A stretch of 64,000 nt of DNA from Pseudomonadota bacterium (GTDB taxonomy: Bacteria; Pseudomonadota; Gammaproteobacteria; Burkholderiales; REEB80): assembly GCA_028873515.1 (NCBI GenBank), contig JAGWIG010000007.1:1-64000 (forward strand), written 5' to 3'. Below, one piece after another: positions 1 through 64,000 of the stretch. The notes beneath the pieces are model-generated. The model saw only the letters and a program-made list of their open reading frames with translations. It ran no database searches and was not told the origin of the DNA. The first letter of the stretch is position 1, and each line of letters begins with the position of its first letter. A program made the translations under genes and the position numbers.

Positions 1-48
1 CGCGTAAATCTGGTATCTTTCTTCCTGGGTAAGGTGTGTGTAGTTCAT
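1..48 (-). CDS. IS30-family transposase, N-terminal fragment cut by window edge
   Basis: Reverse complement of 48..1 reads MNYTHLTQEERYQIYA, the characteristic N-terminus of IS30-family transposases. Open to the window edge, so absent from the ORF track. Confidence 0.8.
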   Translation of the reverse strand, partial: MNYTHLTQEERYQIYA

Positions 49-160
49 GGATGCAATTTCGACTGGCTGGTCAAAAAAGCACAAATGCTACCGCATCCTG
101 CCCCCCTGATCAGCATTATTCAAAATTGCACTTCATGCTTGAATCCGTGCAGTTATTTTG
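1..160 (-). mobile_element. End of an IS30-family insertion sequence (right boundary approximate)
   Basis: Transposase start at 48 followed by about 100 bp of non-coding sequence before the pepN upstream region. The terminal inverted repeat could not be verified because the other end is outside the window. Confidence 0.55.
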
Positions 161-301
161 GTTAAAAAAACCAAAAAAAGATACTCGGCATCAATTATGA
201 CTATATATAAATTAATTTTCTAAATTCATAAGGCAAGAAAAAAATTAAACCTGCCTGGTAACAAGGAAACTCTTTGAGACCAAATCTTCACACTCAATAT
301 T

Positions 302-3034
302 TTGAATCACTATTTTCACAAATCATTTTTTACTAACCCTGCACCTTACCAAATAAAATATTACAATACTGGAGACCTCCAAGGAGAACTTACATTGAAT
401 GAAAACAAGTTGCCCAAAACATTTTACCTAAGGGATTATCAAATCCCAGACTGGCTCGTAGACTATGTCGATATCACCTTCGACCTATATGAAGACCATG
501 TAAAGGTCCATTCAGTCTTAACCATGAGACAAAACCCTGGAGGTCTGAATGGCCCAGTCATCCTGTATGGAGAAGATCTTGAGATAGCTTCATTTGCCGT
601 TTCAGGAAAGCCACTGCCAACCCTGCCTTATGAAGGAAAGCTTGTATTCGAAGCCCCGAGTGACCATTTCACCCTCTCCATCGAAACCCTGCTGAAACCC
701 CAGAACAATACCCGGCTAGAAGGGCTGTACCGCTCGGGTGAAACTTTCTGTACACAATGTGAAGCTGAAGGTTTCAGAAGAATTACCTTTTACCCCGATC
801 GTCCGGATATCATGGCTAGATTCAAAACTACAATTCGGGCAGACAAATCTCTATATCCGGTTTTGCTTTCAAATGGAAACCGAATCGCGTCAAAAGAACT
901 TCCTGACGGACGGCATGAGGTCATCTGGGAGGATCCTTTCCGCAAACCCTGCTATCTTTTTGCTTTAGTAGCTGGGAATTTATGTGCCATCAAGGACACT
1001 TTTGTCACTGCTCGCAACCGCAATATCAATCTTGAAATTTACGTTGAACAGGAAAACATTGACAAGGCAAATCATGCCATGAACTCCCTCAAGGAAGCGA
1101 TGCGATGGGATGAAAAACGTTTTGGGCTTGAATATGACCTTGATACCTACATGATTGTGGCCGTCAATGATTTTAATATGGGAGCAATGGAAAATAAGGG
1201 CCTTAACATTTTCAATTCCAAATATGTACTGGCCAGCAATGAAACGGCTACAGATCAAGATTTTGAAAATATCCAGGCGGTAATCGGTCATGAGTACTTT
1301 CATAACTGGACAGGGAATCGCGTCACCTGTCGTGATTGGTTCCAGTTATGTTTAAAAGAAGGACTTACTGTTTTTCGCGATCAGGAATTTACTTCTGATT
1401 TGAATTCACGCCCAGTCAAACGAATTCAGGATGTGAAACTTCTTCGCACCGCGCAATTTATAGAAGACGCTGGACCCATGAGTCATCCGATTCGTCCGGA
1501 GTCCTATATGGAAATCTCCAATTTCTATACCCTCACCGTATATGAAAAAGGCGCTGAAGTTGTCCGAATGCTACACAACCTGCTGGGTGAAAAAACTTTT
1601 CAGGAAGGAATGAAGTGTTATTTTCTTCGCCATGATGGTGAAGCAGTTACGACTGACGATTTCATTGCCGCCATGGAGGCAGCTTCAGGAAAAAATCTTA
1701 GCCAGTTCAAGCTTTGGTACAGCCAAGCTGGAACTCCTGAAATAACGGTCTCCGGTAAATTTGACTCAAACCTTAAAACCTATAGCCTGAATTTTAGCCA
1801 AAAAACGCCTCCCACGCCAGGGCAACCATTCAAGACTCCTTTACATATCCCGGTTAATATTGGTCTTCTCGATCCAAAAGGTAATGAATTTCACTTGTAT
1901 CTGGTAGGGGAACAACCTGTTGATGAGCCCATAAACAAGTCACGAATACTTGAGTTAACAAAAAATAGTCAAACATTTACATTTATTAATATCAATTGCG
2001 AACCTATTCCTTCGCTTCTGCGGAATTTTTCAGCTCCGGTCAAGCTTCATTTCAGCTACTCCGATGAAATGCTTGCTTTTCTTTGCGCACATGATTCGGA
2101 TCCATTCAATCGATGGGAAGCAATACAGAAACTTGCCCTCAAATCCCTAATCTCACTAGTGAGGGATTATCAGGAAAACCGGGTATTTTCCTGCCCAGAA
2201 CTTTTGATCTCAACCTTTGAGCGACTTCTTTCAGATCCGGATATTGATGACGCATTCAAGACGCAGAGCCTAACTTTGCCAAACGAGTCCTATCTTAGCG
2301 AACAGTTTGCAGTCATTGACGTAGAAGCCATTTATGCCGCGCACCATTATTTAACATGCAGCCTTGCGACATTGCTTTATCATAAATGGTTTGAAATCTA
2401 TAAGTTGCGAAATGATGATCAGTTTGAACGAAATGGTTATGCCATTGGCCGTCGATCCCTAAAAAACCTGGCTCTCCACTATCTTTCCTATTCACCCAAT
2501 GAAATCATTGAAACATTTCTCAACCAACAATTTTATGAAGCAAAATGCATGACTGATGAAATTGCCTCTCTCGTGTTACTTGAGCGGCTAGGTGGAAATA
2601 TCCGGGATAAGGCTCTTGAACATTTTCATCATCGTTGGAGGCAGCAAGCCTTGGTCATTGACAAATGGTTTACCATACAGGCTACTTCAAAACACCCTGA
2701 TACATTCAAACAGGTACAAAGACTCGTTAATCACCCCGATTTTACATTCAGCAACCCCAATCGGGTACGTGCCCTTCTTGCTACTTTTTCTCATTCCAAT
2801 TTCATACGGTTTCATCAGAAAGATGGCCAATGTTACCATTTTCTAGCCCGGAATATATGTTATATCGACACCAGAAATCCCCAGTTAGCCTCACGACTTG
2901 CGCAGGCTCTTTCTAACTGGCGCAGATTTGATTTAACTAGAGCTTCCCATATGAAAAACGCCTTACAAGCCATACTGGAGAAATCCGGGCTTTCAAAAGA
3001 TACGTTTGAAATCGTAGAAAAAAGCCTTGTTTAA
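302..3034 (+). CDS. pepN: Aminopeptidase N (M1 family)
   Basis: 910 aa, TTG start; GAMENKGLN and HEYFHNWTGNRVTCRDWFQLCLKEGLTVFRDQEF (HExxH-type zinc site) motifs. Confidence 0.95.
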   Translation: MNHYFHKSFFTNPAPYQIKYYNTGDLQGELTLNENKLPKTFYLRDYQIPDWLVDYVDITFDLYEDHVKVHSVLTMRQNPGGLNGPVILYGEDLEIASFAVSGKPLPTLPYEGKLVFEAPSDHFTLSIETLLKPQNNTRLEGLYRSGETFCTQCEAEGFRRITFYPDRPDIMARFKTTIRADKSLYPVLLSNGNRIASKELPDGRHEVIWEDPFRKPCYLFALVAGNLCAIKDTFVTARNRNINLEIYVEQENIDKANHAMNSLKEAMRWDEKRFGLEYDLDTYMIVAVNDFNMGAMENKGLNIFNSKYVLASNETATDQDFENIQAVIGHEYFHNWTGNRVTCRDWFQLCLKEGLTVFRDQEFTSDLNSRPVKRIQDVKLLRTAQFIEDAGPMSHPIRPESYMEISNFYTLTVYEKGAEVVRMLHNLLGEKTFQEGMKCYFLRHDGEAVTTDDFIAAMEAASGKNLSQFKLWYSQAGTPEITVSGKFDSNLKTYSLNFSQKTPPTPGQPFKTPLHIPVNIGLLDPKGNEFHLYLVGEQPVDEPINKSRILELTKNSQTFTFININCEPIPSLLRNFSAPVKLHFSYSDEMLAFLCAHDSDPFNRWEAIQKLALKSLISLVRDYQENRVFSCPELLISTFERLLSDPDIDDAFKTQSLTLPNESYLSEQFAVIDVEAIYAAHHYLTCSLATLLYHKWFEIYKLRNDDQFERNGYAIGRRSLKNLALHYLSYSPNEIIETFLNQQFYEAKCMTDEIASLVLLERLGGNIRDKALEHFHHRWRQQALVIDKWFTIQATSKHPDTFKQVQRLVNHPDFTFSNPNRVRALLATFSHSNFIRFHQKDGQCYHFLARNICYIDTRNPQLASRLAQALSNWRRFDLTRASHMKNALQAILEKSGLSKDTFEIVEKSLV

Positions 3035-3126
3035 ACTGAATTATTGGCTAGCAGGATTGACCGGGTTAAATTTCTGGATAATCCTGTTCCTTTCACTCCC
3101 ACATTTGGTCGACTCACAAAAAACAA

Positions 3127-4014
3127 ATGATTAATCTTGAAGAAATGGCTCATAAACTTGAGGAAAGTGGCAAATACAAAATATTGCGGGCCTATCAGCA
3201 ACCAGAGTGCTACAACCCTGATGATGGCTCTATAAAACGAAAAGGTGTTCTGATTGACACCGAAGACACGGGCACGGATTTTCGTAAAGATGCAATCATC
3301 GAACTTGGCATGGTTAAATTTGAATACAGTCCCCATGATGGACGTATTTTCCGAATCCTTGAAACTTATGACGAATACAGTGATCCAGGCTACCCTATCC
3401 CGGAGATCATCACACGGCTCACTGGTATCACTGATGCAACGGTCAAGGGAAAGAAAATTGACCTGACTCACGTAAAGGCATTTCTAAAGGATGTAAATTT
3501 CGTCATTGCGCACAATGCCGGTTTTGACCGTAAATTCTGCGAAAAATTGCACCCGGTATTCATGGACATATCATGGGGTTGTTCAATGAGCGACATAGAT
3601 TGGTCAAGCGAAGGCATTGAAAGTCGTAAGCTAGATTATATCGCCTCCAAACTTGGGTTTTTCTTTACTGGGCATCGCGCCATAAACGACTGCCTTGCTA
3701 CCCTTCACATCCTTTCGATGCAGCTACCAAAATCACAAACACCTGCCTTGCTGACTCTCCTTGAAAATGCAAGGCGACTAACTTACCGTATTTATGCACT
3801 TAATTCTCCTTACTCTGCAAAGGATATTTTAAAAGCTAGAGGATATTTATGGAATGATGGAAATGGAAATCAACCTAAGGCCTGGTATGTCGAAGTGCCT
3901 CAAGAGAGAAAAGATACAGAAATCAGATACCTTTATAAGGAAATTTACAAAAATGAACCTTGCCTCCCACAAATCCAAATCAATGCCCAGAACCGTTATT
4001 CTGATCGGATCTAA
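3127..4014 (+). CDS. DEDDh 3'-5' exonuclease, DNA polymerase III epsilon-like
   Basis: Exo I DTEDTG, Exo II FVIAHNAGFDRKF, Exo III GHRAINDCLATL; extra C-terminal domain. Confidence 0.8.
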   Translation: MINLEEMAHKLEESGKYKILRAYQQPECYNPDDGSIKRKGVLIDTEDTGTDFRKDAIIELGMVKFEYSPHDGRIFRILETYDEYSDPGYPIPEIITRLTGITDATVKGKKIDLTHVKAFLKDVNFVIAHNAGFDRKFCEKLHPVFMDISWGCSMSDIDWSSEGIESRKLDYIASKLGFFFTGHRAINDCLATLHILSMQLPKSQTPALLTLLENARRLTYRIYALNSPYSAKDILKARGYLWNDGNGNQPKAWYVEVPQERKDTEIRYLYKEIYKNEPCLPQIQINAQNRYSDRI

Positions 4015-4019
4015 ATAAT

Positions 4020-4549
4020 CCGCAGCCTGCGTATATGTTTAAGAACCTTGTGAATCAGACCCGGATCAATCCCAACTTGACCGATAGCTTCCCTTCGATC
4101 GTCACTTCGTCGGTGCAAAGCATCAAAACGAAGCAACGGCCAGCGACATCCTTGCTGAGCATGACAATATAACGATTGCCGCATTTGGAGGGGTACATGG
4201 AAAATGCATATTCAAGACCGCGTCCATCCTTCTTTTTGAAGGATGGGCATTGGTTACGCCTGGCAAAAAAAAGCTACTGAAAGCGGTTTGCAGGTGCCAC
4301 AACAACTGCTGAACCGGAACACTGCTAACCTCGTTCAGCCATGCATATTCTGGCTGCATCTTGAGCGTAGTCAACATGGCGTAAGTTTCGTGGGTAGCCT
4401 GCCCGATTCTGTTCCTTGAACCATGTACCCGTACGCTAGCGCAGCATATGGTTGTAGGCAAAACGGGTACATCCGAATGTTTTGGCAAGAATTTCCTTTT
4501 GCTGTGGTGTCGGATAAAACTGAAAACAATAAGCGCGTTTACGTTCCAT
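4020..4549 (-). pseudogene. tnpB: Decayed IS200/IS605-type tnpB (OrfB) 5' fragment
   Basis: Minus strand from 4549 reads MERKRAYCFQFYPTPQQKEILAKTFGCTRFAYNHMLR then stop at 4436-4438. TnpB-like sequence continues in shifted frames (QPEYAWLNEVSSVPVQQLLWHLQTAFSSFF, SFKKKDGRGLEYAFSMYP, VGIDPGLIH) and ends before the catalytic C-terminal half. Confidence 0.8.
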
Positions 4550-4836
4550 TTACATGGAATTGTCAAACAATGTAAGGTTGCCAGCAACAAGATGGCTATC
4601 AGGGAAGAAGGGGTGAGAATGGGGTGGCCCTCGACCGCCGGGCTATTCCCACAAGGCCTCTATGCCGGAGTTTCCGCGCAAATAGTTGAAAATCTGGTGA
4701 CATGTCTCGTCCAGGTGTTTAGTATCCTCAAAAGATATTCAGCTTGCTACTGTAATTTTAGTCCTAAAGGTAAAGGCACAGGGGTCTAATACACATATCG
4801 GAATTACTTTAAATTACCCTTCCAATCTCAATGAAT

Positions 4837-7218
4837 CTATTCCATGGCCAGTCGAAGATTTCTTAAATTTTTGGCAACAACACTTCCTCTTCTTGCACGA
4901 TGTGATAAGAAAAGATCAAAATCTCCACCCTGAACTACCTGCTCTACCAATTTGCCAGCCCGCCCTTGCCCAACCAGCCTGAGCCTTTTTTCATTCAAAA
5001 CCGTCACATCAAGAAGTTTGGCATCTGCTTCTAACTTCATAAGCATAAGACCTTTACCTCTCGGCATCACTTTAATCTCATTCAAAGCAAATACGATAAG
5101 TCGCGAATCATCAGCAAGGACTGCAATATATTCCTTTTCAAGATCTCTCACACGAACAGGTAGAAGTGGAACTTCAGCCTCACCGAGCGTCATGAAACCC
5201 TTGCCGGCCCGATTGCGACTTGAAAGATCGTCTAACGATGCAATAAAGCCAAATCCACCGCTTGCAGCAAAAAGATATCGATCTTCTGGCTTGCCGGATA
5301 ACATGTAAAGCACACGTCCACCTTGTTGAACTTCTGCCAGGGTAGCTACTGACACGCCTTCTCCCCGCCCACCAGGGATATTGGCAGTAGCAACAGAATA
5401 TGCCCTTCCATGATCATCAATGAAATAAACCTGATCAATGGAGCGTGTTTCAACATGAGCCAGATATTCATCTCCAGCTTTATAGTTTTGTACTGACAAA
5501 TCAATACCATGGCCCGTTCTCTGCCGTACCCAGCCTTTTCGGGAAAGAATGATGGTTACCGGTTCATTAACAACAGAACGGGTATATATGGCACTCTGAG
5601 CTTCTTCAATCAACGTCCGTCGCTCATCTCCGTAATGTTCAATGTCACGACGAATTTCCTTGATCATTTGCCTTCGCAGGAGACTTTCATCCCCAAGCAT
5701 GGCTTCTAAACCAGTTTTTTCATCATTAAGGCTCGTGAGCTCTTGTTCAATCCTGATTCCCTCAAGACGGGCCAGTTGGCGCAATCGAATATCCAGAATG
5801 TCATTGGCCTGAATTTCGCTTAAATCATAAGCTTCAATAAGATCAGTTTTGGGATCATCAGACATTCTTATTATGCGGATAACTTCATCAATATTCAGAA
5901 ATACAATCTTCCGGCCTTCAAGGATATGGATACGATCTTTAATTCTGTCAAGCCGGTAGTGAACCCGCCTGGTTATTGTCACAATTCTAAAATTTACCCA
6001 TTCTCCAAGTATCATTGCCAGGTTTTTTTGTATTGGTTTACCGTCTATGCCAATAACTACGAGATTCATAGAATAATTAATTTCAAGCGAGGTATGCGAA
6101 AGCAATGCCAACATGAACTCCTGAGGTTCCAGTCTGGAAGATCGGGGCTCAAATACTAGTCTGACCGCTTCTTTCTTGTCCGACTCATCACGTACGGATT
6201 CAATCAGTCCAACAAAAAGCTGCTTAAGATTTTTCTGGGACAACGACAGGTCTTTCTCTCCTTTTTTTGGCTGGGGATTTGTCAATCCCTCTATTTCCTC
6301 CATAATCAGGTTTGCTGAAACCCCATGTGGCAACTCGTAGACCACTACACGCCAGTGACCTCGGGCAAGCTCCTCGAGTTTCCAGCAAGACCGCACACGG
6401 ATGCTACCGCGACCTGTAGCGTAAATCAGTACCAGATCTTCATGGGAAGTAATAATATGGCCACCGCCTGGAAAATCCGGGCCTTTGATATATTGCATCA
6501 AGGCTGCAGTATCCAGCTTAGGTCGTTTAACAAGCTCAATAACTGCAGAGCCTACTTCACGCATATTGTGGGAAGGGGTTTCTGTCGCAAGACCGACCCC
6601 AATACCTGTCTGGCCATTTAACAAAATCATGGGCAGTCGTGCGGGTAGAAGTTTAGGTTCCTTCAAGGTACCATCATAATTCGGGATAAATTCAACCGTA
6701 CCTTGATCAATCTCTGATAGAAGAAGCTCAGACAATCCAGAGAGCTTGGCTTCGGTATACCGCATTGCAGCAGGATTATCACCATCCCTGGAGCCAAAAT
6801 TGCCTTCACCGGTAATTAGCGGGTAACGCATGCTGAAATCCTGCGCCAGACGCACCATCGCATCATAAGCAGCCTGATCTGAATGCGGGTGCCATTTCCC
6901 CAGCACCTCTCCAACTACCCTCGCAGATTTGACCGGTTTTGAGGTATGTGTAATACCGAGTTCATGCATAGCAAAGAGAATTCGTCGCTGAACATGCTTG
7001 AGTCCATCACTGACATCCGGAATAGCCCGCCCCTTTACGACACTCATTGCATATGCAAGATAGGCATGCTCAGCATATTCTCCCAACGGATGAAAATCCC
7101 TTTCAGGCATTTCACAGCCACCATTTCCATTTATCCCATCACCCTCACCACCCCCAACAACTTCGTCCGAAACGGGATTAATCGGTTGACCGAACAAATC
7201 TAGCGTCAAATCATCCAT
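4837..7218 (-). CDS. parC: DNA topoisomerase IV subunit A
   Basis: 793 aa; GRAIPDVSDGLKHVQRRILFAMHELG, DFSMRYPLITGEGNFGSRDGDNPAAMRYTEAKLS. Shorter C-terminal domain than GyrA. Confidence 0.92.
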   Translation of the reverse strand: MDDLTLDLFGQPINPVSDEVVGGGEGDGINGNGGCEMPERDFHPLGEYAEHAYLAYAMSVVKGRAIPDVSDGLKHVQRRILFAMHELGITHTSKPVKSARVVGEVLGKWHPHSDQAAYDAMVRLAQDFSMRYPLITGEGNFGSRDGDNPAAMRYTEAKLSGLSELLLSEIDQGTVEFIPNYDGTLKEPKLLPARLPMILLNGQTGIGVGLATETPSHNMREVGSAVIELVKRPKLDTAALMQYIKGPDFPGGGHIITSHEDLVLIYATGRGSIRVRSCWKLEELARGHWRVVVYELPHGVSANLIMEEIEGLTNPQPKKGEKDLSLSQKNLKQLFVGLIESVRDESDKKEAVRLVFEPRSSRLEPQEFMLALLSHTSLEINYSMNLVVIGIDGKPIQKNLAMILGEWVNFRIVTITRRVHYRLDRIKDRIHILEGRKIVFLNIDEVIRIIRMSDDPKTDLIEAYDLSEIQANDILDIRLRQLARLEGIRIEQELTSLNDEKTGLEAMLGDESLLRRQMIKEIRRDIEHYGDERRTLIEEAQSAIYTRSVVNEPVTIILSRKGWVRQRTGHGIDLSVQNYKAGDEYLAHVETRSIDQVYFIDDHGRAYSVATANIPGGRGEGVSVATLAEVQQGGRVLYMLSGKPEDRYLFAASGGFGFIASLDDLSSRNRAGKGFMTLGEAEVPLLPVRVRDLEKEYIAVLADDSRLIVFALNEIKVMPRGKGLMLMKLEADAKLLDVTVLNEKRLRLVGQGRAGKLVEQVVQGGDFDLFLSHRARRGSVVAKNLRNLRLAME

Positions 7219-7559
7219 AAAAATTTTAACTTTCCTGACTCATTTTCATATCAACCAACTGCAGAAAAAATTCTGGCCTGACCAAAACCGCATTCTATCG
7301 CATGAAAAAGACAACATTAACAGAAAAAGAAGGATTGCTCGCAAAGAATCTAACAGAGTTAATCCCCCGGTTCAACCTGGAATTCATAACAAAACCGTAA
7401 AGTTTCAAATCCTTATAATTAACTACAACAATTTGTTTATACACATAATAAAGCCAATAAAACTTTCATAAATAGTTCATATTTTTTTAAGTTTCACGTA
7501 ACGCTTCACCCCTAGAATTTGCACTGTAAATTTGTTAAACATCAAAAAGGAGTTTCACC

Positions 7560-7736
7560 ATGCAACAGCCATTTATCGACTTTCTTCCCACCCTCGCCGC
7601 TATTCTTTTAATTCTAGGCACCCTCATCCAGTTTGCAAGTTTTCGCAAAGCCACTCCAAACAATGCCCCTGCTTTTAACGAGATTCAGGATGATGCAGAA
7701 ATTAGTGCCACCTATTTCAGCATCCGTGGTTTGTAA
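7560..7736 (+). CDS. Small single-pass membrane protein (58 aa), unknown function
   Basis: MQQPFIDFLPTLAAILLILGTLIQFASFRKATPNNAPAFNEIQDDAEISATYFSIRGL; clear AAAGGAG Shine-Dalgarno just upstream; hydrophobic N-terminal half. Below the size cutoff of the ORF track. Confidence 0.65.
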   Translation: MQQPFIDFLPTLAAILLILGTLIQFASFRKATPNNAPAFNEIQDDAEISATYFSIRGL

Positions 7737-7757
7737 GCAATGAGCTACACGACAAAG

Positions 7758-7801
7758 CGCCGGACCAGGGAGATTATGGATAATACTAATCTCAACCGGC
7801 G
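7758..7801 (+). other. Two-tier stem-loop downstream of the small ORF (possible terminator or small RNA structure)
   Basis: CGCCGG-ACCAGG-GAGATTA-(TGGATAATAC)-TAATCTC-AA-CCGGCG followed by TTATTGTT. Confidence 0.5.
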
Positions 7802-7935
7802 TTATTGTTGGATAAAACAACGCAATATGCTCTCAGATTGAATCTTCTCCTTCAAGAATTTCAACGTATATGCATACGATCATCAAGTTTTCCTGCTAAC
7901 TGCCGATAGAAGATTGACCGATCGGAAAGTCTGCC

Positions 7936-9561
7936 ATGCATAATTGCTTTAAGCTTATCCGGCCAGCCATCCTGGCTTTGCTGCTTCTTGGGCTTACACA
8001 AGCCGCATATGGGCAGTTGACGCAACTCAGACTTCCCCCCTCCCGTTTGCGAGAACGTCTTATGCGGGAAGACATAATCAAAAAAAATCTTGCCAGGCTC
8101 AAAATAATGCAATTGAACGAACCTGAACGCAAGACTGCAGACTGGTTCGAGGAAAACCGTTACAACCCTCAGTTACGGTGGATTTTTTTATCTGAAATGC
8201 CCAAAGGGGCAGATCTGCATAATGACCTCATGGGTGCCGCATTCGCTGAAAACCTTTTGAAATTTGCAGCACAGAATGGAAAATGCATTAATACAGTAAA
8301 CTATTCCCTTGAAGATCCTCCTTGCCATCCAGTCACCAACCCTCCTGCAACTGAAGTCATAAATGATGATGAACTGCGAAACCTCGTCATCGATGCCTGG
8401 TCCATGCGAAATTTTCCAGCTAACAAGAACGGTTACAGGCATTACCTCTCAACATTCAGAAAATTTGAGTCCGCTATTCAAGGCCATAAAGGTGACATTC
8501 TCGCTGAAATTCTGCAACGTGCCGCCAAGCAAAATGTCCTCTATGTGGAAATCCCATTGCCTATCGCAAGCAAACTGTCGCGCGAATTAGGTGATCGCGC
8601 AGGTATTGGCGCCAGCTATAAAAGCATTTTCAAGCACATGCGTCAATCTGGGCTCGATATGGTTATTGATGCGGCACGAGTTGACCTGAATCGCATGACC
8701 CAAAATCTTAATGAAAAACTGGGATGCAATTCTACTCATTCAAAACCCGGGTGCTATGTAAAAGCACGTTTCCTGTACCAGGTTGACCGTAATCTACCTC
8801 CTAATGAAGTGTTTGCTGAAATGGCAGTTGGCTTTATGCTTGTAAAAACCGACCCCATGGTTGCTGGAGTTAACTTATCCATTCCTGAAGATGGAGGGGT
8901 AGCTATCAGGGATTACAGCAAACAAATGGACATGCTGGGCTATTTTCACAAAAAATTTCCTACAGTATATTTAAGTCTGACTGCAGGGGATCTCGTCCAG
9001 GGACTGGTTCCACCTCAAGAACTAACTTTTCATATTCGTGAGGCGATTAGTACTGCCCATGCAAGCCGAATCGAACAGGGAATCGACATTGCTTATGAAA
9101 AAAATCCTGAAAAACTTATGAATTCAATGAGACAAAAAAAAATCCTGGTACTCAGCTGTCTTGCGACAGACAATAACTTTCTTGGACTCAATAACGAAAA
9201 CGTACCCTTAACCTTTTATCTCAATGACCATGTTCCAGTTGCACTTGCAACTTGCGATGAAGGGATAAACCGCTCGGATCTGACCAGTGAATTCGAAATC
9301 GCTTCCACTAGTTTTGATATTGGCTATCCTGAGCTTAAGGAATTTGCCCGCAACAGCCTGGAATACAGCTTTCTGGGAGGAGGAAGCCTATGGGGAAACT
9401 ATGACAGGCTCATCCGTGTAACACCCTGCCTGCAGGATATCCCAGGAAAAGGGGAACCCAAGGGGAAATGTGCGGCCTATCTGGCAGACAATCTTCGTGC
9501 CAAGGAAGAATGGCAGCTTGAAGCACAATTTTCCCGATTCGAAGCCAATTATGATCATTAA
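7936..9561 (+). CDS. Secreted adenosine-deaminase-family protein, probably catalytically altered
   Basis: 541 aa with signal-peptide-like N-terminus (LIRPAILALLLLGLTQAAYGQ). ADA-fold landmarks GADLHNDLMGA, LSLTAGDLVQGLVPPQELTFHIREAI, HASRIEQGID, ALATCDEGINRSDLTSEF. Confidence 0.8.
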   Translation: MHNCFKLIRPAILALLLLGLTQAAYGQLTQLRLPPSRLRERLMREDIIKKNLARLKIMQLNEPERKTADWFEENRYNPQLRWIFLSEMPKGADLHNDLMGAAFAENLLKFAAQNGKCINTVNYSLEDPPCHPVTNPPATEVINDDELRNLVIDAWSMRNFPANKNGYRHYLSTFRKFESAIQGHKGDILAEILQRAAKQNVLYVEIPLPIASKLSRELGDRAGIGASYKSIFKHMRQSGLDMVIDAARVDLNRMTQNLNEKLGCNSTHSKPGCYVKARFLYQVDRNLPPNEVFAEMAVGFMLVKTDPMVAGVNLSIPEDGGVAIRDYSKQMDMLGYFHKKFPTVYLSLTAGDLVQGLVPPQELTFHIREAISTAHASRIEQGIDIAYEKNPEKLMNSMRQKKILVLSCLATDNNFLGLNNENVPLTFYLNDHVPVALATCDEGINRSDLTSEFEIASTSFDIGYPELKEFARNSLEYSFLGGGSLWGNYDRLIRVTPCLQDIPGKGEPKGKCAAYLADNLRAKEEWQLEAQFSRFEANYDH

Positions 9562-10475
9562 GAATCAAAAGGTTCTATATCTTCAAGAGTCTTGAAGCAC
9601 GTTTGTTGTATGCTGCTGATAAAAGCCTGAACATAGTTTTTTTGGGAATCTGAACTTAAAACTGCCGCATAAAGATCACTCCATAACCCAAGGTGTCCGA
9701 TTTTCCTTGCACTGACATAACCGTAATCCAGATAATTGGTGAGCCCCCAGTTTGGCAATGCGGCGAGACCCCGACGACTTGCTACCAACTGAAGAATGGC
9801 AATGGTAAGTTCAGCAGTACGGCGCTCAGGATTGACTCCTGAAGGTAGTAAAACCTTACGGTACAAATCTATCTGCTCTACTGGCACAGGATAAGTGATC
9901 AGTGTTTCGTGCACAAAATCATCTGCCACAAGATGTTTTCGAGTCGTTAGAGGATGATCATTAGCCATCACTGCAAGAAGTTCAAACCTGAATAGAGGAG
10001 AAAAACTTATCCCCTCCTGGGAAGTATTCTCTGAAATAATCACCAAATCAGCCCTATCAGAATATAAAAGTTCGACCGGATGGCTATGAAAACCTGATAC
10101 CAGATCCAGTTCTACATCAGGCCAATGTCCCCTGAAATCATCCATGACTGGCATAAGCCAATCAAAACAGGTATGACACTCAATTGCAATACGAAGCTTA
10201 CCCTTGTTTTTTGAATTATCCTGCTGAATTTCACGCTCCGCAGTCTCAACAGCCTCACGGATCAGATAGGCAAGCTTAACCAATCGTTCTCCCGCTGAGG
10301 TCAGGACCAGTGGATGTGTATGCCTATCGACCAGCATGACCCTATAATAATCCTCCATTCGCTTTAGCTGATGTGATAAGGCAGACTGAGTAAGATGCAC
10401 TCTTTTTGCAGATCGAGTCAGGCTACCGGTTTCCTTGATGGCAACAAGAGTTGCCAAATGGCGCATTTCAATCAT
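9558..10475 (-). CDS. metR: LysR-family regulator of methionine biosynthesis
   Basis: LysR HTH N-terminus (MIEMRHLATLVAIKETGSLTRSAKRVHLTQSALSHQLKRME); divergent from metE with a perfect MetR box. Confidence 0.9.
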   Translation of the reverse strand: MIEMRHLATLVAIKETGSLTRSAKRVHLTQSALSHQLKRMEDYYRVMLVDRHTHPLVLTSAGERLVKLAYLIREAVETAEREIQQDNSKNKGKLRIAIECHTCFDWLMPVMDDFRGHWPDVELDLVSGFHSHPVELLYSDRADLVIISENTSQEGISFSPLFRFELLAVMANDHPLTTRKHLVADDFVHETLITYPVPVEQIDLYRKVLLPSGVNPERRTAELTIAILQLVASRRGLAALPNWGLTNYLDYGYVSARKIGHLGLWSDLYAAVLSSDSQKNYVQAFISSIQQTCFKTLEDIEPFDS

Positions 10476-10477
10476 TA

Positions 10478-10490
10478 TGAATTCTATTCA
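10478..10490. promoter_or_regulatory. MetR-binding box
   Basis: TGAATTCTATTCA fits the TGAANNNNNTTCA consensus exactly, in the metR-metE intergenic region. Confidence 0.8.
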
Positions 10491-10569
10491 TTAAAGTATA
10501 AAAATATTTCGTTTGTTTCATTAACATTAACTCGGCATGATAAAGCCTGTCAAACAAAAGGATAAAGAC

Positions 10570-12834
10570 ATGGCTATTCTTCATATCAGTGGTTTTCCTC
10601 GCATCGGAAGAAAGCGTGAATTCAAGCATGCTCTCGATGCTTACTGGTCCGGAAAGATACCTGAAGCAGAATTGATTGCCGTAGCGAATGCCATCCAGGA
10701 AGATAGCTGGAGAATACAAAAGATGCACGGCCTTGACTGGCTTACTGCAGGGGATTTTTCATACTATGACCTGATGCTTGATCTGACGGTTATGCTTGGT
10801 GTCATTCCAGAACGATTCAGGGGGCTGGAACTGACAGATATTGATTCCTATTTCACTATGGCACGTGGGGCAAAAAATACCCCACCTCTTTCCCTGACCA
10901 AATGGTTTGATACCAATTACCATTACCTGGCACCTGAAATACATGCTTCAACAGGATTTTCAGTTAATTCTACAGCTTTTACTGAAAAAATACGTGCATC
11001 AGCCTTACATGGCTTACCGGTCAAGGCAACGCTTATCGGACCTCTAACCTGGCTATACCTCGCCCGTGTGGAAAAAGAAGATTTCGATAAACTTTCCATT
11101 CTCCCTGCCCTCGTTGAGGCTTTCAACAACATCCTGGATGAAAGTAAAAAAGCGGGAGCAACCCTAGTGGAACTCTATGAACCTGTACTGAGTCTGGATT
11201 TACCAGAATCCTGGATCAGGAACTTGAAACCCGCTTTTGAGGTCTTTTCCAAAACAGTACCGGTATTGTTAACCACTACCTTTGGCTCTGTGGTCCATAT
11301 CGCTCCAACACTCATTGAACTCGATATTGCAGGGCTGCACCTGGATCTGGTTCGTGACCCGGGACAACTGGATAGATTCCTGGAAACCTATCCAACAAAC
11401 AGGTTCCTCTCACTAGGAGTTGTAGATGGTAGGAATGTGTTCAAAGCAAACCTAAGCCTGATCCTCGATCAAATCCAACCTGCATACCACAAACTGGGGG
11501 AAAGATTATGGCTCGCACCAAGCTGTTCTCTATTACATTGCCCTATTGATGTACTGAACGAAGCGCATCTGGATGACAGCCTTAAATCCTGGCTGTCCTT
11601 CTCAATACAAAAACTAGATGAGCTAGCCATACTTAAACGTGGCCTGGAAAAAGGCAAAAGCGCGATTTCACAGGAACTTCAGCTATCAGATCATGTAGCC
11701 CAAGCAAGACATGAAACTGCGCATGCGAAAAATAATATCGTACGTAAACGTGTTGAGTCACTGACAGTCCAAGATGAAACCCGCGATAATTCTTTTCCGG
11801 TACGCAAGATAAAGCAGCAGCAGAAACTGGGATTACCCCTGTTACCGACTACTACAATCGGTTCTTTTCCACAAACCGATTCCATTCGTCGGGCCCGTTC
11901 CAACTTTCGTACTGGCCGCATTGATTCTGCAGAATACCATGAATTCATCAGCCACGAAATTCGCATTGCAATACAACGCCAACAGGATATAGGTCTAGAT
12001 GTCCTAGTTCATGGTGAACCCGAACGTTCAGATATGGTCGAATTTTTTGCAGAGGCACTGGATGGTTTTCTGCTAACAGAAAATGGCTGGGTACAAAGCT
12101 ATGGTTCACGCTGCGTCAAGCCCCCTGTGCTCTATGGAGATATATCCAGGCCTAGGCCCATAACGGTAGGGTGGGCACATTTTGCCCAGAGTATAGCAAA
12201 CCGGCCGGTCAAAGGGATGCTGACAGGACCTGTCACTCTTCTAGGCTGGTCGTTTGTTCACGAAAACCTGTCACGGGACGCCATTTTAATGCAGCTTGCC
12301 TTGGCCGTTCGTGACGAAGTCAAGGATCTGGAAGCTGCGGGAATTGCTATTATCCAGATTGACGAACCTGCTTTCAGGGAAGGGTTGCCATTAAGACAGG
12401 AGCTACGCAAAATCTGGCTGGATCACGCAATTCGAGCCTTTGCAATCGCTTCTTCAGGTGTCTCCGATGCAACCCAAATTCATACACACATGTGCTATTC
12501 AGAATTTGGGGAAATTTTTGATGCCATTAAAGCCCTTGATGCAGATGTCATCAGTATCGAAGCCTCACGATCACAGATGACACTCCTTGAAGATATACCA
12601 GCCTATCCTAATGATATTGGGCCTGGCGTATATGATATTCATTCTCCTCGAGTTCCGGACCTTACTGAAATAACGGCACTTATCGAACGTGCGCTTCAAA
12701 AGATTCCAGTGGAAAGATTATGGATCAATCCAGACTGTGGACTTAAAACACGAAACTGGACTGAAGTCGAATCTGCCTTAAGAAACATGGTAAAGGCTGC
12801 AAGATGCATTCGTAGCCAGCTGCAAAACAAATGA
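10570..12834 (+). CDS. metE: Cobalamin-independent methionine synthase
   Basis: MAILHISGFPRIGRKREFK start (the track ORF opens at 10537); zinc-site motifs IHTHMCYSEF and INPDCGLKTR. Confidence 0.95.
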   Translation: MAILHISGFPRIGRKREFKHALDAYWSGKIPEAELIAVANAIQEDSWRIQKMHGLDWLTAGDFSYYDLMLDLTVMLGVIPERFRGLELTDIDSYFTMARGAKNTPPLSLTKWFDTNYHYLAPEIHASTGFSVNSTAFTEKIRASALHGLPVKATLIGPLTWLYLARVEKEDFDKLSILPALVEAFNNILDESKKAGATLVELYEPVLSLDLPESWIRNLKPAFEVFSKTVPVLLTTTFGSVVHIAPTLIELDIAGLHLDLVRDPGQLDRFLETYPTNRFLSLGVVDGRNVFKANLSLILDQIQPAYHKLGERLWLAPSCSLLHCPIDVLNEAHLDDSLKSWLSFSIQKLDELAILKRGLEKGKSAISQELQLSDHVAQARHETAHAKNNIVRKRVESLTVQDETRDNSFPVRKIKQQQKLGLPLLPTTTIGSFPQTDSIRRARSNFRTGRIDSAEYHEFISHEIRIAIQRQQDIGLDVLVHGEPERSDMVEFFAEALDGFLLTENGWVQSYGSRCVKPPVLYGDISRPRPITVGWAHFAQSIANRPVKGMLTGPVTLLGWSFVHENLSRDAILMQLALAVRDEVKDLEAAGIAIIQIDEPAFREGLPLRQELRKIWLDHAIRAFAIASSGVSDATQIHTHMCYSEFGEIFDAIKALDADVISIEASRSQMTLLEDIPAYPNDIGPGVYDIHSPRVPDLTEITALIERALQKIPVERLWINPDCGLKTRNWTEVESALRNMVKAARCIRSQLQNK

Positions 12835-12841
12835 AAAACCA

Positions 12842-14374
12842 CTACTCCATGACCGTTTCGGAAACTGCTCTGCTTTTCAGGGCAGTTGCCCGAAGCAGCA
12901 ATACCAAGGGAAGCATAATAATGAAACTAGCGGTAATGAAACCAAAAACATCAATAAGTGCTATCATTTGGGACTGTCTTAAAATCTCTTCACCTAAAAT
13001 TGCTACTCCTTCCCGAGTTTGTACGCCCAGATTAAGTGGAAACAGATAATCATGTGCTGCAGGATTAAAAGGCTGGGCAAATCCTCCAAGCTGATTCCAA
13101 TTTACCTGGCTTAAACGTGAATAAATTGTGGTTACAACTGAAATACCAATCGATGAGCCTACTGTCCGGACTAAACTATACATGCCAGCCGCTTCTGATG
13201 ACAGGTTGGCAGGCAAGGTGGCAAAGGCCATCGTTGAAAGTGGTACATATATCATGCCAATCCCAAAGCCTTGCAAAATGACAGGCCAGACAAGCCACCA
13301 GGTACTAATACCCAGATAGTAGCGGGTCGCCGCCCATGAACCAACTGCGCTCAACAGTATACCCAGGCTAACCAGAAGTCTTGCATCTAGACGATTAACA
13401 AGCTTGCCAACAAGCAACATGCTAAAGGCACTGGCGATACCGCGAGGAGCCATAACAAGTCCTGTTGTGATAATTGGATACCCAAGGAGCGTCTCCAGCA
13501 GGATCGGCTGAATAACCATAGCCCCATACATCCCCAATCCCAAAGCAGCGGCAACAATACAGGACATGGTAAAATTCCGGTCGCTAAACATTGTAAGATG
13601 AAACAACGGTCGGGCATTGGAACGTAGGCTATGCCACATAAAACCTATGAAACCAATAATACCAATAAACGTTGCAACCTGAATACTATGTGCGCCAAAC
13701 CAGTCATCTTCATTGCCCCTATCCAGAACAAACTGCAACCCCGCAATGGCCATGGAAAGGTATACAAGCCCTACCCAATTCAACGTCCGTTTTATACGGG
13801 GTGTATCAGGCACGTAACGGCTTGCCAGAATAATTGAAAGGATACCCACAGGAATATTGATAAAGAACGTCCAGCGCCAACTTAGGGTATCAGTCAAATA
13901 CCCTCCAAGGCTTGGGCCCAGAATAGGACCAGCCATTACCCCCATTGCCCATATGGCCATTGCACTCCCTCGCTCCTCAAGCGGATATGTATCCACCATA
14001 ATTGCCTGACTTAATGGAACAAGTGCTGCACCAAACACTCCTTGCAGTAGACGAAACAGAACAATCTGTGTCAGATTACTTGATAGGCCACACAGGGTTG
14101 AAGAAAGAACAAAACCAGAAATGCTGATCATCAGATATTTCTTGCGTCCCAGTGTGTCCGTAAAAAAACCGGCAAGAGGCATAAAAATTGCTGAAGCCAC
14201 CATATAACTCGTTAACACCCAACCCATCTCATCTGTTGTTGCACCTAGTTCACCCTGCATATGGGGTAAAGCCACGTTGACAATAGTCGTATCAAGGACC
14301 TGCATGATGGTCGCAGCCATAATGGCGAAGGTAATGAAAAGACGGCTTCTTCTACTGGCTTCAGTCATGTTCAC
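12842..14374 (-). CDS. DHA2-family (EmrB/QacA) MFS multidrug transporter
   Basis: 510 aa, 14-TM-like; LDTTIVNVALPHMQGELGAT, LTSYMVASAIFMPLAGFFTDTLGRKKYL. Confidence 0.9.
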   Translation of the reverse strand: MNMTEASRRSRLFITFAIMAATIMQVLDTTIVNVALPHMQGELGATTDEMGWVLTSYMVASAIFMPLAGFFTDTLGRKKYLMISISGFVLSSTLCGLSSNLTQIVLFRLLQGVFGAALVPLSQAIMVDTYPLEERGSAMAIWAMGVMAGPILGPSLGGYLTDTLSWRWTFFINIPVGILSIILASRYVPDTPRIKRTLNWVGLVYLSMAIAGLQFVLDRGNEDDWFGAHSIQVATFIGIIGFIGFMWHSLRSNARPLFHLTMFSDRNFTMSCIVAAALGLGMYGAMVIQPILLETLLGYPIITTGLVMAPRGIASAFSMLLVGKLVNRLDARLLVSLGILLSAVGSWAATRYYLGISTWWLVWPVILQGFGIGMIYVPLSTMAFATLPANLSSEAAGMYSLVRTVGSSIGISVVTTIYSRLSQVNWNQLGGFAQPFNPAAHDYLFPLNLGVQTREGVAILGEEILRQSQMIALIDVFGFITASFIIMLPLVLLLRATALKSRAVSETVME

Positions 14375-15398
14375 TACCCAACTGAACCGTTACCGTCGCC
14401 GTTGTGCCAATCTGAAATGAAGGAGCAGAAGCCTGGTTCAGAAGCCTTATACGCACAGGAACACGCTGGGTAACCTTTACCCAGTTTCCTGTAGCATTCT
14501 GGGGTGGAAGAAGTGAGAAAGCGGTTCCCGATCCTCCAGACAGGCTCTGCACCTCTCCTTGAATAACAAGGTTGGGATAGGTATCCAAAACAACCTTCGC
14601 CTTTTCTCCCTTATGCAGGTATGCCAACTCGGTTTCCTTAAAATTGGCATCAACCCAGTAATCACGATCATCAATCAGGGCAAAAAGCGATTCACCGGGT
14701 AAAACATAACTCCCAGGCTGCAAATTGATATTTGATACAATGCCATTACAAGGGGCTCTCACATGGATATGAGACAAATCAAGCTTAGCCTTGAGAAGCT
14801 GAGCACTGGCAACTTCAACACCTGCGTTCCTCTGATCAGGCTGGCCCAGTTTATCAATTGCCTGCGTGAGCTGCCCTTTAGCTGCGGCAACAGATGTCTT
14901 CGCAACAATCAGGGCAGTTCTTGCGTTATCCATTTCTTCAGCAGAAATATAATTTTCTGCAGCAAGTGTCTTATCACGCCGATTCATGGATTCAGCATTA
15001 ACCATTTCAGCTTCCTTTTGTTTCAGGTCAGCTCGAGCAATTTGTACTGCAGAAACAGCCTGATATTCATTTTGCTGCGCAAGCACAAGCTGTGCCTGGG
15101 CTTTCTGCACTTCAAGCCTATAGACTCCAGCATCAATATCAAACAATGGCTCACCTGCATGGACATGCTGATTCGCACTGACATAAACCCTCGCAATTTT
15201 ACCTGGGACTTGCGCGGAAATACTCACTACATTCCCACCCACATAGGCATCATCTGTTGAAAGATAAAGCCTGGAATACTGCCAGTAAAACCAGCCTGCA
15301 ATTCCTGCAGCAACAAACACTACGAGAACAAACCATCTTTTTATTACTTGATTCCAGTCATGGCCTGAACTAACCTTTAAGGGTTTTCGATCCGACAT
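14361..15398 (-). CDS. EmrA/HlyD-family membrane fusion protein
   Basis: N-terminal TM, STDDAYVGGNVVSISAQVPGKIARVYV, IDDRDYWVDANFKETELAYLHKG; overlaps the downstream transporter gene. Confidence 0.9.
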   Translation of the reverse strand: MSDRKPLKVSSGHDWNQVIKRWFVLVVFVAAGIAGWFYWQYSRLYLSTDDAYVGGNVVSISAQVPGKIARVYVSANQHVHAGEPLFDIDAGVYRLEVQKAQAQLVLAQQNEYQAVSAVQIARADLKQKEAEMVNAESMNRRDKTLAAENYISAEEMDNARTALIVAKTSVAAAKGQLTQAIDKLGQPDQRNAGVEVASAQLLKAKLDLSHIHVRAPCNGIVSNINLQPGSYVLPGESLFALIDDRDYWVDANFKETELAYLHKGEKAKVVLDTYPNLVIQGEVQSLSGGSGTAFSLLPPQNATGNWVKVTQRVPVRIRLLNQASAPSFQIGTTATVTVQLGSEHD

Positions 15399-15417
15399 AA
15401 AAAGGTTATCCTAGATA

Positions 15418-15438
15418 ATTAGTTAACTAATCGTTAGT
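15418..15438. promoter_or_regulatory. Operator-like palindromes upstream of the efflux operon
   Basis: Perfect 14-bp palindrome ATTAGTTAACTAAT (15418-15431) overlapping ACTAA-TCG-TTAGT (15426-15438), about 20 nt from the emrA-like start. Confidence 0.6.
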
Positions 15439-15532
15439 ATACTATACATATGTAACAACCGATTCCATGAATTTTTTCAAGGCGTTAATTAATGCTGATT
15501 ACTCCACAAAATAAAACCTTGTATCAAAAAAA

Positions 15533-16519
15533 TCAGGGATTCGCAGTTTTCTGTCCAGAAACAGGCAAAGGGGTCCGGCTATTTACAGGAACCATGGAAG
15601 TAGGCTTTAAACTGGCAGGAGCAGGAATTTCCATCATTGCCATCGACAAAACAAGAATGATAACCACCAGGATAGCGCCTATTACGCTAGCTACCTGTCC
15701 ATAAGCCTCTGCAGAAACACCTTTCGATCGCAAACCAGAAGCGACGACATAATAATATAGCAACCCTGCAATACCCAAAAACCCCGTAAAAACAAGTTTA
15801 AAAATCAATACATGTCCATAACTTGAATAAAGGAATGAACCCAGACTTCCAAGCCGTAGCCATGTTTCATAAATTCCACTTGTCAGGACCAGAAGAAATG
15901 CCAAAAGCGTCAACAAGGCTAATCGGGTATTAATACGGGTTTGAATTTCCCTGCGCATACTGACAGAAACATCAGCCAAGCCTTGTGGTAGCATCCATGC
16001 AATAGCGATGATACTTCCGCACCAAAGCCCTGAAGTAAAAAGATGCAGCCAGTCAACCATTTCAACAATAGTAAAATCTCCAGCCTTGCCAGCTCGGCCC
16101 GTTGCTGAAATGCTCAACAATATAAGAGCAGAAATAAAAATCATGAATCCCGCTACATCTTTAGCGGGCATTTTATGGCGATTAAAAAAAAGGCCACTGC
16201 AAAGAACAGCAACGGCGGTAATATGAATAAGCCATGAATGTCCAAAATGTGAGTTAAGAAGTATTTGTCCAATCAGGGACAAATTCTGGGACAGCGAACC
16301 CCCACCGAGCATAACTGCATTTACGATAAAGTGAGCAGTTCCACCAATTACCATCAAAACAAGAGTAATGGCATATAAACGGATAAAACGAGCATCCATT
16401 GCCGGAAAATTGGCATCTTCAGGAATAAGCCACAGCCGGAACGCAAAAAGCCCTGTAAGGGTATAACAGCCAAGCAGATCAACAGTACTAAAAGCGATTT
16501 CTAAATGGGATGGGTTCAT
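15533..16519 (-). CDS. CopD-family copper resistance/transport membrane protein
   Basis: 328 aa multi-TM protein; MVDWLHLFTSGLWCGSIIAIAWMLPQG, YGHVLIFKLVFTGFLG typical of CopD. Confidence 0.8.
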   Translation of the reverse strand: MNPSHLEIAFSTVDLLGCYTLTGLFAFRLWLIPEDANFPAMDARFIRLYAITLVLMVIGGTAHFIVNAVMLGGGSLSQNLSLIGQILLNSHFGHSWLIHITAVAVLCSGLFFNRHKMPAKDVAGFMIFISALILLSISATGRAGKAGDFTIVEMVDWLHLFTSGLWCGSIIAIAWMLPQGLADVSVSMRREIQTRINTRLALLTLLAFLLVLTSGIYETWLRLGSLGSFLYSSYGHVLIFKLVFTGFLGIAGLLYYYVVASGLRSKGVSAEAYGQVASVIGAILVVIILVLSMAMMEIPAPASLKPTSMVPVNSRTPLPVSGQKTANP

Positions 16520-16684
16520 CTGTAAAACCTGTTTTAATTATAATAGGCTCCGTCTTTAAGGATGCCAAGTTTACAATTATACCAAAGGTTAGAAAAAATG
16601 GGGGCTTAGCCTCTCTAGACGTAACTCAAGCAGGTTTGTATGATGACACCTTTCATGAATTAGTGGCCATAGCCGGAAGCAGAC

Positions 16685-17281
16685 ATGGAACAAATGAACC
16701 TCCAGATTTTTATGGCAATGAACGCCCATGCAGAACTCCATGGTTTCCCACTTCTCTTTTCAATTTTCCTGGCCAGATACCTGATTTATCTGGTTCCGTT
16801 GATGATGGTAACCGGCTGGTTATGGGGAAATTCACGAGAGCGGGTCCAGATGGTTCTTACTCTCATTGCTATAGTCATTGGATTATGGATGGCGATGTTT
16901 ACAGGTCATCACTGGTTCTACCCACGCCCAGACGTATTGGGACTCGGAAATACCTACCTTTCCCATAGTGCTGACAGTTCGTTCCCAAGCGACCATATGA
17001 CGGTAATGTGGGCTGCAACGTTGGGTTTCTTGATGATTAAAGAGATGCGAACCAGAGGCCTTGTCATCCTTTGTGCATCCTTGACTGTAGCTTGGGCCCG
17101 AATCTTTCTCGGCTTGCATTTTCCTCTCGATATGATTGGCGCTATTGTGATTGCCACGACCAGCATTATTCTTACAAAAATATTTGAACCTCTTATCGCC
17201 AATTTTCTAACACCCTCTATTGAACGGGTATATCGACTGGTTTTTAGGTTTGCAATTGAAAAAAAATGGGTTAAACGCTGA
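16685..17281 (+). CDS. PAP2-family phosphatase (undecaprenyl-diphosphatase-like)
   Basis: SFPSDHMTVMWA and WARIFLGLHFPLDMIGA phosphatase motifs; multi-TM. Confidence 0.85.
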   Translation: MEQMNLQIFMAMNAHAELHGFPLLFSIFLARYLIYLVPLMMVTGWLWGNSRERVQMVLTLIAIVIGLWMAMFTGHHWFYPRPDVLGLGNTYLSHSADSSFPSDHMTVMWAATLGFLMIKEMRTRGLVILCASLTVAWARIFLGLHFPLDMIGAIVIATTSIILTKIFEPLIANFLTPSIERVYRLVFRFAIEKKWVKR

Positions 17282-17668
17282 TTATTTACTACTGATTGGA
17301 ATACTGCCCAAGCGCCCGGTTATAGGGACGGGGTGAGCCAGATAGGCATTATGGAGCTGTCTTGCTACTTCTGGATTAATGCATAAAAGCATATCATGAA
17401 TCTGTTCTACTTCAGCACGCCTACCCTGCCTGTCATAAAGGGTAGCCAGGATAACCAGGGAATCAAGGTGGGCTGGCGAAATGGCCAAGGCCTGTTTTAA
17501 TGCAGCTTCGGCTTTTTTATAATCATGTTGCGCCATGAAAGATTCACCAAGAATGGCCAGCGCAAGAACATGGTTTGGCTGTCGATCAAGGATTTCCCTT
17601 GCAATGTATGCGACCTCTATCCAGTTATCTGATTCAGCCGCATCTCGGCAAGCATCAAGCCAGTCCAT
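17282..17668 (-). CDS. TPR-repeat protein
   Basis: NHVLALAILGESFMAQHDYKKAEAALKQALAISPAHLDSLVILATLYDRQGR. Confidence 0.75.
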   Translation of the reverse strand: MDWLDACRDAAESDNWIEVAYIAREILDRQPNHVLALAILGESFMAQHDYKKAEAALKQALAISPAHLDSLVILATLYDRQGRRAEVEQIHDMLLCINPEVARQLHNAYLAHPVPITGRLGSIPISSK

Positions 17669-17675
17669 TTTCTAT

Positions 17676-17712
17676 CCAAAAAAAAAGGGAGTGTGGCAAG
17701 GCATCAGCCACA
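17676..17712 (-). terminator. Rho-independent terminator after the fds operon
   Basis: Minus strand TGTGGC-TGATGCCTT-GCCACA-CTCCC-TTTTTTTTT. Confidence 0.75.
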
Positions 17713-17781
17713 TCAGATCACCAAGTTCCGACCAAGGTACTCAGATTTCCTTCTCCCTACCCGATATACATCACGGACAAA

Positions 17782-18084
17782 TCAAACAGACAGATTATTC
17801 CGGTGAGCCGTTAGGGCACGTAGTACAAGCTCGTTAAGACCTTGACCTGCATGGTTATCAACATGATAAAAAATCCTTGCACGCATGCTTGGCGCCCAGA
17901 ACCTTTTAAGATGATTAGCAATCCCGGCTTCAGCCACAGACTGGTCCGGTTCACTATTAAAAAAAGAGCCAATCTGGTTAGCCATATAAATCAGTGTTTC
18001 CGTATTATCTTTCTTATCCAATCTCATCCCTTTCTCTGACCCTTTCAGCATGGCTGTATACCACGTACTGATTGCCACGTGCAA
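17782..18084 (-). CDS. fdsD: Formate dehydrogenase delta subunit
   Basis: KKDNTETLIYMANQIGSFFNSEPDQSVAEAGIANHLKRFWAPSMRARI is FdsD-like; last gene of the fds operon. True start probably near 18027. Confidence 0.88.
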   Translation of the reverse strand: MHVAISTWYTAMLKGSEKGMRLDKKDNTETLIYMANQIGSFFNSEPDQSVAEAGIANHLKRFWAPSMRARIFYHVDNHAGQGLNELVLRALTAHRNNLSV

Positions 18085-18877
18085 ATCCCAATAAAGTCAA
18101 CCCTGATTCAACTGCTAAACTAACAGCAAGCGCTGTAGGTGCCGAAATAGCAGCAAGCAGCGAAATCCCGGCACTCACTGTTTTCTGAACCATTTCATAA
18201 CTCGCTCTGCTTGTAACGAGGGCCATGCCAGCACCCGCATCTATACCTTTTATTGCCAGGGCACCAATCAGCTTGTCCAACGCATTATGTCGCCCCACAT
18301 CTTCACGTACCAGCTGTACGTTTCCACTCGGAGTGACGAAAGCTGCCGCATGAACTGCACCAGTCATCTGGTGCAGGCTTTGACGCTTTGACAATTCCAT
18401 AAAACCCGCATGTACAGAGGAGGCAGTTACATCTATACTCCGCGATAAAGGCTTCGGATGCCTAATGGCATGGGCAATGTTTTCGGCACCGCAGATTCCA
18501 CACCCCGTTCGCCCTGCCATACTTCTACGTTTTTCTTTCAATGCATAAGTACGATCACCCGCAATTGTCAGGTGTACTTCTATTCCTTCGCTACCAACAA
18601 CCGTATCAATATCGAATATTTCGGCCTGGCTGAACACAATCTGCTCAGTCAGACTGAACCCCACAGCGAAATCTTCGAGACAAGAAGGAGTCGCCAGCAT
18701 GACAGCATGCGAAATACCATTATAAACCAACGCAACAGGCACCTCCTCTGCAACCATTTCCGTAGACGCCATTGTTCTGCCATTCTTAACGCTGACTGCG
18801 TTACATACCCTGTAACCTGGTATGGGCTCATCAATTAAAACAAAGTGCTCCCTATGCACTGACTTCCCGTTTTTCAA
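18014..18877 (-). CDS. fdhD: Formate dehydrogenase accessory sulfurtransferase (FdhD/FdsC)
   Basis: GRTGCGICGAE motif, REDVGRHNALDKLIGA, TSRASYEMVQKTVSAGI. Confidence 0.93.
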   Translation of the reverse strand: MKNGKSVHREHFVLIDEPIPGYRVCNAVSVKNGRTMASTEMVAEEVPVALVYNGISHAVMLATPSCLEDFAVGFSLTEQIVFSQAEIFDIDTVVGSEGIEVHLTIAGDRTYALKEKRRSMAGRTGCGICGAENIAHAIRHPKPLSRSIDVTASSVHAGFMELSKRQSLHQMTGAVHAAAFVTPSGNVQLVREDVGRHNALDKLIGALAIKGIDAGAGMALVTSRASYEMVQKTVSAGISLLAAISAPTALAVSLAVESGLTLLGFARGNQYVVYSHAERVRERDEIG

Positions 18878-21707
18878 GCAGGTGCAGCTGTTGGCTAGAA
18901 AAAGCTGTATATTGTTTTTGCCATTCAGAAGGCTGAGTTACTGCCTGTACCTGTACCGCAGTGACCTTATATTCCGGACAGTTAGTTGCCCAATCCGAAT
19001 TTTCAGTAGTAATGACGTTACAACCCGAAAACGGGAAATGGAAAGTTGTATAGACCACGCCAGGCTGCATACGTTCAGAAACTTTTGCACGTAAAACCGT
19101 TTCTCCGGCACGGCTGGTTATGCCAACCCAATTTCCATCTTTTATACCTCGTTCCTCCGCATCGTGCGGATGAATTTCAAGCAAATCTTCTGAATGCCAG
19201 CGGTTATTCTCAGTGCGACGCGTTTGTGCACCTACATTGTATTGCGACAGTATCCTGCCAGTCGTCAACACAAGCGGATATCTGGCATTGACCTTTTCAG
19301 AAGTAGGAACATATTCCGTAATAACGAAATTTCCTTTTCCACGCACGAATTCTTCAATATGCATGATAGGTGTCCCTTCTGGAGCTTTTTCATTACAGGG
19401 CCATTGAATGCTGCCAAGTTCGTCAAGTTTTTTAAAGCTAACCCCAGTAAATGTTGGGGTCAAAGTAGAAATTTCATCCATAATTTCAGAGGCATGACTG
19501 TAGTTCATTGGATATCCCAATGCATTGGCAAGCATTTGTGTAATCTGCCAGTCTTCATAGCCATTAAGCGGATCCATTACCCTACGTACTGGTGAAATTC
19601 GCCGCTCTGCATTCGTGAAAGTACCACTTTTTTCCAGGAAGGAAGAACCTGGAAAAAATACATGTGCGTACATCGCGGTTTCATTCAGGAACAAATCTTG
19701 AACAACAATGCATTCCATTGATTCAAGCGCCGAAGTCACATGATGTGTATCCGGATCGGACTGAAGAATATCTTCTCCTTGCAGATACAGCCCCTTGAAG
19801 TTTCCATAGATTGCTTCATCAAACATGTTAGGGATACGCAATCCGGGCTCATTCATCAACTTGACATTCCAGTTTGCTTCAAATTGGGCCCGTACAGCAT
19901 TATCAGAAACATGACGGTAACCTGGCAGTTCGTGTGGAAAAGAACCCATGTCACACGAACCCTGAACATTGTTCTGCCCTCGAAGAGGATTGACCCCCAC
20001 ACCCTCACGGCCAATGTTATTGGTAGCCATTGCAAGGTTAGCTATACCCATCACAGCCGTTGACCCTTGTGCATGCTCGGTAACACCTAGGCCATAATAA
20101 ATAGCCGCATTTTCTACTGTTGCAAAAAGACGGGCTGCTTCACGCACAAGAGAAGCCTTTACTCCTGTATCGACTTCAAGCGCTTCGGGTGAATTTTTCT
20201 GCTGGCTAACAAAAGTAGCCCATTTTTCAAATGCAGGCACTTCACAACGTGCACGTACAAACGCCTCATCGACCAGACCTTCTGTAACCACTACATGGGC
20301 CAGAGCATTCAACATGGCTACATTTGTACCAGGGCGCAGTGGCAAATGATAATCAGCTTTAATATGTGTGCTACGAACCAGATCAATGGCACGCGGATCA
20401 ATGACTATAAGCTTTGCACCCTGACGTAACCTACGTTTCATCTGAGAACCAAAAACAGGATGCGCGTCAGTCGGATTCGCACCAATCACTAAAATCACAT
20501 CTGACTTCATCACTGAATCAAAAGTCTGGGTGCCAGCAGATTCGCCGAGTGTTACCTTAAGGCCATAGCCCGTTGGAGAATGGCAAACCCGGGCACAGGT
20601 ATCAACATTATTGTTTCCAAAAGCTGCTCGCACCAGCTTTTGTACAACATAAACATCCTCATTCGTACAGCGGGAAGAAGTAATCCCTCCCACTGAATTC
20701 ACGCCATATTTGGCCTGGATACGCTTAAACTCTGATGCTGCGTAGTGAATAGCTTCATCCCAGCTTACTTCTTTCCAGGCATCCTTGATGCTCTTGCGAA
20801 TCATCGGTTTTGTAATTCGATCAGGATGGGTAGCATAACCCCAGGCAAAACGTCCTTTTACACATGAATGCCCATGATTAGCATGACCATCTTTATTCGG
20901 CGTCATGTTAACGACCCGATTACCCTGCATCTCAGCCACAAATGAACAGCCAACCCCACAATATGCACAGGTAGTTACAACTTCATGCTCAGGCTGGCCA
21001 TACCTGATTATGGAATTTTCCATCAGTGTTGCCGTAGGACAAGCCTGTACACAGGCTCCGCAGGACACACATTCAGAATCCATAAAATCCTGGTTCTGGG
21101 ACGCCGCTACCTTTGAATCAAAGCCCCGGCCATCTATCGTCAGCGCAAAAGTTCCCTGAACTTCTTCGCAGGCCCGGACGCAACGTGAACAGACAATACA
21201 TTTCGACGGATCAAAGGTGAAATAGGGATTCGACGTATCTTTTTCGGCCTTAAGATGATTCATTCCATCATAGCCATAACGTACTTCACGAAGCCCGACC
21301 ACTCCAGCCATATCCTGCAGTTCACAATCACCATTAGCCGCACATGTCAGACAGTCCAGAGGATGGTCGGAAATATAAAGCTCCATGGTATTACGGCGAA
21401 GCTCCGCCAGCTTTTCCGTTTGTGTCCGGACTTCCATGCCAGATTTTACAACAGTTGTGCATGAGGCTGGATAACCGCGTTCACCACTAATTTCCACCAA
21501 ACACATACGACAGGATCCGAAAGCTTCCAAACTGTCCGTCGCGCAGAGTTTTGGAATATTAATTCCTATTTCTGCCGCTGCACGCATTACTGAAGTCCCT
21601 TCGGGTACCGTTATTTCACGTCCATCAATGGTCAATGTTACAAGGTTTTCCGATTCACTTTTTGGAGTACCGAGATCAAGCTGAAAAATTTCACCCATAT
21701 AAGTCAT
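18852..21707 (-). CDS. fdsA: NAD-dependent formate dehydrogenase alpha subunit (Mo-bisMGD)
   Basis: NuoG-like 2Fe-2S N-terminus, ferredoxin Cys motifs (CIVCSRCVRACEEVQG, CVSCGACVQACP), CAYCGVGC, catalytic Cys in ARVCHSPTGYGL. Confidence 0.96.
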   Translation of the reverse strand: MTYMGEIFQLDLGTPKSESENLVTLTIDGREITVPEGTSVMRAAAEIGINIPKLCATDSLEAFGSCRMCLVEISGERGYPASCTTVVKSGMEVRTQTEKLAELRRNTMELYISDHPLDCLTCAANGDCELQDMAGVVGLREVRYGYDGMNHLKAEKDTSNPYFTFDPSKCIVCSRCVRACEEVQGTFALTIDGRGFDSKVAASQNQDFMDSECVSCGACVQACPTATLMENSIIRYGQPEHEVVTTCAYCGVGCSFVAEMQGNRVVNMTPNKDGHANHGHSCVKGRFAWGYATHPDRITKPMIRKSIKDAWKEVSWDEAIHYAASEFKRIQAKYGVNSVGGITSSRCTNEDVYVVQKLVRAAFGNNNVDTCARVCHSPTGYGLKVTLGESAGTQTFDSVMKSDVILVIGANPTDAHPVFGSQMKRRLRQGAKLIVIDPRAIDLVRSTHIKADYHLPLRPGTNVAMLNALAHVVVTEGLVDEAFVRARCEVPAFEKWATFVSQQKNSPEALEVDTGVKASLVREAARLFATVENAAIYYGLGVTEHAQGSTAVMGIANLAMATNNIGREGVGVNPLRGQNNVQGSCDMGSFPHELPGYRHVSDNAVRAQFEANWNVKLMNEPGLRIPNMFDEAIYGNFKGLYLQGEDILQSDPDTHHVTSALESMECIVVQDLFLNETAMYAHVFFPGSSFLEKSGTFTNAERRISPVRRVMDPLNGYEDWQITQMLANALGYPMNYSHASEIMDEISTLTPTFTGVSFKKLDELGSIQWPCNEKAPEGTPIMHIEEFVRGKGNFVITEYVPTSEKVNARYPLVLTTGRILSQYNVGAQTRRTENNRWHSEDLLEIHPHDAEERGIKDGNWVGITSRAGETVLRAKVSERMQPGVVYTTFHFPFSGCNVITTENSDWATNCPEYKVTAVQVQAVTQPSEWQKQYTAFSSQQLHLLEKREVSA

Positions 21708-21722
21708 CTTTATTCTCCTTGC

Positions 21723-23318
21723 CTATAAATTGGCCACTTTGGCGTCAGATTGCGCACCAAAATCTTCTGGGAAATGATTAAGCGCCGAAAGCACTGGAAA
21801 AGGGGTCATGCCCCCCATGGCACAAAGCGATCCGTCAATCATGGTTGTACACAAATCACGTAGCAGATGAATTTGCTGGGGTCGGTTATGATTGGCAACA
21901 ATTTTATCTATAACTTCCACTCCACGCTGGGAACCTATCCGGCATGGCGTACACTTACCGCATGATTCAATAGCACAAAATTCCATCGCATACCTGGCTT
22001 GCTGGGCGAGATCAACCGTATCGTCAAACACTACAATTCCGCCATGACCAAGTACCGCCGAAATCTCTGAAAACTTCTCATAATCAAGGGGTGTATCAAA
22101 CTGTAATTCCGGCATATAGGCGCCAAGCGGCCCGCCAACCTGGACAGCACGTACTGGACGACCACTTTCAGTGCCCAGGCCATAATCATAAATTAACTCA
22201 CGTAGCGTCACACCAAAAGCCCGTTCAACAAGCCCACCTTGCTTGATGTTTCCTGCAAGCTGAATGGGCAGGGTGCCGCGTGAGCGCCCCATGCCATAAT
22301 CCTTGTAAAACTCACTGCCTCTGCTTAGGATAACCGGAACAGTTGCAAGCGAAATCACATTATTGACAAGGGTAGGCTTCCCCATAAATCCACTTACTGC
22401 TGGCTGCGGTGGCCGATAGCGCACTAATCCTCTCTTCCCTTCCAGACTTTCAAGAAGTGAGGTTTGTTCACCACAGATATATGCGCCAGCAGCCCGGCGC
22501 ACCTCAAGATCGAAAGCATGGGCCGAACCCATGATATTACGGCCCAAATATCCCTTGTCGTAAGCAATCCTGATAGCAGAATTCAGAACATCAAAAGCAT
22601 GAGGGTATTCTGAACGCAGGTAGATATAGCCTTGAGTTGCACCAACACCAATTCCGGCAATCGTCATGCCCTCAATTAGCACGAAAGGATCCCCTTCCAT
22701 GATCATGCGATCCGAAAAAGTTCCTGAATCTCCTTCGTCGGCGTTACATACGACATATTTCTGTACCGCTTGTCCTGCGCGGACTTCTTGCCATTTCTTT
22801 CCAGTTCGCCCTGCTGCACCACCACGGCCTCGCAGGCCTGACGCAGCGATTTCACTCACTATTCCTTCACTACCCAGTTCTATTGCACGCTTCAGACCGC
22901 AATAACCTTCATGGGCAATATAATCATCAAATGACAATGGATCAGTTATACCGACACGGGCAAACGTCAGACGTTCCTGTTTCATGAGATACGGAATCTT
23001 TTCCGTCAGACCCTGCCCCAAAGGATGGTTTCCCCCCATGAGAAAACCAGCCTCAAATAGTCCCTCGATATCTGAAAGCTCGATCGGTCCATAAGCGACT
23101 CGTCCATTTGGGGTTTCAACTTCAACCATAGGCTCCAGCCATAAAAGACCTCTCGAACCATTGCGCACAAGAGTAATTTTCTGGTTACGTCTCAGTGCTT
23201 CCTGTTCAATAGCTAGGGCAACGTCATTTGCACCCACTGAAATTGCCGCGGAATCTCGCGGCACATAAACTTTAATGCTCATTTCCATCTCCTTTGATTC
23301 GCATGACAAGTGAATCAA
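21723..23318 (-). CDS. fdsB: Formate dehydrogenase beta subunit (NuoF-like)
   Basis: GLRGRGGAAGRTGKKW, CNADEGDSGTFSDRMIMEGDPF, ESCGKCTPCRIGS; likely start at MSIKVYVPRD. Confidence 0.95.
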   Translation of the reverse strand: MIHLSCESKEMEMSIKVYVPRDSAAISVGANDVALAIEQEALRRNQKITLVRNGSRGLLWLEPMVEVETPNGRVAYGPIELSDIEGLFEAGFLMGGNHPLGQGLTEKIPYLMKQERLTFARVGITDPLSFDDYIAHEGYCGLKRAIELGSEGIVSEIAASGLRGRGGAAGRTGKKWQEVRAGQAVQKYVVCNADEGDSGTFSDRMIMEGDPFVLIEGMTIAGIGVGATQGYIYLRSEYPHAFDVLNSAIRIAYDKGYLGRNIMGSAHAFDLEVRRAAGAYICGEQTSLLESLEGKRGLVRYRPPQPAVSGFMGKPTLVNNVISLATVPVILSRGSEFYKDYGMGRSRGTLPIQLAGNIKQGGLVERAFGVTLRELIYDYGLGTESGRPVRAVQVGGPLGAYMPELQFDTPLDYEKFSEISAVLGHGGIVVFDDTVDLAQQARYAMEFCAIESCGKCTPCRIGSQRGVEVIDKIVANHNRPQQIHLLRDLCTTMIDGSLCAMGGMTPFPVLSALNHFPEDFGAQSDAKVANL

Positions 23319-23763
23319 ACTTCTCTTCAGTCATACGACCATATATCTCATCACGATCAATCATGATGGCAGGAGCACAGGAACAGTTACCCAAACAATA
23401 AACCGGTTCAAGGCCAAAAGTTCCAGATTCATCTATTTCATGAAAATCCAGTCCCAGCCTATTCTTGATGTGCGAAACAAGATCGTTGGCTTTCATCGAT
23501 TGGCATGCTTCAGCCCGGCATACTTGAACCATATGCCTCGCAGGCGGAGAAGTACGAAAAAAATGATAAAAACTTATGACACCATGCACTTCGGCTCGAG
23601 ACAAGTTTAGACCGCCTGCAATCACCGTAACCGCATCTTCAGGAATATATCCCAACGCGTCCTGAACACCATGCAATACCGGCAATAACGCGCCGGGTTT
23701 ACACTGATGTTCCTCAACCACTTTTTGGACCACTTCACGATCCCAGTCATGCTTTGCAGTCAT
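23272..23763 (-). CDS. fdsG: Formate dehydrogenase gamma subunit (NuoE-like 2Fe-2S)
   Basis: VCRAEACQSMKAN ... YCLGNCSCAPAIMIDRDEIYGRMT. Confidence 0.95.
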   Translation of the reverse strand: MTAKHDWDREVVQKVVEEHQCKPGALLPVLHGVQDALGYIPEDAVTVIAGGLNLSRAEVHGVISFYHFFRTSPPARHMVQVCRAEACQSMKANDLVSHIKNRLGLDFHEIDESGTFGLEPVYCLGNCSCAPAIMIDRDEIYGRMTEEKFDSLVMRIKGDGNEH

Positions 23764-23790
23764 AATGCCTTCCCATCAAGTTCCGGAAAA

Positions 23791-23842
23791 TTTTATATGT
23801 AATATAAAACCTATTTAAATATGCATAAAAACACATATTTAA
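23791..23842. promoter_or_regulatory. AT-rich inverted repeats in the fdsG / regulator intergenic region
   Basis: TTTTATAT-GTA-ATATAAAA (23791-23809) and TTAAATATG-N10-CATATTTAA (23815-23842). Confidence 0.5.
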
Positions 23843-24039
23843 GACATTGCTTTACAAGCATTATTAATATAGCAAAGGAATCATGTTTAAAAAATATGCA
23901 AAATAGTGCATAGGGGGACAGAAAGAAATGAGAGGAAATTATTATATGTTTATTTCTACATATATTTAGCTGACCCGATTTATGTTACATTTAACAACAC
24001 TGAAATAAAACATGTTTATAACATTCGAGTTTTCCTGAG

Positions 24040-25137
24040 ATGCTGGAAGTCAATATTAAGCCTGTATGGTTGTTTCGCACCGAATCAGGTGAAGATTTCG
24101 ATTTCCAGCTTCTGAATCTTTTACGAGAAATCCATGCAACAGGAAAGCTTACCCATGCTTCTTTACGTGTAGGCCTGTCTTACCGTCATGCCTGGAACAT
24201 GATTGCAAGATGGTCTGAATTTTTTAGCAATCCCCTGGTGCAAATGGAAAAGGGACGAGGCGCCAAACTCACCTTGCTGGGTGAAAAGCTTCTTTGGGCT
24301 GAAGAAAGGATTCAGGCCCGTCTGGCCCCCCAGTTCAAGAATCTCTGCAGCGAACTTGAACTCGAAATAAACCGGGCACTAAACGATTCCAAGCAAGTAC
24401 TACGGATTCGGGCTAGCCATGGATATGCCATTGCCAAACTTGTGGAGCACATGAGTCGCTGTATCGATATTCAGCTTGATCTTCAATATCTTGAAAGTCG
24501 CGAAGCTCTGCAAAGCCTAGAAAGACATGAATGTGAACTGGCCGGTTTTCATATCCCGGAAAGCCCTCTTGGCGAAGAAGCGATCGATCGGTTTTACCCA
24601 TGGTTTCGTCGACGTCCCCAAACCACCATTCATTTCGTCACACGTCGACAGGGACTGATTCTTGCAAAGAACAACCCTTTGAACCTTAAAAAATTCTCTG
24701 ACATCACTAGACATGGCGTGCGTTACATCAATCGTCAACAAGGATCTGGGACACGCATGCTTTTTGAGCTCCTGCTTGAACATCATCAAATCGATCAGGA
24801 AATGATTAATGGCTATCAGCAGGAAGAGTTTACACATGACGCTGTCGCTGCATTTGTAGCTAGCGGAATGGCAGATGCCGGGCTCGGCATTGAAGCTGCT
24901 GCACGTCATTTCGACCTTGAGTTCATACCACTTGCCCGGGAACACTATATGCTTGCCTGTCGTCTTGAGGCACTGGAAACACCTCGTATCCGTGATCTCT
25001 TAATCCTCCTGAAAACACCAAGTTTTCGTGAATCCATCAACAGCATACCCGGCTATGCTGCTCCTTGCGCAGGTGAAGTAGTGAAGCCTGGAGAGCTATT
25101 TAAGCTTAAAAGTGAGATTCCCGAGCCGACTTCCTAA
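24040..25137 (+). CDS. ModE-like HTH plus substrate-binding-like domain regulator, divergent from the fds operon
   Basis: LLREIHATGKLTHASLRVGLSYRHAWNMI HTH followed by a PBP-like domain (INRQQGSGTRMLFELLLE, EFTHDAVAAFVASGMADAGLGIEAAA). Confidence 0.85.
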   Translation: MLEVNIKPVWLFRTESGEDFDFQLLNLLREIHATGKLTHASLRVGLSYRHAWNMIARWSEFFSNPLVQMEKGRGAKLTLLGEKLLWAEERIQARLAPQFKNLCSELELEINRALNDSKQVLRIRASHGYAIAKLVEHMSRCIDIQLDLQYLESREALQSLERHECELAGFHIPESPLGEEAIDRFYPWFRRRPQTTIHFVTRRQGLILAKNNPLNLKKFSDITRHGVRYINRQQGSGTRMLFELLLEHHQIDQEMINGYQQEEFTHDAVAAFVASGMADAGLGIEAAARHFDLEFIPLAREHYMLACRLEALETPRIRDLLILLKTPSFRESINSIPGYAAPCAGEVVKPGELFKLKSEIPEPTS

Positions 25138-25352
25138 AACCAAGCCTGACAAAGAGCCGTCAGGATTCAAGTATAATTAACTTATCCATAAGGAAAGCCA
25201 TACCCAATTTTTCAAAATCGCTTCATGATCGCATTCCATATGTCTACACCAGCATCTAACTCATTTTAAATAAAAAATATTCCCGGACTTCGCCACTTAA
25301 CAAAAATTATATTCATAACTGGACCAAGGAACATATCCTGCCCAACCCTATC

Positions 25353-25378
25353 AAAAAAAGCCGGATAAAAATCCGGCC
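25353..25378 (-). terminator. Rho-independent terminator after the aldehyde dehydrogenase
   Basis: Minus strand GCCGGAT-TTTT-ATCCGGC-TTTTTT. Confidence 0.88.
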
Positions 25379-25404
25379 AAAATAGACATGCTGAAATAAT
25401 CGAT

Positions 25405-26907
25405 TCAGGCTGCTTTCCTTGCAAGGTTAACCCAAACAACTTTAGGCTCAGTGTAATGTTCAAGCGCCTCATGACCACGCTCACGACCTACCCCTGAATC
25501 ACCAGACCCTCCCCATGGCAACCGGATATCGGTCGGTCCATAGGTATTAACCCAAACGGTTCCTGCTTTAAGCCTGGCAGAAAGTGCATGAGCCCGTCCA
25601 ACATCCTGGCTCCACACGGCTGCTGCAAGACCATAGCGTGTACCGTTCGCCATCTCTACCGCATCATTTTCATCCTTGAAGCGCAAGACTGAAGCAACTG
25701 GACCAAAAATTTCTTCCTGGGAAATCCTCATCCCATGTCCCACATCTGCAAAAACGGCTGGACTTAAAAAATACCCTTTTTCACCCACTTTTTGGCCGCC
25801 TGATACAAGGGTTGCACCCTCTTTTTGTCCAATTTCAATGTATTCAAGGACACGGTCCCTTTGCAATTCAGAGATCACTGGACCCATGTGGGTATCCGGG
25901 TTCAATGGATCGCCAACTCGCATCGTCCTGGCTCTATCCACCAGACGTTCTACAAACTCATCATATATAGAATTTTCAACCAGAATACGTGAACCCGCAG
26001 AGCAGACCTGACCGGAATTAAAAAAAACTCCACTGGAAGATGCTTTGACTGCAGCGTCCAGATCAGCATCCGCAAATACCAGATTTGCTGATTTTCCTCC
26101 GAGCTCCAGCGCCACCCGTTTAAATCCGTCTGCTGCGGCATGCATGATACCGCGTCCCACTTCTACCGATCCTGTAAAAGAAATGAGATTGACTCCAGGA
26201 TGCTCAACAAGCGCATTCCCTGTGATGCGTCCACTACCAGGAACAATATTTATGACTCCTGCAGGGACCCCGGCTTCCATGGCAAATTCAGCCATCCTTA
26301 ATGCCGACAGAGGGGTAAGGGCTGCAGGCTTCAACACCACAGTACAACCTGCTGCCAGAGCAGGAGCGATTTTCCACAGTGCGATCATCAAAGGGAAATT
26401 CCATGGAACAATGGCTGCAACCACACCAACAGGTTCACGTAGTGTGTACGTCAAAGCATCCTTTCGTGCCGGAATGACTTCACCATGAATCTTGTCAGCC
26501 CAACCTGCATAATACTGAAGAGTGTCAACTGAAGCGGCAACATCCTGGCGAATGACCGCACTAATGGGTTTCCCGGCGTCCATGCTTTCAAGCAAAGACA
26601 TTTCCTTGGCATTACTCTGGAGCAAATCCGCAAGATTCATAAGAATCCTGCCTCGCTGTGACGCGCTCATCTTGCCCCACGGCCCAGAATCCAGGGCCTG
26701 CCTTGCAGCATTAACCGCATAACCCACATCCACCGCCGAAGCTTCCGCCACCGTTGCAATCATCTCACCTGTAGCCGGATTCATGGTTGGAAAGGTTTTT
26801 TTATCTGATGCATCAACCCATTTACCATTAATAAATAAACGATAGTAAGGCATATTGATTCGTTTCATGGCACACCTCCAAATTTTTCTTGTCCAAGCTT
26901 CTTTCAT
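25405..26907 (-). CDS. Aldehyde dehydrogenase family protein
   Basis: PWNFPLMIALWKIAPALAAG, ELGGKSANLVFADADLD, FFNSGQVCSAGSRI. Real start probably internal (MKRINMPYYRLFINGKWVDAS). Confidence 0.92.
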   Translation of the reverse strand: MKEAWTRKIWRCAMKRINMPYYRLFINGKWVDASDKKTFPTMNPATGEMIATVAEASAVDVGYAVNAARQALDSGPWGKMSASQRGRILMNLADLLQSNAKEMSLLESMDAGKPISAVIRQDVAASVDTLQYYAGWADKIHGEVIPARKDALTYTLREPVGVVAAIVPWNFPLMIALWKIAPALAAGCTVVLKPAALTPLSALRMAEFAMEAGVPAGVINIVPGSGRITGNALVEHPGVNLISFTGSVEVGRGIMHAAADGFKRVALELGGKSANLVFADADLDAAVKASSSGVFFNSGQVCSAGSRILVENSIYDEFVERLVDRARTMRVGDPLNPDTHMGPVISELQRDRVLEYIEIGQKEGATLVSGGQKVGEKGYFLSPAVFADVGHGMRISQEEIFGPVASVLRFKDENDAVEMANGTRYGLAAAVWSQDVGRAHALSARLKAGTVWVNTYGPTDIRLPWGGSGDSGVGRERGHEALEHYTEPKVVWVNLARKAA

Positions 26908-26925
26908 AATTTAACATATGAAGAC

Positions 26926-26977
26926 GTAAATCATATATAAACATCATTAAAAATATGATTTACAGATCATATATAAA
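26926..26977. promoter_or_regulatory. Operator-like repeat cluster between ALDH and regulator paralog
   Basis: Inverted repeat GTAAATCATAT (26926-26936) / ATATGATTTAC (26953-26963) plus direct repeat ATCATATATAAA (26930-26941, 26966-26977). Confidence 0.6.
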
Positions 26978-27048
26978 GTATGTTATGCTTCATTAATTAG
27001 TAATTTAACACTTAAGTATTAATATATAAATATGAGATTAAAACTCCT

Positions 27049-28125
27049 ATGATAGAAGTAAATTTAAAAGCTGTCTGGCTTTTTAGCACCCCAGTTGGCC
27101 ATGAGCGCGAAGTTCCGGTTTTCAATTTGCTTCAAGCAATCGACAACTCTGGAAAACTTACCTTCGCAGCACGTGAAGTAGGACTGTCTTACCGCCATGC
27201 ATGGGATCTTCTTGACAAATGGGGGAATTTTTTTGGTCAGCCTCTTGTGCGGATGCAACAGGGTCGCGGAGCAGCGCTAACTCCCCTCGGTGAAAAGCTT
27301 ATCTGGGCAGACAAACGGGTGAAAGCACGCCTAACTGCGCAATTGACCAACCTGGCTTCAGAACTAGAGGTAGAAATAAACCAGATTGTGTCAAGTGAAC
27401 GTCAGGTCGTGAAATTACATGCAAGCCATGGATTTGCTGTTGCAGAAATGCGGGAGCGACTTCATAACAATCCTGCCGTTCAGCTCGATCTCCAGTACCG
27501 GGGAGGAGAAGAAGCCCTCGCGGAACTATGTCGATCTGAATGTGATCTTGCAGGCTTTCACGTCCCAACTGGAGAAACCCGGAAAGAATCCCTGGCCCGC
27601 TATGCAAAATGGCTAAAGCCTGGAAAAAATTACCGGGTCATCCGTTTTGTAACCCGGCAGCAAGGTATTATGGTCAAAAAAGGTAATCCTCTTCATATTT
27701 CAACTCTTTCTGACCTCACCAATCAGAATATCCGTTTTGTCAATCGTGAGCCCAGCTCAGGAACACGCATGCTATTCGATGTTTTGCTGGAGAAAGAAAA
27801 ACTGATACCAAACCAGATTCAGGGTTACCAGAAAGAAGAACTGACACACAATGCAGTAGCCGCATATGTTGCAAGTGATATGGCTGATGCCGGTTTTGGT
27901 GTCGAGGCCGCAGCCAGACAGTTCAACCTGGATTTCATCCCATTAAGCCATGAAGATTATTATTTATTATGTCGTCAGGAAACGCTCGAAAAACCAGGTG
28001 TCAAGGAAATAATCAAGCTTCTTAAGAATGAGTCGTTTCATAAAGCAATCAACCAATTACCTGGATATTCCTCTTCCAATTCTGGTGAAATCGCCACGCT
28101 CGCAGACGAATTCAAGACAATTTGA
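27049..28125 (+). CDS. Second ModE-HTH/substrate-binding-like regulator, paralog of 24040-25137
   Basis: Co-linear similarity to the first copy over the full length (KLTFAAREVGLSYRHAWDLLDKW; VNREPSSGTRMLFDVLLE; ELTHNAVAAYVASDMADAGFGVEAAA). Confidence 0.85.
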   Translation: MIEVNLKAVWLFSTPVGHEREVPVFNLLQAIDNSGKLTFAAREVGLSYRHAWDLLDKWGNFFGQPLVRMQQGRGAALTPLGEKLIWADKRVKARLTAQLTNLASELEVEINQIVSSERQVVKLHASHGFAVAEMRERLHNNPAVQLDLQYRGGEEALAELCRSECDLAGFHVPTGETRKESLARYAKWLKPGKNYRVIRFVTRQQGIMVKKGNPLHISTLSDLTNQNIRFVNREPSSGTRMLFDVLLEKEKLIPNQIQGYQKEELTHNAVAAYVASDMADAGFGVEAAARQFNLDFIPLSHEDYYLLCRQETLEKPGVKEIIKLLKNESFHKAINQLPGYSSSNSGEIATLADEFKTI

Positions 28126-28419
28126 CATTGTGAACGTATGCTTTTGGCTCAGTCGAGCAACTTTCAGGATTATTCATGTCGGAACCAAACATGTTTAAGA
28201 AACATGAATTCCTGTTATTTGGCATATCTAGAATCATTAGTTAATCCGGATTGAAATAGCTTGAAAGAGAATCATAAGGACCAGACCTTTTTAGCACCCA
28301 GCCACGAATTCTGGCATAAACACAAAACACACCATAAAGCTTTGATGAAAATCCGGGAATTTAAAGCTCATGCTCCTCTATTCGCAACAACAAAAAAATG
28401 CAAAAAAGCCGATCAAACT

Positions 28420-29022
28420 CTAGCTGATTGCATTAACCACCACAAAGAGCCCGCCCAGTAACGTAGAAAGGATTTTTATTTGAAATCCAGCTTGTTTAAG
28501 CAAAGACAAAGTATCGCGATTAAGATGACACCCACCTGCAAGATGCTTCCATGCGGGAGTCAGTCCATCCTGGATTTTTGAGAATAGACCACCCTTTAAC
28601 CTGACATGTTCGAGCAAAAGAAGGTGGCCTCCGGGTTTAAGCACCCTACGTGCTTCACGAAGAGCAAGCAATGGATCAGGAATAGTGCAAAAAACAAGGG
28701 TAGCGACAATCGTATCAAAAGTATTTTCAGCGAAGGGTAACGACTGTGCATCAGATTGAACAATAACTGGAACGGGATGATCTGAAGCTTTCAATAATCC
28801 TGACCGCAAAATCATGCCTGGATCAGGTTCAATCACAATGAGCTTCTCAATTTTCATAGGATAATAGGGAAAATTGGCTCCTGTCCCTGCACCAATTTCC
28901 AGAATCATCCCGCTCCCCTTACTGATTAAGGCCTCACGGATCCGCCCCAACCAGATTCTTTCAAGCGGAAACATGACCAGATCATATACAACAGGGAAGA
29001 AACGACTCATATTAACCCTCAA
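28420..29022 (-). CDS. Class I SAM-dependent methyltransferase (UbiE/PmtA-like)
   Basis: ILEIGAGTGANFPYYP, DTIVATLVFCTIPDPLLALREARRVLKPGGHLLLLEHV. Confidence 0.85.
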   Translation of the reverse strand: MRVNMSRFFPVVYDLVMFPLERIWLGRIREALISKGSGMILEIGAGTGANFPYYPMKIEKLIVIEPDPGMILRSGLLKASDHPVPVIVQSDAQSLPFAENTFDTIVATLVFCTIPDPLLALREARRVLKPGGHLLLLEHVRLKGGLFSKIQDGLTPAWKHLAGGCHLNRDTLSLLKQAGFQIKILSTLLGGLFVVVNAIS

Positions 29023-29498
29023 ATCATTTTAGTAAACATCATAGTTCACAAGTTCTACAGATCTGAACAGCCTCATCCCCTCCACAACACTGAGGGCTTA
29101 AGACACGCAACCGCCTAATAAATATCCACCGGCTCACCATTCACAACATCGTGTTGAAGACGGATGCACTGACAAGGAGAATATCAACACCGGGTGAATG
29201 AGTAATGCAAGCTCCCTAAGCTAAGTTAAACAACTATCAAGCCATATACCTTAATCAGTATGGCAGACTTCTTTTATCCAGAGGTCCCAAATGGAGAAGA
29301 TCTTAGCCCTAATCATTCAGTAAGATGGAGTCTTACAAGAAAATCGATTATTAGCTGCGTAAGCCTTGAATAAAACCAGGGTAATCGTCCAGGTGAAAAA
29401 TTAGTTCGAGAAATCGATCTCCTGTATTGATTAAAATTGAGGCAAGGCCTATTTTTCCTGAAAATTTCAACTACCTGAAATTTTTTGCACAGCCGAAA

Positions 29499-30617
29499 TC
29501 AGAAAAAAATCAAACCAAAAAAAATCAGGAGGATTTCAATAAACAAAACGTGACGAATACGCAAACGACCCTGAATGACCCCACCAAGAAACCATAACCC
29601 GGCAATGATAAAGGTAGCCAGCAAGCCTGATTGAAGTGATGTAAGCAGTGCAGCATTCCACAGCAAGAATGCCGTTACGAGCAACAAAAAAGAAAACTGT
29701 AAGCAGCTGAACCAGATTGCATCACGGCTCATGGGTGGATCATAACGCCTTACCAGAGAGCCCGATCCGATGGCTGGCCTGCCATACGCATTCCCTTCAG
29801 GTTTCCAACCCGGTGGCATCAACAGAACTCGCATTTTGTTCGATAAACCCCGAGTAAACCAGACATCTTTCGCTAAAGCCCAATATACACTTACAACCGC
29901 CCAAAGCGGATCCCAGCTTTGAAGCAAAGGACGAGTTCCATAAACGCAGGGTTCACGTTCCTCGACAAAACTACCAAACATGCGATCCCAAATTACCAGC
30001 AGCCCCCCATAATTACGATCAATGTATTGCTTATTAATGGCATGATGCACACGGTGGTTAGAAGGGGAAGAAAAAACAAAATCAAACCAGCCAAGCTTAC
30101 CGATATGTTCCGTATGAATCCATATCTGGTAGAGAAGAACTGCAAGTCCTGTAACGCCAAATATAAAAGGGGGGACACCGATAATTGCCATAGGGGTATA
30201 AAAAACCCATCCAAGAATCATATAAGCACTCTCCTGTCGCAAAGCGGTCGAGAAATTGAAATCCTGACTTTGATGATGAACAACATGCGCAGCCCATAAG
30301 ATTGCCGACTGATGCGACATGCGATGCAACCAGTAATCACAAAAATCAAAAAAAACAATCGCTGCAACCCAACCTTCCCAGGTAATCCAGAATGCTTGGG
30401 AAGGGAAGAACGCAAGATGCCTGTAGACCATAGAATATAACCCGATTTGGAACAGCCGGGTAAAAACTGCGACCACCTGACTTAAAAGACCTTGACTAAG
30501 ACTACTTATGGCATCATTCAATCGATAGGTGTTCCGTCCTCTTACCCAGCCATAAATAAATTCAGCCAAAACAAGAAGAGCAAATACTGGAAAGGCGAGA
30601 ACGAGAGTTTTATGCAT
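29499..30617 (-). CDS. Sterol desaturase / fatty acid hydroxylase family membrane protein
   Basis: Histidine-box motifs HRMSHQ, HVVHHQS, NHRVHHAINKQYIDRNYGG. Confidence 0.88.
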   Translation of the reverse strand: MHKTLVLAFPVFALLVLAEFIYGWVRGRNTYRLNDAISSLSQGLLSQVVAVFTRLFQIGLYSMVYRHLAFFPSQAFWITWEGWVAAIVFFDFCDYWLHRMSHQSAILWAAHVVHHQSQDFNFSTALRQESAYMILGWVFYTPMAIIGVPPFIFGVTGLAVLLYQIWIHTEHIGKLGWFDFVFSSPSNHRVHHAINKQYIDRNYGGLLVIWDRMFGSFVEEREPCVYGTRPLLQSWDPLWAVVSVYWALAKDVWFTRGLSNKMRVLLMPPGWKPEGNAYGRPAIGSGSLVRRYDPPMSRDAIWFSCLQFSFLLLVTAFLLWNAALLTSLQSGLLATFIIAGLWFLGGVIQGRLRIRHVLFIEILLIFFGLIFF

Positions 30618-30744
30618 AACTGGATTTCATGGTGATTAATCCCTCCTGCGCTGCAATTTTAAGCAAAGATCATAAAAAAATACACCACTTGCCTGCCACA
30701 TATTCTTCTCATCTGCATAGGCTACCAGAAACATTCTAAATTTA

Positions 30745-31977
30745 TCAAAAAAGGGCACGACGGATTACTGCACTCAAGGACAGACCCTGAACCAGTACCG
30801 AAAAGACTACAACCACATAGGTAACCGTAAGTATAATCCGCTTACCGGGTATATCTGGTATGGACAAAGCCATGGCCATGGACAATCCTCCACGGAGCCC
30901 AGCCCATGTCATCACAGCTATTTCACCTTTCGTAAAATGGCGTATCGGACGAATAATTCCTGCAGATAAAACAATGCTCGCCAGACGGCCAATCAGCACA
31001 ACAGCAATGGCAAAAAAACCAAGAACCAGAAAAATCCGATCTGGCGACAAGGCAATGACTTCAAGACCTATTAACATGAAAAGAACTGCATTAAGAATGT
31101 CATCCACCAGTTCCCAAAATATATCCAGCCTTTCAAGCACTAATGCAGAAACAGCTCTATTCTGCCCCCTGTTCCCAATCACAAGGCCGGATACGACAAT
31201 TGCAATTGGTGCTGAAACATGGATCAGTTCTGCCAAAGCATATCCCCCTGCCGCAAGGGCAAGCGTCATCAGAATCTCGATCTGATAATCATCCACTTCA
31301 CGCAGAAAAAAAGACACCATCATACCTAAAACATATCCCATGGCTACACCCCCGGCCGCCTCACCCAGCATAAATACCGAAATATCAAGGTAAGCCGGTT
31401 GAGTATGACTCAACGCAATTTGAAGCAATGTCAAAAATACCACTACACCAACCCCATCATTAAAAAGGGATTCTGCCGTAATCACGATCTCAAGAGATTT
31501 GGGTGTTTTCATTCTCTTCATGATCCCAAGAACTGAAATGGGATCAGTTGGGGAAATTAGTGCACCAAAAAGTAATGCGTGCAGCAGAGAAACATGAAGG
31601 TCTAAAAAATATGTCAACAACCAGAAAAGTCCGCCAGTAATGATGGTTGCAGAAAAGACACCTATCGTTGCCATTACAGCAACAGGCCATTTCTGCAACT
31701 TCAACTCCGCAAAGTTCACATGCATGGCCCCCGCGAAAAGAAAAAAAGCCAGCAGCCCGTTCAGGATAAGCTGGTAAAAATTTATACTTTTTACAAACCT
31801 ATCCACTCCGGAAAGATCTATTAAACCTGTTGCCGCAAATCCAACGATTACAAGAGAAATTGACAATGAAACCACCATAAGACCTATCGTGGTGGGTAAG
31901 TGCAAATAGCGGTAATTGATGTAGGCCGCAAAAGCAGACAGGCAAAGAACAATTGCAACAGTCTGGAATAAGGTCAT
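30745..31977 (-). CDS. CPA1-type cation:proton antiporter
   Basis: 410 aa multi-TM; GALISPTDPISVLGIMKRM, AESLFNDGVGVVVFLTLL, WAGLRGGLSMAMALSIP. Confidence 0.92.
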   Translation of the reverse strand: MTLFQTVAIVLCLSAFAAYINYRYLHLPTTIGLMVVSLSISLVIVGFAATGLIDLSGVDRFVKSINFYQLILNGLLAFFLFAGAMHVNFAELKLQKWPVAVMATIGVFSATIITGGLFWLLTYFLDLHVSLLHALLFGALISPTDPISVLGIMKRMKTPKSLEIVITAESLFNDGVGVVVFLTLLQIALSHTQPAYLDISVFMLGEAAGGVAMGYVLGMMVSFFLREVDDYQIEILMTLALAAGGYALAELIHVSAPIAIVVSGLVIGNRGQNRAVSALVLERLDIFWELVDDILNAVLFMLIGLEVIALSPDRIFLVLGFFAIAVVLIGRLASIVLSAGIIRPIRHFTKGEIAVMTWAGLRGGLSMAMALSIPDIPGKRIILTVTYVVVVFSVLVQGLSLSAVIRRALF

Positions 31978-32099
31978 TATTTAGCTCGGATTTATTTTTT
32001 AAAACATCTATGAAAGCAGCCAGCCTTGCAACAACATGAAAAAACAATAATGAAATAAGTTCTCAGGTCAAGTGAAACACAAATGAGCCGTTGAATCCT

Positions 32100-34103
32100 T
32101 CAGGCATGGGTATCAATTTCTTCATCGACCTGGTTTCCATTAAGTTCCATCCATCCCCGCCTGGACTCAGCTTCCTTTTTTGCCATCAGCATCTGGAACA
32201 GATCGTGTGTGCTGGACATGCCTGACTTATCCACTACCCGGACTGGAAGCAGCCTGCGAGTATCAGGATTCATGGTTGTCTCCCAAAGCTGATCCGGGTT
32301 CATCTCTCCCAACCCTTTAAAACGGGTAACGGTCCATGATCCTTCACGTACTTTTTCTACCCTCAATTTTTCCTCAATTACTTCCAGCTCATTACTGTCA
32401 AGCGCATAAATCTTCCGCGGAGGACGATTTTTCCCAAGTGAAGGTACATCCACACGATAGAGCGGGGGATGTGCAATATAGATCTTTCCCTGTTCAACCA
32501 GCTTTGGAAAATGTCTGTAAAATAGGGTAAGCAGCAACACCTGGATATGAAATCCATCCACATCTGCATCAGACATGATGCAGATTTTTCCATATCGCAA
32601 CCCGGACAGATCAACTTCCTCCTCTTTCGTGTGCGGATCCACGCCAATCGCAACAGCAATATCATGAATTTCACTATTGGCCAGCAAACGATCCTTATCA
32701 ATCTCCCATGAATTCAGTCCTTTCCCCCTTAAAGGTAAAATAGCCTGCGTATCCTTGCTGCGACCGAGTTTTGCTGATCCACCCGCTGAATCCCCTTCCA
32801 CCAGAAAAAGTTCTGAAAGCGCAGGATCCTTTTCCTCGCAATCCGTAAGCTTACCCGGTAATACTGCAACACCACTGGATTTCTTACGTTCAACCTTCTG
32901 CAGCTGCTTCAATCTGCTACTGGCTTGACTAATTGCCAATTCCGCAATGGCTCGGCCAAAATCCACGTGTTCATTAAGCCACAATTCAAGTGGATCCCTT
33001 ACCAACGAGTTCACGAGCTTGACTGCGTCACGCGAATTAAGTTTTTCCTTCACCTGCCCCTGAAACTGGGGATCGAGTATGCGTGCAGAGAGCACAAAAC
33101 AGGTTTTCCCCCAAATATCCTCGGCAGTCAATTTGACCCCCCGAGGCATCATATTGTGATGTTCAGCAAAAGCTTTGACAGCTTCAAACTGTGCCTGCCG
33201 TAATCCTGCCTCATGTGTGCCTCCATTTGCAGTCGGTATGAGATTCACAAAACTTTCGCCAACCCCCCCTCCTTCGGCACACCAAGCTATGGCCCAAGCA
33301 ACACCCTCACCCAGAGCAAAAGTATCTCCTGCTTCTTTGTGACCGATATATTTTTCCCCGAAAAACACCGGAGCGACCGGTTCCTTTCCCTCCAGCATCT
33401 CCAGAATATAACCTTTGAGGCCATCAGGATAATGCCAGTTACGGGTTTCTGTCTCCCGCCCTTCCTGCTCAATATTAAATGTGACTTCCACTCCGGGTAA
33501 GAGAACCGCCTTCGATCGAAGCAAACGTTCCATTTCAGAGACAGGAATCCGTGCTGTATCAAAATAACGCCCGTCTGGCCATACTCTTACTGAAGTTCCG
33601 GTCTGCCTTGGATTTTTAAGTTTCGCAATTATTTCAACCGGCTTCAAAACGTTACCATCTGCAAAAACAATCTGGTGCAGAAAACCGTCCCGTCTCACAT
33701 TAACTTCAAGCCTTGTAGACAGGGCATTTGTAACAGAAACTCCAACCCCATGAAGACCCCCAGCAAAAGCATAGGCCCCCGTTCCAGAAGTCTTATCAAA
33801 CTTTCCTCCAGCATGAAGACGCGTAAAAACCAGTTCCACAACAGGCACCTTTTCTTCAGGATGCAACCCTACAGGAATCCCCCGCCCATCATCTTCAACC
33901 GTCACCGATCCATCAATATGCATGGTTACGGTGATTCGTTGAGAAAAACCCCCGAGGGCTTCATCAGCTGAATTATCTATCACCTCCTGGATGATATGAA
34001 CAGGGTTTTCCGTTCGAGTATACATTCCCGGACGTTCCTTCACAGGTTCAAGACCCTTTAAAATCCGGATATCACTCTCAACATACTGACTGACTTTTGC
34101 CAT
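32100..34103 (-). CDS. parE: DNA topoisomerase IV subunit B
   Basis: RPGMYTRTENPVHIIQEVIDNSADEALGG, LVEGDSAGGSAKLGRSKDTQAILPLRGKGLN, MSDADVDGFHI. Confidence 0.95.
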   Translation of the reverse strand: MAKVSQYVESDIRILKGLEPVKERPGMYTRTENPVHIIQEVIDNSADEALGGFSQRITVTMHIDGSVTVEDDGRGIPVGLHPEEKVPVVELVFTRLHAGGKFDKTSGTGAYAFAGGLHGVGVSVTNALSTRLEVNVRRDGFLHQIVFADGNVLKPVEIIAKLKNPRQTGTSVRVWPDGRYFDTARIPVSEMERLLRSKAVLLPGVEVTFNIEQEGRETETRNWHYPDGLKGYILEMLEGKEPVAPVFFGEKYIGHKEAGDTFALGEGVAWAIAWCAEGGGVGESFVNLIPTANGGTHEAGLRQAQFEAVKAFAEHHNMMPRGVKLTAEDIWGKTCFVLSARILDPQFQGQVKEKLNSRDAVKLVNSLVRDPLELWLNEHVDFGRAIAELAISQASSRLKQLQKVERKKSSGVAVLPGKLTDCEEKDPALSELFLVEGDSAGGSAKLGRSKDTQAILPLRGKGLNSWEIDKDRLLANSEIHDIAVAIGVDPHTKEEEVDLSGLRYGKICIMSDADVDGFHIQVLLLTLFYRHFPKLVEQGKIYIAHPPLYRVDVPSLGKNRPPRKIYALDSNELEVIEEKLRVEKVREGSWTVTRFKGLGEMNPDQLWETTMNPDTRRLLPVRVVDKSGMSSTHDLFQMLMAKKEAESRRGWMELNGNQVDEEIDTHA

Positions 34104-34123
34104 GTATTATTATTCCTGATAGA

Positions 34124-34150
34124 AAAGGACACCCGCATGTAACGGGTGCC
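34124..34150 (-). terminator. Terminator-like hairpin in the parE leader
   Basis: Minus strand GGCACCCG-TTACATG-CGGGTGTCC followed by TTTTCT, about 20-30 nt before the parE ATG. Confidence 0.55.
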
Positions 34151-34290
34151 TTATTGTATTCCTGATTTTAAGTCGCATGAGAAGCAAAATCAAACCTACT
34201 GTATATACATGATACTGGATTGGCCCAATGCAGCATTAGCAATCTTCAATAACATGAACCCATGCAACAACAGCCGGTAAGATATTGCAG

Positions 34291-34311
34291 AAAAGGATCG
34301 CCAATCGATCC
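34291..34311 (-). terminator. Short terminator-like hairpin downstream of the ABC permease
   Basis: Minus strand GGATCG-ATTGG-CGATCC followed by TTTTCTG. Confidence 0.4.
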
Positions 34312-34426
34312 TGATATGGCACCAATTGTCTGAAACCGCACTCAAAAGGAGGATATTTCCCTTTTTCTTATCCCTGCTTATCCCTGAACCCTTACTTTTT
34401 CAGTTTACACCTGCGCGAAATGAAGT

Positions 34427-34485
34427 CTCCCACCACCAAAACCCTTGCGGTCTTATAGTGGGAGTTCCTGGATCAACGACCAGAA
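34427..34485. other. Structured palindromic element of unknown origin
   Basis: CTCCCAC(34427-34433)...GTGGGAG(34458-34464) enclosing AAAACC-CTTGC-GGTCTT, followed by CTGG-N8-CCAG. Confidence 0.45.
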
Positions 34486-34502
34486 CGCTTCATGATTTCA
34501 CC

Positions 34503-36944
34503 CTATTCATAGAGAAAGACAAGAGGAGGATGACGCAGCAGCGGGAAAAGCATGAATATTCCTGCTGCAATAAATGCAGCTATTCCCAGCAACACGCCCA
34601 TCAACACAAGGAACCCAAAATATTGAGGATGCAAATCGAATACCATGCGTGCAAGATATTGTGATAGCCCTCCGCCTAGTATGCTGGCAATCATCCCCCC
34701 GGTAATTCCCATTACTCCAAATTCACTGACAACTACCCACAGCAGAGATAGCTGACCCGCTCCCAAAAGACGCATCAGGGCAAGCTCCCGTCTACGCTCG
34801 GTAAAACTTGCCACAATTCCTGCCCACAGCAACAGAACCCCGGAAATTAATAACAGGCCAGAAAGCGAAGATACTCCCCTCGCGACAGCATTTACATACC
34901 CCCTCAAAGTTCCAATAACTTGGGTAACATCAATATCGCTGATTCCCGGATAATGAGAATCAAATAATTCAAGTTTACTCTGCATATTATTCGGAATATA
35001 AACACTGGCTATCCCACTATATGGCCAGCCTGCAAGGCTACCTGGCGCCGCTTCAACAAAAAAATTTACCTTGAATGAAGACCATGTTACCTTACGCAGA
35101 TTAACTATGGGCTGTGTTATGGTTCGACCTGCTTCACTAAAGCTGAGCCAATCACCAACATGAAGATCAAGAGTTCTCGCAAGTCCTGATTCCACCGAAA
35201 ACCCAGTGCCGCCCGCCATCAGGAGATGCCCTTCAATCAAATTATTTTTTTCATCCTGTGTAGTCTCTGAAAGGTTGAACTCACGATTAGCCAGATGTCT
35301 CGCATGCATGCCAGTATAGGTATGATCCATCACGGGTTTCCCATTAATGGCTACAAGCCTTGCTTTCACCATGGTTCGGACAAAAACCTTGTGCCCGGTC
35401 AATTTCATCAACCCAGCTTCAAAAGAAGTGATTTCAGAGGGAAGAATATCAATAAAAAAATGATTCGGGGTATCAGCAGGCAAACTGGCATACCAGGATT
35501 TTTCAAGGCCTTGCCTTACCAGAGTTGCACTCATGAAAAGAGCGAGAGCTATTGCCAAGGAAGCGGTCTGCAAACCTGCAGCCCAGCCGTTTTGTTTCAG
35601 CCTCCCCACGGCCATACTAAACACTGAAGGCCGCAAGAAAGCAAACCTGGACCAGAATATCAGCAACAGGCGTGAAAAAAATACGGCTAAAATAATCATC
35701 GCGCTAACAGAAAAAATCAGCCAAACTTCCCTTACCTGCCAAAGCATAACACCAGCTATGACTGCAAAACCAGGAATAAAACCCAAAAGCCCGGACTGAT
35801 GAATTTCTGCTTTGCAAAGTAACGCACCCAACGACCAGCCATTCAATGATAGCAGCGCTGGGATGGCAAAAAACAGCATTAGCAAAGGAGATGCGAGGAA
35901 TCCCGTGAAAAAAAGATAGGCTGGATTTACAGAGGGTAAAGTAAACCCAAGAACTGGGGAAAGAATTGAAGTTAAGCCCAAATCAAGAAGATAGCCACAT
36001 AACAATCCGGGAAGGGTTGCCAGAATAGCCAGCAAAGAAAAAAAAATGACATAAGCACGTAGAATACGGTGCCTGACTACCCCAAGGGCCAGAAGAATAC
36101 CAACAACCTGACGCTGACTATATACATAGGCATTCGCGCACATGGCAAATGCAATGGCGGCAAGCATGGCCGCTACCATTGCTGCAAGAGAAAAATAACG
36201 TTGAAGTGGCTGAATTATATGAGAAATTTCTGGATTCAGATCCCCTGCTGTGCCGATACGCATGCCCCGTTGCAGATTCTGTTTCGTAAATAACTCATAG
36301 CGACTGACATCACCCTGATCTCCAGCTACATAGAGATTATACCCAATATGTGCAAATGCACCGAGAAGATGCGTTTGAGACAAATCCGTATCGTTCAACA
36401 CCAAAGCCGGGGCCAACGCTGAAAACAGGTCTTCTACAACAGGCCCCTGTTTTAATATTCCAGAAATGGTAAGCGTAGCCTCCCCCAAGGTCACAGAGGA
36501 ACCTATTGTAACATTAAGGAAATGTGCAAGCTTTTCATCCACATAAACCATGTGAGAAGAAGGGGCACCTAACTTACTTACTTTCCCCGCACCAGTTTCT
36601 ACAAGATAATTCCCGCGTAGCGGAAAATTACCAGACACTGCTTCAACCATAGCAAGCCTGGCCTTATTTCTGGAAAAAACCATGCTTGGGAAAGTTTTCA
36701 TTGTTGCAGTCTGCAGATGATAGCCTGTTGCATTTACTTCAAATGGCTCTGGGATGGAGGTATCGCCATGCACAACCAGATCGGCACCTATAAGCGAAGT
36801 TGCGTGGGCCGTTAAGGCAGTATTGAGTTCTTGTGAAAAAATAAGCATGACACTCCCCGCTACAACTGCAACAAGGAGACAAACAAACATCAGTCGCAGT
36901 TCGCGCCGCCGCCAATCATAAATAGGCAGCCGCCATAAGGGCAT
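34503..36944 (-). CDS. ABC transporter permease, FtsX-like (YbbP-like)
   Basis: 813 aa with two FtsX-type domains; overlaps the ATPase gene upstream. Confidence 0.88.
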   Translation of the reverse strand: MPLWRLPIYDWRRRELRLMFVCLLVAVVAGSVMLIFSQELNTALTAHATSLIGADLVVHGDTSIPEPFEVNATGYHLQTATMKTFPSMVFSRNKARLAMVEAVSGNFPLRGNYLVETGAGKVSKLGAPSSHMVYVDEKLAHFLNVTIGSSVTLGEATLTISGILKQGPVVEDLFSALAPALVLNDTDLSQTHLLGAFAHIGYNLYVAGDQGDVSRYELFTKQNLQRGMRIGTAGDLNPEISHIIQPLQRYFSLAAMVAAMLAAIAFAMCANAYVYSQRQVVGILLALGVVRHRILRAYVIFFSLLAILATLPGLLCGYLLDLGLTSILSPVLGFTLPSVNPAYLFFTGFLASPLLMLFFAIPALLSLNGWSLGALLCKAEIHQSGLLGFIPGFAVIAGVMLWQVREVWLIFSVSAMIILAVFFSRLLLIFWSRFAFLRPSVFSMAVGRLKQNGWAAGLQTASLAIALALFMSATLVRQGLEKSWYASLPADTPNHFFIDILPSEITSFEAGLMKLTGHKVFVRTMVKARLVAINGKPVMDHTYTGMHARHLANREFNLSETTQDEKNNLIEGHLLMAGGTGFSVESGLARTLDLHVGDWLSFSEAGRTITQPIVNLRKVTWSSFKVNFFVEAAPGSLAGWPYSGIASVYIPNNMQSKLELFDSHYPGISDIDVTQVIGTLRGYVNAVARGVSSLSGLLLISGVLLLWAGIVASFTERRRELALMRLLGAGQLSLLWVVVSEFGVMGITGGMIASILGGGLSQYLARMVFDLHPQYFGFLVLMGVLLGIAAFIAAGIFMLFPLLRHPPLVFLYE

Positions 36945-37621
36945 CAGGGTTGAGCCTCCTGTAAAATGCCGTTTTTCAAGAGATACCTGTATGCACAGCG
37001 ACGCGAAAGGGATTCATCATGGGTCACAAGTACGAGCGTTGTTCGTAAATGTTTATTTAAATCAAGAAGTAAATCAATAATACGTGCTCCAGTATCCATA
37101 TCAAGATTACCAGTTGGTTCATCAGCAAGTAAAAGCTTTGGAGAAATGACGAATGCCCTGGCAATGGCAACGCGCTGCTGTTCGCCTCCTGAAAGTGCAT
37201 TGGGTAAGTGATTCAACCGTTCAGAAAGACCAACCTGTTCTAACGCTTCAGTCGCACGAGATCGGGCAGCATGTTTTCCAAGCAGTATTAAAGGAAGCAT
37301 TACGTTTTCAAGGGCAGTCAAGGAGGGCATGAGCAAAAAGGACTGAAATACAATACCAATATTTTCCCCTCGCATTCGAGTACGGGTTTCTTCGTCCAAC
37401 TCAGAAAAAGCAGAGCCTTCCAGCTCAATGTTTCCTGCATCAGGCGTTTCAATGCCTGCCATAAGATGAATAAGCGTACTTTTCCCTGCTCCTGAAGCAC
37501 CAAGAATGGCTATAGTCTGGCCTTTTTCCACTTTAAGTGTAATCCCACAAAGCAGTGGAATATCCGGTATTTTCAGACGACGTTCTACATTCTTCAGCTC
37601 TAGAAGCGGATGGGCCGTCAC
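36944..37621 (-). CDS. ABC transporter ATPase (YbbA/LolD-like)
   Basis: Walker A GASGAGKST, LSGGEQQRVAIARAF signature, LLADEPTGNLD. Confidence 0.92.
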   Translation of the reverse strand: MTAHPLLELKNVERRLKIPDIPLLCGITLKVEKGQTIAILGASGAGKSTLIHLMAGIETPDAGNIELEGSAFSELDEETRTRMRGENIGIVFQSFLLMPSLTALENVMLPLILLGKHAARSRATEALEQVGLSERLNHLPNALSGGEQQRVAIARAFVISPKLLLADEPTGNLDMDTGARIIDLLLDLNKHLRTTLVLVTHDESLSRRCAYRYLLKNGILQEAQP

Positions 37622-38400
37622 ACCTCAATCCTGGTCCGTGGAAACAACCTTGCGAAATTACGTCCCGTCTCCTCAATAAGAAGATCGACCGGGATATCAC
37701 GCAAAAGCGCAATATGTTCAGCGACACGCCTTACATAAGCGGGCTCATTTATTTTGCCACGATAAGGTGTAGGTGCGAGGTAAGGAGAATCCGTTTCAAC
37801 AAGCATCCTTTCTAAAGGAATCCTTTTAGCTACCTCCTGCAATGCAGTCGCATTCTTGAACGTGATAATTCCAGAGAATGAAATATAAAAACCAAGATCC
37901 ATAGCTGCCTCAGCAACTTCAAGATCTTCCGTAAAACAATGCATCACCCCTCCGACTGCTTCAGCTCCCTCGTCCCGCATCAACTTCAAGGTATCGCCTG
38001 CTGCCATTCTGGTATGAACTATCAGTGGTAATCCAGATTCCTTCGCAGCACAAATATGTCTTGCAAATCGTTCGCGCTGCCAAAGAGGGGCGTCAGTTAA
38101 ACGAAAATAATCAAGTCCTGTTTCACCAATTGCAACTACTTTGGGATGTTTTGCGAGATTAACCAAATCTTCAATTGTAGGCTCTGTTCCCTCCTTCTCA
38201 TCAGGATGAACCCCAACTGAAGCGAAAACATGTGAAAAACGTTCTGCCAGGTCAAGGACTTCATGAAAACGTTCAAGCGTTACGCTTACACACAAAGCCT
38301 GTTCAACCTGCGCTTCTCGCATATGGGCCATGACTTCATCAATACGTGAAGCTAAATCAGGAAAATTAAGATGACAATGAGAATCTACCAGCATAGACAT
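37618..38400 (-). CDS. TatD-family hydrolase / DNase
   Basis: LVDSHCHLNFPDL, GETGLDYF, METDSPYLAP-type motif (LVETDSPYLAPTPYRGK). Confidence 0.93.
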   Translation of the reverse strand: MSMLVDSHCHLNFPDLASRIDEVMAHMREAQVEQALCVSVTLERFHEVLDLAERFSHVFASVGVHPDEKEGTEPTIEDLVNLAKHPKVVAIGETGLDYFRLTDAPLWQRERFARHICAAKESGLPLIVHTRMAAGDTLKLMRDEGAEAVGGVMHCFTEDLEVAEAAMDLGFYISFSGIITFKNATALQEVAKRIPLERMLVETDSPYLAPTPYRGKINEPAYVRRVAEHIALLRDIPVDLLIEETGRNFARLFPRTRIEV

Positions 38401-38427
38401 CCCGAAACCAAAACAAGTTAGATTAAC

Positions 38428-38856
38428 CTACATGGTATGGGTAATGCGAACATTCTGGCCAATACCGGCAAGAAGACCTTCAATCCGACGTTTTGCAGCA
38501 CTTCCATTTTCATTCGTACTAAACTGTACACCAATTCCCTGCTTTTTATGGCCTGGAGCCTGAGCAGGCGTTACCCATACTACCCGCCCGTCAGCCTTGA
38601 CCGGGTTCGGGTCATCCAGTAGATGTAAAAGCATGAATATTTCATCATGAAGCTGGTAACCCCTTGTAGTCGGAATAAACAACCCACCACCAATAACAAA
38701 TGGCATCCAGGCTGAGTACAAAGCTTCCCTTTCCTTGATACGCAAAGAAATTACACCAGGTCTTTCTGACTGATGGTTTCCATCGGCATTACCAGTCGAC
38801 TGTGCCGAAACAGTTGTAAAGGCGGTCATTTCTTTTTGATTTATATTCATCGACAT
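38428..38856 (-). CDS. PilZ domain protein
   Basis: Position between tatD and holB; GYQLHDEIFMLLHLLDDPNPVKADGRVVWVTPAQAPGHKKQGIGVQF. Confidence 0.8.
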   Translation of the reverse strand: MSMNINQKEMTAFTTVSAQSTGNADGNHQSERPGVISLRIKEREALYSAWMPFVIGGGLFIPTTRGYQLHDEIFMLLHLLDDPNPVKADGRVVWVTPAQAPGHKKQGIGVQFSTNENGSAAKRRIEGLLAGIGQNVRITHTM

Positions 38857-38888
38857 CGATTATATATCCGGTACCTTGAACATGAATC

Positions 38889-39878
38889 CTAACGCAATAA
38901 TGCCTTACGCGAAACAAACAAGGCCCTGTAATCCAGCAACAATTCTTCCAGACATAACTGGACATTGAGTGGATGATTAACCGTTCTCATACGGTCAATA
39001 ACCTTTTGAGCAAAACGTGCAAGCTCAATTCGTTCGATACGAAAAACAAGCCGTAACAAGGCTTCAGCCTCCTCAGCATGACACCGGACTGAGCCAATAG
39101 CAAGTGCTGCCAGCAAATCAAATACCCACTTGTATATCCAGGTTAATACTTTTACAAAATCAACATGCATGATCCGTTCAGCGAGATTCACTACATTAAG
39201 TTCTGATGGATGGCATAGGGCATCCAGTAACACAAGGCGGACTGGCTCATCATCCCCCATGCTCAATTCAAGTGCAAGCAACGGCCCGCCCCCGGCTTGG
39301 ACAAGCCATGATTGTGCCTTGGACACATGATTGGCTTCAAGCCAATCAAGAGCTTCTTGCTCCTTTGGCAATGGCATCTCCAGTCTTGCACAACGACTCA
39401 GAACAGTCAGTGGCAACATGCCTGGACGATGGCTTACGAGGATTAGATACGTCCCGGAATTGGGCTCTTCCAATGTTTTCAGAAGTGAATTGGCAGCATT
39501 GACATTAAGTGCTTCAGCAGGATAAACGAGGACTACACGTCTCCCACCCTGATGTGTGGTAAGGCCGATCCTTTCACCCAAATCACGGACCTGCTCCACC
39601 TTTATGACTTTGGAGGCTTTCTTGTTTCCATCCTCTTCAAGCGGAAAAACCTCGATAAAATCTGGATGAGAACCCTGGCTAAGATAATGGCAGCTTGCAC
39701 AAACCCCGCATGGAATAGTCTTTTCAGATTCGGAGCACAGCAGAAAGCTAGTCAATGTGCGGGCAAAATCCAATTTCCCGATACCCTGCCTACCATAAAT
39801 CAACAGTGCATGGGGCAATAAATCAGGTCTCGCAACACGTCCCCAGACTGAATGTTGCCATGGATAAATTGGGCTCAT
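38889..39878 (-). CDS. holB: DNA polymerase III subunit delta'
   Basis: HALLIYGRQGIGKLDFAR, CSESEKTIPCGVCASCHYLSQGSHPDF, NAANSLLKTLEEP. Confidence 0.93.
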   Translation of the reverse strand: MSPIYPWQHSVWGRVARPDLLPHALLIYGRQGIGKLDFARTLTSFLLCSESEKTIPCGVCASCHYLSQGSHPDFIEVFPLEEDGNKKASKVIKVEQVRDLGERIGLTTHQGGRRVVLVYPAEALNVNAANSLLKTLEEPNSGTYLILVSHRPGMLPLTVLSRCARLEMPLPKEQEALDWLEANHVSKAQSWLVQAGGGPLLALELSMGDDEPVRLVLLDALCHPSELNVVNLAERIMHVDFVKVLTWIYKWVFDLLAALAIGSVRCHAEEAEALLRLVFRIERIELARFAQKVIDRMRTVNHPLNVQLCLEELLLDYRALFVSRKALLR

Positions 39879-40486
39879 GGCAAGAAAGAATCAAGAATTA
39901 CCGAGATATCAGCCTGTATTTCCTCAATTGTACGGTTGGCATCAATAATTTTAATACGAGCATGTTTATGGGCCCGGTCAAGATATGCGGAACGGACACG
40001 TTCAAAAAACGCACACTTTTCCTGTTCGAACCTGTCTGGATTCCGTGCCAACTCAAGTCGTGAACGGGCAGCCTCTACTGGCAAATCGAAATATAACGTC
40101 AAATCTGGCTCAAACCCTTGTTGAACCCAATCCTCAAGGACATCCAGCCTGTTAACCGATATTCCACGCCCACCCCCTTGATAAGCAAAACTTGCATCTG
40201 TAAACCGATCACTCAAAACCCAGTCCCCGCGGGTAATCGCAGGAAAAATAACCTGGCCCAGATGCTCGCGGCGTGCAGCAAACATCAGCATTGCCTCAGT
40301 CTCCGCAAGCATTGGGTGAGTCAGCAACAATGTGCGCAGCGCCTCCCCTAGAGCTGTCCCGCCTGGCTCTCTGGTCATCACCAACCCCAGACCCCTCCCA
40401 GTAATTTTTTTTGCTATCCAGTCAATATGCGTGCTCTTTCCTGCACCATCTATACCTTCAAGCGTAATAAATTTTCCCTCCATCAA
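39875..40486 (-). CDS. tmk: Thymidylate kinase
   Basis: FITLEGIDGAGKSTHIDWI, TREPGGTALGEALR, DRFTDASFAYQGGGRG. Confidence 0.96.
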   Translation of the reverse strand: MMEGKFITLEGIDGAGKSTHIDWIAKKITGRGLGLVMTREPGGTALGEALRTLLLTHPMLAETEAMLMFAARREHLGQVIFPAITRGDWVLSDRFTDASFAYQGGGRGISVNRLDVLEDWVQQGFEPDLTLYFDLPVEAARSRLELARNPDRFEQEKCAFFERVRSAYLDRAHKHARIKIIDANRTIEEIQADISVILDSFLP

Positions 40487-41535
40487 TTATGATCCTTTTC
40501 ATAATGATTTATGGCTGCAATCTGTCCAGAGAGTGTCCGGGAAAACTGATGTGTGCCATTTCCCCGAGAAACAAAATACAGATCATCCGTCTTTGCAGGA
40601 TGCAATGCGGCAATAATGGCCTCCCTGCAGGGAAGAGCAATCGGTGTAGGTGGCAAACCATAACGGGTATAAGTATTATAGGGCGTATCCTTTTGCAGAT
40701 CTGAACGCTGCAAAGTGCCATGGTAACTTGAGCCCATGCCATAGATAACGGTTGGATCTGTTTGAAGCTTCATATTAAGACGAAGCCTGTTGATGAATAC
40801 GCCAGCAATGACCGGACGCTCTGCAGCGTTAGCGGTCTCTTTTTCTATAAGGGAAGCCATAATCAGCGCATCGTAAGATGATTTATAAGGCAGCCTTGGC
40901 TCACGTTTTGCCCAATCTGCCGCCAATTCCCCCTGCATTTCGCTCCAGGCACGTTTGTATAGATCCAGATCATTCATGCCTGAAAGATAATGATAGGCGT
41001 CAGGCATGAATTCACCTTCAGGAGAACCCGAGGCCCCAATAGATTGCATGATCTGACTATTATTCATGCCCAGGGTTTCATGCACCAGATCAGGTTCACT
41101 ATCCACCAGCGCACGCATCTGTTGAAAAGTCCATCCATCAATAACGCGTACTGTATGTTCTTTTGGATCAAGTTCAGAAATAATCGATGACAGGCGCCAA
41201 GGAGTCACTGGCCCGTTCAGAACAAAATTTCCCGCTTTTGCGGCCCCGGCCCGGCCCTGAAGACGCATCAGCAGTGTAAATCTCCATGCATCGGGCAACA
41301 CTCCCTGCTTAACCATCTGCTCTGAAACTTCTTTCAGAGTGCTATTATGTTTCAGAACAAAAACCTTGTGAAGAAGGGGGAGCGGTGTAAAAAGATAATC
41401 CAGGTACCATGCAGCGGACACCAAGCCAAGCAGGAAAAGCGTCACATAACCAGGATGAAGGCGACGGGTATACCTATGGGTTTTATATTTCATCCTCGCC
41501 CTCCAGGAGGCGGCGAAGTTCCTGTGTAGCTTCAC
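40483..41535 (-). CDS. mltG: Endolytic murein transglycosylase MltG (YceG-like)
   Basis: MASLIEKETANAAERPVIAGVFINRLRLNMKLQTDPTVIYG; YNTYTRYGLPPTPI. Likely start near 41493. Confidence 0.94.
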   Translation of the reverse strand: MKLHRNFAASWRARMKYKTHRYTRRLHPGYVTLFLLGLVSAAWYLDYLFTPLPLLHKVFVLKHNSTLKEVSEQMVKQGVLPDAWRFTLLMRLQGRAGAAKAGNFVLNGPVTPWRLSSIISELDPKEHTVRVIDGWTFQQMRALVDSEPDLVHETLGMNNSQIMQSIGASGSPEGEFMPDAYHYLSGMNDLDLYKRAWSEMQGELAADWAKREPRLPYKSSYDALIMASLIEKETANAAERPVIAGVFINRLRLNMKLQTDPTVIYGMGSSYHGTLQRSDLQKDTPYNTYTRYGLPPTPIALPCREAIIAALHPAKTDDLYFVSRGNGTHQFSRTLSGQIAAINHYEKDHN

Positions 41536-42289
41536 CTTTTACCCATGTGCGGCCTTCAAGCTCACGAACTTGCAATAGACCTATGACGCTGTTGCAAATC
41601 ATTACTTCATCTGCATCCATCAGCATATCGGGCAAAATATCCAAAACCTTTATTCCTGGATGAACATATTCCATCAATCTTTCCCGCTGAACGCCAGCAA
41701 CACCACACTTGGAAAGATCCGGGGTATAAAAAGCATTACCCTGCCTTATAACAATATTGCTTGATACCCCTTCAATTACATAACCACGTTCATCACAAAT
41801 CAACCCTTCGAAAATCGAGATGTCCTTCCATTCCAGTCGGGCCAGAACATTTTCCAGACGGTTGAGATGCTTGATACCTGCAAGCCTCGGCTGCAATCCA
41901 AGCCGAATCTTGCACCACCGTGCATGAACGCCATCGGCAAGCATAGAATTTCCAAAATGTGGCAAACCTGACAGACTGACTATCCGCGTTACCGGATTAT
42001 TCTCCCTGATTGCATAACCCCGGGCTGATTCTCCACGCGTGACGGTAATGCGAAGAACACCCTCTCTTTCCGCCTGAGAAATTACGGAAAAATCACGTAA
42101 AAAAAATTCTTCATCCGGACAGGAAATCTCGAGCGCACTACAGTCGGAATCCAGTTTGGCGTAATGACGTTTCCAGCTATTAACCCGCCCGTCCCTCATC
42201 ACAAGGGTTCGAAAAACCCCATCGCCATACAGCAATCCCCGGTCGCAAGCTAGAACTTGATCCGTCGCAAGCCCGTTGACAAGAATCAT
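41483..42289 (-). CDS. pabC: Aminodeoxychorismate lyase (PLP fold-type IV)
   Basis: DRGLLYGDGVFRTLVMRDG, IKHLNRLENVLAR, EGVSSNIVIRQG; between fabF and mltG. Confidence 0.9.
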   Translation of the reverse strand: MILVNGLATDQVLACDRGLLYGDGVFRTLVMRDGRVNSWKRHYAKLDSDCSALEISCPDEEFFLRDFSVISQAEREGVLRITVTRGESARGYAIRENNPVTRIVSLSGLPHFGNSMLADGVHARWCKIRLGLQPRLAGIKHLNRLENVLARLEWKDISIFEGLICDERGYVIEGVSSNIVIRQGNAFYTPDLSKCGVAGVQRERLMEYVHPGIKVLDILPDMLMDADEVMICNSVIGLLQVRELEGRTWVKGEATQELRRLLEGEDEI

Positions 42290-42423
42290 GAAAAAACCCG
42301 TTATTAATTCCAGCAGAAATCCGCTTACGTTTCCAGCATAACATATTCATTACGCCAGACTATCCGGGACACAAGATAGTTGACCCGGAATGAAGCAACC
42401 TGTCATACGAATGTCCGGGCATA

Positions 42424-43662
42424 TCAAATTCGACGAAAAACAAGAGTGCCATTGGTGCCACCAAATCCAAATGAATTAGATAAGGCTACCTCAATACACA
42501 TATCTCTCGCCTTGTTTGGCACATAATCGAGATCACAGGCCGGATCCTGATTCTCAAGATTGATGGTCGGAGGTGCTTTTTGATCCCTTACGGCAAGCGC
42601 TGTAAATACGGCCTCAACACCTCCAGCCGCCCCTAGAAGATGGCCTGTAGCCGATTTTGTGGAACTGACTGCAAGTTTGGCCGAGTGGGCTCCAAAACAA
42701 TTTTTCACCGCCATGGTTTCCGCGACATCCCCAAGAGGAGTAGAAGTACCATGGGCATTGATATAATTCACTTCGTTATGAGCCACGCAGGCATTTTTCA
42801 GGGCATTATTCATACATCGGGCTGCGCCCTCTCCACTCTCAACCGGTGCAGTCATATGATAAGCATCAGCACTCATTCCAAAACCTGCAAGTTCAGCATA
42901 GATTCTGGCTCCGCGAGCTTTTGCATGCTCAAACTCTTCAAGCACCAAAATACCTGCACCTTCTCCGATAACAAAACCATCCCGCCCGCGATCCCAGGGG
43001 CGACTCGCCCCTTCAGGATCATCATTACGGGTTGATAATGCCCGAGCGGCAGCAAACCCACCCACTCCTAACGGAGTGATCGCTGCTTCAGTACCACCTG
43101 CAACCATGACATCCACATCTCCATATTCAATGAGACGCGCAGAATCGCCTATACAATGTGTTGCAGTTGTACAGGCCGTTACCATGGCAAGATTCGGACC
43201 CTTAAAGCCATGCATGATAGATACATGCCCTGCAATCATGTTAATGATTGATCCTGGAATAAAGAATGGTGAAATCCTCCGGCAACCCCCTTCCAGGTAG
43301 GTTGAATGCATTTCTTCAATCAAATGCAAGCCACCAATTCCGGAACCAATGTTTACACCAATCCGTTCGGCATTATCTGGAGTAGCGACTAAGCCTGCAT
43401 CACAAATGGCCTGAATGGCTGCAGCAATACCATAATGAATAAAGGTATCCATACGCCGCGCATCACGTGGCTGGATATACTGATTGACATCGAAGCCCTT
43501 TACTTCCCCTGCAATCTGGGAACCAAAAGTCTCAGGATCAAAATGGGTAATACGGGAAACCCCAGATCGTCCTGCGAGAATATTCGCCCAGGCTTCGTCA
43601 ACAGTATTGCCGACGGGCGAGATTATACCCAAGCCTGTAATAACCACTTTGCGTTTAGACAA
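42424..43662 (-). CDS. fabF: Beta-ketoacyl-ACP synthase II
   Basis: [49 protein letters not shown]. Confidence 0.96.
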
Positions 43663-43696
43663 AACGCCTCCGGTATCGTCGCGTAAGACCTGATTT

Positions 43697-43933
43697 TTAT
43701 TTCAGGTGACTATTGATATAATCCACTGCCTGTTTGACTGTGGTAATTTTTTCTGCATCATCATCTGGAATTTCACACTCAAACTCTTCTTCAAGTGCCA
43801 TCACGAGTTCTACCGTATCCAGCGAATCCGCACCCAGATCGTCGACGAATGAAGAGTCATTCTTGACATCTGCTTCATTCACACCCAATTGTTCTGCAAC
43901 GATTTTTTTTACGCGTTGCTCGATGTTTTCCAT
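43697..43933 (-). CDS. acpP: Acyl carrier protein
   Basis: [21 protein letters not shown] phosphopantetheine site. Confidence 0.97.
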
Positions 43934-44038
43934 CTTGAGTTACCCTTTCGTGGCGATAGGAGCCCAAATTCGGGCTGTTTTAAAAAGTGCGAGCATAGCA
44001 AATTTTACGAGCATCGCAAAATTTCAGGGCTACTCGCA

Positions 44039-44806
44039 TCAGTCCATGTGCATGCCACCATTGACATGCAAAGTTGAACCAGTAATATATGCTGCCTGGG
44101 CTGAAACCAGAAAAGCCACGGCAGCAGCAACATCCTCGACACGCCCAAGTCGGCCGAGCGGGATATGGGTAAGCAATGCCTCACGTTGCGCCTCTGAAAG
44201 AGAACGGGTCATATCGGTATCAATAAACCCGGGAGCAACACAATTAACCGTAATATTACGACTACCTACTTCACGAGCCAGAGATTTGGAAAAACCGATT
44301 AAACCCGCCTTAGCAGCAGCATAATTGGTTTGCCCCGCATTTCCCATCACGCCCACCACAGACGTAATATTAACGATACGTCCAGCACGAGCCTTCATCA
44401 TATCGCGCAGTACTACACGGCTTAGCGTAAATACTGACTTGAGATTAGTTTCAAGAACATCATCCCACTGCACATCAGTCATCCGCATAAGCAGCATGTC
44501 ACGGGTAATCCCCGCATTATTAACAAGAATATTTACCGGGCCATACCTATCCTGAATTTGCGCAGCTGCTGCTCCTACTGCATCCGTATTGGTAACATCC
44601 ATTACCATGCCTTCACCCCGAATGCCATGAGACTCAAATTCAGCACTGATCCTACCTGCAGAAGCTTCGGTAGTAGCTGTTCCAATCACTATCGCACCCT
44701 GCGTGCCAAGTTTACGGGCAATCGCCTGCCCAATGCCGCGTGATGCGCCCGTAACCCAGGCTACCTGATTTTTTAAAGTTTCCATTTTAGCATTTTCATC
44801 CATCAA
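44039..44806 (-). CDS. fabG: 3-oxoacyl-ACP reductase
   Basis: SDR motifs TGASRGIG, NNAGITRD, YAAAKAG; in the fab cluster. Confidence 0.95.
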   Translation of the reverse strand: MMDENAKMETLKNQVAWVTGASRGIGQAIARKLGTQGAIVIGTATTEASAGRISAEFESHGIRGEGMVMDVTNTDAVGAAAAQIQDRYGPVNILVNNAGITRDMLLMRMTDVQWDDVLETNLKSVFTLSRVVLRDMMKARAGRIVNITSVVGVMGNAGQTNYAAAKAGLIGFSKSLAREVGSRNITVNCVAPGFIDTDMTRSLSEAQREALLTHIPLGRLGRVEDVAAAVAFLVSAQAAYITGSTLHVNGGMHMD

Positions 44807-45729
44807 ACCCAGGCAGCCGCCGCCTCAAGAGACTGAGCATCAGTAAGTCCTATAACCTCAATATTATTGGTAATCCGCCTGTTTATCCCAGCCAGTACCT
44901 TACCAGGGCCCGCTTCAGCGACATGCGTCACACCTGAGGCCTCAAACTCGCGTATTGTATCCGCCCATCGAACAGCAGAATACAGCTGGCGAGTCAATGC
45001 ATCCCGGATGGCAGCGGGATCATCATAAGCCTTAACATCCGCATTGTGCAGTACAATGACCTCAGATTTCTTGAAATCAACCAATGCCAGTTCAGCCGAA
45101 AATCTTTGTGCCGCAGACCTTAGCAGTGAACAGTGCGAAGGGACTGAAACAGGCAATAGTAACGCCCGTTTTGCACCCTTCAGTTTGGCAAGGTCCATCG
45201 CAAACTCAACTGCTTCTCGATGTCCCCCTATCACAACCTGCAAGGGACAATTATAGTTGGCAGCTTCAACCACCTTATCTTTACTCGCCTCTGCACAAAT
45301 TTCACGGATTATCTCATCTTCCAGACCCAACACTGCCGCCATGGCTCCCTGTCCTTCGGCAACCGCAGACTGCATAACCTGGGCACGAAACTGGATGAGT
45401 CTCAAGGCATCGGAAAAATCCAGAACTCCTGCTGCAACCAGTGCCGAATATTCTCCGAGACTATGGCCAGCCATATAAAGCGGCTTTACCGCCGATATTT
45501 GACTAAATGCCCGAAAAACCGCTACTCCTGTCGTCAACATGACCGGTTGGGTATTCATCGTTTGAGCAAGCACCTCGGCTGGCCCCTCTTCTACAAGTTT
45601 CCATAAATCCTGGCCCAGGATATCTGCTGCTTCAGCAAAAGTCTCCCGCACTGAACCGATATTGGCAAACCCTGCAAGCATACCAACCGACTGTGCACCC
45701 TGTCCCGGAAATACAAATCCAAGCTTCAT
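44803..45729 (-). CDS. fabD: Malonyl-CoA:ACP transacylase
   Basis: FVFPGQGAQSVGM, MAGHSLGEYSALVAAG. Confidence 0.96.
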   Translation of the reverse strand: MKLGFVFPGQGAQSVGMLAGFANIGSVRETFAEAADILGQDLWKLVEEGPAEVLAQTMNTQPVMLTTGVAVFRAFSQISAVKPLYMAGHSLGEYSALVAAGVLDFSDALRLIQFRAQVMQSAVAEGQGAMAAVLGLEDEIIREICAEASKDKVVEAANYNCPLQVVIGGHREAVEFAMDLAKLKGAKRALLLPVSVPSHCSLLRSAAQRFSAELALVDFKKSEVIVLHNADVKAYDDPAAIRDALTRQLYSAVRWADTIREFEASGVTHVAEAGPGKVLAGINRRITNNIEVIGLTDAQSLEAAAAWV

Positions 45730-45746
45730 CTGTTCCCCTTAACCGA

Positions 45747-46706
45747 CTAACGACGCAAAAGCACTGAACCCCATGTAAAACCACCACCAAATGCTTCCAT
45801 CAAAACAATGTCACCCTGCTTGATTCGTCCCTGACTAACTCCTTCATGAAACGCCATAGGTATCGAAGCAGCGGAGGTATTACCATGACTTCCTACTGTT
45901 ACTATGACTTGATCCATACTCATACCAAGTTTTTTGGCCGTAGCCTGAATGATACGGATATTGGCCTGATGGGGTACCAACCAATTAATGTCGCTTTTCT
46001 GCATTCCACTTGCAGCAAGCGTCTCGTCAACAATCTCATCTAATGTATTGACAGCCATTCTAAAAACCGAACTACCTTCCATGCTCAATTTCGCATTAAT
46101 ATCAGGATTTCGCGACACCCCTGCAGGCACACACAACTGGGCTACATAACGCCCATCAGCATGAATGTGACAGCCAATAATGCCTTCTTCGTCAGAAGCT
46201 TGCAAAATCATAGCTCCAGCACCATCACCAAACAGGATACAGTTAGATCGATCAGTCCAATCTACAATCCGGGACATGACCTCGGCGCCAACAACCAGAA
46301 TTGTACGGTGCATCCCGCTATGAATAAAACTATCAGCAACAGACAAAGCATAAACAAAGCCACTGCAAACCGCCTGGATGTCAAAAGCCCCACCGTGGTT
46401 ATGGATACCCAGTTTATCCTGCAAAATACAAGCAGTACTGGGAAAGACAAGATCAGGAGTTGTTGTAGCTACAATGACAAGATCGATTGATGCTGGATCA
46501 ATCCGTGAATTATCTATTGCCTGCCGGCTTGCATGAAACGCAAGATCACTAGTAGCCTCATCGGCTGCCGCTATATGGCGGGAATATATCCCCGTACGGG
46601 ATACAATCCACTCATCGGAAGTATCAACCATCAGGCTTAATTCCTTATTGCCCAACTCCCTTTGAGGCAGATAAGCACCGGTACCCAAAATCCGGGAAAA
46701 CATCAA
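45747..46706 (-). CDS. fabH: Beta-ketoacyl-ACP synthase III
   Basis: [39 protein letters not shown]. Confidence 0.96.
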
Positions 46707-47725
46707 TTCAACCCTTCACCCGTCATTGAAATCTGGTTATTGATTCGAAGCAGAACATCATTGCTTACAGCCTGTTCTGCACGGTCTATTGCAAAACGAA
46801 AAGCAAACCTGTCTGCCGACCCATGACTCTTGATCACAACCCCCTGAAGACCCAGAAGACTTGCACCATTATAACGCCTATAATCAACTCTCTGCTTAAA
46901 AGCAGAGAGAACCGGATTACAGATACAGGCAACAAAACGGGTCAAAAAATTACGGCTAAATTCCTGTCTGAGGAAACCAGACAGCATCTGAACTACCCCT
47001 TCCGAAGCCTTTAAAACAACATTGCCAACAAACCCGTCACACACCACAATATCGGTCGTACCCCTATATATATCGGTTCCCTCAACATTCCCATAAAAAT
47101 TAAGTCCACTTTCTTTCAAAAGAACAGCAGCCTGCTTAACTGTTTCACTGCCCTTGATTTCCTCCTCTCCTATATTGAGAAGACCAATACTAGGGCGATC
47201 CTTATGTTCAACAGCGGATACCAGCATGGCACCCATTACACCAAACTGGAGCAGCTGCAATGGTGTACAGTCAACATTCGCGCCCAGATCCAGCATATGT
47301 ACATGACCTTTTACAGTCGGTAAAATGGTCGAGATTGCAGGACGTTCAATTCCTGGCAACATCTTGAGAACAAAACGTGAAGTCGCCATCAGTGCGCCAG
47401 TATTTCCCGCAGATACACAAGCCTGGGCCTCCCCGCTCTTGACAAGATTGAGAGCAACCCGCATGGATGAATCTTTCTTGTTTTTAAGGGCAGATTGTGG
47501 GGATTCATCCATCATAACCACTTCGCTTGCCGGGTGGATATGCAACCGCTTCCCTGTCACCGCCTTATGAATAGCAAGTTGCTTTTCAATGGCTTCAGCC
47601 ACACCAACCAGAATGATGCTCGATTCTGAGGAAGAGGAAAGAAAATCAAGGGCGGCAGGCACCGCCACAGACGGTCCATGATCTCCACCCATTGCGTCTA
47701 CCGCAATTGTTATCGTCATACGCAT
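46703..47725 (-). CDS. plsX: Phosphate acyltransferase
   Basis: [22 protein letters not shown]; between rpmF and fabH. Confidence 0.95.
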
Positions 47726-47729
47726 GAAA

Positions 47730-47747
47730 TGCGGGGGTTGCCCCGCA
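47730..47747 (-). promoter_or_regulatory. GC-rich hairpin in the rpmF-plsX intercistronic gap
   Basis: TGCGGGG-CAAC-CCCCGCA (minus strand), 7-bp perfect stem, ending 4 nt before the plsX ATG. Confidence 0.6.
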
Positions 47748-47752
47748 AAGAA

Positions 47753-47932
47753 CTATTCGTCCTTGGCTTTCATAACCTTGCGGCCACGATAATAACCAGT
47801 TGGACTCACATGATGGCGAAGATGTACCTCCCCTGTTGTCGGTTCAACCGCAAGTGGCGGATTGACCAGAAAGTCGTGGGCACGATGCATACCGCGCTTG
47901 GAAGGCGACTTTTTGTTCTGTTGAACAGCCAT
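47753..47932 (-). CDS. rpmF: 50S ribosomal protein L32
   Basis: 59 aa [59 protein letters not shown]; below the ORF-track cutoff. Confidence 0.96.
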
Positions 47933-47933
47933 T

Positions 47934-48476
47934 TTATAACTCCTTTGAAGATTTCAGGTTCAACCCGGCAATCACTGTAAAAGCGCTACCGTTTTCATTT
48001 TGCGACTTCACTTGAAGAAGTGCCCCACAGTCAGCTTCCGAATGTTTTGGGTAAAAGGGCAATGCCAAAAGAATCTCGTCCTCAACAAACTCCCCTACAT
48101 TCATTTCAGTCTGGGCAGGAATTTGCTCGAAATCCTCATCAAAAATTTCAGACTCTACCAATACCAACTGGCCGGCATCGACTATTTCAGCTTTAAGATG
48201 CACATCAATAGGCCATGACATCTCTTCAAGACAACGTTGACAGACCAGCTTCAGCCAGCCGTGAATATCAAGTTCCAGAAATGTCTGGCCCCTATCCACA
48301 CATCCGTCCATGGTAAAGGTAATCTCACCCTCTTCTACTACTTCCCGAAGCCTCTCCAGTTTTGCTGGCAATATTATACCATGCAACGTTCGACCACTTT
48401 GCGCAAAGCGAACGTTATCAATAAAAATCTGTTCAGACAGTTCAGACATAAGCGCGGAATAATATAATGTTTGCAA
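47934..48476 (-). CDS. YceD/DUF177 family protein
   Basis: Upstream of rpm[40 protein letters not shown]. Start likely MSELSEQIF. Confidence 0.9.
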
Positions 48477-49139
48477 CTTGCTGTCAAAACCGGCTATGCT
48501 TTTTGCCGACTTGAAAACAACCTAAGGATTCAAGACTTGATATTAACAACCCTCCCCGATGAACGGCCTCTAATCCTTGCATCATCCAGTCCTTATCGGC
48601 GCAGCCTTCTGAATCGGCTGGGGCTACCTTATAAAGCCATTTCTCCTAATGTTGATGAAAGTCCACTGGCTGGAGAAAACGCAAAAGATACCGCATTACG
48701 GCTTGCGCTTAGCAAAGCACAAGCCATAGCAAAAACCCATCCCGATGCGTTTATTATCGGATCTGATCAGGTGGCCATTCTGGAGGGAGATATACTAGGC
48801 AAGCCCCACACCCATGCCAACGCAATGATCCAACTTCAGAAAATGCGTGGCAAGAATGTCATTTTCCATACTGCAATCTGCCTGCTTGATGCCAGAAGCA
48901 AACGTTATTCACTTGAAGATGTTCCAACGCGTCTACTCATGCGTGACCTGAGCGATGATCAGCTTGAAAATTACCTTAAACGTGAACAGCCCTACGACTG
49001 TGCAGGTTCAGCCAAATCTGAGGGACTGGGTATTGCCCTCATCAAGGAAATGCAGGGGGAAGATCCTAATGCACTGGTCGGTTTGCCTCTTATCAAGCTT
49101 GTCTCCATGCTCGAACAGCATGGTATCAGTGTAATTTGA
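48471..49139 (+). CDS. maf: Maf-family nucleotide pyrophosphatase
   Basis: LILASSSPYRRSLLNRLGLPY, IIGSDQVAILEGDILGKP, SAKSEGLGIALI. True start likely downstream of 48471. Confidence 0.92.
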   Translation: MQLAVKTGYAFCRLENNLRIQDLILTTLPDERPLILASSSPYRRSLLNRLGLPYKAISPNVDESPLAGENAKDTALRLALSKAQAIAKTHPDAFIIGSDQVAILEGDILGKPHTHANAMIQLQKMRGKNVIFHTAICLLDARSKRYSLEDVPTRLLMRDLSDDQLENYLKREQPYDCAGSAKSEGLGIALIKEMQGEDPNALVGLPLIKLVSMLEQHGISVI

Positions 49140-49442
49140 TCCCTCAACTGGAAGACTGGATATCAATCATTGTGCATCAGCCTGCTTCTTCTTAGCTGAA
49201 AAAGAGTCAAGAATCAGCCTAAAAGACGTTATGACACCATTTCCTGCCGGAACAGGCATGAAGACTTTCCGGTTAGTGTCCTCGGCAAAAAATCTATTTC
49301 AGTCTTTTGGAGCAATACTACGAAGACTTTCTGGAAGGTGCAGCTTACAACACAGCTGATATTCATGTTTATTGATCAATTAGACTTGCATGGTCATGGA
49401 CTCAATGCGAAGATAATCTGAAAATTTTACGACCTATCCATC

Positions 49443-50159
49443 ATGCAGCCTGGCATTCTCCACCTCATTCCAACCCCACTTGGCGCTATCCATCCCATAC
49501 ACTGCCTGCCACAACCTGTAATAGAACAGATTATAGAATTACGTCATTTTGCTGCCGAACAACCTAAAACTGCCCGGGCATTTCTCAACCAGTTCAGGCT
49601 TAAAACCCGAATTCAGGAAATTAACATCCAGCCCCTACCAAAAAATGCCGCCCTGAACGAACTTGAATTTCTATTATCCCCATTGATGGCAGGGGAAAAT
49701 ATGGGTGTTCTTTCTGATGCCGGATGTCCAGCCGTAGCCGACCCTGGAGCCGGTCTTGTTGCTCTGGCTCATGCCAGGGGAATCCGTGTCATACCGCACA
49801 TCGGTCCATCAGCAGTATTACTCTCACTGATGGCAAGTGGCTTCAACGGTCAACAATTTGCATTTCATGGATACCTGCCCATTACCCGAGAAGGCAGATA
49901 CCAGGCCATAAAAACCCTTGAAAGTGATTCGGCCAAGGGAAATGAAACCAAAATTTTCATCGAAACTCCGTACCGGAACAATACCCTGCTCGACGATCTT
50001 ATTGCCACACTAAAACCCGATACCCGTCTTGCCGTAGCATGCGATCTAACATTGCCATCAGAGTGGATCCAGAGTCGGTCTGTTCGGCATTGGAATAAAA
50101 TCCATCCTGATCTTAACCGGCGACCCTCGATTTTCCTGTTACTCGCAACAAAACCCTAA
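49443..50159 (+). CDS. RsmI-like tetrapyrrole-methylase-fold SAM methyltransferase
   Basis: LHLIPTPLG, GVLSDAGCPAVADPGAGLVALAH, GPSAVLLSLMASGFNGQQFAFHGYLP. Confidence 0.88.
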   Translation: MQPGILHLIPTPLGAIHPIHCLPQPVIEQIIELRHFAAEQPKTARAFLNQFRLKTRIQEINIQPLPKNAALNELEFLLSPLMAGENMGVLSDAGCPAVADPGAGLVALAHARGIRVIPHIGPSAVLLSLMASGFNGQQFAFHGYLPITREGRYQAIKTLESDSAKGNETKIFIETPYRNNTLLDDLIATLKPDTRLAVACDLTLPSEWIQSRSVRHWNKIHPDLNRRPSIFLLLATKP

Positions 50160-50173
50160 CTAATTCTAACTAG

Positions 50174-51142
50174 TCAATTAAAATGCATGCTGGACTGGGT
50201 CAAAGGCGAAATCCATGATTTAATGAACTGGGTACCAAAACTTTGACCAAAACTAGTGCCTATCCGGTCTGCAATACGCTCAACCAGGCCTTGCTGTTGC
50301 GTATAATCTACTATGCTTGGCGCACCAATTACATTCCGCGCGACACTATCTACACTTCCAAAGCCATCTGCAAGACCGAGTTTTACGGCAGAAGCACCGC
50401 TCCAAACCAAACCACTAAACATTTCAGGAGTTTCATGTAGCCGAGTGCCACGGCCTTTTCTTACAGCCTGAATAAATTGCTGATGCACCTGTTCAAGCAT
50501 TTTCTCGGCATAAGCTTTTTCATCCGGTTTCATCGGAGAGAATGAATCCAGGAATCCCTTGTGTGATCCAGCAGTAAGAAGGCGCCGCTCAACCCCAACC
50601 TTTTTCATAATCCCGGTAAAACCGAATCCATCCATGAGAACACCTATCGAACCAACAAGGCTTGCCTTGTTAACAAATATTTTGTCAGCTGCCACAGCAA
50701 CATAATATCCCCCAGAAGCACACATATCATCCACTACTACATACAAGGGTTTTTGGGGGTATTTTTTTCGAAGCCTCCACATCTCATCATTAATCTCACC
50801 TGCCTGAACCGGACTTCCTCCTGGGCTATTAATCCGTAAAATGACTCCTTTGGAATTAGGATCTTCAAAAGCATTATCGAGAGCCTTGATGATACGGTCT
50901 GCACTTGCAGGGCTATCTGCACTGATCTCGCCATTTAGCTGGACAAGCGCAGTATGCTCACCAATTCCCCGGGTTCCGGCCCGACCAATCCAACCAAGAA
51001 TGACTAGAATGAGAAAAACAAGGATGAGCAATGTAACGACCCTGAAAAAAATACCCCACCGACGCGCCCTTCGCAGCTCAAGTATATAACTTGCTGCCAG
51101 ATGCTCAAGCGATTCACGCTCTGGAATTTGCTGCTGAGCCAT
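50174..51142 (-). CDS. S49 family signal peptide peptidase (SppA/SohB-like)
   Basis: N-terminal TM; INSPGGSPVQAGEI, CASGGYYVAVAADKIFVNKASLVGSIGV. Confidence 0.92.
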   Translation of the reverse strand: MAQQQIPERESLEHLAASYILELRRARRWGIFFRVVTLLILVFLILVILGWIGRAGTRGIGEHTALVQLNGEISADSPASADRIIKALDNAFEDPNSKGVILRINSPGGSPVQAGEINDEMWRLRKKYPQKPLYVVVDDMCASGGYYVAVAADKIFVNKASLVGSIGVLMDGFGFTGIMKKVGVERRLLTAGSHKGFLDSFSPMKPDEKAYAEKMLEQVHQQFIQAVRKGRGTRLHETPEMFSGLVWSGASAVKLGLADGFGSVDSVARNVIGAPSIVDYTQQQGLVERIADRIGTSFGQSFGTQFIKSWISPLTQSSMHFN

Positions 51143-51172
51143 AAATTATTTCCTTCGAATTTTTCAGGTTTT

Positions 51173-51538
51173 TCAAAATAACTTTAAAGTTTGTGCATTC
51201 AACAGCATGATACGATTATCCTCCTCAAAAACCTCAAGGGGAATAAGATGCTTACCCACACAAGGACCTCCAAGGCAACGCCCGCTCTCAGGAGCATAAA
51301 CAGCACCATGAGTCGAACAGACCAGATAAAGGCCTGAACTGTCGAAAAATTCGCCTTCCTGCCAGTCGAGCTCCACGGGCACATGGGCACATCGATTGAT
51401 ATATGCCCTTACCCGACCTAGGTGACGTACAATGAAGGCTGACATAACTTCACCTTCGATTTCCACATCAAAACGAAATCCCTTTCCCTGCTCTATCACC
51501 TGATCACTATCACAAATCAAGCGTTTTTCGCCAGCCAT
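51173..51538 (-). CDS. Rieske 2Fe-2S domain protein
   Basis: NRCAHVPVELDW ... LVCSTHGAVYAPESGRCLGGPC. Confidence 0.88.
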   Translation of the reverse strand: MAGEKRLICDSDQVIEQGKGFRFDVEIEGEVMSAFIVRHLGRVRAYINRCAHVPVELDWQEGEFFDSSGLYLVCSTHGAVYAPESGRCLGGPCVGKHLIPLEVFEEDNRIMLLNAQTLKLF

Positions 51539-52167
51539 GACCGCATCTCCGGATAGCTATGAACGACTGCCGTCGGATTCGCTTCAAGCAACACATCCAG
51601 AGGATGTGCTCCAAAACTGACGGCAAGGCCTGACACGTCCGCATTAAGCGCCATTGACATGTCGTGTGAGGTATCACCTATCATAAGAACCCTATGAGAG
51701 GACACACCCAGCGCATCCATCAATTGCAACAACATCTCAGGATGCGGTTTCGAATGACACTCATCCGCACATCGGCTTGCATCGAAAAATGACTCAAGAC
51801 CTGAACCTTTAAGAGCTGCATCGAGGCCCCGCCTGCTTTTGCCTGTTGCAACGGCTAGTCGCAGGCCACGTTCATGACATTCTCTAAGCAATTCCCTTGC
51901 CCCTTCAAACAAAAGCTGAGGCTCCGGGGCAAAATAACGTGCTCGATAACAATCAGCAAAAACCGGATAATCCTTCACTTCCAGTTCCGGAACAAGCTGA
52001 GCGATGGCTTCAGCCAACCCCAGTCCAATGACGTAGCTTGCATCCAAATCGGAAGGGACTTCAATTCCCATATCTACACAGGCACCCTTGAGGCTCTCGA
52101 CAATGTGTGGAACAGAATTGGCAATGGTACCGTCCCAGTCAAATACAAGTAAATCAAACCTGTTCAT
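51517..52167 (-). CDS. HAD-superfamily hydrolase (phosphoglycolate phosphatase-like)
   Basis: LLVFDWDGTIANSVPHIVESL, VATGKSRRGLDAAL, MIGDTSHDMSMALNAD. Confidence 0.9.
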   Translation of the reverse strand: MNRFDLLVFDWDGTIANSVPHIVESLKGACVDMGIEVPSDLDASYVIGLGLAEAIAQLVPELEVKDYPVFADCYRARYFAPEPQLLFEGARELLRECHERGLRLAVATGKSRRGLDAALKGSGLESFFDASRCADECHSKPHPEMLLQLMDALGVSSHRVLMIGDTSHDMSMALNADVSGLAVSFGAHPLDVLLEANPTAVVHSYPEMRSWLAKNA

Positions 52168-52191
52168 AAATTAATGAGTCCAGATCAAAAT

Positions 52192-53238
52192 TCAGGAATT
52201 CCGCAAAAAAATAGAATCGTAAAACTTCTCGAGATCAACAGGCAAAGATGCATCAAAACGAAGTTTCTCACCTGTCAGCGGATGATCAAGAACAAGGGTT
52301 CTGGCATGCAGGAACATCCTTTTGAGACCAAGTTTTACCAATCCCGCATTGTACGAGTAATCGCCATATTTGTCGTCACCAGCTATCGGATAGCCCAAAT
52401 GAGTAAGATGGGCCCGGATTTGATGGGTACGTCCAGTCTTAAGTTGGGCCTCAAGCAAAGTAAACTCATCCGACACTGCCTTACGGACAAAAACTGTTTT
52501 TGAATCGAGCCCGTCAACATCTACCCTTACCCTCCTTTCTCCTGAAGTCAATGAGTATTTCTTCAGGGGGGCATTCACCTCGAAATGCTCTTTTGAAATA
52601 CTCCCCCTGACCAGGGCAAGATAAAACTTGCCAACCCGACCACTGCGCATGGCTTCATGCAGCGCCACAAGTGCGCTCCGTTTCTTTGCCAGGATAAGCA
52701 AACCCGAAGTTTCACGGTCGAGCCGATGAACCAGCTCCAAAAATTTCGCATGTGGCCGCAATGCCCTCATTTGCTCTATAAGACCATAACTTAATCCACT
52801 CCCGCCATGAACAGCCAGGCCCGAAGGCTTATCCATTACCAGTATGGCGTTATCTTCATAGATAATTCTTACATCACAACCAGAAAACCTTGCGGGAAGC
52901 GGGATAGAAACAGGATTGCACCAGACTGGTGGAATCCTTACAATATCACCTAGACAAAGCCGATAGACCGTATCAATCCTGCGACTGTTCACCCTGACCT
53001 CTCCGCTGCGAACAATACGATAGATATGGCTTTTTGGTACTCCTTTGAGCAATTTGACTAGAAAATTATCTATCCGCTGACCCTCGCTGGATTCATCCAC
53101 AGTCTGAAATGTCACAGAGTCTTTGATCATATTGGCAAACTTGCTTATACTTGTTAATGGAACGGTTTCAGGTTTTAGCAGCAAAACTGCCAACATAGAC
53201 CTTAAAACCGTATGAACAGTTTTGGTTAAGTCGCTCAC
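52192..53238 (-). CDS. rluC: RluC-type 23S rRNA pseudouridine synthase
   Basis: S4 domain, LVHRLDRETSGLLILAKKRSA, TGRTHQIRAHLTHLGYPIAGDDKYG. Start likely internal at MIKDSVTFQTV. Confidence 0.92.
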   Translation of the reverse strand: MSDLTKTVHTVLRSMLAVLLLKPETVPLTSISKFANMIKDSVTFQTVDESSEGQRIDNFLVKLLKGVPKSHIYRIVRSGEVRVNSRRIDTVYRLCLGDIVRIPPVWCNPVSIPLPARFSGCDVRIIYEDNAILVMDKPSGLAVHGGSGLSYGLIEQMRALRPHAKFLELVHRLDRETSGLLILAKKRSALVALHEAMRSGRVGKFYLALVRGSISKEHFEVNAPLKKYSLTSGERRVRVDVDGLDSKTVFVRKAVSDEFTLLEAQLKTGRTHQIRAHLTHLGYPIAGDDKYGDYSYNAGLVKLGLKRMFLHARTLVLDHPLTGEKLRFDASLPVDLEKFYDSIFLRNS

Positions 53239-53475
53239 CAGCTAAAGTAGCGAGTGTAAATTAATGATAGACGCGCTCTCAGACACAAGCAGATTTCCGT
53301 GCCCTGCCCCAATGTCGGCAAGGTATTTAAGTGACAAAACCAGCATAACGAATCGCCACGATCACCTTAATGACCGGATGGATTAACCTATCGAGCGAAT
53401 CAAGATAGCAAGTATATCAGCTTATTGGACTGGTTTGTCCTGCCCCGTGTGTTGAGCGCGGGAGAACGTAAAAAC

Positions 53476-56310
53476 ATGAAAAGAATGTTGTTTAATGCAA
53501 CTCAAGCCGAAGAGCTTCGGGTTGCGATTGTAGATGGTCAAAAACTTATTGATCTGGATATCGAATCAGCTGGAAAGGAACAACGCAAAAGCAATATTTA
53601 CAAAGGTATCATCACCCGTATTGAACCAAGCCTTGAAGCAGCCTTCATAGATTACGGCACCGATCGGCATGGTTTTTTGCCGTTTAAGGAAATTTCTCGT
53701 AGCAATTTTCGTGCAGGCGACCATGATAGCCAGCAAAGGCCACGCATTCAAGATGTCTTGCACGAGGGCCAGGAACTGATTGTACAGGTTGAAAAAGACG
53801 AGAGAGGAAACAAGGGGGCCGCTCTCACCACCTTCATCAGCCTGGCTGGACGTTACCTTGTCCTGATGCCAAACAATCCACGGGGTGGGGGAGTATCACG
53901 GCGCGTTGAGGGTGAAGAACGCACAGAACTCCGTGACACCATCTCCCAACTGGAAGTTCCATCAGGGATGAGCATTATTGCCCGCACAGCAGGTATCGGT
54001 CGTTCTCTTGAAGAACTACGCTGGGATCTCAACTACCTTACCCAGCTCTGGCAAGCAATTGAAACAGCGTCTCAAAGCCAAAAGGCTCCTTTCCTGATCT
54101 ACCAGGAAGGAAGCCTCGTCATACGCGCTATCAGGGATTATTTCCAGCCTGACATCGGTGAAATTCTCATTGATACTCCGCTGATTCATGAACAGGCACT
54201 CCAGTTCATGAGCCACGTAATGCCACAAAATGTCAGCCGAATCAAATTCTACAAAGATGATATTCCACTCTTTTCACGCTTTCAGATCGAACATCAAATC
54301 GAAACAGCCTACTCACGCGAAGTTGCCCTTCCGGCAGGCGGAGCCATTGTCATCGACCATACCGAAGCCCTCGTCTCTATCGATGTCAATTCTGCCCGTG
54401 CAACCCGGGGCAGTGATATTGAAACCACTGCCCTTAACACCAATCTTGAGGCTGCTGAGGAAATCGCTAGACAGTTGAGATTACGGGATCTAGGCGGGCT
54501 TATAGTCATCGATTTCATCGACATGGAAAACCCCCGTAATCAACGAGAGGTGGAAAACAGGCTACGTGAAGCCCTGCACCATGACCGGGCCCGTGTCCAG
54601 ACAGGAAAAATATCACGCTTTGGACTTCTGGAACTTTCCCGTCAGAGACTGCAGCCTTCCCTTGGTGAAACCAGCCATATTCCCTGTCCACGGTGTCATG
54701 GTACTGGCCATATCCGCGGCACTGAATCGTCTGCCCTGCATATTTTACGCATTCTTGAAGAAGAGGCGATGAAAGAAAATTCTGCAGCAGTCCACGCTCA
54801 AGTACCTGTTGATGTTGCCACCTTCCTCCTTAACGAAAAACGCGCCGAGATTCACGGCATCGAAGCACGTCTTAAGGTTGATATCGTACTCATTCCGAAT
54901 ACCCATCTAGAAACGCCTCACTATTCAGTAAGCCGGCTACGCCAGGACGAGATCGAGGATCTTGAGACAAAACCAAGTTACCGCATGGTAGAAACACCTG
55001 CCGAACCGAACATTGTTGAAACTGCAGAAACTCCTCACCCTGTTCGTATGGAAGCAGCAGTTCGAGGAATCACCTCACAAGGCCCTGCACCACACGGCGT
55101 CAACCCTGGCCGGGGATTCCTTGCACGCATCACAGGCTGGTTACATCAGTTAGGCTCACAAACCGAACCGGTACAAATAAAACCTGTTCCAGTAGAAAAA
55201 CGTCCGCACCCTCACCATCCTCGAGGTGAGCGCCACATCCAGGAAAATCGTAATGATACCCGTCGCAACACCAGTCAGCATGGCCGGGACAGAATTCGTC
55301 AAGGACAACACCCTGAACCGGTAACAGGCCTGCAGGAAAAAAAATCCGAGCACCTAACCGAAAAACCCATGGAAATTACTGACTCAACCGAACCTCATTC
55401 AAAGCGCGGCCGTCAAAATGTACGCCGTAATCTTAATGAGCGCATTGATGGGGGGCATGAACCACGCCTGATACAGGACTTACCAAAAAAATACCCTCAG
55501 GATGAGACCAGGGATGAACGCGAATCCCGCCCACCACGTGAATCCCGCCCACCACGTGAATCCCGCCCACCACGTGAATCCCGCCCACCACGTGAATCCC
55601 GCCCACCACGTGAATCCCGCCAACCGCGTAACCCCAGACCGCTCATTACTGAATCGGAAACCATCACTCAACCGTTAATGACAGAGCCTGTTACACTTAA
55701 TCCCGATCTGGAACCCGTCATTACCAAGCTACCGATAACCGAGGGGGTTGAATCAGCCATAAAACCTGATGCAGAGACCGAACTACAAGAAGAAACACAA
55801 ACAGAGCCTTCGATGCCCGGCAACACCAGACCTTCAGCCCAGCGGGAAGGTGTCCAACGACGAAACACGCGCCGCCGCCGCCGTCCTCCTACCGAGCAGG
55901 GCGATAGTTCCGAAGTTCAGGGTACCAACTTAAACCTAGAAACAGCCATGCCCCAGGAACATCAAGCCGAACTTGCACTTGAACAAAAAACTGAGACACC
56001 ACCGACTCGCAGGACCAGGGAAAAGAAACCTGCTCCTGAAGCCATGGCCAAAGCTGAAAACGTAACCCGGCATGAAGAGAAAATAAAGGTATCAACTAAA
56101 GAAATAACTGAGAAATCTTCCAGCACGGAACTGGCCTCAACTGTACTTCAGGATCTGATCCAGGTAGAGACCCGATCTATTGCGCAATCCTCCAGTGATG
56201 AGTTTAAGGCCCCACGCCAGAAACAGGCGCCCAAACCATGGATCCCCCTGAACTCCACAAGTGAGGAAGAAGGGCCATTGATTCAAGTGGAAACTCGGCA
56301 TAAAACCTGA
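53476..56310 (+). CDS. rne: Ribonuclease E
   Basis: MKRMLFNATQAEELRVAIVDGQKLIDLDIE; S1 domain, VSIDVNSARATRGSD, zinc-link CPRCHGTGHIRG; long basic/proline-rich C-terminal region. Track ORF opens at 53425. Confidence 0.95.
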   Translation: MKRMLFNATQAEELRVAIVDGQKLIDLDIESAGKEQRKSNIYKGIITRIEPSLEAAFIDYGTDRHGFLPFKEISRSNFRAGDHDSQQRPRIQDVLHEGQELIVQVEKDERGNKGAALTTFISLAGRYLVLMPNNPRGGGVSRRVEGEERTELRDTISQLEVPSGMSIIARTAGIGRSLEELRWDLNYLTQLWQAIETASQSQKAPFLIYQEGSLVIRAIRDYFQPDIGEILIDTPLIHEQALQFMSHVMPQNVSRIKFYKDDIPLFSRFQIEHQIETAYSREVALPAGGAIVIDHTEALVSIDVNSARATRGSDIETTALNTNLEAAEEIARQLRLRDLGGLIVIDFIDMENPRNQREVENRLREALHHDRARVQTGKISRFGLLELSRQRLQPSLGETSHIPCPRCHGTGHIRGTESSALHILRILEEEAMKENSAAVHAQVPVDVATFLLNEKRAEIHGIEARLKVDIVLIPNTHLETPHYSVSRLRQDEIEDLETKPSYRMVETPAEPNIVETAETPHPVRMEAAVRGITSQGPAPHGVNPGRGFLARITGWLHQLGSQTEPVQIKPVPVEKRPHPHHPRGERHIQENRNDTRRNTSQHGRDRIRQGQHPEPVTGLQEKKSEHLTEKPMEITDSTEPHSKRGRQNVRRNLNERIDGGHEPRLIQDLPKKYPQDETRDERESRPPRESRPPRESRPPRESRPPRESRPPRESRQPRNPRPLITESETITQPLMTEPVTLNPDLEPVITKLPITEGVESAIKPDAETELQEETQTEPSMPGNTRPSAQREGVQRRNTRRRRRPPTEQGDSSEVQGTNLNLETAMPQEHQAELALEQKTETPPTRRTREKKPAPEAMAKAENVTRHEEKIKVSTKEITEKSSSTELASTVLQDLIQVETRSIAQSSSDEFKAPRQKQAPKPWIPLNSTSEEEGPLIQVETRHKT
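55522..55629 (+). repeat. 18-bp in-frame tandem repeat within rne (ESRPPR x5 plus ESRQPR)
   Basis: GAATCCCGCCCACCACGT repeated five times essentially identically, then GAATCCCGCCAACCGCGT. Confidence 0.95.
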
Positions 56311-56330
56311 TATTCACTAAACAGAAGATA

Positions 56331-56365
56331 GAATATCCCTTGCATTCAGGTTGCCGGGGATATTC
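56331..56365 (+). terminator. Hairpin downstream of rne (possible terminator)
   Basis: GAATATCCC-N17-GGGATATTC, 9-bp perfect stem about 20 nt after the rne stop; weak U-tract. Confidence 0.4.
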
Positions 56366-56751
56366 TTCAATTCCAGAAAATAAAAATCTTTACTTCTCCA
56401 TCATGCATGCCCAAAAAATAGGCCGGAAGACATCCTTTGAAGAACGCTTAATGCCAGCTTGATATACTAAAAATCTGACCTGTACGGAAAACCGGTACTA
56501 TATAATCCTATTGAAAATATTGACCAAAAATCTACCCTATCCCAGGAGAGTTTCAAACCGATACATTCTTGGGTAACAGCAAAAAATGGAGGAACTCCAG
56601 CCTCTGGAAGCAGCAAGATTGACACCTAAGCCAGAAAGATGATTACTGCAGAATCCAGAAACCAGCAACATTTCCCTGGACATTTCGCAGGACAGCTTTC
56701 TCCAGTCAGGCACAGAATTCATAGAGGTAATCATAGAAACAATCTGCTATT

Positions 56752-57264
56752 CTAGAAATTCTTTTCTTCAACCATCCTGTTTTGAAGCAGACTTAATTCT
56801 TTACGGGCTTCCTTCAGGGCCTTACCAAGCCCTGAAATTTCAACTGTAAGCCGTTGAATAACCTTATTTGCTCCTTCATATTCATCGGATAATTTCGATT
56901 TCTCCTCGCCTAGCAGTGTTAATTGAAGCATGACTTCCTGTATCTGATCCTGCAATTCAGAAATATCATCCAGTGCTGCTTGCCTGATTTGCTCAACTTG
57001 TTTTTTGGCTTCCTCTGAAGCGAGATCCCATATTTCCTTGATAAGACTGGATGCCCTAAATTCGAGTGCCTGTGAAATTGGGGGTAAATTTGATTCCGAT
57101 TTCCATTTGAGTTCTTTCCACTCTGAAAGATGGCGGTTAATCGTTGTAAAACTGCCTTTCCCCAGACCATTGCGTACTACTTGTGAAGTAGGAGAAACCC
57201 CACTATTGGATAATCGATCTGCGATTTCAAAAACCTGTTCTCTTGTTACCCCGGTTCTTGGCAT
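56752..57264 (-). CDS. KfrA-like coiled-coil DNA-binding protein
   Basis: MPRTGVTREQVFEIADRLSNSGVSPTSQVVRNGLGKGSFTTINRHLSEWK N-terminal domain with a long coiled-coil C-terminus. Confidence 0.82.
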   Translation of the reverse strand: MPRTGVTREQVFEIADRLSNSGVSPTSQVVRNGLGKGSFTTINRHLSEWKELKWKSESNLPPISQALEFRASSLIKEIWDLASEEAKKQVEQIRQAALDDISELQDQIQEVMLQLTLLGEEKSKLSDEYEGANKVIQRLTVEISGLGKALKEARKELSLLQNRMVEEKNF

Positions 57265-57457
57265 TTATTTTTTCCCCATACGTACGCTGTATATCACAGC
57301 ATTATGTTATATTACATTTAATCAATACAGATAATTTCAAGCATGGATTCAGACTATCTACATTTAGGAATAAATATCAATAGGATATCCAGGGCAATAA
57401 AACCTGATCCCGTGCCCGTTAGTTTTAATTCAACATTCCTCAGGCTCTTTTGCACAT

Positions 57458-59497
57458 ATGGGCTTCTTTAATCCCGATATGGCAGGAATCCTGCCAATAT
57501 CAATCATTCTTGATATTCTGGTTTATTGGCTTGTAATCGGTTTCTCTGGTTTAATCTTTATCCGTAATCGTAAAATTGTAAGCCAGGTACTTTTTCCTCT
57601 GGGAGCATTAGGAGGAATCGCGCTGTTATCCATAACTGCATTCAGTATCACCCACTCTCCCACATCGGCAATACTGCCACTGGGGCTGCCAGATCTTCCA
57701 TTTCATATCAGGCTTGATGCGCTTTCCACTTTTTTCCTGTTTTTACTTGGCATCTCATCGACTGGAATCTGTTTCTTCTCCTCAGGCTATTTCAGTCGAG
57801 ATGGAAATTTTTCCCCAGGGCTTGTATGCCTGCAATTTCACCTCTTTCTAGTCAGCATGGCATTCGTATTCCTGGCAGATGATGCTTATTTGTTCATGAT
57901 TGCATGGGAAACAATGGCCATGTCGTCCTATTTTCTCGTTGTCACGGATCATAAAGTTCCCGAGATCCGCAAGGCGGGATACATTTATCTCCTGATGGCC
58001 CACATCAGTGCTACAGCAGTTCTACTCTGTTTCGGAGTGCTGCAAAAAGCAGGCCTTCAGGGTATCGGGGGAAGCTATACATTTGATATGATGCGTCATC
58101 TGAACCTGGATAATTTCTGGGCAACCACTGCCTTCCTGCTTGCATTGTTCGGTTTTGGAGCCAAAGCAGGCCTGCTCCCGGTACATGTATGGCTACCCGA
58201 AGCTCATCCTGCTGCTCCATCGCCCGTATCCGCCCTGATGAGTGGTGTAATGCTGAAAACTGCCATATATGGATTCTTGCGCGTCACCTTCGATCTTCTG
58301 CATCTGCAAATCTGGTGGTGGGGTATTCTAGTCCTTACCCTCGGACTGATCACTGCCTTCTTTGGGGTCATTTTTTCTGCCGTGCAGAACGATATGAAAC
58401 GTCTCCTTGCCTATTCATCAATTGAAAACATCGGCATCATCATGTCAGGGATAGGCTTAACGATTACTTTCCAGTCCTATCATATGCAGGCACTTGCATC
58501 ATTGGCCCTGATTGCAACCCTGTATCACTGCCTGAATCATGCCTGTTTCAAAAGCCTGCTCTTTCTCGCAACGGGCTCGGTGCTCCATGCCACAGAAGAA
58601 AGAAACCTTGGAAAACTTGGGGGATTAATTCACCGGATGCCCTGGGTAGCAGTTCTAGCGCTTATTGGTACTCTGGCCATTGCAGGACTTCCTCCCCTTA
58701 ACGGATTTGTTTCTGAATGGCTGCTCTTGCAGACTTTTCTGCTTACTGCCGGTTTTCCCCAACCCTATCTCAATATGCTGGTACCCGTTGCCGCTGCGGG
58801 ATTAGTACTCGCGACTGCACTTGCAGCTTATGTTATGGTCAAGTTCTATGCTCTTATTTTTCTTGGACAGCCACGTGAAAAGAAACTGCTTGAGGCAAAG
58901 GATGCAAATTACTGGGAACGTCTGGGCTTATCCTGGCTCGCTAGTTGCTGTGTGCTTCTAGGACTCTTCCCGGTTGAAGTCATTAAACTTCTGAATGCAG
59001 TACCGGGTTTATTGATAGGACAGGCACTAGGAAAGGTAACCAGCCAGACCAACTGGCTATTCCTCACGCCCATTTCTCCGGATCGAGCAAGCTACAGTCC
59101 CATGCTCTTCTTTAGCGCCACAACCATAATCATCCTGATTACTTTCCTTGGAGTCAGGCTATTCTACCATGGGCGAGTCCGGCGCACTACAGCCTGGGGT
59201 TGCGGTTACCCAATGCAAACATTCAGGATGCAAGAAACCGCGGAAAGTTTTGGCCAACCGATACGCACCATCTTTTCGCCTTTTTTTCGTATGCGCAGTG
59301 AATTGCCTTCCCCATCAGATCCAGCGCCCCACTACCATAACATCACTGAAGACCGGTTCTGGTATGTGCTTTATTTTCCGATTGGACGATTTATCCGTTT
59401 TCTGTCCAATCTCTTTGGTCGGATCCAGCAGGGACGAATTTCCATTTATCTACTCTATAGTTTTCTAACGCTAATTTTGCTGCTGTTACTAATATGA
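57458..59497 (+). CDS. HyfB-like antiporter subunit (NuoL/Mrp family)
   Basis: 679 aa multi-TM; FGFGAKAGLLPVHVWLPEAHPAAPSPVSALMSGVMLKTAIYG; LAYSSIENIGIIMSGIG. Confidence 0.92.
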   Translation: MGFFNPDMAGILPISIILDILVYWLVIGFSGLIFIRNRKIVSQVLFPLGALGGIALLSITAFSITHSPTSAILPLGLPDLPFHIRLDALSTFFLFLLGISSTGICFFSSGYFSRDGNFSPGLVCLQFHLFLVSMAFVFLADDAYLFMIAWETMAMSSYFLVVTDHKVPEIRKAGYIYLLMAHISATAVLLCFGVLQKAGLQGIGGSYTFDMMRHLNLDNFWATTAFLLALFGFGAKAGLLPVHVWLPEAHPAAPSPVSALMSGVMLKTAIYGFLRVTFDLLHLQIWWWGILVLTLGLITAFFGVIFSAVQNDMKRLLAYSSIENIGIIMSGIGLTITFQSYHMQALASLALIATLYHCLNHACFKSLLFLATGSVLHATEERNLGKLGGLIHRMPWVAVLALIGTLAIAGLPPLNGFVSEWLLLQTFLLTAGFPQPYLNMLVPVAAAGLVLATALAAYVMVKFYALIFLGQPREKKLLEAKDANYWERLGLSWLASCCVLLGLFPVEVIKLLNAVPGLLIGQALGKVTSQTNWLFLTPISPDRASYSPMLFFSATTIIILITFLGVRLFYHGRVRRTTAWGCGYPMQTFRMQETAESFGQPIRTIFSPFFRMRSELPSPSDPAPHYHNITEDRFWYVLYFPIGRFIRFLSNLFGRIQQGRISIYLLYSFLTLILLLLLI

Positions 59498-60444
59498 CTA
59501 ATCTATATGGCTTCATTTTCCAGTTTATCCAGCTCATTATGACGCTGGTTTTGAGCCCGCTGCTTCTTGGTTGGATCAACCAGTGCCGTTACTGGCTCCA
59601 GAACCGGCAGGGCCCAGGTGTTTTCCAGCCCTACCGGCAACTTGTTAAGCTTTTTTGCAAAGATGCGGTCCTCGCTGACAATGCTTCACCATTATTCCGA
59701 ATGACACCCTATTTCCTGTTTGCATGCATGTGCCTTGCAGGAACAATTGTCCCGGTGCTCGCAACCAACCTGCCATTCGCTTCTGTAGCTGACGTAATCG
59801 TTTTGGTGGGAATTTTTGCGCTGGCAAGAGTATTTCTTGCGTTGGCTGCCATGGATATCGGAACGGGTTTCGGCAATCTGGGTGCGCGACGTGAAATGAT
59901 GATTGGGTTTCTTGCCGAGCCCGCGTTGTTGATGGTGCTATTCACCCCTGCCTTCATAAGCCATTCAACAGCCCTTACCACCATTGTGGACACCCTTTCT
60001 CATACCCGCTTCATCATTTATCCCAGCATGGCATTTGCCATGGCATCCTATCTCATGGTCCTTCTGGCTGAAAATTCACGTATTCCCGTAGACAATCCCT
60101 CTACCCATCTAGAACTAACCATGATCCATGAAGCCATGCTGCTTGAATACTCTGCAAGGCATCTTGCGCTGGTTGAATGGGCTAGCAGTATCAAACTCTA
60201 TGATTATTTCGTGATCGGCTTCGCCCTTTTTGTTCCATGGGGGATAGCTTCTGGCAATCATTTGAGCAGTATGCTCCTCGCATTCCTTGCCCTTTTCATA
60301 AAACTTGCATTTGCAGGATTCGGGTTGGCCATTGTTGAAACCCTTTCTGCGAAGATGCGAATATTCCGTGTTCCTGAATTTCTGGGAACTGCATTCATGC
60401 TGGCTGTTCTGGGTACACTAACCCATTTTCTTCTGGAGGCATGA
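59494..60444 (+). CDS. HyfC-like membrane subunit (NuoH family)
   Basis: QPYRQLVKLFCKDAVLADNASPLFRMTPY; LAENSRIPVDNPSTHLELTMIHEAMLLEYS. Confidence 0.92.
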   Translation: MTNLYGFIFQFIQLIMTLVLSPLLLGWINQCRYWLQNRQGPGVFQPYRQLVKLFCKDAVLADNASPLFRMTPYFLFACMCLAGTIVPVLATNLPFASVADVIVLVGIFALARVFLALAAMDIGTGFGNLGARREMMIGFLAEPALLMVLFTPAFISHSTALTTIVDTLSHTRFIIYPSMAFAMASYLMVLLAENSRIPVDNPSTHLELTMIHEAMLLEYSARHLALVEWASSIKLYDYFVIGFALFVPWGIASGNHLSSMLLAFLALFIKLAFAGFGLAIVETLSAKMRIFRVPEFLGTAFMLAVLGTLTHFLLEA

Positions 60445-61106
60445 ATATGATTCCTCTGTCAGGTCAGCTACTCAACCTTCTCGCAGCGGTCTTTCTACTC
60501 ATCGCCTTTGCGATGCTTGCACAAAGACGAATACTAAGCCTGATCCACTTATATGCCTATCAGGGACTGGTGCTCAGTTTAAGCACGCTTATTGTTGCCT
60601 ACTCAACCCATCAACCCCATTTGTACTACTCGATGCTTCTGAATTTTCTATTAAAAGTCCTGATAGTCCCCTGGATTCTTCATCGATTGATTCACCGCCT
60701 TAATGTGCAATGGGATGTTGAAACCCTGCTCAATATCCCGACAACCATGCTTATTGGCCTCGCACTCGTCATTTTTGCCTTCAACCTGTCATTGCCAATC
60801 GTGCAATTGGCAGGAACAATCAATCGCAGCACCTTGGGAATTGCCCTGGCAAGTGTGCTTCTTTCCTTTCTCATGATGATTACCCGTAGCAAGGCAGTCC
60901 CCCAGGTCATCGGATTTCTGGCATTGGAAAACAGTCTCATTTTTGCAGCAACAAGCATTACCTATGGAATGCCCATGATGGTTGAACTTGGAATTGCCCT
61001 GGATGTTCTTGTTGGGGTATTTATTCTTGGTGTCTTTTTCTTTCACATACGCAACCAGTTTGACAGTCTCGAACTCAAACACATGGAAAAACTCAAGGAT
61101 AACTAG
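60441..61106 (+). CDS. HyfE-like membrane subunit
   Basis: Small multi-TM subunit between HyfC-like and HyfF-like genes; LALENSLIFAATSITYGMPMMVELGIALDVLVG. Confidence 0.88.
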   Translation: MNMIPLSGQLLNLLAAVFLLIAFAMLAQRRILSLIHLYAYQGLVLSLSTLIVAYSTHQPHLYYSMLLNFLLKVLIVPWILHRLIHRLNVQWDVETLLNIPTTMLIGLALVIFAFNLSLPIVQLAGTINRSTLGIALASVLLSFLMMITRSKAVPQVIGFLALENSLIFAATSITYGMPMMVELGIALDVLVGVFILGVFFFHIRNQFDSLELKHMEKLKDN

Positions 61107-61108
61107 CC

Positions 61109-62557
61109 ATGGAAATCCTGCTGTTGCTTTTTGTACCCCTCTCCGGGGGGATCCTGCTGGCCTTATTTGGAAATCATCGCCTTGCGGCAGAACTAAATTC
61201 GATCATCAGTTTCCTGACCTTGATTAATGCGGGTTTTCTGACTGCCAGAATCATATCATATGGCCCCATAGTTGCCTTCCATGAACAGTTTTTTGTTGAT
61301 CCCTTCAATATTTTCCTCGTAACCCTGACTGCTCTGGTTGCCTTTACCACTTCGCTTTTCAGCCGCCCCTACATGAGAATAGAACAGCATCACGGGAAAC
61401 TGACTGAAAATCGACTTCGACTATACCACTGCATGTATCAACTCTTTACCTTCACCATGCTGCTTGCACTGTTGACCAATAACATGGGTATTCTCTGGGT
61501 CGCCATGGAAGCAGCAACATTAACCACCGTCCTGCTCGTCAGTCTTTATCGTACCCCTGCAAGCCTTGAAGCAGCCTGGAAATATTTTATCATTTGCGGC
61601 GTAGGTATTGCCCAGGCACTATTTGGAACCATCCTGCTCTATTTTGCCGCAGAAAAATTGCTAGGTATCCATTCAAGCCTGCTCTGGACCCATCTTGACA
61701 AAATCAAGGACCGGCTCGATCCAACAGTAATGTCGGTAGCGTTTGTATTCCTACTTATAGGCTATGGCACAAAAGTCGGTCTTGCACCGATGCACAACTG
61801 GCTTCCAGATGCACATGCAGAAGGTCCTACCCCCATATCTGCCGTTCTTTCAGGATTATTGCTCAATGTTGCTCTGTACGCTGTAGTGCGCTGCAAGATA
61901 TTGACCGATGGAGCCCTCCATAGTCATTTTGCCGGAAACCTGATGATTGGATTTGGCCTGCTCTCGCTGATCGTAGCGGTATTTTCACTGTCACACCAAA
62001 AAGATATCAAGCGCCTATTCGGCTACTCCTCCATTGAGCATATGGGACTGATAACCTTTGCATTCGGCATGGGAGGGCCAATCGCCAATTTTGCAGGTTT
62101 ACTTCATATGACCGTTCATTCCCTGACCAAATCAGCAATATTTTTTACTGTAGGCCACGCTGCCCAAAAAACACGCACCCAAGTCATGGAAAATATCCGC
62201 GGCCTGCTTATACAGAGCCCAACTGTAGGATGGGGCCTGATGCTTGGCAGCCTTGCCATTCTAGGCATGCCCCCTTTTGGAGTCTTTGCTAGCGAATTTC
62301 TCATCCTGACCACAGCCATGAAGCAGCAACCTTGGGCAACACCTCTATTACTAATGGCTCTGGCAGTCGCATTTGCCGCCATTTTTGGCAAGGTTCAACC
62401 TATGGTTTTTGGTGAGACAACTGCTCAACGAACCCCTCGTCCCCCAGCATTACTGCCCATATTTGTACATCTGTCTTTGGTATTGATGCTGGGTTTATTC
62501 ATTCCCATGTATCTGGCCAACTGGTACCGGGAAGCAGCCAGCCTCATCGGTTATTGA
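61109..62557 (+). CDS. HyfF-like antiporter subunit (NuoN/NuoL family)
   Basis: GYGTKVGLAPMHNWLPDAHAEGPTPISAVLSGLLLNVALYAVVR; FGYSSIEHMGLITFAFGMGG. Confidence 0.92.
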   Translation: MEILLLLFVPLSGGILLALFGNHRLAAELNSIISFLTLINAGFLTARIISYGPIVAFHEQFFVDPFNIFLVTLTALVAFTTSLFSRPYMRIEQHHGKLTENRLRLYHCMYQLFTFTMLLALLTNNMGILWVAMEAATLTTVLLVSLYRTPASLEAAWKYFIICGVGIAQALFGTILLYFAAEKLLGIHSSLLWTHLDKIKDRLDPTVMSVAFVFLLIGYGTKVGLAPMHNWLPDAHAEGPTPISAVLSGLLLNVALYAVVRCKILTDGALHSHFAGNLMIGFGLLSLIVAVFSLSHQKDIKRLFGYSSIEHMGLITFAFGMGGPIANFAGLLHMTVHSLTKSAIFFTVGHAAQKTRTQVMENIRGLLIQSPTVGWGLMLGSLAILGMPPFGVFASEFLILTTAMKQQPWATPLLLMALAVAFAAIFGKVQPMVFGETTAQRTPRPPALLPIFVHLSLVLMLGLFIPMYLANWYREAASLIGY

Positions 62558-62603
62558 CATGGATGCAGAAATCCTACCGATTTTAAAGAATGCAGGTTAT
62601 TAA

Positions 62604-64000
62604 ATGACAGACCTTAAAGAACTGAACATTGAGCTTAATCCATTACCAGGCGCAATCCCTGCCACCTTTGCCCAGGTGAACGAGGAAACACTCCGGACAA
62701 CATGCCGGGCCTGTCAGGAAAGTGGTGGGCGTCTTGTAGCAATTTGGGGAACCGATGCATATCATCAGGCCTCTCAGAACCGGTTTACCGTTCATATTGC
62801 CCTGGTGTTTGCCCAGGGACTCGTGTGCCTTTCTCACCCTATCCTCAATGATCCACCTTCCTGCACTGATCTGGGTGATATTTTTTTTCCGGCAAGACGG
62901 ATGCAACGAGCCCTGTTTGACATGATGGGCATCCGTTTCACAGCTCCTGACCAGCGTCCATGGTTACGTCATGGGGCCTGGCCTGAAACCCTGTTTCCAC
63001 TCAGAAAAGATTCAAATGAAAGCCTGTTTTATCAAAATACACCCGATCCGTATTCATTCATACAGGTTACCGGTGAGGGAGTTCATGAAATAGCTGTCGG
63101 CCCGGTTCATGCCGGAACCATTGAACCAGGGCATTTCCGGTTTCAGGTCGTAGGCGAAAAAATCCTTCGCCTGGAAGAGCGGCTCGGATACACACACAAA
63201 GGAATCGAAAAACGCTTCGAATCCTTGGAATGGGCCGAAGGGGTCAAACTTGCCGGAAGAGTCAGTGGAGATAGTACAGTTGCCCATGGGTGGGCCTATG
63301 TCATGGCGGTAGAAAATCTGTGTGGACACACCGCCCCTATACGATCCCTGTGGTTACGTGCTCTTGCCCTTGAAAGAGAACGCATAGCCAATCATCTAGG
63401 GGATCTGGGGGCATTGGGCAATGATGGAGGCTTGGCTTTCGGGCTATCGCAATTTTCAAGATTAAAGGAAGACTGGATCCGGACAAATGATCTGATCTTT
63501 GGTCACCGCTACCTGATGGATTTCATCATTCCAGGTGGCGTAAACCATGATGTGGCTCATGCACAAACCATCCAGATCCAGCATGAAGTCCAGATAATTC
63601 GAAAAGAGGTCCAACATCTTAAACGCATTTATGATGAACATGCAGGCTTGCAGGATCGGTTCCTGATGACCGGCCGGGTTTTACCAGATCTTGCTACAGA
63701 TCTGGGAATGATCGGGCTTGCAGGCCGTGCCAGCGGAATCGCTTTTGATCTAAGAACACAATTCCCCTGCACCCCCTATGATGCTCTGAATGTCAACATG
63801 ATAACCCATCATAATGGTGATGTGGCCGCAAGAGTCATTGTGAGGTTTGAGGAAATCTTCGAGTCATTACGCCTGATTGAATTAATCCTGGCAAAGCTCC
63901 CACAGGGAGACGTTCGTTCTGACATACCTGAACCCCCTTCAAACAGCATCGGGCTAGGCTGGATAGAAGGATGGCGTGGGGAGGTTTTTGTAGCCGTTCA
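62604..64000 (+). CDS. HyfG-like large subunit (NuoC-NuoD fusion), partial at the window edge, lacking the N-terminal NiFe Cys motif
   Basis: Reading frame MTDLKELNIELNPLPGAIPATF... open to 64000; VHAGTIEPGHFRFQVVGEKILRLEERLGYTHKGIEKRFESLEWAEGVKLAGRVSGDSTVAHGWAYVMAVE. Not in the ORF track because it has no stop. Confidence 0.9.
   Translation, partial: MTDLKELNIELNPLPGAIPATFAQVNEETLRTTCRACQESGGRLVAIWGTDAYHQASQNRFTVHIALVFAQGLVCLSHPILNDPPSCTDLGDIFFPARRMQRALFDMMGIRFTAPDQRPWLRHGAWPETLFPLRKDSNESLFYQNTPDPYSFIQVTGEGVHEIAVGPVHAGTIEPGHFRFQVVGEKILRLEERLGYTHKGIEKRFESLEWAEGVKLAGRVSGDSTVAHGWAYVMAVENLCGHTAPIRSLWLRALALERERIANHLGDLGALGNDGGLAFGLSQFSRLKEDWIRTNDLIFGHRYLMDFIIPGGVNHDVAHAQTIQIQHEVQIIRKEVQHLKRIYDEHAGLQDRFLMTGRVLPDLATDLGMIGLAGRASGIAFDLRTQFPCTPYDALNVNMITHHNGDVAARVIVRFEEIFESLRLIELILAKLPQGDVRSDIPEPPSNSIGLGWIEGWRGEVFVAV

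Follow-up and report, generated by a model that had tools for sequence, protein, structure and literature searches.

The gene at positions 7936 to 9561 of the window, by which we mean the whole 64,000-nucleotide stretch analyzed here, probably encodes a conserved, exported pseudoenzyme descended from an active secreted bacterial adenosine deaminase (ADA): its zinc centre and general acid/base set would have been dismantled and fixed anew, and its remodelled pocket would now bind a ligand or act structurally. We refer to this product, and to a second group of proteins with altered sites found in the same order, as pseudo-ADAs. The evidence consists of the replaced residues, their conservation in an orthologue at the same locus, and a census in which all other full-length relatives keep the canonical set.

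Pseudoenzymes are a known kind of protein. In the amidohydrolase superfamily, pseudo-members such as the pseudo-dihydroorotases and the CRMP proteins have lost their metal ligands and kept the barrel for another role; the window protein resembles them in being an amidohydrolase-type barrel without metal ligands, but belongs to a different family. In the literature searched, from which subscription journals were mostly absent, we found no description of a pseudoenzyme in the ADA/ADGF family, bacterial members included. If our reading is true, it would provide a clear example, in bacteria, of a pseudoenzyme derived from an exported deaminase, and a simple structural hypothesis, namely the exchange of a zinc site for a cysteine pair. 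It also carries a warning for annotation, since pseudo-ADAs pass the Pfam cut-off and would be labelled adenosine deaminase.

Fold and replaced active-site residues

The open reading frame starts at an ATG and is uninterrupted by stop codons, so that the first-pass annotation was right to describe it as full-length at 541 aa (coordinates of all features are collected in Table 1). The protein matches the Pfam profile A_deaminase (PF00962) with 58.5 bits against a cut-off of 27, the best stretch being residues 367-480, and scores 58.3 bits with TIGR01430, far below the equivalog cut-off of 216.55. Modelled with AF2 on the family alignment, it is predicted to adopt the TIM-barrel ADA fold with a mean pLDDT of 94.5. 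The best Foldseek matches of this model are the Helix pomatia ADGF-type AMP deaminase (9nte), human ADA2 (3lgd) and classical ADAs; 89 PDB matches were obtained at E <= 0.001, and among the 50 matches listed all are ADA-type. An alignment restricted to six pseudo-ADA sequences gave a poor model (pLDDT 58.8), which was left unused, so the good model leans on the canonical homologues. Outside the replaced residues, sequence comparison finds the fold signature intact, as the first-pass annotation stated. The N-terminus is hydrophobic (hydropathy peak of 2.7 at residue 11), and an AXA-like site is visible by eye in both the window protein and its orthologue. No RNA family was found close to the gene.

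Table 1. Features of the pseudo-ADA gene, in window coordinates
Feature	Position	Strand	Basis
ADA/ADGF-fold pseudo-deaminase gene (putative), 541 aa	7936..9561	+	ORF, profile, AF2, Foldseek
Predicted Sec signal peptide, residues 1-27, AYG/QL (orthologue AYA/QL)	7936..8016	+	by eye and hydropathy
Additional N-terminal helix, residues 35-57, kept in genus orthologue	8038..8106	+	AF2 secondary structure (block pLDDT 83 to 95), alignment
Zinc-ligand motif 1: H95 kept (mouse H15), D97 for H17 (orthologue Ser)	8218..8226	+	alignments, codons
TAGD: T349 for zinc ligand H214, D352 for general acid E217	8980..8991	+	alignments, codons
E380-Q381 for G-H238 (general base)	9073..9078	+	alignments, codons
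Strand beta7 region: L406 (was Glu), C408, T411 (was Ser), D412 (was Asn)	9151..9171	+	conservation, codons
End of strand beta8: C440 for zinc ligand D295; D441 (D296) kept	9253..9258	+	alignments, codons
Three family-wide cysteine pairs C117/C130, C264/C273, C498/C512, and candidate fourth C408/C440	8284..9471	+	cysteine columns; pairing inferred
Cysteine codon starts (C117/C130; C264/C273; C498/C512)	8284, 8323; 8725, 8752; 9427, 9469	+	

Secreted bacterial members of the ADA/ADGF family have been described (Skaldin et al. 2018, as cited in PMC10358891). The window protein shares with this family (ADA2, CECR1; PF00962) a predicted signal peptide, the TIM barrel, the cysteine pairs and the order of motifs, and differs from it by the substitution of three of the four zinc ligands and of the general acid and base, as well as by the additional N-terminal helix. 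The classical ADAs (TIGR01430; mouse and human ADA1, Salmonella ADA 6n9m) align with the C-terminal half of its barrel, residues 366-480, but the window protein lacks their catalytic residues, is predicted to be exported and is about 200 aa longer. Judged by fold and motif order, the predicted product belongs, over its full length, to the secreted bacterial ADA/ADGF-like family; judged by the residues tested, functional adenosine deaminase status would be excluded.

Positions H15, H17, H214, E217, H238, D295 and D296 of mouse ADA correspond in the window protein to H95 (codon CAT), D97 (GAC), T349 (ACT), D352 (GAT), Q381 (CAG), C440 (TGC) and D441 (GAT). In alignments with nine named relatives and with relatives from further genomes, LHND, TAGD, RIEQG and TCDEG fall column-for-column on the LH.H, HAGE, RIGHG and [ST]DDEG of the homologues, and thus alignments and codons both confirm the altered motifs reported earlier (H17D, H214T, E217D, H238Q, D295C). 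Shifted residues were considered as substitute ligands, and no homologue alignment offered a candidate. As only H95 and D441 are kept, five of the seven positions are replaced; the zinc ligands H15, H17, H214 and D295 read H, D, T and C, a loss of three out of four, and the general acid E217 and general base H238 have become D352 and Q381.

The first-pass annotation, in stating that most catalytic residues were replaced, was correct for these positions but understated the extent of the change. G380E (which turns RIGHG into RIEQG), E406L, S411T and N412D affect positions that are 98-100% conserved in canonical members, and other pocket residues (F171, V315, H423) are changed too. A Fisher test for a concentration of the losses, among invariant positions, on the seven mechanistic ones is not significant (P = 0.10), because the losses extend to further invariant positions, which in most cases probably line the pocket.

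In mouse ADA, His214 is a zinc ligand; the zinc-bound hydroxide is generated by His238, to which Glu260 (by motif, position 406) is hydrogen-bonded, and N1 of the purine receives a proton from Glu217 (PMC9483566). Zinc-dependent deamination is very unlikely where His238, three of the zinc ligands and the counterpart of Glu260 are all missing. We have high confidence that a protein with these residues would neither bind zinc in the ADA manner nor deaminate adenosine.

Conservation and distribution of the altered sites

The window's family is represented by two genomes, both of one genus. The second (G001) carries an orthologue with 64-66% identity, which reads HSTDQCD at the seven positions where the window protein reads HDTDQCD; T349, D352, Q381 and C440 are common to both proteins, as are E380, L406, T411 and D412. 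Gene order is common to both genomes (pepN, DnaQ-like exonuclease, parC, pseudo-ADA, metR, metE), the pseudo-ADA gene being divergent from parC and convergent with metR, and none of these neighbourhood genes points to a ligand or partner. Between the two genes dN is 0.26 and synonymous sites are saturated, which indicates that selection has kept both reading frames; since the neighbouring proteins are 65-75% identical, the pseudo-ADA evolves at about their rate. Sequencing error and gene decay are ruled out by the substitutions common to two separate genomes and by the synonymous saturation, in agreement with the earlier opinion that this is not a decaying gene.

Of the 17 canonical-conserved positions altered in the window protein, the orthologue repeats the new residue at 15, whereas identity at variable positions is 62% (binomial P = 0.019). 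The result lends modest support to a constraint on the remodelled pocket, which would be held rather than drifting. The catalytic residues have been lost from a reading frame that purifying selection has maintained, as expected of a pseudoenzyme.

Our census covered genomes of the order, class and phylum (1,299 counted), named matches and plasmid records. Outside the two pseudo-ADA groups, all 56 full-length relatives (two of which, L007 and L051, are identical proteins) read HHHEHDD and have E406, G380 and S411, and three plasmid homologues, from Nostoc, Streptomyces and Sphingobium, retain the canonical motifs. In about 1,300 genomes, altered sites are confined to the window's genus (2/2 genomes) and to a single further genus of the order, f37/g37 (six of nine); no further pseudo-ADA was found beyond these two genera in the genomes of order, class and phylum or in the plasmid records. 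A second order-wide search with a pseudo-only alignment, on a nearly identical genome set, added nothing, and no relatives were found in phage and viral collections. This contrast with canonical homologues, together with the orthologue and the coding constraint, bears out the candidate pseudoenzyme status first suggested for the gene. A second PF00962 protein is absent from all eight pseudo-carrying genomes, the window's included, so ADA activity may be missing from them altogether.

Two observations concern canonical relatives. On pNsp_b, a conjugative plasmid of Nostoc, an adenosine kinase gene adjoins the gene for a canonical adenosine deaminase of the secreted type (L143). In one member with canonical C-terminal residues (L063, G724:C34:14128-15541), a frameshift or a sequencing error divides the coding sequence between two adjacent frames.

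A second genus and the number of origins

In g37, the pseudo-ADA proteins (L014, L026-L029, L032) read D, E/A, N, E, Q/S, C, D at the seven positions, and their genes lie at a fixed, conserved locus (bamD/rluD-pgeF-ZIP-rimO-pseudoADA). The pseudo-ADA gene overlaps the end of rimO by 4 nt and closes the run formed by rluD, pgeF, a ZIP transporter gene and rimO (L020, L103-L106). PgeF-type proteins have reported purine nucleoside activity, a possible link that may deserve a look. In the other three g37 genomes (L137-L139) the gene is missing after rimO and no remnant was detected there, a pattern of clean presence/absence and not of decay; elsewhere in two of the three genomes there is a canonical protein from another subfamily (L040, L041).

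The g37 proteins resemble the window protein in having D295C, in the loss of H238 (to Q or S) and of zinc ligands, and in possessing the same eight cysteines. They differ from it in carrying Asp at H15, Asn at H214 and Arg at S411 while retaining E217, in their rimO locus, and in being without the additional N-terminal stretch.

Whether both genera inherited a single ancestral loss or lost the site in parallel can be approached from the trees, which give diverging answers. When every column is used, the two groups come out as sisters, modestly supported (81/88). Once the motif columns are removed they separate, and 6% of bootstrap trees join them, although an AU test fails to reject a single pseudo-ADA clade (p = 0.206). 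D295C, which takes two nucleotide changes and is present in both groups, argues a little for one origin, and the identical cysteine sets point the same way. The different loci and the low mutual identity (32-38%, no closer than either group is to canonical members) argue a little for two. We regard a single loss as a serious possibility, somewhat short of even.

The candidate cysteine pair, the pocket and possible roles

Beyond the signal peptide, the proteins of both pseudo-ADA groups contain exactly eight cysteines. Six make up the family-wide pairs 117/130, 264/273 and 498/512; the other two are C408 on strand beta7 and C440 on strand beta8. Position 440 is never Cys among the 56 canonical proteins, and the residue equivalent to Asp295 has become Cys in both pseudo-ADA groups; C408 occurs in 14 of the 56, most of which have seven cysteines and hence one unpaired. 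Since C440 and C408, on neighbouring strands, complete a set of eight, we propose a cross-strand disulfide instead of zinc. We hold with moderate confidence that a C408-C440 disulfide would replace the metal and stabilize the emptied mouth of the barrel.

The sequence of changes that we favor is as follows. An active secreted deaminase would have given rise to a product exported to the periplasm or outside, with the ADA/ADGF TIM barrel; its zinc centre and general acid/base set would have been dismantled and a new form fixed; C440, the former zinc ligand, would pair with C408 and close the emptied barrel; and the still-acidic pocket (D352, D441, D412, E380) may serve as a non-catalytic site where a small ligand, nucleoside-like or of another kind, is bound, the protein being a sink, carrier or sensor. 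That the pocket would bind a small ligand, as opposed to being a plain scaffold, we propose with low confidence. The first-pass suggestion of a purine-binding or sensing protein gains from the retained acid at 352 and from D441, through which a purine could be contacted in part, and is weakened by the changes at S411, N412, F171, V315 and H423; purine binding is only a guess.

The main rival, which we consider unlikely, is a protein-protein or envelope structural role for which the pocket is merely plugged. Substrate-pocket residues were indeed lost along with the zinc ligands, and an additional N-terminal helix is conserved; against this stand the new pocket residues common to the orthologues above background (15/17) and the entry of the charged residues E380 and D412 into the pocket region.

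H95, C408, C440 and D441 could form some other site. As H95 and C440 occupy the positions of two ligands to one zinc ion, they should lie close together, and both are kept in the orthologue, while C408/C440 are kept in the g37 proteins too; these points favor a new enzyme with different chemistry, built either on C440, H95 and D441 as a Cys/His/Asp site or on H95, C408 and C440 as a thiolate metal site. We judge such an enzyme rather improbable: H95 is Asp in g37, position 97 varies (D/S in the window's group, A/E in g37), and where an exported protein already has three cysteine pairs, a further pair such as C408 and C440 would usually form a disulfide. Doubtful to a greater degree is the bolder proposal that the deaminase zinc centre was replaced twice, independently in one order and by the same cysteine pair, so that a secreted purine deaminase became a purine receptor or carrier, devoid of catalysis, in the periplasm or outside the cell. 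Some amidohydrolase-superfamily members function with altered metal sites, which counts, as do the intact fold, D441 and the acid at 352, for a weak or altered zinc deaminase or hydrolase persisting through alternative ligands. This last explanation is scarcely credible given that the general base is gone along with three of the four zinc ligands, that position 97 differs between orthologues, and that catalysis in mouse ADA depends on His238, Glu217 and the hydroxide bound to zinc (PMC9483566).

Elsewhere in the window, positions 7560-7736 (+) contain an unannotated gene that has a strong ribosome-binding site and encodes a small protein of membrane type, 58 aa long (MQQPFIDFLPTLAAILLILGTLIQFA...). 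It is conserved in the genus relative (L019:7886), and a hairpin with a fold z-score of -4.2 lies after it, near 7750-7812. Two PBP_like proteins (PF12727) are encoded a short distance apart at 24040-25134 and 27049-28122 (+), near formate dehydrogenase genes.
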